Origin: Methylovirgula sp.
GTDB taxonomy: Bacteria; Pseudomonadota; Alphaproteobacteria; Rhizobiales; Beijerinckiaceae
Direction of reading: 5' to 3'
Assembly (NCBI GenBank): GCA_030036945.1
Contig: JASHSB010000065.1
Coordinates: forward strand, 1-35,808
DNA: 35,808 nt
In this document: piece after piece, positions 1 through 35,808 of the stretch
How positions within the stretch are numbered: position 1 is the first letter of the stretch
Layout: the number at the start of each line of letters is the position of its first letter
Translations under genes and position numbers: made by a program
The notes under the pieces: model-generated
The model's database searches: none
The model's input: the letters and a program-made list of their open reading frames with translations, nothing else
What the model was told of the DNA's origin: nothing

Positions 1-11
1 GGTCGGTTAGA

Positions 12-395
12 TCAACCAACTGGTCCCTTGATTGCCGCTTCGCGAAACGGACAATGACGGCAGCCGTTTCCGCAGCAATAACCGCGGTGCAAAAGATAAG
101 TTGCCGTAAAAACGATAGCCGATCCCTCTCTATAGTAATCTTTGCCTTCCGTGAGAAATGGTCTCCGGCTTGCCTCGTCTTTTCCTACGGTCGCGAATTT
201 GCTTCTACCGTCTGAGAAACTGCGCAAACATGCCGGACAAAGGCAGTCTGCAGCTCCGCTAGGAGATATTGCCGGCACTGCCGCGCACCAACACTTCTTC
301 TCTTTGCCCTGTGGCCCGCAAATAAAACTCCCGCCGCATATCCAGCAATTCTTTGGCGTGGGTTGATCGGGAAATGGACAGGAGGTCGTCGGCAT
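12..395 (-). CDS. Cysteine-rich CWC domain / DUF5522 fusion protein
   Basis: ORF 12..638 trimmed to ATG at 395 (MPTTSCPFPDQPTPKNCWICGG...). N-terminal CWICGG...CWC...CLCPACL resembles the Cys-rich CWC family; C-terminal DYYREGSAIVFTATYLLHRGYCCGNGCRHCPF is DUF5522-like. Confidence 0.75.
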   Translation of the reverse strand: MPTTSCPFPDQPTPKNCWICGGSFICGPQGKEKKCWCAAVPAISPSGAADCLCPACLRSFSDGRSKFATVGKDEASRRPFLTEGKDYYREGSAIVFTATYLLHRGYCCGNGCRHCPFREAAIKGPVG

Positions 396-420
396 TGTAG
401 TTCGTTTTTCGTTCGCCAGA

Positions 421-1410
421 TCAGCGCTGCGCCGCAAGGGGGCGCGCCACGGGCTCCGTGATCGGGAAGGATTCCAGCCTCCGAAAGGCATGCTCGGATC
501 CTCTCCAGTCAAAGACGGAGGGATGGAGGAGATGGGCCAGAAGCTGCGTTCCTTCGACGACTCTCGGCCCCGGCCGTGCGAAATAGGAGTTGGCATCCAC
601 GGCGTAGACGCGGTTTTCTCGGACGGCTGGGAGATCAAGCCAACCGGAGTAAGAGAATAAGCTTCGCGCGTGATTTGCGCTCTTCTCCAGATCGCAGCCG
701 CAAGGCATCACGAGCAGGATTTCAGGCGCCCAATTGAGAACTTGCTCCCATGGAATGCGGACGGAATCGGCGCCCTCGCGGCCCAATTCGTCGATACCGC
801 CGGCGATCCGCACCATCTCAGGGACCCAGTGACCGCTGCAGTAGACCGGGTCGATCCATTCCATGCAAAAAACCCGAGGCCGGCGTGACAACCCGCGCAC
901 CACGGCAGCGATCTCGTCCAATTTGGCGCGGCCGGTGGCGATCAAGGCTTCAGCCTGCCGCAAGCGGCCCGTCGCCTCGCCAAGCTCGCGAAGATTATCT
1001 TCTATCCCGCCGAGAGATTTTGGTGTCATCCAGAGAATCTGCGGCTTGCCCGGGAGCTGCTTCAAAAGCTGCGACACCTCGTTGCCTGAAGGTGCGCAAA
1101 CTTGGCAGAGATCCTGAGTCAGGATCAGGTCGGGAGCGATTTTCCGCATCAGCGCCTCGTCCACCTGGTAGAGGCTGAGGCCGTTGCGCAGCCGCTCGGC
1201 GACGGCCGAGTCGATCTCCCGTTGGCTCATAGTTTCAGTTGGCAGGACGCCGCGAACGACAATCGGCTTGCCTTTGATCTCCGGCGGATGATCGCACTCG
1301 TGGGTAACGCCCATCAGCCGGTCGCCCAATCCGAGCGCGCAAACCATCTCGGTAGCAGACGGGAGAAGCGAGACGATGCGTAGCGTAGTTATGGTGACTG
1401 GCGGCGTCAT
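421..1410 (-). CDS. Cobalamin-binding / ABC-type periplasmic substrate-binding protein (BtuF-like)
   Basis: RIVSLLPSATEMVCALGLGDRLMGVTHECDHPPE is typical of the BtuF/FepB-like fold; start trimmed to MTPPVTITTLRIVSLLPS. Confidence 0.75.
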   Translation of the reverse strand: MTPPVTITTLRIVSLLPSATEMVCALGLGDRLMGVTHECDHPPEIKGKPIVVRGVLPTETMSQREIDSAVAERLRNGLSLYQVDEALMRKIAPDLILTQDLCQVCAPSGNEVSQLLKQLPGKPQILWMTPKSLGGIEDNLRELGEATGRLRQAEALIATGRAKLDEIAAVVRGLSRRPRVFCMEWIDPVYCSGHWVPEMVRIAGGIDELGREGADSVRIPWEQVLNWAPEILLVMPCGCDLEKSANHARSLFSYSGWLDLPAVRENRVYAVDANSYFARPGPRVVEGTQLLAHLLHPSVFDWRGSEHAFRRLESFPITEPVARPLAAQR

Positions 1411-1641
1411 GTTTTGAGGATGCCGTTTAGGATCAATATCAACAGTTCGGATCGAGGCTTGAGCATGTCCATGCTCTTTCAAAATAGGGCCCTAAAAAAT
1501 AAACTTTTGAGTTCATCCTTTTGTTCGAAGGCGTCAAGTGGTTTCCGTGAAGTACCGCGCGACGTCGCCCGTTTTCTGGAAGAAGCGCCAAAGGCCTAAG
1601 CCGCAGGGGAACAGGCGACGCACAGGCAATCTTTCATGCCT

Positions 1642-1938
1642 TCATTTTGCGATAACGGTGCACCTTGCTCGTCGTGCACCCACGTCGCTTCGCAGCCGTT
1701 GAATTACGTTTCCGCGCTCGTCGATAACGAAGCGAAGGCGCCGGCCGGCGGAGAAAAACGTAAGCCGATAGCGGCCGCCGTCTCGGTCGACGCCGCGTTC
1801 GCATATGCTTGTGATCCGGCCTCCCCGCAGGCTCTCTCGCAGCAGAGACGGCGTTATCCCGAAACCCTCAGCGACGATCGTTGCATCGATTTGAATTGCG
1901 TCGCGCTCGATTTCGACCTTCGGCATCGGGTCAGTCAT
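1642..1938 (-). CDS. DUF6522 family protein
   Basis: MTDPMPKVEIERDAIQIDATIVAEGFGITPSLLRESLRGGRITSICERGVDRDGGRYRLTFFSAGRRLRFVIDERGNVIQR; family recognised from memory; start trimmed from 2049; lies immediately downstream of nnrS. Confidence 0.65.
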   Translation of the reverse strand: MTDPMPKVEIERDAIQIDATIVAEGFGITPSLLRESLRGGRITSICERGVDRDGGRYRLTFFSAGRRLRFVIDERGNVIQRLRSDVGARRARCTVIAK

Positions 1939-1961
1939 CTTCGCGCTCGCACGGTGGAAAG

Positions 1962-3191
1962 TCACGTCGGCGCATCGATTGCGGGCCTGCGTAGAGCGAC
2001 GAGCATCGGCCCGTAACGGCCGGCAAATATGGCGAAGCTCGCGATCCATAAAATCGCCGAGAAGGCCAGCAGCTGCAGCTGCGGTTCTCCATCGACGAAC
2101 GCGGCCACGATCCGCGTTACCGCCGAGACATTGATCGTTACGTAGAGCAATATCGTGAGTCCGTCCGCTTCGAGGGGCCGGCCGGTGTGGGCGAGAGAGA
2201 CCCGCGTCATTATTGCGAGCGCCATCGTGCCCATCGCGCCGGCGGTAAAGGCGTGGATGCCGGCGGCTAAGGGGAGCGCCGCGTCAAGAAGCGCCGCGCC
2301 GAGCAGCGCCGCGCCGATAACGATCCAAAGATAGCCGACGTGCAGGATAAGAAGCAAAGGCTCGGCGCGCGTCGCGTAGCCGTGCCAGTGCGTGACGTGG
2401 ATGAAGTTGAGCACAGCCGCCAGGAGCAACACGGCGCCGAAAATAGGCTGTCCGGGCGCGACGGCCCAGCCGATCAGGCCGGCGTGGAGCGCTCCTAACG
2501 CAACGCGGTCGAGCAACCCGTGCGTGGCAGGCGGCTTGGCGATGCCGCGTGCCAGCAGCCAGTTGCGCGTGAAGAGCGGAACGATCTTGGTGCCGACGAC
2601 GGAGATCAGAATAACGATCGTCGAAAGGCCCAGGCGCCAACCGAGACCCCGCGGCACGTCGAATCCGCCAACCTGAAGAAACATCAGCAGATCGGCGACG
2701 CACAGCAACGCGACGGGCATCGGCAGGAGGAGGTTGTGCCAGCTTCGCGCCGCAACGATATCCCGAGCGACGACGATACAAAGTGCAGCGGGGAAGGCGA
2801 TATCGAGGACGGCCGCGAGCCAGAGTGGAACGAAAGTTGAGAAGAGACAGGCAATGCGTCCGACGAGCCAGAATGTGACGAGGCACGCAAGCGGCTTGCC
2901 TTGCAGCGGCGCACGACCGGTCCAGTTCGGGATGGCCGTAAGCAGGAAGCCGGCAATCGCCGCGCCCACGTAGCCGAACAGCATTTCGTGGATGTGCCAA
3001 GTCAGTGGATCGAACCGGCTCGGCACGGCGAAGCCGGAGACCAGTATCAAAATCCACAGAAGAACTGTAAGCGCGGACCAAATGCCGGCGGCGAGAAAGA
3101 ACGGCCGAAAGCCCAAGGAAAGAATCGCCGACCGCTCATTCCGCCGCATGCCGTAGCGGGAAATCGACCGGCCGTCCGTAACGTCGCTCAT
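1962..3191 (-). CDS. nnrS: NnrS family membrane protein (NO-related heme/copper protein)
   Basis: 409 aa, many TM segments, N-terminal AILSLGFRPFFLAAGIWSAL and WHIHEMLFGYVGAAIAGFLLTAIPNWTGR typical of NnrS. Confidence 0.9.
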   Translation of the reverse strand: MSDVTDGRSISRYGMRRNERSAILSLGFRPFFLAAGIWSALTVLLWILILVSGFAVPSRFDPLTWHIHEMLFGYVGAAIAGFLLTAIPNWTGRAPLQGKPLACLVTFWLVGRIACLFSTFVPLWLAAVLDIAFPAALCIVVARDIVAARSWHNLLLPMPVALLCVADLLMFLQVGGFDVPRGLGWRLGLSTIVILISVVGTKIVPLFTRNWLLARGIAKPPATHGLLDRVALGALHAGLIGWAVAPGQPIFGAVLLLAAVLNFIHVTHWHGYATRAEPLLLILHVGYLWIVIGAALLGAALLDAALPLAAGIHAFTAGAMGTMALAIMTRVSLAHTGRPLEADGLTILLYVTINVSAVTRIVAAFVDGEPQLQLLAFSAILWIASFAIFAGRYGPMLVALRRPAIDAPT

Positions 3192-3284
3192 ATTGTCCCA
3201 TCAAACGCCGGCCTTTCCGGCGCAACTTCTCAACGTCCATTCCGATTTATGAGCGGCGCATCCAGCCCGCCGACCGCGGCTCAA

Positions 3285-3307
3285 TAGGTATATATAAAAT
3301 GCATCTT
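3285..3307 (-). promoter_or_regulatory. Candidate NsrR-type operator upstream of nnrS (one strong, one weak half-site)
   Basis: taggtatatataaaATGCATCTT; reverse strand AAGATGCATttatatatacc... matches one half of the AAnATGCAT-N5-ATGCATnTT pattern; located about 95 bp upstream of the nnrS start. Confidence 0.5.
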
Positions 3308-3339
3308 ATTGGAAATATGTCAAGCCTGGGCCGCTCGTC

Positions 3340-3723
3340 TTACTTTTCGGGAGAGTGAGAATTCTTGACCGCGTGGTCGCGTAGATAATCGGCGAGCGCG
3401 ACGGCATTGTTACGTTGACGATCGCGCGCCGCAAAAAGTAAGGTGAGGCGTTCGTGCTTCGCCATTTCAACAAGATCTCGGATCAATACGCTCTGTGCGT
3501 CAAGTTCGCGGCGATAGCGGCGGCAAAACTCGTCCCAGCGTCCCGGTTTATGCCCGAACCACTGGCGGAGCTCGGCGCTGGGCGCGACATCCTTCAGCCA
3601 GACACGCAGCGCAGCGGTTTCTTTCGCGACGCCGCGCGGCCAAATCCGATCGACCAACACACGGGCGCCGTCTTCGGAATCAACCGGATCGTAGATGCGT
3701 TTGGTACAGATTTCGATGTGCAT
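3340..3723 (-). CDS. DUF488 family protein
   Basis: MHIEICTKRIYDPVDSEDGARVLVDRIWPRGVAKETAALRVWLKDVAPSAELRQWFGH; start trimmed from 3882. Confidence 0.8.
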   Translation of the reverse strand: MHIEICTKRIYDPVDSEDGARVLVDRIWPRGVAKETAALRVWLKDVAPSAELRQWFGHKPGRWDEFCRRYRRELDAQSVLIRDLVEMAKHERLTLLFAARDRQRNNAVALADYLRDHAVKNSHSPEK

Positions 3724-3867
3724 CCGAGTGTGTGGCCGGCGGATAATTGCGTCGCGGCGCGGCGATCCCGTGACGATGGTAATAGATACACTTACGATAG
3801 TTCTTATACATTGCCGTTGGCGCCGGCAAGCGATAAGCTTGCCGAATACGGTTCCGGAGATAGAGGC

Positions 3868-4311
3868 ATGCGACTCACCCACTATACGGACTATTCCCTA
3901 CGTGTCCTCATCTATCTTAGCCTTCAGCAGGATCGATTGAGTTCGATCCGGGAGATCGCGGACGCCTATGAAATATCCGAAAGCCATCTGATGAAGGTGG
4001 TTCAAGCGCTCGGCCAATTCGGCTACGTGGCGACACTGCGCGGCCGCGGCGGCGGTCTCAAGCTTGCCAAGCCGCCAAGCGAGATCAATCTCGGCGAGGT
4101 CGTACGCAATACAGAAGACGATCTAGCTCTGGTCGAATGCTTCTCAAGCGCCTCGGAGTGCAAAATTGCCGGCCCCTGTCGGCTCACACACGTGCTAAGA
4201 AAAGCACTCGAAGCGTTCCTGCAGGTCCTCGATGAATATACGGTGGCCGATCTTCTGCGGCCAAAATCGAGTTCCTTGAAGGCGAGTCTCGGATTGATAG
4301 CCGCTTCCTGA
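3868..4311 (+). CDS. nsrR: Rrf2 family transcriptional regulator, NsrR-like NO sensor
   Basis: MRLTHYTDYSLRVLIYLSLQQDRLSSIREIADAYEISESHLMKVVQALGQFGYVATLRGRGGGLKLA plus the Cys cluster VECFSSASECKIAGPCRL; ATG at 3868 inside ORF 3454..4311. Confidence 0.85.
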   Translation: MRLTHYTDYSLRVLIYLSLQQDRLSSIREIADAYEISESHLMKVVQALGQFGYVATLRGRGGGLKLAKPPSEINLGEVVRNTEDDLALVECFSSASECKIAGPCRLTHVLRKALEAFLQVLDEYTVADLLRPKSSSLKASLGLIAAS

Positions 4312-4353
4312 GCGGTCTCGACAAATAGCTTGATCGCCGCACGTCCGTATTAT

Positions 4354-4376
4354 AACATGCATACCGTATGCATCTT
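4354..4376 (+). promoter_or_regulatory. NsrR-type operator palindrome upstream of the CuA/heme-copper oxidoreductase operon
   Basis: AACATGCATaccgtATGCATCTT = AAnATGCAT-N5-ATGCATnTT, ending 13 bp before the ATG at 4390, with nsrR directly upstream. Confidence 0.7.
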
Positions 4377-4389
4377 ATAGGGGGACGCG

Positions 4390-4923
4390 ATGATCCAAGA
4401 CGTGGTGTGGGACGTTTCAATCGCGCTCATGGGATCGCTCGCCGCGGTGTTTGCCGGCGTGGCGGCGGGCGCCGAAGTTCCCCTGACGAATTACGGCCCG
4501 GCGATCGCATCCGCCTATCGCCTGCGAACCTGGCTCTTCGCGTTGGCGGTCGTCGTTCTCGTCGGCGTGAATTATCGCGCCCTTGGTGCGCTGCCTTACA
4601 TAGCGAACCCCGCCGAACAATTGGGCTTGGCGGTAAAGCGCGCCGATGCGAGCGGTCAACAATGGTCGTGGACGGTTCAGCCCAATAGTTTCGTGGTCGG
4701 CCAGACCGTCGAATTCTACGTCACCAGCAAGGACGTGAACCACGGCTTCGGACTTTACGATCCGCACATGCACCTGGTCGCCCAAACGCAGGCGATGCCG
4801 GGTTTTACTAACGTCCTGCGCTACACGTTCACCGAGGCCGGAACTTATCAGGTTCTGTGCCTCGAATATTGTGGGCTCGGACATCACCTCATGAACACGC
4901 AGATCAACGTCGCCGCGCACTAA
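4390..4923 (+). CDS. CuA-containing subunit II of a heme-copper oxidoreductase
   Basis: Two predicted N-terminal TMs, then a cupredoxin domain; CuA ligands H118 (DVNHGF) and C157-L-E-Y-C161-GLG-H165-HL-M168. Confidence 0.88.
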   Translation: MIQDVVWDVSIALMGSLAAVFAGVAAGAEVPLTNYGPAIASAYRLRTWLFALAVVVLVGVNYRALGALPYIANPAEQLGLAVKRADASGQQWSWTVQPNSFVVGQTVEFYVTSKDVNHGFGLYDPHMHLVAQTQAMPGFTNVLRYTFTEAGTYQVLCLEYCGLGHHLMNTQINVAAH

Positions 4924-4947
4924 GCCGGTGCGGCCGGGGAGGACGCC

Positions 4948-6402
4948 ATGACCGGTATCGAAGCTGTCGGAAGCCGCAGCAGGATCAATGCAACCGCCGC
5001 GGTACGCGCCTATCTCGCGACCTGCGGGATCGTTCTCTTGCTGATGATGTTGCTCGGACTGACCATGCGGCTCGCGCAGGCGCAGTGGATCGATGTCGAG
5101 CCAAATTTATTCTACGTCGTCATGACGATGCATGGCGCTGGAATGGTCGGCATTGCCGGCCTCGGGGGCGCCGCCGTGATGTGGCACTTCGTTCGTCGCT
5201 ATGTCCCGGTCAGCACCGCTATTTTCGTCGCCAATCTTGTCTTCTTCCTGATCGGCGCGGCGCTGATTCTCGGCGCCGGGTTCATCGGTGGCTTCGCCGG
5301 CGCGTGGACCTTCCTGTATCCGCTGCCGGGCCATTCCGGCGGCCTGTGGTCCGCGAACGGCGCGGCCGCCTATATGGCGGGCCTCCTGGTCATCGGCGTC
5401 GGCTTCCTGCTGCTCCATCTCGACATCGCGCGCGGCATCATCTCCATCTATGGCGGTCTCGGCGCCGGGCTCGGCGTCAAGCAAGCCTTCGGCTTCGCGC
5501 CGGAGAAGGATGGGCCGCCGCCGGCGGTCGCCGCTGCGACCATGGCGGCAATCTCTAACGTCATCGGTATTGTCGTCGGCGCTGTCGTGCTGATTCTGTC
5601 GCTCGTCAATCTCTATGCGCCGAGCTTCACATTCAACACGTTGGCAGCGAAGAATTTGATCTATTATTTCGGTCACACGTTCATCAACGTGACGATCTAC
5701 ATGGCGGTTATCGCTGTATATGAAATTCTGCCCGTCTACACGCATCGGGCCTGGAAAACGAACCGCGTTTTCTACCTCGCTTGGGTGCTTTCGACGTTGA
5801 TGGTGCTGACTGTCTATCCGCATCACTTACTGATGGACTTCGCCATGCCGACCTCGATCCTCGTCGCCGGCCAGATCATCTCCTGGCTGAGCGGCCTGCC
5901 GGTGCTACTCGTCACGGCTTTTGGAGCTTTGACCAACGTTTATCGATCCGGCCTCAAATGGGACGCGGCGGCGGGGTTGGTCTTTATGGGCGTCGCCGGT
6001 TGGGCGATCGGCATCATTCCCGCCGTTGCCGACGGAACTATCCCGGTGAACAGCGTCATGCACAATACGCAATGGGTACCCGGTCATTTCCATACCTATC
6101 TCCTGCTTGGCATGATGGCGATGATGCTCGGTTTCATGACCTATTTGGCCGGTCCGAAATCGCCTTCCCACCTGGCGCCGGCAGGGGTGTGGCTTTACCT
6201 CATTGGCGGCACGACCTTCGTCCTTGCCTTTCTCGCCGCCGGCAGCGCCAGCGTCCCGCGTCGCTATGCGGTGCACTTGCCCGCGTGGCTTGCCTATGAT
6301 CGCGCCGGATCGATCGGAGCGAGCCTTGCGGTCGCGGGCGCATTGATCCTGATCGTACGATTTCTCGTTTCGTTGCGATCGCCAATCGACGCCACGCCGT
6401 GA
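4948..6402 (+). CDS. Heme-copper oxidoreductase subunit I lacking the active-site tyrosine; putative CuA-type NO reductase
   Basis: 484 aa polytopic; heme/Cu ligands H62 (MTMHGAG), H243 (YFGHTFIN), H292-H293 (YPHHLLMD), H380 and H382 (VPGHFHTY). Position H243+4 is Asn247 instead of Tyr. Confidence 0.85.
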   Translation: MTGIEAVGSRSRINATAAVRAYLATCGIVLLLMMLLGLTMRLAQAQWIDVEPNLFYVVMTMHGAGMVGIAGLGGAAVMWHFVRRYVPVSTAIFVANLVFFLIGAALILGAGFIGGFAGAWTFLYPLPGHSGGLWSANGAAAYMAGLLVIGVGFLLLHLDIARGIISIYGGLGAGLGVKQAFGFAPEKDGPPPAVAAATMAAISNVIGIVVGAVVLILSLVNLYAPSFTFNTLAAKNLIYYFGHTFINVTIYMAVIAVYEILPVYTHRAWKTNRVFYLAWVLSTLMVLTVYPHHLLMDFAMPTSILVAGQIISWLSGLPVLLVTAFGALTNVYRSGLKWDAAAGLVFMGVAGWAIGIIPAVADGTIPVNSVMHNTQWVPGHFHTYLLLGMMAMMLGFMTYLAGPKSPSHLAPAGVWLYLIGGTTFVLAFLAAGSASVPRRYAVHLPAWLAYDRAGSIGASLAVAGALILIVRFLVSLRSPIDATP

Positions 6403-6983
6403 CCCGCGGCTTTGCCCTTCTTCTCGGCCTCGTGTTGTGTGTGGGGGTTGGCGCGCTTGCCTGGGCTACGGAAGGATTTCGCGTCATCACGAGCCAAGGC
6501 GCGCGGCAGCTTTCGATCGCGCGCCATCCGATTCCAGTCCCGAACGTGCGGCTCGTCGATCAGGACGGACATACATTCTCCTTCGCCGATTATCGCGGCA
6601 GAACAATTCTTGTCGATTTCATCTATACGCGCTGCCCGAGGCTTTGCGGCGTGCTCGGCGACGATTTTCGCCAGGCCTTCTCGCGATCCGATGCCAAGAA
6701 CGACCGCGTTGCGTTCCTCAGCATCAGTTTCGATCGGGCCGACGACCGTGACACGCTGCGATTTTATGCCGATCGCTATGCGGCGAAGACGCCGGGCTGG
6801 CGCGTCGCGATGCCTTGCGACGCACACGGTCTTTCGACATTGTTGCAAACATTCGGGATTACCGTCATCTCCGACGGCATGGGCGGATTCGTGCATGACG
6901 GCACGATCTATCTCGTGGACGAAAGCGGACGCCTTGCTCGTATCCTCGATCCCGGTACACGCATTGCGGCAGGGCATCCATGA
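6399..6983 (+). CDS. SCO1/SenC family copper chaperone / thioredoxin-like protein
   Basis: GTG start overlapping the upstream stop (GTGA); DFIYTRCPRLCGVLGDDF (CxxxC) and distal His GGFVHDGTIYLVDESG. Confidence 0.88.
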   Translation: MTRGFALLLGLVLCVGVGALAWATEGFRVITSQGARQLSIARHPIPVPNVRLVDQDGHTFSFADYRGRTILVDFIYTRCPRLCGVLGDDFRQAFSRSDAKNDRVAFLSISFDRADDRDTLRFYADRYAAKTPGWRVAMPCDAHGLSTLLQTFGITVISDGMGGFVHDGTIYLVDESGRLARILDPGTRIAAGHP

Positions 6984-7591
6984 ATACGACGCGCGCGTTG
7001 GTCCCCGTCGCTTGGGGGATGCTGTGGATTGCGCGCGCGCCGCTCGAACACGAAATGGCGCTGCATATGGCCGTGCAGCTGCCCTTGCTGATCGGCGTTG
7101 GCTATATGCTCGCGACCTTTTTGCGCCCGTATGAACCGCGCTGGTTCGCCGAGTCCGACTGGCTCGGTATTCCCGGGCTGCTGCTCGTCGTTTTTGCGAC
7201 ATCCTTCTGGATGTTGCCGCGCATGCTCGACTTGGCGCTCTCCGAGCCTTGGATCGACTCCGCCAAGTTCGCAAGCTTGCCCTTGCTTGCCGGCTTGCCT
7301 TTGGGCTCGAGCTGGCCCCGGATGCCGGGACTTGGCCGCGCCTTCCTGTGGGCGAATTTTATTCCGAAGCTTGGCGCCATCGGCGGCCTTTACCTTGCCG
7401 CCCCGACGCGACTTTGCGCCTACTACCGACTGGACCAGCAGGCGGCCGCCGGCATTGCACTGATCGCGGTCGCGATCGTGCTTGGGACTTGCTGGTCTGT
7501 CATCGTGTTTGTCGGATCGCCGCCGTTCTGGTCGCGAGCCGGCATACGGCGGCAACGCGCGCGGCACGAAATTCTCGAGGCCGGCGAATGA
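6980..7591 (+). CDS. Polytopic membrane protein in the NOR-like operon, possible CtaG-like assembly factor
   Basis: ATGA overlap with the SCO gene; multiple hydrophobic segments; LEHEMALHMAVQLPLLIGVGYML is His/Met-rich and resembles the CtaG (caa3) motif. Confidence 0.6.
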   Translation: MNTTRALVPVAWGMLWIARAPLEHEMALHMAVQLPLLIGVGYMLATFLRPYEPRWFAESDWLGIPGLLLVVFATSFWMLPRMLDLALSEPWIDSAKFASLPLLAGLPLGSSWPRMPGLGRAFLWANFIPKLGAIGGLYLAAPTRLCAYYRLDQQAAAGIALIAVAIVLGTCWSVIVFVGSPPFWSRAGIRRQRARHEILEAGE

Positions 7592-8040
7592 CGAACGATG
7601 CTCTTGCCGCGGCGGCGCGCCGCGCGGCACTTACCGCGCAAATCCAGACGGCGACCGGAATCGACGAGCCGACGATTGCGCGCCTTGTCCGCGCCTTTTA
7701 CGCGCGCGTACGCGAAGACTCAGAAATCGGTCCCATTTTCGCGGAGCGGATCGAGGATTGGGAACCGCACCTCGAGCGGATGTGTGCCTTCTGGTCTTCC
7801 GTGGCTTTGATGAGCGGGCGTTACCATGGCAGCCCCATGCAGAAACATTTGCCGTTACCGATCAGGGCGCGGCATTTCGATCGTTGGCTGGCGCTGTTCG
7901 AAACGACCGCGCAAGAACAATGCCCGCCGGAAGCGGCGAAACATTTCATCATGCTCGCCCATCGGATCGCCGAGAGCCTGGAACTCGGTCTCGCCGGCGC
8001 CAAAGGAGTGATTTTGGAACGCGGCCAGCGCTTCGTCTGA
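7588..8040 (+). CDS. Group III truncated hemoglobin
   Basis: ATGA overlap with the upstream gene; IARLVRAFYARVREDSEIGPIFAERIEDWEPHLERMCAFWSSVALMSGRYHGSPMQKHLPLPIRARHFDRWLALF typical of trHb group III. Confidence 0.88.
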   Translation: MTNDALAAAARRAALTAQIQTATGIDEPTIARLVRAFYARVREDSEIGPIFAERIEDWEPHLERMCAFWSSVALMSGRYHGSPMQKHLPLPIRARHFDRWLALFETTAQEQCPPEAAKHFIMLAHRIAESLELGLAGAKGVILERGQRFV

Positions 8041-8240
8041 GCGCCGGGACGACATGATCTCCGGACTGCGTCAAATCATACTTCCGATCGCATAGATGGC
8101 ACGGGCGTGGAGTCCGCTTGCGCGATCGCTTGCTCCGTGAATTGCAATGTGATCGCTTTGGACAACCGCCGGCGAAGACCACGCGGGAGCGATTCGGTTA
8201 TCGCCGGCCGGGCGGCCCCGCCCATTTTACATGCGCGACA

Positions 8241-8942
8241 CTAAAATATCAGCTTTCCCAGCCATTCGGAGAACATCGCGGTCGCCGCCTTGCCCAGCTT
8301 GAGGTCGATTTCGACGGCCTCGGCCCGCAACCGACGCGGATCGATTCCAGCACCGGCAAGTTCGGGGGCATATTCGGTCAGCCAGCGTTCCAGTTCGGCC
8401 GCACCGACTTCCCCGTGGAACTGCAACCCCATGACGTTGGCCCCGCGGGCAAAGGCTTGGTGCGCGCATAATTTCGTCGACGCCAGATGCGCCGTTCCTT
8501 CCGGGAGGTCGAACGTGTCTCCGTGCCAATGCAATACAGAAACGCCCGCAAGATGCCGTAGCGGTCCTTCGTGCCCGGCCTTGGTGAGCGAAAGCGGAGA
8601 GAAGCCGATTTCCTTAGCCCCAGAAGGAAAAACCTTTGCCCCCGTCGCCGCTGCCAGGAGCTGCGCGCCGAGGCAGACGCCGAAAGTCGGACGGTTCGTT
8701 TTAAGACGCGCCGTCAGAATATCCCGTTCCCGCTTCAAAAAGGGATATGCTTTCTCTTCGTAGACGCCCATCGGACCCCCGAGCGCGAGCAATAAATCCG
8801 GCCTGAGCGGATCCAAGGATTGCAGGTGGGGCGAACCCGCCTCGCAATAGCGGACCTTGTAGCCGTGATCTGCCAGCACGGCAGCGAACGCGCCGAGATT
8901 CTCAAAATCGACGTGTCTTATGGCTACCGCCGTTTTCGTCAT
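8241..8942 (-). CDS. Class I glutamine amidotransferase-like protein (GMP synthase-like)
   Basis: PDLLLALGGPMGVYEEKAYPFLKRERDILTARLKTNRPTFGVCLGAQLLAAATGAKVFPSGAKEIGF...LQFHGEV; start uncertain (8942 or 8954). Confidence 0.8.
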   Translation of the reverse strand: MTKTAVAIRHVDFENLGAFAAVLADHGYKVRYCEAGSPHLQSLDPLRPDLLLALGGPMGVYEEKAYPFLKRERDILTARLKTNRPTFGVCLGAQLLAAATGAKVFPSGAKEIGFSPLSLTKAGHEGPLRHLAGVSVLHWHGDTFDLPEGTAHLASTKLCAHQAFARGANVMGLQFHGEVGAAELERWLTEYAPELAGAGIDPRRLRAEAVEIDLKLGKAATAMFSEWLGKLIF

Positions 8943-9105
8943 TGCCGCCCGCATCCCGTTCAATCGCGATCGGCTTGGGCGAAGGCAAGTTCGAGACGCC
9001 GGCCGGCGGCGCACCTCGTCGCGGCCCGGTAGTCCGCCTCGATACGCGACGGCTCTTCGCGAAGCACCGCGAAAGCGTACCGGGCGCAAACGCCCGTCCG
9101 CACCG

Positions 9106-9618
9106 TCATTGCATCTTCATGCCGCCCATCCCGCGCATCGCTCCGCCTGGGCTCATCGCGCCCATGCTACCGGCGGCCTTGAAGGCGATGTCCACTTTCC
9201 CGGCTTTCTCGAACGTCAGCGTCGCGTGAATTACGTCGCCGGATTTCACGGGATGTTTGATATCGACGAACATGATGTGATCGCCGCCGGGTTTCAGCGC
9301 GACGGTTTTGCCGGCCGGAATGGCGAGCCCCTCGGGCAGCTCGCGCATTTCCATCACGCCGTTTTCCATCTTCATCGTGTGGATCTGCGTCTTGGCGGAA
9401 ATATCGGAAGTGACCGAGACAAGCCGGTCGGACACGTCGCCGGAATTGACGATCGTCACGTAGCCGGCGGCGACGGTTGAACCGCCCGGCGTCGGCCGGG
9501 CGAAAGCGTTCTCGATCTTCAGCGATCCGAGGCTGACGGCGTTCGCCGCCAGCCTCAATGAAACCGGCGCCGCGACGAGAATTAAGGCGAGCGTGCAGCC
9601 GGCCAACGTTTGTTTCAT
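9106..9618 (-). CDS. Copper chaperone PCu(A)C
   Basis: Signal peptide; ENAFARPTPGGSTVAAGYVTIVN...IHTMKMENGVMEMRELPEGLAIPAGKTVALKPGGDHIMFVDIKHPVKSGD; Met/His-rich C-terminus MGGMKMQ. Confidence 0.9.
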   Translation of the reverse strand: MKQTLAGCTLALILVAAPVSLRLAANAVSLGSLKIENAFARPTPGGSTVAAGYVTIVNSGDVSDRLVSVTSDISAKTQIHTMKMENGVMEMRELPEGLAIPAGKTVALKPGGDHIMFVDIKHPVKSGDVIHATLTFEKAGKVDIAFKAAGSMGAMSPGGAMRGMGGMKMQ

Positions 9619-9627
9619 GACATTCTC

Positions 9628-10557
9628 TTATGCTTTCATTTCGCGATAATAGCGCGAAATGCGGTCGAACCATTCGTGCCGCGCCTGCAGATGCACCATG
9701 CCGAGGCTGCGCTGCGGCAACTGCAGCGACGCAAGCAGCGCATCGACTTCACGGCGCGCCGAAACCTGCGAGGCGGAGAGTGCGTTGCTGCGCATCGCGC
9801 CCTCGATCGGGTCGAGCGGGGTCAAACCGATCGGAAACAGCTCGCGGAAGATGACACGGTCGTGCAGGCCTTCGGTAGTGCGGAACTGCAATTCGAGGGC
9901 GAGCCGCGACAGGCTCGTCTGGATCTGCCGCGCGTTGTTCGATTGCGTCGAGGATATGCGGTTGCGCACCAGCACCCAATCGATGATGCCTTGGTCGACG
10001 AGCCTGCGCTTGCGCCGCGCCTCGAGCACGAGATCGGCGTAATGCGCGACTTGACCGCGCTGCGAACGGTCGTGGTGCACGCGCGAGAACACGTCGACGT
10101 CGATGAACGAATCGTTGATCGGCGAGACCAGCGTGTCGGCGAGCGAATGGGCGAGCCGCATCAGATAGGAGTCGGTCGCCGGTGTATCGATGATGACGAA
10201 CTCGTATTCGTGCTCCACTTCGGCGATCGCCGTCGCGAAGGCGCCAAATTCGGCGGTCTCGTTGTCGCGCAGGTTCTTCGAATTGCCGCGGTCGAGAGCG
10301 TGATGATAGGGCAGTTCGACGTTCCACGGCGCGTCGGCGGCCCAGGAGGCGCGATTTTCGAAGAACCGCGTGAGGGTGCGCTGCCGAGTATCGAGGTCGA
10401 TGGTGGCAACGCGAAACCCCGCCTTCAGAAGTGCGACGCTGACGTGGATCGAAAGGGTCGATTTGCCGCTGCCGCCTTTTTCATTGGCAACGACGATGAC
10501 GTGCGCGGTGCGCAAATCGGGCGGCTCGTAAGCCATGGCATGCGCGGTCATTCCCAT
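9628..10557 (-). CDS. mipZ: Division plane positioning ATPase MipZ (ParA family)
   Basis: AHVIVVANEKGGSGKSTLSIHVSVALLKAGFRVATIDLDTRQRTLTRFFENR and SPINDSFIDVDVFSRV; start approximate. Confidence 0.85.
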   Translation of the reverse strand: MGMTAHAMAYEPPDLRTAHVIVVANEKGGSGKSTLSIHVSVALLKAGFRVATIDLDTRQRTLTRFFENRASWAADAPWNVELPYHHALDRGNSKNLRDNETAEFGAFATAIAEVEHEYEFVIIDTPATDSYLMRLAHSLADTLVSPINDSFIDVDVFSRVHHDRSQRGQVAHYADLVLEARRKRRLVDQGIIDWVLVRNRISSTQSNNARQIQTSLSRLALELQFRTTEGLHDRVIFRELFPIGLTPLDPIEGAMRSNALSASQVSARREVDALLASLQLPQRSLGMVHLQARHEWFDRISRYYREMKA

Positions 10558-10782
10558 TTCCCGCTCCCGGCCGACCGCGCAGAATCGCTTCGACACAGAG
10601 TCTGCATATGCAAGACCTAACGGCCGGCAAAGATGCTGGCAATGGCGTGGCCCATCCGCAGGCGCCGGCACGTTCTAAGCTCGGTGGAAAAATGGCGGAA
10701 ATTGCGACGCCGATGCAAAACAGCCATAAAACCGGCGAAATCGTCCATGCCTTCGCGGCAGTTCTTCTTGCGTGGCAGGATC

Positions 10783-12003
10783 TTAAGAGAACCGCCGATT
10801 TTTGCCGGCGTCGCCGACCGGCGTGCCGCCGTAAAGCCAATCGTAGCGCGCCACCATCCGCTCTTCGCCCAGGGCGCGAATGGCGAGATCGCGGCATGCC
10901 GCGGGCACGCCGGAGAGATGATAGAGCAAGCCTTGACGGCGCGATTCGCGCTGCACGCGCTCGATCCGCACGCGCCGCGCCGCGCCGAACTCGGCAAGCG
11001 CCGCGGGGACGTCGCAATTCGGCTTGAGAAAGATGGCGAGCGCAGCTGCGTCTTCGATTGCCTGTGCCGCGCCTTGCGCGAGGAAAGGCAGGATCGGATG
11101 CGCGGCATCGCCGAGCAACGCGACGCGGCCGGCGCTCCAATTTACCGGCGGGGAACGTTCGATAAGCGGCCAGATGCGCCATTCCTCGGCCGTCGCGATC
11201 AGCGCGCCGACGCGGCGGTCCCAATCCGCGAAGCGCGCCGCGATCTCGCGCGGATCGCCGGGCTCGGCCCAAAGGTCGGCGTTCGCCTCGAACGCATTCG
11301 GGCCGCCGAATACCGCTACGATGTTGGTAATCCTGCCGCCGCGCAGCGGATAATGCACGATATGTGCGCCGGCGCCGAACCACAGCGTGCTCTCCGGCTG
11401 GCGTAGGTCGAGCGGCAGACGATCCGATTTGACAAGTGCCCGCCACGCGAAGTCGCGCGCAACGTGCGGCGTCGCATCGGCCGGGTTCAGGCGCTCGCGA
11501 ACCAAAGAGCGCGTGCCGTCGGCGCCGAGCAGGCAATCGGCGGCGAAGCTCGCCGATTTCGCGCCTCGTAATGCGGTGACCATGACGCCGCTTTCCGTCG
11601 CAGAAAAGTCGGTCAGCGCGCATTCAGTTTCGATGCGGATCGACGGTAACGCGGCGACGGTGTCGAGGAGTGCGCTTTGCAGATCGCCGCGGTGCGCGAG
11701 CAGGTAGGGTGCGCCCCAGCGCCGTTCGGCATTTGCGAGCGGCAAGCGAGCGATCGTTGCTCCGTCGCGGCTGCGCCGGATGTGGATGGCGCGCGGCGCC
11801 AGCGCCGCCGTGCCAAGGCGCGGCAAAACGTCGAGCTCGCGCAAAATCGCGCTGGCATTGGGCGAGATCTGCAGACCCGCGCCGACCTCCTTTTTCAGTC
11901 GGCTGCGTTCGAGGAGCGTGATGCTCCAGCCCGCTCGCGCCAAGGCCAGGGCGGCGGTCAGGCCGCCGACCCCGGCGCCGTCAATCAGCACGTGCCCGCT
12001 CAT
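10783..12003 (-). CDS. FAD-dependent monooxygenase (salicylate / 3-hydroxybenzoate hydroxylase-like)
   Basis: VLIDGAGVGGLTAALALARAGWSITLLERS Rossmann, CLLGADGTRSLVRERL, GRVALLGDAAHPILPFLAQGAAQAIEDA. Confidence 0.85.
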   Translation of the reverse strand: MSGHVLIDGAGVGGLTAALALARAGWSITLLERSRLKKEVGAGLQISPNASAILRELDVLPRLGTAALAPRAIHIRRSRDGATIARLPLANAERRWGAPYLLAHRGDLQSALLDTVAALPSIRIETECALTDFSATESGVMVTALRGAKSASFAADCLLGADGTRSLVRERLNPADATPHVARDFAWRALVKSDRLPLDLRQPESTLWFGAGAHIVHYPLRGGRITNIVAVFGGPNAFEANADLWAEPGDPREIAARFADWDRRVGALIATAEEWRIWPLIERSPPVNWSAGRVALLGDAAHPILPFLAQGAAQAIEDAAALAIFLKPNCDVPAALAEFGAARRVRIERVQRESRRQGLLYHLSGVPAACRDLAIRALGEERMVARYDWLYGGTPVGDAGKNRRFS

Positions 12004-12025
12004 CGCGGCGGGCGCCGATCAGGCG

Positions 12026-12268
12026 CTAGACGGTTGCCGCGAAGGCGCATTCGGGCGGAACACATGCGTCGTGCTCCAGCAAAGGATCGTAGATATAATG
12101 CGTCGAGCAATACGGGCATACGACGTCGTCGACGTCGCCCATGTCGATGAAGATGTGCGGATGGTCGCCGGGCGGCAGCGCGCCGATGCACATGAACTCC
12201 TTGGCGCCGATGCGCACGTACGCGACGCCCGGCTGGTTGTGGAAATGCGGCGTGCCGTGATCCGCCAT
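12026..12268 (-). CDS. Zinc-finger CHCC domain protein (NDUFS6-like)
   Basis: KEFMCIGALPPGDHPHIFIDMGDVDDVVCPYCSTHYIYD; start trimmed to MADHGTPHFHNQPG. Confidence 0.85.
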   Translation of the reverse strand: MADHGTPHFHNQPGVAYVRIGAKEFMCIGALPPGDHPHIFIDMGDVDDVVCPYCSTHYIYDPLLEHDACVPPECAFAATV

Positions 12269-12356
12269 CGTCATAAGCCTCAATGATAAGCCCCGGAGCA
12301 TAGGGGCGCGCGCCTTGTTTGGGTAGCGGAAATATGGCGCCGCCGGCGCCACGCCC

Positions 12357-13151
12357 GTGCATTTGCAACGCGCGAACCTGCTGCTATTTATGCGGCGAAT
12401 GCGGGAATTCTTCTCGGACGGCGTGCGGATCGCTTACCTCGACGGGGGGCAGGGGGAGCCGATCCTTCTTCTCCACGGGTTTGCATCGAACCTTTCCGTC
12501 AACTGGGTCTTTCCGCAATGGCTAAAGACATTGAACGGCGCGGGCCGGCGGGTCATCGCCTTCGATGCGCGCGGCCATGGACAGAGCGAAAAGCTCTACC
12601 GCCCCGACGACTACGGTATTCCGCGGATAGCCGAGGATGCGCGCAATCTGCTTGACCGTCTGGGCGTCGAGCGCGCCGACGTCATGGGCTATTCGATGGG
12701 AGCGCGCGTCGCCACGGTTCTCGCCCTGACTCATTCGGCGCGCGTGCGTTCGTTGATCCTCGGCGGCATGAGCGACAAACTTGTCACCTCGGCGGGGCTT
12801 GGGCCGGAGATTGCCGCAGCGTTGGAGGCGCCTTCGGCAGCGGACGTGAAAGCGGACGGCGAAAAGATGTTTCGAGTCTTCGCCGAGGCGACGCGCAGCG
12901 ATCTCAAGGCGCTCGCCGCCTGCGCGCGCGGCGCGAGGCTAAGGGTCGCCGCCGCCGAGCTCGGCGGTCTTCGCCTGCCGGTATTGGTCGCCGTCGGCGG
13001 CAAGGACGACATTGCTGGCGATCCGCGTCGACTCGCCGCTTTGATCCCCGGCGCCCAAGCGCTTTCCATTCCGGACCGCGACCACAACCGCGCCGTCGGC
13101 GACCCGGTCTTCAAAAATGGTGTCCTTGCCTTCCTCGAAAGCCGCCCCTAA
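12357..13151 (+). CDS. Alpha/beta hydrolase
   Basis: GEPILLLHGFASNLSVNW, VIAFDARGHGQSEK, VMGYSMGARVA, and a terminal IPDRDHNRAVGDPVF. Start may be the internal MRRMREFFSDGVRIAYLDGG. Confidence 0.85.
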   Translation: MHLQRANLLLFMRRMREFFSDGVRIAYLDGGQGEPILLLHGFASNLSVNWVFPQWLKTLNGAGRRVIAFDARGHGQSEKLYRPDDYGIPRIAEDARNLLDRLGVERADVMGYSMGARVATVLALTHSARVRSLILGGMSDKLVTSAGLGPEIAAALEAPSAADVKADGEKMFRVFAEATRSDLKALAACARGARLRVAAAELGGLRLPVLVAVGGKDDIAGDPRRLAALIPGAQALSIPDRDHNRAVGDPVFKNGVLAFLESRP

Positions 13152-13230
13152 ACCCGCGGCTGGGATCCCGAAAGGCGCTGCGGCGGCTCTTAAACCATGC
13201 TAGGAGAAGACGTTCTTTCGGGAGGGTTTC

Positions 13231-14061
13231 GTGATTCTCGGCAATGCGCCGCTGGCAAGACGGACAAGCCTCGATCGGATGGATTCGCTCTTTGCGCGCG
13301 TTCGATCCGAGGCCGAGGAGATCGTGCGCCGCGAGCCGCGCATCGGCGGCTGGGTTTCGGTGACCGTTCTCGACCAGCCGAGCCTCGAGGCGGCGATCGT
13401 CCAGCGCGTGGCGGCGCGGCTTGGCAACGACGAAATGTCGGCCGAATTTCTCCGCCAGACCTATCTCGACGTTGTTGGCGAGGATCCAACGATCGGTGCC
13501 GCCTTCCGCGCCGACATCATGGCGACGCTGGACCGCGATCCGGCCTGCACGCGGCTTATCGAGCCGGTGCTCTATTTCAAGGGATTCCACGCCATCGCCA
13601 CGCATCGGCTCGCGCATGTCCTATGGAACGCCGGACAGCGCGACTTGGCGCTTTATCTGCAAAGCCGCTCGTCCGAGGTCTTCCAGACCGACATTCATCC
13701 GGCGGCGCGGATCGGCAAAGGCATCTTTCTCGATCACGCGACGGGACTCGTCATCGGCTCGACGGCGGTGGTCGAGGACGACGTATCGATGTTGCAGGAC
13801 GTGACCTTGGGCGGCACCGGCAACGAAGGCGGCGACCGTCATCCGAAGATCCGGCACGGCGTGCTGATCGGCGCCGGCGCCAAGATCCTCGGCAATATCG
13901 AGGTCGGCCATTGCGCGCGCGTCGCCGCGGGCTCCGTGGTGCTGCGCTCGGTGCCGCCCAACAAAACCGTCGCCGGCGTGCCGGCGCGGGTCGTGGGCGA
14001 AGCTGGCTGCGCCGAACCGGCGCGCACCATGGACCAGATTCTAGCCGCGAAGCGCGAATAG
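13231..14061 (+). CDS. cysE: Serine O-acetyltransferase
   Basis: Left-handed beta-helix repeats DIHPAARIGKGIFLDHATGLVIGSTAVVEDDVSMLQDVTLGGTG...VPPNKTVAGVPARVV; N-terminal helical domain present. Confidence 0.92.
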   Translation: MILGNAPLARRTSLDRMDSLFARVRSEAEEIVRREPRIGGWVSVTVLDQPSLEAAIVQRVAARLGNDEMSAEFLRQTYLDVVGEDPTIGAAFRADIMATLDRDPACTRLIEPVLYFKGFHAIATHRLAHVLWNAGQRDLALYLQSRSSEVFQTDIHPAARIGKGIFLDHATGLVIGSTAVVEDDVSMLQDVTLGGTGNEGGDRHPKIRHGVLIGAGAKILGNIEVGHCARVAAGSVVLRSVPPNKTVAGVPARVVGEAGCAEPARTMDQILAAKRE

Positions 14062-14101
14062 GCGGCTGCGTGCGCGACTCGGCACGGACGGAGGCGTAAC
14101 C

Positions 14102-14497
14102 TTGGACAAGATCGAATTGCGCAAACTGCAGGCGTTTTTACGCGCCTCTTTCGGCAACGACGGCCTTCGGGTGCTGCCGGCTCAGCGCAATCCAGACCGT
14201 GCGGAAGTGCATCTCGGCGAGCGCAGCATTGCTTCGATCGTCGTCGACGACGAGGACGGCGACCGTTCCTTCGCGATGGCAATGAAGATCCCGGTCGAAC
14301 GTCACGTCCTTCAGGACTATCTGCGCCACCTATTCGAGAACGACAAACTCACGGTCGTGCCGCGACCGCGCAAGCAGGATTCGGTCGAGCTGAATTCGGG
14401 CGACGACCATCTGGGCGTCATTTCTGTCGACGATCCGCAGGGCCGCAGCCACACGCTGCAAGTGGCGATCCTCGATTTCGACCTCGAGGATTATTGA
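14102..14497 (+). CDS. DUF3126 family protein with tandem duplicated domain
   Basis: VVPRPRKQDSVELNSGDDHLGVISVDD...AILDFDLEDY is DUF3126-like; the N-terminal half aligns with the C-terminal half; downstream of cysE. Start codon at 14102 is not ATG (ttg). Confidence 0.75.
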   Translation: MDKIELRKLQAFLRASFGNDGLRVLPAQRNPDRAEVHLGERSIASIVVDDEDGDRSFAMAMKIPVERHVLQDYLRHLFENDKLTVVPRPRKQDSVELNSGDDHLGVISVDDPQGRSHTLQVAILDFDLEDY

Positions 14498-14517
14498 AGG
14501 CGCGGTTCGCGGCCGCG

Positions 14518-15123
14518 TCAGAGCTTGATATTTTCGTCGAAGTTTTCCGCCGTGATCATCTCGTCGAAGCTGACCGCGAATCCGCCTTCGAAAATGCGCA
14601 CGACGTGGCCGCTCGTCTTGCCGAGCATGACCCGCGTGCCGACCGCCGGCTTGGCCGGCGTGCTGACTGCCGCTCCCGACATCGAAACGTCGATGAGCTT
14701 GACGACGTGTTCGCGGTCGCCCTCGATGGTCAGGATGGCGTGGCGGAGATGCGGCACGATGCGTTCGTGGCGGCGGTCCTCGGGCATGCCGAGCGCGTCG
14801 CGGTTGATGAGCCAGGTTAGCTGGTTGGCGATCTTGTCGCGCTTGACGAACGGCAGGTTCAACTGCAAGGCGAAACCGCGCTCCGTATGGCGCACGATCT
14901 TGCCTTCGATGCGGCCGATCTGTTCGAGATAGGCGACGACGCGCTCGCCGATTTCGCCGCGCACCGGCGCAACGAGCGCCACTCCGCCGGGCGACATATC
15001 GATCGTCTGGCAAGAGAATTCACGCTTGTCTTCAAGCATGTAGCGCCCGACGAGGGCGATCGCGACACGCTGGTGGCGGCGCCGCTCTAGCGGTTTCTGG
15101 AGAGGTTTGAGCTTCAGTGTCAT
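14518..15123 (-). CDS. Tandem PilZ domain protein
   Basis: Two RxxxR...DxSxxG cores: RRRHQR...DMSPGG and DRRHER...DVSMSG; start trimmed to MTLKLKPLQKPLERRRHQR. Confidence 0.8.
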   Translation of the reverse strand: MTLKLKPLQKPLERRRHQRVAIALVGRYMLEDKREFSCQTIDMSPGGVALVAPVRGEIGERVVAYLEQIGRIEGKIVRHTERGFALQLNLPFVKRDKIANQLTWLINRDALGMPEDRRHERIVPHLRHAILTIEGDREHVVKLIDVSMSGAAVSTPAKPAVGTRVMLGKTSGHVVRIFEGGFAVSFDEMITAENFDENIKL

Positions 15124-15235
15124 GACGCGCCGCGACCACGCCCCATCCGAACCGGAGCAAGCCCGTAAGGTGAACGCCACGAGTTAAGGCCGTCTTAGCG
15201 GATTCCCACAGACCGCGGGTTTCGGCGCCCAAATG

Positions 15236-15826
15236 TCACTTGCCGCCGGGGAAAACCCTTAGGTGTGCGCGGGTTTCCGCCGCATCGCGCCGTTCCACGG
15301 CAAGCGGCTGTAATTCGGGGGGATTCGGCAGTTCGCCATCATCGATCGCGCGCAGCGTGCGCAACGCGAATTGATCGACCGGCAGAAGGCCGAGCCAGGT
15401 CGGCCGCGCCGCCGCCGTCATGAGTCCTAGAATGCGCGCTTGTGCATAGCCATTGTGACGCAACGGCAGGAGAAGAATTTCCAGATCGGCCTTGGCATAG
15501 CCTTCGGGCCTCGCCTCGGCGCAAGCGACGACCGGGCAGGCGGCGTCGATTACGGTCAACAGCACGGCGGCGACGTTATGCATGTCGCGCGGCGACCAAA
15601 GATCGAGAAACGAGCGATTCTTCTGCTCGGCGCAGAACAGCGCGTTGACGCGGCTGCCGGACATGAGGAACGGAAAACGATGCGCGACGTCGATGTCGAG
15701 CAGGAACGTGTCGGCGAGCACCTTGCTGATCGCCGCGAGATCGACCTCGGAACGTTCCGGGGCGCCGCGTTTGCCGCGCAGCCGGTTCCAGTAGTCGAAA
15801 AGCTCGCGCGTCGCTGCCTGTCTCAT
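15236..15826 (-). CDS. PAS domain (PAS_5-type) protein
   Basis: ELFDYWNRLRGKRGAPERSEVDLAAISKVLADTFLLDIDVAHRFPFLMSGSRVNALFCAEQKNRSFLDLW typical of alphaproteobacterial PAS_5 proteins. Confidence 0.8.
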   Translation of the reverse strand: MRQAATRELFDYWNRLRGKRGAPERSEVDLAAISKVLADTFLLDIDVAHRFPFLMSGSRVNALFCAEQKNRSFLDLWSPRDMHNVAAVLLTVIDAACPVVACAEARPEGYAKADLEILLLPLRHNGYAQARILGLMTAAARPTWLGLLPVDQFALRTLRAIDDGELPNPPELQPLAVERRDAAETRAHLRVFPGGK

Positions 15827-16020
15827 TTCGGTCCTCGTTGCCCATTCCGGGAGGAAACGAGGCGGCGTTGGTTCCAAATGGCACGCCGGTTCCCGGAATT
15901 TCCGCCTTCGCGCGGAATCGAGCAGCGGCCGTGCCAGGCGGCCGGCGTAACCCGGCCGCACTTGGGGGAACGATCGAAGGGCGAGGCGAAGAGCCTATGC
16001 AGATCTGCTATAACGCGCCG

Positions 16021-17010
16021 ATGAATACTTACCGCTTCGCGATCGCGCCAATGATGGAATGGACGGACCGGCATTGCCGCTTCTTCCATCGCATTCTCAC
16101 GCGCCGTGCACGGCTCTATACGGAAATGCTGACTCCCGCCGCGGTGCTGCGCGGCGATCGCGCGCGCCTGCTGGGATTCGACGCGGCCGAGCATCCACTC
16201 GCCGTGCAGCTCGGAGGCTCCGAGCCTGCCGACTTGGCGCGGGCCGCAGCGATCTGTGCCGACTTTGGCTACGACGAGATCAACTTGAACGTCGGCTGCC
16301 CTTCCGAGCGCGTGCAAAGCGGCACGTTCGGCGCTTGCCTGATGCGCGAGCCCGCTCTCGTTGCCGAATGCGTCGCGGCCATGAAAGTGCGGGTGAAGAT
16401 CCCCGTTACGGTGAAATGCCGGCTGGGCGTCGACGAGCAGGAGGAAGACGCGCTTTTTGCGTTTGCGGAGCGCGTGGTCGCGGCGGGTGCCGACGCGTTG
16501 TTCGTGCATGCCCGCAAGGCGTGGCTGAAAGGCTTGTCGCCGAAAGAGAACCGAACGGTTCCGCCGCTCGATTATGCGCTCGTGCACGCCCTGAAACGCG
16601 CCTACCCGGCGACGCCGATCGTGCTCAACGGCGGCCTCGCCGCCATCGCGCAAATGCAAGCTGAGCTTGCTTTTGTCGATGGCGTCATGGTCGGTCGTGC
16701 CGCCTACCATAATCCGGCGCTGTTGATGGAAGTCGATCCCACGCTTTTCGGCATGCCGCCGCCGGTCGAAAGCCGCTGCGCCGCGATTGAAGCGTTCCTT
16801 CCTTATGTGGAAGCGCGTTTACGCGAAGGCGCGCCGTTATCGGCGACGACGCGCCACATCATTGGGCTTTTCAACGGACAGCCCGGTGCGCGCGCTTTCC
16901 GCCGGCATCTGGCGACCGAGGCGGTCAAGCCCGGCGCGGGGGTTGCTGTGCTGCGCGAGGCCGTGGGGCTGGTGCAGGAGGCGAGCGAAAGAGCGGAGGT
17001 GGCGGCGTGA
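16021..17010 (+). CDS. dusA: tRNA-dihydrouridine(20/20a) synthase DusA
   Basis: RFAIAPMMEWTDRHCRFFHRILTRRARLYTEMLT, INLNVGCPSERVQSGTFGACLM, VKCRLGVD, FVHARKAWLKGLSPKENR. Confidence 0.93.
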   Translation: MNTYRFAIAPMMEWTDRHCRFFHRILTRRARLYTEMLTPAAVLRGDRARLLGFDAAEHPLAVQLGGSEPADLARAAAICADFGYDEINLNVGCPSERVQSGTFGACLMREPALVAECVAAMKVRVKIPVTVKCRLGVDEQEEDALFAFAERVVAAGADALFVHARKAWLKGLSPKENRTVPPLDYALVHALKRAYPATPIVLNGGLAAIAQMQAELAFVDGVMVGRAAYHNPALLMEVDPTLFGMPPPVESRCAAIEAFLPYVEARLREGAPLSATTRHIIGLFNGQPGARAFRRHLATEAVKPGAGVAVLREAVGLVQEASERAEVAA

Positions 17011-17174
17011 TACGCCGCCTGCTAATTCGCCCTTCTTCGCCGCGCATGACAAAGTGTCGCGCCTCGGCGATCCCTCCGCGTCGCGCCACCCAATGAAAAT
17101 ATCGTCCTCCGCGGCGGAATCGGGAACGCTCCTCGGTCTCAAGACGTTTTCGTTGCGGGGATAGGAGGAACGGC

Positions 17175-17687
17175 ATGGCAAAGATCAATCGCGTTCTCAT
17201 CGGCGAAGCGCTTGTCGGCGACGGCAACGAGGTGGCGCATATCGACCTCGTCATCGGGCCGCGGGGAAGCCCGGCGGAAACCGCCTTCTGCATGACGCTG
17301 ACCAATCAAAAGCGCGGCGACAACGGCCTGCTTGCGCTTGTCGCGCCCAACTTGATGGCCAAGCCGGCGACGGTGATGTTCAACAAGGTCGAGATCAAGG
17401 ACGCCGATCAGGCGACCCAGATGTTCGGTCCCGCGCAACGCGGTGTTGCGAAAGCCGTGGTCGATTCGGTCAAGGCCGGCGTGATCCCGAAGGCCGAGGT
17501 CGAGGATCTCTTCATCTGCGTCGGCGTCTTCATCCATTGGGCGGCCAAGGACAATGCCAAGATCCAGGATTGGAATTACCAGGCGACCAAGCTGGCGATC
17601 TCCCGTGCGGTCAACGGCGAACCGCGCATCGACGACATCATCTCCAAAGAGGAAGTGACGCAGCATCCGCTGGCCGCGCACGCTTAA
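17175..17687 (+). CDS. fae: Formaldehyde-activating enzyme (H4MPT hydro-lyase) or close paralog
   Basis: [29 protein letters not shown]...[39 protein letters not shown]...[34 protein letters not shown]. Confidence 0.92.
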
Positions 17688-17692
17688 GGGCC

Positions 17693-17812
17693 TCCCTGCG
17701 GGGAAAGGGTTAGGGTGAGGGGCCGGGGGATTTGCTTCAACGTCGCAGCCAATCACCTTACCCCTCTCCCCATTCGCTTTGCTCATGGGGAGAGAGGGCA
17801 CCGCAAGCTGGA
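17693..17812. repeat. Intergenic imperfect inverted repeat, CCCTCTCCC family
   Basis: ...gggttagggtgaggggc...accttacccctctccccattcgctttgctcatggggagagagggc; lies between convergent fae and the AAA ATPase gene; motif shared with the ileS insertion at 24791..24904. Confidence 0.6.
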
Positions 17813-17826
17813 AGAAGGCGCAATGT

Positions 17827-18738
17827 CTACTCCACCGCCTTGCCGCTGCGGCCGACCAGATCCTGGATAAACTGCCAGGCGGTGCGGCCGTTGCGCGAGC
17901 CGCGCGTCGTCGCCCATTCGAGCGCCCCGGCTTCGAGCGCGGCGGAATCGAGATCGACGCCGAAATGCCGCGCGTAACCGGCGACGATGGCGAGATAGTC
18001 TTCCTGGTTGCATTGGTGGAAGCCGAGCCATAGACCGAAACGATCGGAAAGCGCGACCTTTTCGTCCACAGCCTCGCCGGGATTGATCGCGGTCGAGCGT
18101 TCGTTGTCGATCATGTCGCGCGGCAGCAGATGGCGGCGGTTCGAGGTCGCATAGAAGAGGACGTTCGCCGGGCGGCCTTCGATGCCGCCTTCGAGCACCG
18201 CTTTCAACGATTTATAGTTCGTATCTTCGGCGTCGAACGAAAGGTCGTCGCAGAATAGTAGGAAACGATGCGCGGATTCGCGTAGCAACGCCATCAGCGC
18301 AGGCAGGCTCGCGATGTCCTCGCGGTGGATCTCGATCAGCTTGAGGGGTCGAAAACCCGGCGTGCCGGCGAGCCGGGCGTTGATCTCCGCATGCACGGCC
18401 TTGACGAGCGACGACTTGCCCATGCCGCGCGTCCCCCAGAGGAGCGCGTTGTTGGCCGCAAAGCCGCGCGCGAAGCGCTCGGTGTTCTCGGCCAGAATAT
18501 CGCGCACGCGGTCGATGCCGCGCAGCAGCGCGAGTTCGACGCGGTTGACCTTCGTAACGGGGGAAAGGGCGCTCCGTTCGGCATGCCAGATAAAGGCGTC
18601 GGCCCGATCGAGATCGGCGGCCGGCGCGCTTTCCGGCGCGAGACGTTCCAAAGCCCGGGCAATGCGCAGCAAAGCCTCGGCGGCGCCCGGCGCGGCAAGC
18701 GCCGCGAGAATGTCTTTATCGTGGCTGGTCATCGTCAT
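17827..18738 (-). CDS. DUF815-type AAA ATPase
   Basis: NNALLWGTRGMGKSSLVKAVHAEIN (Walker A), HRFLLFCDDLSFD (Walker B), VLFYATSNRRHLLPRDM; start uncertain (18732/18738). Confidence 0.88.
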   Translation of the reverse strand: MTMTSHDKDILAALAAPGAAEALLRIARALERLAPESAPAADLDRADAFIWHAERSALSPVTKVNRVELALLRGIDRVRDILAENTERFARGFAANNALLWGTRGMGKSSLVKAVHAEINARLAGTPGFRPLKLIEIHREDIASLPALMALLRESAHRFLLFCDDLSFDAEDTNYKSLKAVLEGGIEGRPANVLFYATSNRRHLLPRDMIDNERSTAINPGEAVDEKVALSDRFGLWLGFHQCNQEDYLAIVAGYARHFGVDLDSAALEAGALEWATTRGSRNGRTAWQFIQDLVGRSGKAVE

Positions 18739-18919
18739 CCCGCAAGAAGATCCCGATGTAGCCGGTCGGGCAGGCGCCGTCCAGACGGCGCAATTGCTTG
18801 CCGCGCCGGCGAATTTTGCCGGTCGACGCGGCCGGCCAGCGGCATTGCTTTCGTGCCCGCGCCCGCTATAGTCCGCCCGCAATCCCGAGGGTTTAAAAGA
18901 CCCGCCAAGGAGTAGATCG

Positions 18920-19261
18920 GTGTTTACCCCGGCCTTCGCTCAGGCGGCCGGCTCCGCTTCCGGCGGAACCGGCGACATGCTCGTCCAATTCGCGCCGTTC
19001 GCGATCATCATAGCCATCATGTATTTCCTGATCATGCGGCCGCAGCAGAGAAAGGCGCGCGAACATGCCGAACTCATCAAGAACGTCCGCCGCGGCGACA
19101 CGATCGTGATGACCGGCGGCCTCATCGGCAAGGTGACGCGGGTCGTCGACGACGCGGAAGTCGAGATGGAGATCGCGCCGAACGTGAAAGTGCGGGCGGC
19201 GCGTACGATGATCTCCGACGTGCGCGCCAAGGGCGAACCGGTGAAAGATGCGGCCGGATAA
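18920..19261 (+). CDS. yajC: Preprotein translocase subunit YajC
   Basis: FAPFAIIIAIMYFLIMRPQQRKAREHAELIKNVRRGDTIVMTGGLIGKV. Confidence 0.95.
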   Translation: MFTPAFAQAAGSASGGTGDMLVQFAPFAIIIAIMYFLIMRPQQRKAREHAELIKNVRRGDTIVMTGGLIGKVTRVVDDAEVEMEIAPNVKVRAARTMISDVRAKGEPVKDAAG

Positions 19262-19298
19262 AAGCAGCGCGGTTGCTCATTGAGATGATGGTCTAGCC

Positions 19299-20891
19299 AT
19301 GCTGCGCTTCGCACCCTGGAAAATCGTAGCGATCTTGTCGATGACGGCGTTCGCCTTGCTGGTCATCGTCCCGAGCCTGTTGCCGCCCGGGGCGCGTGCC
19401 GCGCTCGTCGACCATTTGCCCGATTTTATCCCGGTGCGCACGATCGTGCTCGGCCTCGACTTGCAAGGCGGCTCGCACGTGCTGCTCGAAGTCGATTCCA
19501 ACGAAGTGATCAAGACCGAGGTCCAAAACTTGCGCGACGATGCGCGCCGCCTGCTGCGCGAGGAAAGGATCCCGATTACCGGTGGCATTGGCGTTTTGCC
19601 GCGCGGCATTCAACTGCACGTCAACCCCGAGGAGCGCGACAAGATTCTGCCGAAACTGCAGCAGCTGGCGGCACCGATCGGCAATTCGCTGCTGCGCGGC
19701 TCGGCGTCGCAGGCGCTTTATGTCAATGACACGGGCAACGGCACAATCCAGATTCTCGTAACCGACGCAGGGATCACCGACCGTATCCGGCGCGCCGTCG
19801 AGCAATCGATCGAGGTCCTGCGCCGCCGCGTCGATGCATTGGGTACCACCGAGCCCAACATCCAGCGCCAGGGCGACGACCGCATTCTCGTCGAAGTGCC
19901 GGGCCTGCAGAACCCCGAGAAGCTCAAGGAGATCCTCGGCACCACGGCGAAACTCGAATTCCGCCTGATCGCCAATCCGGGCGAAGACGCAAGCAATTAC
20001 GAGATGCTCGACCAAACCGATCAGCCGGGCAAATTGCCGGTCGAAAAGCAGGTGATGGTGCAGGGCGAGGATTTGACCGACGCGCAACCCGGATTCGATC
20101 CGCGCACCAACGAGCCGGTCGTCAACTTCCGCTTCAACATCCTCGGCGGCCAGCGGTTCGGCGACGTCACCTCGGAGAACGTCGGGCGCCTGTTCGCCAT
20201 CGTGCTCGACGGCAAAGTGATCTCGGCGCCACGCATCCTTGGTCCGATCACCGGAGGCTCGGGGCAGATCTCCGGGCATTTCACGGTCGAGTCGGCAAAC
20301 AACCTGGCGATTTTGCTGCGCGCCGGCGCGTTGCCCGCCAAATTGACGATCGTCGAAGAACGCACCATTGGCCCCGGCCTCGGCCAGGATTCGATCGCCG
20401 CCGGCAAACGCGCCGCCTTCGTCGGCGCTGGGCTGGTTCTCTTCTATATGCTGATCACCTACGGCACGTTCGGTATTTTCGCGAACATCGCGCTGTTGGT
20501 GCACATCGCGATCATTTTCGCGGCGCTGATTCTGCTCGGCGCGACGCTCACTCTGCCGGGCATCGCTGGCATCGTGCTCACGATCGGCATGGCGGTCGAT
20601 TCGAACGTGCTCATCTATGAGCGCATCCGCGAGGAGAACCACGCCGGCCGCTCGATCATCTCGTCGCTGGACGCGGGCTTCAAGCGTGCGTTCGCGACGA
20701 TCGTCGATTCGAACGTCACGATGTTCGTCGCTGCGGCGATCCTTTACTTCCTCGGTTCCGGCCCGGTACGCGGCTTCGCTGTGTCGCTGGCGATTGGCAT
20801 CCTAACGACGATCGTCACGGCGGTGACCATGACGCGCATGATGATCGCGCTCTGGTATCAATATGCCCGTCCAAACAAGTTGCCGATCTGA
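19299..20891 (+). CDS. secD: Protein translocase subunit SecD
   Basis: LGLDLQGGSHVLLEVD, LRRRVDALGTTEPNIQRQGDDRILVEVPGL, IVLTIGMAVDSNVLIYERIREE. Confidence 0.96.
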   Translation: MLRFAPWKIVAILSMTAFALLVIVPSLLPPGARAALVDHLPDFIPVRTIVLGLDLQGGSHVLLEVDSNEVIKTEVQNLRDDARRLLREERIPITGGIGVLPRGIQLHVNPEERDKILPKLQQLAAPIGNSLLRGSASQALYVNDTGNGTIQILVTDAGITDRIRRAVEQSIEVLRRRVDALGTTEPNIQRQGDDRILVEVPGLQNPEKLKEILGTTAKLEFRLIANPGEDASNYEMLDQTDQPGKLPVEKQVMVQGEDLTDAQPGFDPRTNEPVVNFRFNILGGQRFGDVTSENVGRLFAIVLDGKVISAPRILGPITGGSGQISGHFTVESANNLAILLRAGALPAKLTIVEERTIGPGLGQDSIAAGKRAAFVGAGLVLFYMLITYGTFGIFANIALLVHIAIIFAALILLGATLTLPGIAGIVLTIGMAVDSNVLIYERIREENHAGRSIISSLDAGFKRAFATIVDSNVTMFVAAAILYFLGSGPVRGFAVSLAIGILTTIVTAVTMTRMMIALWYQYARPNKLPI

Positions 20892-20906
20892 TTCGGGGTT
20901 CGTTTA

Positions 20907-21914
20907 ATGAAACTTCTGCGCCTCGCCCCCGAGAATACGAAGTTCCCGTTCATGCGCTTCCGGCGCGTGAGCTATCCGTTCTCGGCAGTGATGTCGATCG
21001 TATCGGTGGTGCTATTCCTGACGCTCGGTATGAACTTCGGCATCGACTTCGCCGGCGGCACGCTGATGGAGCTACGCGCCAAGACGGGACACGCCGACAT
21101 CGCCGCGGTGCGCGCTGAGATGCGCAAGCTAACGTCGGGCGACGTCGAGGTACAGGGTTTCGGCACGCCGGCCGACTTGGTGGTGCGTTTCGGCGTCCCC
21201 AAGGAGCAAGCCACCGCGCAGGAGGAGACCGTCGCCAACATCAAGCAGGCGCTCGGCGCGGATTATGACTTCCGCCGCGTCGAGGTGGTCGGGCCGCGCG
21301 TCTCCGGCGAGCTCGTGCAATCGGGCACGCTCGGCGTGGTGATCGCGATCATCGCGGTGCTCTGCTATCTCTGGTTCCGGTTCGAGTGGCAATTCGCGAT
21401 CGGCGCGATCATCGCGACGATGCACGATCTTTTACTGACGGTCGGCTTCTTCGCGATCACCCGGCTCGAGTTCAATACGACATCGATCGCGGCGATCCTG
21501 ACGATCGTCGGCTATTCGCTCAACGAGACCGTGGTCGTGCTCGACCGGATCCGCGAAATGCTGAAGAAATATCGGCGCATGCCCACCGATCAATTGATCG
21601 ACGTTTCGGTCAACGCAGTCCTGCCGCGCACCATCATGACGGCGACCACCGTGTTCCTCGCGCTGCTGTCGCTGGTGGTATTCGGCGGCGAGGTAATCCG
21701 CTCCTTCTCGCTGGCCATGATTTGGGGCATTTGCGTCGCGACCTATTCGTCGGTGTTCATCTGCTCGCCGATGCTGATCTACCTGGGGCTGCGCAACAAC
21801 AGCGCCGTGGCGGCGCCCGAGCCGGCCGACAAAGACATAACGCCGACGGCTATGACGCCGGCGCAGCCCGCGGCGATAAAGAACGCGGCGATAAAGAACA
21901 AGGCGCGGGCCTAG
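20907..21914 (+). CDS. secF: Protein translocase subunit SecF
   Basis: MNFGIDFAGGTLMELR, TIVGYSLNETVVVLDRIREMLKKYR, NAVLPRTIMTATTVFLALL. Confidence 0.96.
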   Translation: MKLLRLAPENTKFPFMRFRRVSYPFSAVMSIVSVVLFLTLGMNFGIDFAGGTLMELRAKTGHADIAAVRAEMRKLTSGDVEVQGFGTPADLVVRFGVPKEQATAQEETVANIKQALGADYDFRRVEVVGPRVSGELVQSGTLGVVIAIIAVLCYLWFRFEWQFAIGAIIATMHDLLLTVGFFAITRLEFNTTSIAAILTIVGYSLNETVVVLDRIREMLKKYRRMPTDQLIDVSVNAVLPRTIMTATTVFLALLSLVVFGGEVIRSFSLAMIWGICVATYSSVFICSPMLIYLGLRNNSAVAAPEPADKDITPTAMTPAQPAAIKNAAIKNKARA

Positions 21915-21958
21915 TCCGCATCGGCCTTTAGCTCACGCGATCGTTTGCCCCACTCGAC

Positions 21959-22037
21959 GCTTGCTTCGCGAGCTCCTCAGGGTGAGGGTGGCCGCTGTCT
22001 CATGCTGAGGAGGCGCCGCAGGCGCCGTCTCGAAGCA
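21959..22037. repeat. Palindromic repeat, CTGAGGAG...GTCTCGAAG family
   Basis: gcttgcttcgcgagCTCCTCAGggtgagggtg...catgCTGAGGAGgcgccgcaggcgccGTCTCGAAGca; same family as the element inside ileS at 25696..25790. Confidence 0.7.
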
Positions 22038-22070
22038 GGGGAGCCATTCCGAAATTCGGGAACGGTTTTC

Positions 22071-22457
22071 GTGCCGACCGCCAAATATCCCGGCTTTCTT
22101 CCCGGCAGACATGCGATCGAAGGCTATGGCGCCGGCGGCTTTCGCTTTGCCGGCATGTCGCATCGCGGCTCGATCCTGGCGCTGCCTTCCGGCATCCGCG
22201 CCTGGGAGGCGGTCGCATTCGAGGACATCACGATCGCCTCGCTCGCGCCGGTCTTCGCGGAGGCGCGCGGCGCGATCGAGCATCTGCTCATCGGCACGGG
22301 TGGCGAGCTCCGGCCGATCGAGAGAAGCCTGCGCGACGAGCTGCGCGCCGCGGGCATTCGCATCGAACCGATGGCGACCGCCGCCGCGGCGCGCACCTAT
22401 TCGGTGTTGCTTGCCGAGGACCGGCGCGTCGCCGCGGCGCTGCTCGCCGTGGCATAA
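22071..22457 (+). CDS. Mth938-like domain (DUF498) protein, NDUFAF3-like
   Basis: IEGYGAGGFRFAGMSHRGSILALPSGIRAWEA...LLIGTGGELRPIERSLRDELRAAGIRIEPMATAAAARTYSVLLAEDRRVAAALLAV; a GTG start at 22071 is preferred because the upstream ORF extension translates a palindromic repeat. Confidence 0.8.
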   Translation: MPTAKYPGFLPGRHAIEGYGAGGFRFAGMSHRGSILALPSGIRAWEAVAFEDITIASLAPVFAEARGAIEHLLIGTGGELRPIERSLRDELRAAGIRIEPMATAAAARTYSVLLAEDRRVAAALLAVA

Positions 22458-23266
22458 TGGCGGCGATGGAAACGCTCGCAGCCGCTTATGCGCATTGCGA
22501 CGCGCTGCTGAAGCGCGACGATCGCGACCGCTGGCTTGCGAGCCTGTTCCTGCCGGTGCGCTTGCGGCCGCATGTGCACGCGCTTTATGCTTTCAGCTTG
22601 GAAATCGCCCGCGTGCGGCAACGCGTCTCCGAGCCGGCGCTCGGCGAAATCCGCTTCCAATGGTGGCGCGAGGTCCTGGCGGGAGACGGCGAAACCGCGC
22701 ATCCCGTGGCCGCCGCGCTGCTCGATACGATGGTCCGGTTTCACCTGTCGCGCGAATCTTTCCTCGACCTCATCGACGCGCGCCTGTTCGACCTCTACGA
22801 CGCCCCGATGCCGTCTGTCGCGGCGCTCGAAACCTATGCGAAGGCGACGGCCGGTGGCCTCTTTCGCTGCGCGGCGGCGATCCTGCGAACTGCCGCCAAC
22901 CGAGCCGAACATGCGGGGATCGGCTATGCCGTAACCGGGCTGCTGCGCGCTCTGCCTTGGCATCTCGCCGCGGGGCAGATCTACGTTCCGCTCGATCTTC
23001 TCGCCGCGCACGGGCTCGACGCGCCGGCGTTGCGCGCCGGCCGCGACAAACCGGCGATCCTGGCGGCGCTCGCTGATCTGCGCGGGCTGGTGCGCCAGCA
23101 TCTTGGCGCATGCGCAAGAGGCGGCGCCGCCGATCTGCCGCTCGCGCTCTGCGAGCCTTATCTGCGGCAGATGGAGAAGCCGGGTTACGATCCATTCGCA
23201 AGCCGCATCGAACTGCCGGAATGGCACCGCCTTTGGCTCCTTTGGCGCGCGGCGCGCAAGACGTAG
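22457..23266 (+). CDS. Squalene/phytoene synthase-like protein with degenerate Asp-rich motifs (NDUFAF6-like)
   Basis: LRPHVHALYAFSLEIARVRQRVSEPALGEIRFQWWREVL...GYAVTGLLRALPWHLAAGQIYVPLDLL; the DxxxD motifs expected for synthase activity are not conserved. Confidence 0.82.
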   Translation: MAAMETLAAAYAHCDALLKRDDRDRWLASLFLPVRLRPHVHALYAFSLEIARVRQRVSEPALGEIRFQWWREVLAGDGETAHPVAAALLDTMVRFHLSRESFLDLIDARLFDLYDAPMPSVAALETYAKATAGGLFRCAAAILRTAANRAEHAGIGYAVTGLLRALPWHLAAGQIYVPLDLLAAHGLDAPALRAGRDKPAILAALADLRGLVRQHLGACARGGAADLPLALCEPYLRQMEKPGYDPFASRIELPEWHRLWLLWRAARKT

Positions 23267-23356
23267 GCGGGTTTCCTCTTCGCTGCGAAATGTTTTAGAA
23301 CGTGGCGCGCACTTGGAGATTTTCGCGGCGAAACCGCCCTCGATCAGGCCTTTGAC

Positions 23357-26300
23357 ATGAACGACGAGACGGCCGGAAAGGGCCCCGATTATTCCAAGAC
23401 GCTGTATCTGCCGCGCACCGATTTTGCGATGCGCGCCGGCCTGCCGCAGAAAGAGCCCGAGTTGCTTGCCCGTTGGCAGGCGATCGACCTCTATCGGCGG
23501 CTGCGCGAGCAAGGCCGGGGCAGGGCGAAGTTCGTCCTTCATGACGGCCCGCCTTATGCCAACGGTCACATTCACATCGGCCACGCGCTGAACAAGATCC
23601 TCAAGGATCTCGTCACCCGCTCGCAGCAGATGCTTGGCAAGGATTCGAATTACGTGCCCGGCTGGGACTGCCACGGCCTGCCGATCGAATGGAAGATCGA
23701 AGAGGAGTATCGCGCCAAGGGCAAGAACAAAGATGAAGTGCCGATTATCGAGTTCCGCCGCCAATGCCGCGCGTTTGCCGCGCATTGGGTCGACGTGCAG
23801 CGCCAGGAGTTCAAGCGGCTCGGCGTCATCGGCGATTGGGATCACCCCTATGAGACGATGAATTTCTTCGCCGAGGCGCAGATTGCCCGCGAAATCATGA
23901 AATTCGCCGCCAACGGCACGCTCTATCGCGGCTCGAAGCCGGTGATGTGGAGCGTAGTGGAAAAGACCGCGCTCGCCGAGGCGGAGGTGGAGTATGAGGA
24001 TCACGTCAGCGATACGGTCTGGGTGGCTTTTCCGATCAAGTTCGTGCGCGACGTGTGTTGCGAAGGGCGCAACATCGATCCCGAACGAAAGCGCGAACTG
24101 CTGGAGCAAGCGAGCATCGTAATTTGGACCACGACGCCTTGGACGATTCCGGCCAATCGGGCGGTTTCCTATTCGCATAAGATCGCTTACGGACTTTATC
24201 GAGTGACCGCCGCGCCGCAAGATAATTGGGCAAAGGTTGGATCGCTTTACGTCCTTGCAGATGCGCTGGCCGAGAGCGCGTTTAAGGCCGCCAAGGTCGA
24301 GCGCTACGAGAAGGTCCAGCCGGTGGACGCGACGGAGTTGCAGGGGGCAGTCGCCGCGCATCCGCTGGCGCGTACAGTCAGCGGCTACGGCTTTCCGGTT
24401 CTGCTCTTCGATGGCGAGCACGTCACCGAGGATACCGGCACGGGCTTCGTCCATACCGCGCCGGGCCATGGCCGCGAAGACTTCGAAATCTGGATGGCGC
24501 ATCGCGCCGAGCTCGAAACGCGCGAGATCGATACGCGCATTCCTTATACGGTCGATGCGGACGGTTTCTTCACGAAAGAGGCGCCGGGCTTCCAAGGCAG
24601 GCGCGTAATCGACGACAAAGGCGACAAAGGCGACGCCAACGAGGCGGTGATCGAAGCGTTGAAGGCATCCGGCAATCTCGTCGCGCGTGGCCGGCTGAAA
24701 CATCAATATCCGCATTCCTGGCGCTCGAAGAAGCCGCTTATCTTCCGCAATACGCCGCAATGGTTCATCGCGATAGATAAGGCGATCCCGACCCTCTCCC
24801 AGAGGGAGAGGGTGGCCACAGGGCGGTCGAGTGAGGGGTTACCTTCGCCATCGCAACCCCTCACCCCGGCGCTTCGCGCTGACCCCCTCGCTCTGGGAGA
24901 TGGTACACATACCCTCCGCCAGATCGCGCTTACCGAGATTGTGCGAACGGAATGGTATCCGCCAGCCGGCGAGAACCGCATCACCGGCATGGTGGCCAAT
25001 CGTCCCGATTGGGTGGTGTCGCGGCAACGCGCCTGGGGCGTGCCGATCGCGATTTTCGTCAAAAAGGCGACAGGCGAAATCCTCGTCGACGAGCGCGTGA
25101 ATGCGCGCATTGCCGAGGCTTTCGAGGGCGAGGGCGCCGATGCCTGGTTTCAACCGGATGCCGCGGCGCGCTTTCTCGCGCCCGACTACACGCCGGCCGC
25201 CTACGAGAAGATCGACGACGTGCTCGACGTCTGGTTCGATTCCGGTTCGACGCACGCCTTTACGTTGGAAGATCCGGCGCATTTCCCCGGCCTCGCCGGC
25301 ATCGAGCGCATCCGCGACGGCGGCCGCGACGAAGTCATGTATCTCGAAGGATCGGATCAGCATCGCGGCTGGTTCCAGTCTTCCTTGTTGGAGAGTTGTG
25401 GGACTCGCGCGCGCGCCCCCTTCGACGCGGTGCTGACGCACGGCTTCGTTCTCGACGAGAAGGGCCAGAAGATGGCCAAGTCGTTCGGCAACGTCGTGGC
25501 GCCGCAGAGCGTCATCGCCGACGCCGGCGCCGACATTTTGCGCTTCTGGGTCGCCGCGTCCGATTATTCCGACGATCTGCGCATCGGCGCGGAGATCCTC
25601 AAAACATTTGGCGAAACCTATCGCAAATTGCGCAACACCATCCGTTGGATGCTCGGCACACTCGCGCATTACGACGCGCTGTTGTCGCGCAATCTCCCTC
25701 ACCCTGAGGAGGCGCGCAGCGCCGTCTCGAAGGGCGAGGAACACTCATCCTTCGAGATGCCCGCTTCGCGGGCTCCTCAGGATGAGGGTGCGTACGATAC
25801 GGAGTTTCCTGAGCTTGAACGGCTGATGCTGCATCGCCTCGCCGAGCTCGATGTCGAGATCCGAGACGCCTACCGGGCGTTCGATTTCAAGCGCGTCGTC
25901 GCGCGTCTCGCGGCTTTCCTGAACGCCGATCTCTCTGCCTTCTATTTCGACATCCGCAAGGACGTGCTCTATTGCGATCCGCCGTCGAGCGCGCGACGCC
26001 ACGCGGCGCTCGCAACGATCGAGCGGATCTTTCACGCCGTGACCTTGTGGCTCGCGCCGATTCTCGTCTTTACTTGCGAGGAGGCGTGGCTGTCGCGCTA
26101 TCCTGACGCGACCTCGGTGCATCTCGAAACTTTTCCGGAAATCCCCGCCGCCTGGCGCGACGACGCGCTCGCCGCGAGATGGAAGATAATCCGCAATATC
26201 CGCGCTGTTGTTACCGAGGCGATGGAAATCGAAAGAGCAGAAAAAAAAATCGGCTCGTCGCTTGAAGCGGCGCCGATTGTCTATGTGGCTGATGCAGAAT

Positions 26301-26557
26301 TGTGCCGCGCCCTAGAAAGCATCGACTTCGCGGAAGTTTGTATTACTTCGGACATCACAATTAAGAACGAAAGTGGGCCGCCGGACGCCTACGGGGTTCC
26401 GGAGCTTTCCGTCAAAATCCGCCGGGCCGATGGCCGCAAATGCGCGCGTTCGTGGAAAATCTCGCCGCTCGTCGGAACCGATCCGGAATTTCCCGACGTG
26501 ACGCCGCGTGACGCCGCGGCGCTGCGCGAATGGAAGGCGCTGGGGCTTTGGCCGTGA
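23357..26557 (+). CDS. ileS: Isoleucyl-tRNA synthetase carrying two in-frame repeat-derived insertions
   Basis: [20 protein letters not shown] (HIGH), [10 protein letters not shown] (KMSKS-like), [13 protein letters not shown] editing domain, [20 protein letters not shown]. Confidence 0.96.
24791..24904. repeat. Inverted repeat (CCCTCTCCCAGAG family) inserted within ileS
   Basis: ACCCTCTCCCAGAG...GAGTGAGGGGTT accttcgccatcgc AACCCCTCACCCC...CTCTGGGAGATGGT; translated in frame as [38 protein letters not shown]. Confidence 0.85.
25696..25790. repeat. Palindromic repeat (CTGAGGAG...TCTCGAAGG family), inverted pair inserted within ileS
   Basis: ccctcacCCTGAGGAGgcgcgcagcgccgTCTCGAAGGgcgag...ctcatCCTTCGAGAtgcccgcttcgcgggCTCCTCAGGatgagggtg; translated as [32 protein letters not shown]. 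Confidence 0.88.
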
Positions 26558-26568
26558 AAGACGCGGGA

Positions 26569-27063
26569 ATGTCTAAGCGCGCCGCGCCGCCACGCGTCTG
26601 GGGAGCGCGCGCTGCGCTTGCCGCGTTTGCCTTGGACCAGGCCAACAAGCTTTGGCTCATTTACTTCTACCATCTCGGCCTGCGCCAGCCGGTGCGGCTG
26701 ACGCCGTTCTTGGATCTTATCCTCGCCAAGAACTCGGGGATTTCTTATTCGCTGCTCAGCGCGCACGGCGCGGTCGGCCGTTGGTCGCTTTTTGCTTTGG
26801 CGATCGCCGCGACGGCTCTTCTGGCGCTATGGCTCTGGCATACCGGCACACGGGCGAGTGCGCTCGGGCTCGGGCTCATCATCGGCGGTGCGCTCGGCAA
26901 CGCCTGCGACCGTCTCTTCCATGGCTATGTTGCCGACTTCTATCATTTTCACCTAGGTGGATTTTCCTGGTACGTTTTCAACCTCGCCGACGTGGCGATT
27001 TGCGCCGGTGTCGCACTGCTTCTGCTGGAGCCGCTGATCAAGCCGGCGAAAGACTTTTCCTGA
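26569..27063 (+). CDS. lspA: Lipoprotein signal peptidase
   Basis: ALDQANKLW, LAKNSGISYSLLS, GLIIGGALGNACDRLFHGYVADFYHFH, WYVFNLADVAICAGVALLL; an alternative GTG start at 26554 overlaps the ileS stop. Confidence 0.93.
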   Translation: MSKRAAPPRVWGARAALAAFALDQANKLWLIYFYHLGLRQPVRLTPFLDLILAKNSGISYSLLSAHGAVGRWSLFALAIAATALLALWLWHTGTRASALGLGLIIGGALGNACDRLFHGYVADFYHFHLGGFSWYVFNLADVAICAGVALLLLEPLIKPAKDFS

Positions 27064-27127
27064 CGATGCCTACAAATTGCCGTGAACTATGGCATGATGG
27101 CGCTTAGGTTCGAGGAGAGATCCCGAT

Positions 27128-27847
27128 TTGCAAACGCGCCGGACTCACGGACTTGCACTGACCGCAAGCGCGGCGTGGCTCGCCTTGGCCTTGCCGAGCA
27201 CGGCTCGTGCCGACGACTGGTGGAATTCCGTGCTCGGGTTCGTCGGGTGGGGCCCCAACAAGACGGACCAGGGCATCGATTATACGGCGCGCCCGGCGTT
27301 GGTCGTGCCGCCCAAGATGGATCTGCCGCCGCCCCAGACGGCGGCTGCCAAGCCCGCCGATTGGCCGAACGACCCGGATGCTGCGACGCGCCGCGCCGCC
27401 GAGGCGGATTCGCGCCGACCCGCGCCGCCAAGCCCAGTCGCCGACGCGACCGATAACGACGACGATACGGGGGATCAGCCCGCTTCAAAGGCGCAGAAGC
27501 CGGCGGCCGGCAAGGACGCCAAAAATCTCGATTGGATCGGCTCCAAGAGCGCCGGATTGAGCGGCGCCGGAACCTCAGTTTTCAGCGGCGGCTCGGGGGG
27601 GCTGAGCATGCCGAATTTCGATATCACCAATATCTCCACCTGGAATCCGTTCAGCGCGCACGACGACACGAAGGAGGTGCGAACCTTGAAAGTAGGTGTC
27701 GAGCCGCCGCGCGAATATCTCACTCAGCCGCCGGCCGGCTATCGCTCGCCGGTTGCCGTCGATACGGATTCCGACACGTCGCAGGACGCGAGCACCACAA
27801 ACGCCGCGGCGGCTTCCGTGAGTGCCGCTTCGGCGACCGGCAAGTAG
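27128..27847 (+). CDS. Secreted hypothetical protein, possibly DUF3035/BamF-like at its N-terminus
   Basis: Signal peptide ending ARADDWW; GIDYTARPALVVPPKMDLPPPQ resembles the DUF3035 'APLVVPP' segment; position after lspA; TTG start. Confidence 0.5.
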   Translation: MQTRRTHGLALTASAAWLALALPSTARADDWWNSVLGFVGWGPNKTDQGIDYTARPALVVPPKMDLPPPQTAAAKPADWPNDPDAATRRAAEADSRRPAPPSPVADATDNDDDTGDQPASKAQKPAAGKDAKNLDWIGSKSAGLSGAGTSVFSGGSGGLSMPNFDITNISTWNPFSAHDDTKEVRTLKVGVEPPREYLTQPPAGYRSPVAVDTDSDTSQDASTTNAAAASVSAASATGK

Positions 27848-27873
27848 CCGCGCAGTTTCGGCGCGGCGCAGCT

Positions 27874-28734
27874 TCACGGCTTATTCGGACCGCGGCCGAG
27901 CAGCTTGGCCATTTCCTCTTCGAGCGATTCCATGGGATCCGGCAGCTGCGGCGGCTCATGGGGCGCTCCTTCAGGCGCCGGGGGCGGCGGAATAATGTCC
28001 GTGGAAGGTTTGAAGGGAGGAGCGGGACGCGCTGGCCAACGCAAAAAGCCTGGCGCGATCGCCGGTGCGGCGGGTTTCGGCGGCGGATTGAAAGCTGCCG
28101 CGGGGGAGTCGGGCTCGAGTCTCGCCGGCGGCTCGGCAAGCGGTTTGCTGTCGGGGCGCGGCGGCGTGCGACGCGAGGGCGCGGCAGTGGGCGCCGGAGC
28201 GCCGCGGCTCACGGGCTGCAGCCGCAGGGCCGCGGCGATTTCCGGCGCGGCCGGTTGCTGCGGTTCGGGAATCACTGGCCCGAGCGGCAGCGGCATGACG
28301 GGCGGCATCGGAGTTGCCGGCGGAAGTTTAGGCTCCGCCGGTTTCGGCGGCGTGACCGACTCCTTGCTGTCCTTGTCGCGGATCTCTTTAGCGTCTTTAT
28401 CGCGCGGCTCCTTTTCGCGGCCGCGCGTCTCCCGCGAATCGCGCGCTTCGGCGCGGACGATCTGCGATTCGATCAGAACGTCGTTAGGCCCGCCGATCAT
28501 GATGAGATGTTCGGTGTTGTCGCGACGCACGATCACGAGCTGGCGCTGCCGATCGAGGTCGAAGGCATCCACGATGCCCAGCCGGAGCTGCCTTCCTCTG
28601 CCGCCGGCCATCCGCAGCCGGCGTCCGAAAGCGAGCCGAAAGATCAACCAGATAAGCACTGCGGCGACAAAGAAACAGATCGCCACGGCGGCAATAATGC
28701 CGGGTTTTTCCCCAAGGCTGCTCAACACCGACAT
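27874..28734 (-). CDS. FliO-like membrane protein with Pro-rich tail
   Basis: One N-terminal TM, then LRLGIVDAFDLDRQRQLVIVRRDNTEHLIMIGGPNDVLIESQIV (FliO/MopB-like), followed by charged and Pro-rich low-complexity sequence. Confidence 0.6.
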   Translation of the reverse strand: MSVLSSLGEKPGIIAAVAICFFVAAVLIWLIFRLAFGRRLRMAGGRGRQLRLGIVDAFDLDRQRQLVIVRRDNTEHLIMIGGPNDVLIESQIVRAEARDSRETRGREKEPRDKDAKEIRDKDSKESVTPPKPAEPKLPPATPMPPVMPLPLGPVIPEPQQPAAPEIAAALRLQPVSRGAPAPTAAPSRRTPPRPDSKPLAEPPARLEPDSPAAAFNPPPKPAAPAIAPGFLRWPARPAPPFKPSTDIIPPPPAPEGAPHEPPQLPDPMESLEEEMAKLLGRGPNKP

Positions 28735-28894
28735 GGAACGCTCGCTTAAACCTTACCTTACCTAAAGATACGCCCGCACCGACCGCAGCCGGTGGGATCA
28801 TCGCATTTTGATCTATCGCATTTGGACATAACAGGCCAGCTTTTGGGCCGACCCGGGTATCCTAGCACGGCTTCCTGCGAGGCACCGTTCAAGG

Positions 28895-28909
28895 TTAAGA
28901 AATAGTTAA
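28895..28909. promoter_or_regulatory. CtrA-type binding site TTAA-N7-TTAA between fliO-like gene and cckA
   Basis: TTAAgaaatagTTAA, exact consensus spacing, in the divergent intergenic region. Confidence 0.6.
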
Positions 28910-29177
28910 AGGCCGAGCGGCATGGAAGCCAGGCTCGCCTTCGGCGGCCTCGGAGACAAAAGAAATATCTCGATTGCAATGCAAGAACGAGCGCCCCATC
29001 CTGCCGAATCGAACGTGGCTGCGGCACTGCCGAGGCGAAGGCGGGTGAATTGCCTCTACGCGGACGGCCGATATCGGAACTCGCTTGTCTTAGAATGGCT
29101 TTACGCATCATCTTAGCAAAGAGCTTGACGTTTCGGATCAGTGCCGTCTGGCGCCACTTGCGACGGAAGTGAGCCGA

Positions 29178-31685
29178 ATGACCGACCAGCCGCTTGCCTT
29201 CGATCGCACCGCACGCGCGGGAAGCCCGGCGCTGGTTTTGCTTTTCGCCGCGTGTCTCGTGGTGCCGGTTGCCGCCTTCTCGGTTCTGCCGAAGGAAACC
29301 GCGGGCACGCTGGTCATCGGCCTTTTGACGCTGCTCGCGGTCATCGGGATTTTCGGGCTCTTCGGCTACGCCGTCGGATTCCTGCAATTCTCCGGGCGGG
29401 CGCTGCGCAACGATCTCACCAAACTCGTCTGCGACAGCGGGCCCGAAGGTCTCCTCGTCTGCGATGCCGACGGCAAGATTCTGTATGCCAACGAAATCTA
29501 TACGCGACTCTCGGGCGCCGCCGATGCCAGTCAGTTGAGGACGGTGGAGCGTCTCTTTTCCGGCCCGGCCGACGTTTCGGAAGCGATCTACCGGCTCGCC
29601 GAGGCGGCGCGGGAGGGCAAGCGCAATTCCGAGGAACTGCGGCTAGCCCCGCCGCTGAGCGGCGATGCCGAGGTCGGCTGGTATCGCATCCGCGTGCGGC
29701 CGCTCAACTATCGCGGCGGCAAACGCACGACCCTGTGGTCGGTCGCCGACGTTACGCGCGAGCGCGAACGGCACGAAAACGTCTTTCAGGAACTGCAGCA
29801 CGCCATCGACTTCCTCGATCATGCGCCGGCCGGCTTTTTCTCGTGCGACGCGTCGGGCGGCGTGTCCTATATGAACGCGACGCTCGCGCAATGGCTCGAT
29901 TACGACCTCGCGCAAGTCGGCTCTGGCGGCGTGGAACTCGGCGATTTCGCGGCGGGCGGCGGCGCGGTGCTGCTTTCGAGCCTGAGCGGTGCGCCGGGAG
30001 AAGTAGTAACCGAGCAGTTCGACATGGAGTTCCGGCGCCGCAACGGCCAGAGCCTGCCGGTCCGGCTTCTGCATCGCGTCGCCTTCGGTCAAGACGGCGT
30101 GCCGGGCGCGTCGCGCACGCTCGTTTTCAACCGCGCCCCCGGCGAAGAGCCGAGCGAGGATCTGCGCGCGGCGGAGGTACGATTCGCACGGGTGTTCAAT
30201 GCCACGCCGATGGCGATCGCCATCGTCGATCGGGACGGGCGCGTCAAACGCTCGAACGCCGCTTTTGCCAGATTGATGCCGGAAGCGCTCAAAGGCGCCG
30301 AGCAGCGCAGCATCTATGCCGGCGTGCTGGAGGGCGACCGCGCCTCGCTCGAAGCGGCGATCGCCGCCGCCGCGACGGCAAAAAGCGATGTCGCGCCGGT
30401 CGACGTCGGCCTCAAAGGCGAGCGCGGCCGCTCGGCGCGGCTATTGATTTCGGCCGCCGACGAGGGCGACGGGCCGGGCGCGACGATCTATGCGCTCGAC
30501 ACGACGGAGCTGCGCACGCTCAAGGAGAATTTCGCGCAATCGCAGAAAATGCAGGCCATCGGCCAGCTTGCCGGCGGCGTCGCGCACGATTTCAACAACG
30601 TCTTGACGGCGATCATTGGCTATTCCGACCTGCTGCTCGCCAACCATCGGCCGACCGATCCGTCCTTTCAGGACATCATGCAGATCAAGCAGAATGCCAA
30701 CCGCGCCGCCGGATTGGTGCGCCAGCTGCTCGCCTTCTCGCGCCGCCAGACGCTGCGTCCCGAGATCATTCAGCTCGGCGATGCGCTCTCCGAACTGTTG
30801 ATCCTGTTGCGCCGCCTGGTCGGCGAGAAGATCAGCCTCGATTTGCGCCACGGGCGCGATCTGTGGCTCGTCAAGGCCGATCTCAATCAGCTGGAGCAGG
30901 TGGTCATCAATCTGGTGGTCAATGCCCGCGATGCGATGCCGGAGGGCGGCCGGATTGAATTGCGCGTCAACAATCTTGCCGCGGCGGAATGCGCCCAGCT
31001 CGGCGAAGAAGCCCTGCCAGCGGCCGAATACGTGATGATCGAAGTCGAAGACACCGGAACCGGAATCGCGGCCGGGGTGCGCGAGAAGATCTTCGAGCCG
31101 TTCTTCACGACCAAAGAGGTCGGCAAAGGCACCGGGCTCGGGCTTTCCATGGTCTACGGCATCGTCAAACAGACCGGCGGCTTCGTATTCTGCGATTCGG
31201 AGCCGGGGGCGGGCACGACGTTTCGCATCCTCTTGCCGCGCTACGTCGCGCGCGCCGAGGAGGAAGAAGCGCGCAGGGAACCGGCCAGGAAAGCCGCCGC
31301 GGATCTCACCGGACACGGCACCATCCTGCTCGTCGAAGACGAAGAGGCGGTACGCGCCTTCGGTGCGCGGGCGCTCGCGGCGCGCGGATATAGCGTACTC
31401 GAGGCGGCGAACGGGGCCGAGGCGCTCGATCTGGTCGACAGGAATCCCGATAAGATCGACCTCATCGTTTCCGACGTGGTGATGCCGGAAATGGACGGGC
31501 CGACAATGTTCGGGGAATTGTGCAAGCGCGGCGTGGCGGCCAAGGTGATCTTCGTTTCGGGCTACGCCGAGGAGGCGTTCGCCAAGAATTTGCCCGAGGG
31601 CCAAGACTTCGGGTTCCTCGCCAAGCCGTTCACCCTGAAGCAATTGATCGAGGCGGTCAAAAACGCCGCCGCGCCGGCTGCCTAA
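29178..31685 (+). CDS. cckA: Hybrid sensor histidine kinase CckA
   Basis: Two N-terminal TMs, PAS-like regions, [68 protein letters not shown], receiver [14 protein letters not shown]...[17 protein letters not shown]. Confidence 0.93.
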
Positions 31686-31737
31686 GCGCAGTGGGAACCG
31701 GATTATGAGGCTTTGTCAAAAGGAGGCTTGCGGAATA

Positions 31738-31752
31738 GAACAAAAGGAGTAC
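31738..31752 (+). promoter_or_regulatory. Candidate alphaproteobacterial LexA (SOS) box upstream of recA
   Basis: GAACaaaaggaGTAC, one mismatch from GAAC-N7-GAAC, about 60 bp upstream of the recA start. Confidence 0.45.
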
Positions 31753-31810
31753 AATTCTAGAGATCGGCGGCCTGCCATTGTCCGCTTCAAACGCCCGTGT
31801 CAGAAGGATC

Positions 31811-32896
31811 ATGTCGATGACCCAAGCGAATCTCCGCCTTGTGGAAGGAACGTCAGTGGACAAGACCAAGGCGCTGGATGCGGCCTTGTCGCAGATCGAA
31901 CGCAACTTCGGCAAAGGTTCGATCATGCGCCTCGGCAAAAGTCAGAAAGTGGTCGAGATCGAGACCATTTCGTCGGGCTCGCTCGGCCTTGACATCGCGC
32001 TCGGCGTCGGCGGCCTGCCGCGCGGCCGCGTGATCGAGATTTACGGGCCCGAATCCTCCGGCAAGACGACGCTCACGCTGCATGTAATCGCCGAAGCGCA
32101 GAAGCGGGGCGGGGTTTGCGCCTTCGTCGATGCGGAACATGCGCTCGATCCCGTCTATGCACGCAAACTCGGCGTCAATCTCGAAGATCTTCTGATCTCG
32201 CAGCCCGATACCGGCGAACAGGCGCTGGAGATCACCGACACGCTGGTGCGCTCCGGCGCCATCGACGTGCTGGTCGTCGATTCGGTCGCCGCTTTGACGC
32301 CGCGCGCCGAGATCGACGGCGAAATGGGCGACAGCCAGCCCGGCCTTCAGGCCCGCCTCATGAGCCAGGCGCTGCGCAAGCTCACCGCCTCGATCTCCAA
32401 GTCGCAGACCATGGTGATCTTCATCAACCAGATCCGCATGAAGATCGGCGTCCTCTACGGCAGCCCGGAAACCACTACGGGCGGCAATGCCCTGAAGTTC
32501 TACGCTTCGGTCCGTCTCGACATCCGCCGGATCGGCTCGATCAAGGAGCGCGAGGAGATCATCGGCAACCAGACCCGCGTGAAAGTGGTCAAGAACAAGG
32601 TCGCCCCGCCGTTCAAACAGGTCGAGTTCGACATCATGTATGGGGCGGGAATTTCGAAGATGGGCGAACTTGTCGATCTTGGCGTCAAGGCCGGCGTCGT
32701 CGAGAAATCCGGCGCCTGGTTCTCCTACGATAGCCAGAGGCTCGGCCAGGGCCGCGAGAACGCCAAAGCCTATTTGAAGAGCAATCCGGAAATCGCCGCG
32801 CGGATCGAACAAGCGATCCGGGAGAATTCCGGGCTCATCGCGGAACGCATTCTCGACCCCGGCGAGAGCGAGGAAAGTAACGAAATGGACGCCTGA
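31811..32896 (+). CDS. recA: Recombinase RecA
   Basis: [62 protein letters not shown]. Confidence 0.97.
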
Positions 32897-33011
32897 GGCG
32901 AGCCCGTCGGCGCTCGACAGGCCGAATGGAGCGGGTTAGAAGAAAACCTCTCCCTTTTGGACTGATCGTCGCGGCATTAAGTTTGCCGCCGCGCCAACGG
33001 ATGCAACGTTT

Positions 33012-35699
<2,688 letters not shown>

Positions 35700-35808
35700 A
35701 CGGCCCAAAAAGCGGCAAGCGGACAAGGCTCCGCAAATTCCTTCCTGTGTACGGAACCGGGCGGCCGCCCAACGGGTTTAAGCACGACCGTAGGCAATCC
35801 GCCGCGAA

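Follow-up and report, generated by a model that had tools for sequence, protein, structure and literature searches.

The norS-norY-senC-orf1 operon described here probably encodes an sNOR that reduces NO under the control of an NsrR-like, NO-sensing repressor. The operon lies in the window, i.e., the whole stretch of DNA that was analysed (35,808 nt of Methylovirgula sp., contig JASHSB010000065.1, assembly GCA_030036945.1). Judged by its sequence, NorSY is an sNOR, and the locus is one more member of a family already described. The substrate of sNOR, NO or O2, is debated in the literature, and to this debate the predicted NsrR-type dyads in front of norS and the half-site in front of nnrS add a new and independent line of support for a role in NO metabolism.

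The genes are arranged in the order NsrR-like regulator, norS, norY, senC, orf1, and trHb, with the DUF488 gene and nnrS transcribed divergently (Table 1). Both norS and norY were found where the initial annotation had placed them, and the proteins that it had named NsrR, NnrS, and truncated hemoglobin in the same cluster match Pfam Rrf2, NnrS, and Bac_globin, respectively. The CxxxC motif and the His of SenC are conserved in the 77 sequences aligned. Orf1 has no Pfam match, but its gene follows senC in nearly all fetched loci; in the window it overlaps trHb by four bases. A second copy of trHb, in a sister Methylovirgula locus, is 87% identical. The DUF488 gene is also kept in the sister genome (L036) and is present in another locus (L027). 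A gene for a PCu(A)C copper chaperone (Pfam PCuAC, 9106-9618), possibly serving CuA assembly, is situated near the cluster.

Table 1. Features of the sNOR locus, with positions in the window.
Feature	Position	Strand	Basis
NnrS, NO-response membrane protein	1962..3191	-	Pfam NnrS 351 bits; NsrR-type half-site upstream
NsrR-type half-site AAAATGCATCTT, upstream of nnrS	3285..3307	.	17/22 consensus positions
DUF488-family protein	3340..3720	-	Pfam DUF488-N3i 144 bits; between nnrS and nsrR
Rrf2-family regulator, NsrR-like (Asp8, three Cys)	3868..4311	+	Pfam Rrf2 131 bits
NsrR-type operator-like dyad AACATGCATAC-C-GTATGCATCTT	4354..4376	.	13 bp before norS ATG
norS, CuA subunit II	4390..4923	+	Pfam COX2 27.8 bits; conserved CuA ligands
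norY, heme-copper subunit I, sNOR type, Asn247 for Tyr	4948..6402	+	Pfam COX1 153 bits, E 1.4e-44; alignment, tree
senC, SCO1/SenC copper-site assembly protein	6399..6983	+	Pfam SCO1-SenC 49 bits
orf1, 203-aa conserved membrane protein of the norSY-senC-orf1 cluster	6980..7591	+	
trHb, truncated hemoglobin	7588..8040	+	Pfam Bac_globin 34 bits

We aligned NorY with A-family, C-family, cNOR, qNOR, and Thermus thermophilus ba3 sequences. His62, His243, His292, His293, His380, and His382 all fall in ligand columns, and these six heme/CuB histidines are present in every covering row of the family alignment (80 relatives plus the window). The Tyr that marks A- and B-type O2 reductases, which sits on TM6 at the CuB His +4 position, is replaced by Asn247; the same column holds Tyr in all A-family rows and in ba3, Gly in cbb3, and Glu in cNOR and qNOR. 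The Tyr that marks cbb3 oxidases, six residues ahead of the His pair on TM7 (Tyr in CcoN), is replaced by Val286. The Glu motif of cNOR and qNOR, HLWVEGVWE, is absent from NorY in the alignment. Among the best 80 relatives and the window, Asn247 occupies 80 of the 81 rows, the remaining one (L042) reading X, and Val286 occupies all 81. Since both residues and the ligands recur family-wide, they form a signature of the family rather than a sequencing error. In NorS, every one of the CuA ligands His118, Cys157, Glu159, Cys161, His165, and Met168 is retained by 93% or more of the 80 sequences aligned; together with the Pfam COX2 match, they identify NorS as the cupredoxin subunit II that characterizes sNOR. 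The initial annotation had named the six histidines, Asn247, Val286, the missing cNOR/qNOR motif, and a complete CuA site, and each of these claims stands in the alignments.

Two other positions of NorY deserve mention. Tyr251 (His243+8; window 5698-5700) is invariant in 81 of 81 rows and aligns with the second Glu of cNOR and qNOR. At position 296 (window 5833-5835), which follows the second His of the pair by three residues, NorY has Met, as do most sNORs, whereas the Ruegeria-type and several same-order copies have Gln, which suggests two sNOR subgroups.

The regulator carries Asp8 and three Cys, which are conserved in 29 aligned sequences; Asp8 of NsrR is a ligand of the Fe-S cluster. Its scores lie below both NCBIfam cut-offs, with RirA (147.2 bits; cut-off 193) slightly above NsrR (134.6 bits; cut-off 182). 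The dyad before norS, which resembles the E. coli NsrR site, sits within an inverted repeat (4351-4379) that is 93% complementary. A search of the window with the E. coli NsrR consensus itself, allowing three mismatches at most, gave no match, whereas a looser dyad scan found matches. Half-site matches in the window number four, all of them before norS or nnrS, against 0.22 expected, and when the stretch was shuffled 2000 times with its dinucleotides preserved, the score of the nnrS half-site was never reached.

Across the family, the dyad is commoner where such a regulator gene is close by. Among loci with enough upstream sequence, and with a threshold of at least 15 of the 22 positions of the E. 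coli NsrR consensus, norS is preceded by a dyad in 22 of the 27 that have an NsrR-like gene in the vicinity vs. 6 of the 50 that have no such gene there (Fisher p 1.7e-9, a significance overstated by the relatedness of the loci); 0.9% of dinucleotide shuffles reach 15. All 13 of the nearest alphaproteobacterial loci tested have the dyad. NsrR-type control of sNOR is probably widespread outside the ammonia oxidisers, in alpha- and gammaproteobacteria. If so, sNOR would be chiefly a dedicated NO-detoxifying reductase, which speaks against its being an oxidase.

Taken together, these features outline how the system may work. NO would attack the Fe-S cluster of the NsrR-like protein and free the operator at 4354-4376. 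CuA of NorS, with a c-type cytochrome as its probable donor, would accept electrons and pass them to the low-spin heme (His62/His382) and on to the high-spin heme (His380) and CuB (His243, His292, and His293), where NorY is predicted to catalyze 2 NO + 2 e- + 2 H+ -> N2O + H2O. Because the ligands of CuA, the low-spin heme, and the heme/CuB centre are all intact, electron transfer to a gas-binding site is plausible, and the oxidase Tyr would be dispensable because NO reduction uses only two electrons. SenC, and possibly Orf1, may act in copper insertion or assembly. We infer NO as the substrate, the electron donor, NO sensing by the regulator, and the lack of proton pumping; among biochemically characterised NORs there are only cNOR, qNOR, bNOR, and eNOR, while sNOR is proposed and unpurified (PMC11388526).

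The genomic surroundings bear on this role. In the sister Methylovirgula MAG JOPF170 (JASHUD010000040.1), the sNOR cluster has two further genes between orf1 and trHb, one for a qNOR (PF22085 NorB cytochrome c-like domain plus COX1) and one for a CopD-like protein; the window has neither. NorY and an A-type oxidase are the only HCOs of the own genome (85% complete), and nirK was not found in this 85%-complete MAG. A Cytochrom_D1 match considered for NirS was weak and broken and is not NirS. With no nirK and no NirS match, NO would come from outside the cell or from another source, and with only two HCOs and no nirK, NO detoxification appears a more likely role of NorSY than full denitrification.

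A high-affinity O2 reductase, kin of the B-type oxidases, that tolerates NO and is used under low-O2, NO-rich conditions, is an unlikely alternative. In N. europaea, sNOR transcripts rise 2.7- to 10.8-fold under O2 limitation, and such a role has been argued from there (PMC6967387); the ba3 oxidases also make up most of the PDB sequence matches of NorY, whose AlphaFold model (mean pLDDT 84, pTM 0.88) has the fold of HCO subunit I and superposes on solved oxidases with a TM-score of ~0.8. However, the Tyr presumed necessary for O-O bond cleavage is missing family-wide at both known positions, and its loss argues against four-electron O2 chemistry. The NsrR-type sites in the promoters and the NO-gene neighbours argue for NO as the substrate, and the qNOR in the sister cluster also weighs against an oxidase. 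It is considerably less probable that O2 chemistry is kept by a Tyr elsewhere, either Tyr251 or Tyr290, two residues before the His pair. The invariance of Tyr251 would fit such a substitute, but in the model one continuous helix (231-265) holds both His243 and Tyr251, two helix turns apart, and Tyr290 is Phe in 32 of the 81 sequences.

Gene order, the sequence identity with the NorY of Nitrosospira, and the Asn signature together assign the putative NO reductase to sNOR specifically. A scan of a genome collection gave at least 537 relatives, of which the best 80 were kept. Among the matches listed, the closest NorY is from a Methylovirgula MAG (94%); in the best 80 of at least 537, the next closest are from Beijerinckiaceae, Xanthobacteraceae, and other alphaproteobacterial MAGs (76-80%), and the copies of Nitrosospira multiformis, N. 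briensis, and Nitrosovibrio are 56-57% identical. The other complete HCOs of the N. multiformis genome are A-family or cNOR, so its 57% copy is norY. The NorS-NorY-SenC-Orf1 order recurs in nearly all fetched loci, and norSY-senC-orf1 is the arrangement in which ammonia oxidisers carry their sNOR genes (PMC4940428, PMC3772326, PMC6967387); in Nitrosococcus oceani an NsrR/SenC/NorY/NorS neighbourhood is described (PMC3772326). NORs are predicted to have the Tyr replaced by Glu, Gln, Asp, or Asn (PMC3475470), and sNOR has Asn in place of the cross-linked Tyr (PMC8756737 Table A4). Matches, with the own genome counted each time, occur in 11 of 199 sampled genomes of its order and in 6 of 399 of its phylum.

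In a tree built from about half of the protein, with ba3 and Thermomicrobium rows as long branches and without eNOR, gNOR, nNOR, or bNOR references, all sNOR rows, those of the window, Nitrosospira, and Ruegeria pomeroyi among them, form a single group (89/97), separate from the A-family (100/99) and from the C-family with cNOR/qNOR (99/96). Haloarchaeal plasmid matches, tried as B-family references, proved to be A-type (GHPEVY). A related HCO on a Thermomicrobium roseum plasmid (L134, 3317-4801), annotated as cbb3 subunit I, also has Asn (GHTLVN); it branches beside sNOR and has no adjacent SenC annotated. The initial annotation had proposed a non-canonical NO reductase, possibly from the eNOR, sNOR, gNOR, or nNOR family or a relative; of these it is sNOR, and in the tree as sampled NorY lies outside the A- and C-families.

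It is scarcely credible that NorSY should be placed in a different Tyr-less family (bNOR/CuANOR, nNOR, eNOR, or gNOR) or in a family of its own. Asn for Tyr is also found in bNOR (PMC8756737, PMC3475470), but at this position eNOR carries Gln and gNOR carries Asp (PMC8756737), and it is with the sNOR of ammonia oxidisers that NorY shares 57% identity and the norSY-senC-orf1 order. NorY is a short subunit I, and hydropathy gives NorS two hydrophobic helices at its N-terminus; in both respects NorSY is like the shorter B. azotoformans type II enzyme (PMC3475470) and unlike the bNOR of that species. A new family was rejected on the grounds of identity, synteny, and the Asn mark.

Annotation usually labels sNOR genes as cytochrome oxidases, so the N2O-producing potential of soil alphaproteobacteria is missed. 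Such mislabelling had been anticipated in the initial annotation, and the Ruegeria pomeroyi homologue is in fact a 'cbb3-type cytochrome c oxidase subunit I' in RefSeq. The window locus would offer a clean test case, as sNOR is the sole NOR-type enzyme found in the 85%-complete genome.

Compared with known systems, the locus shares with the sNORs of Nitrosospira, Nitrosomonas, and Nitrosococcus the gene order, the Asn, the CuA subunit II, and the SenC and Orf1 partners. Unlike in the ammonia oxidisers, the window comes from a Beijerinckiaceae-like lineage and has the NsrR-type gene, the operator-like dyad, NnrS, DUF488, and trHb clustered together; the fetched Nitrosospira loci have no adjacent NsrR gene and no dyad scoring at least 15 before norS. 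The sNOR on the megaplasmid of Ruegeria pomeroyi DSS-3 has the same Rrf2-CoxII-NorY-SCO-hypothetical order at 53% identity and a group III truncated hemoglobin nearby, but it adjoins a cbb3 operon and a formate/nitrite transporter and has Gln where NorY has Met296; 'Silicibacter' is among the listed sNOR hosts (PMC8756737). In the case of Bacillus azotoformans, bNOR/CuANOR resembles NorSY in its CuA subunit II, Asn for Tyr, and SenC in the cluster (PMC3475470), but, compared by description, it has a longer subunit I, a single-helix subunit II, and an extra 46-aa peptide. The B-type ba3 oxidase of Thermus thermophilus, the best PDB sequence match, aligns with NorY at the CuB and heme histidines but has the cross-linked Tyr (GHPIVY) where NorY has GHTFIN.
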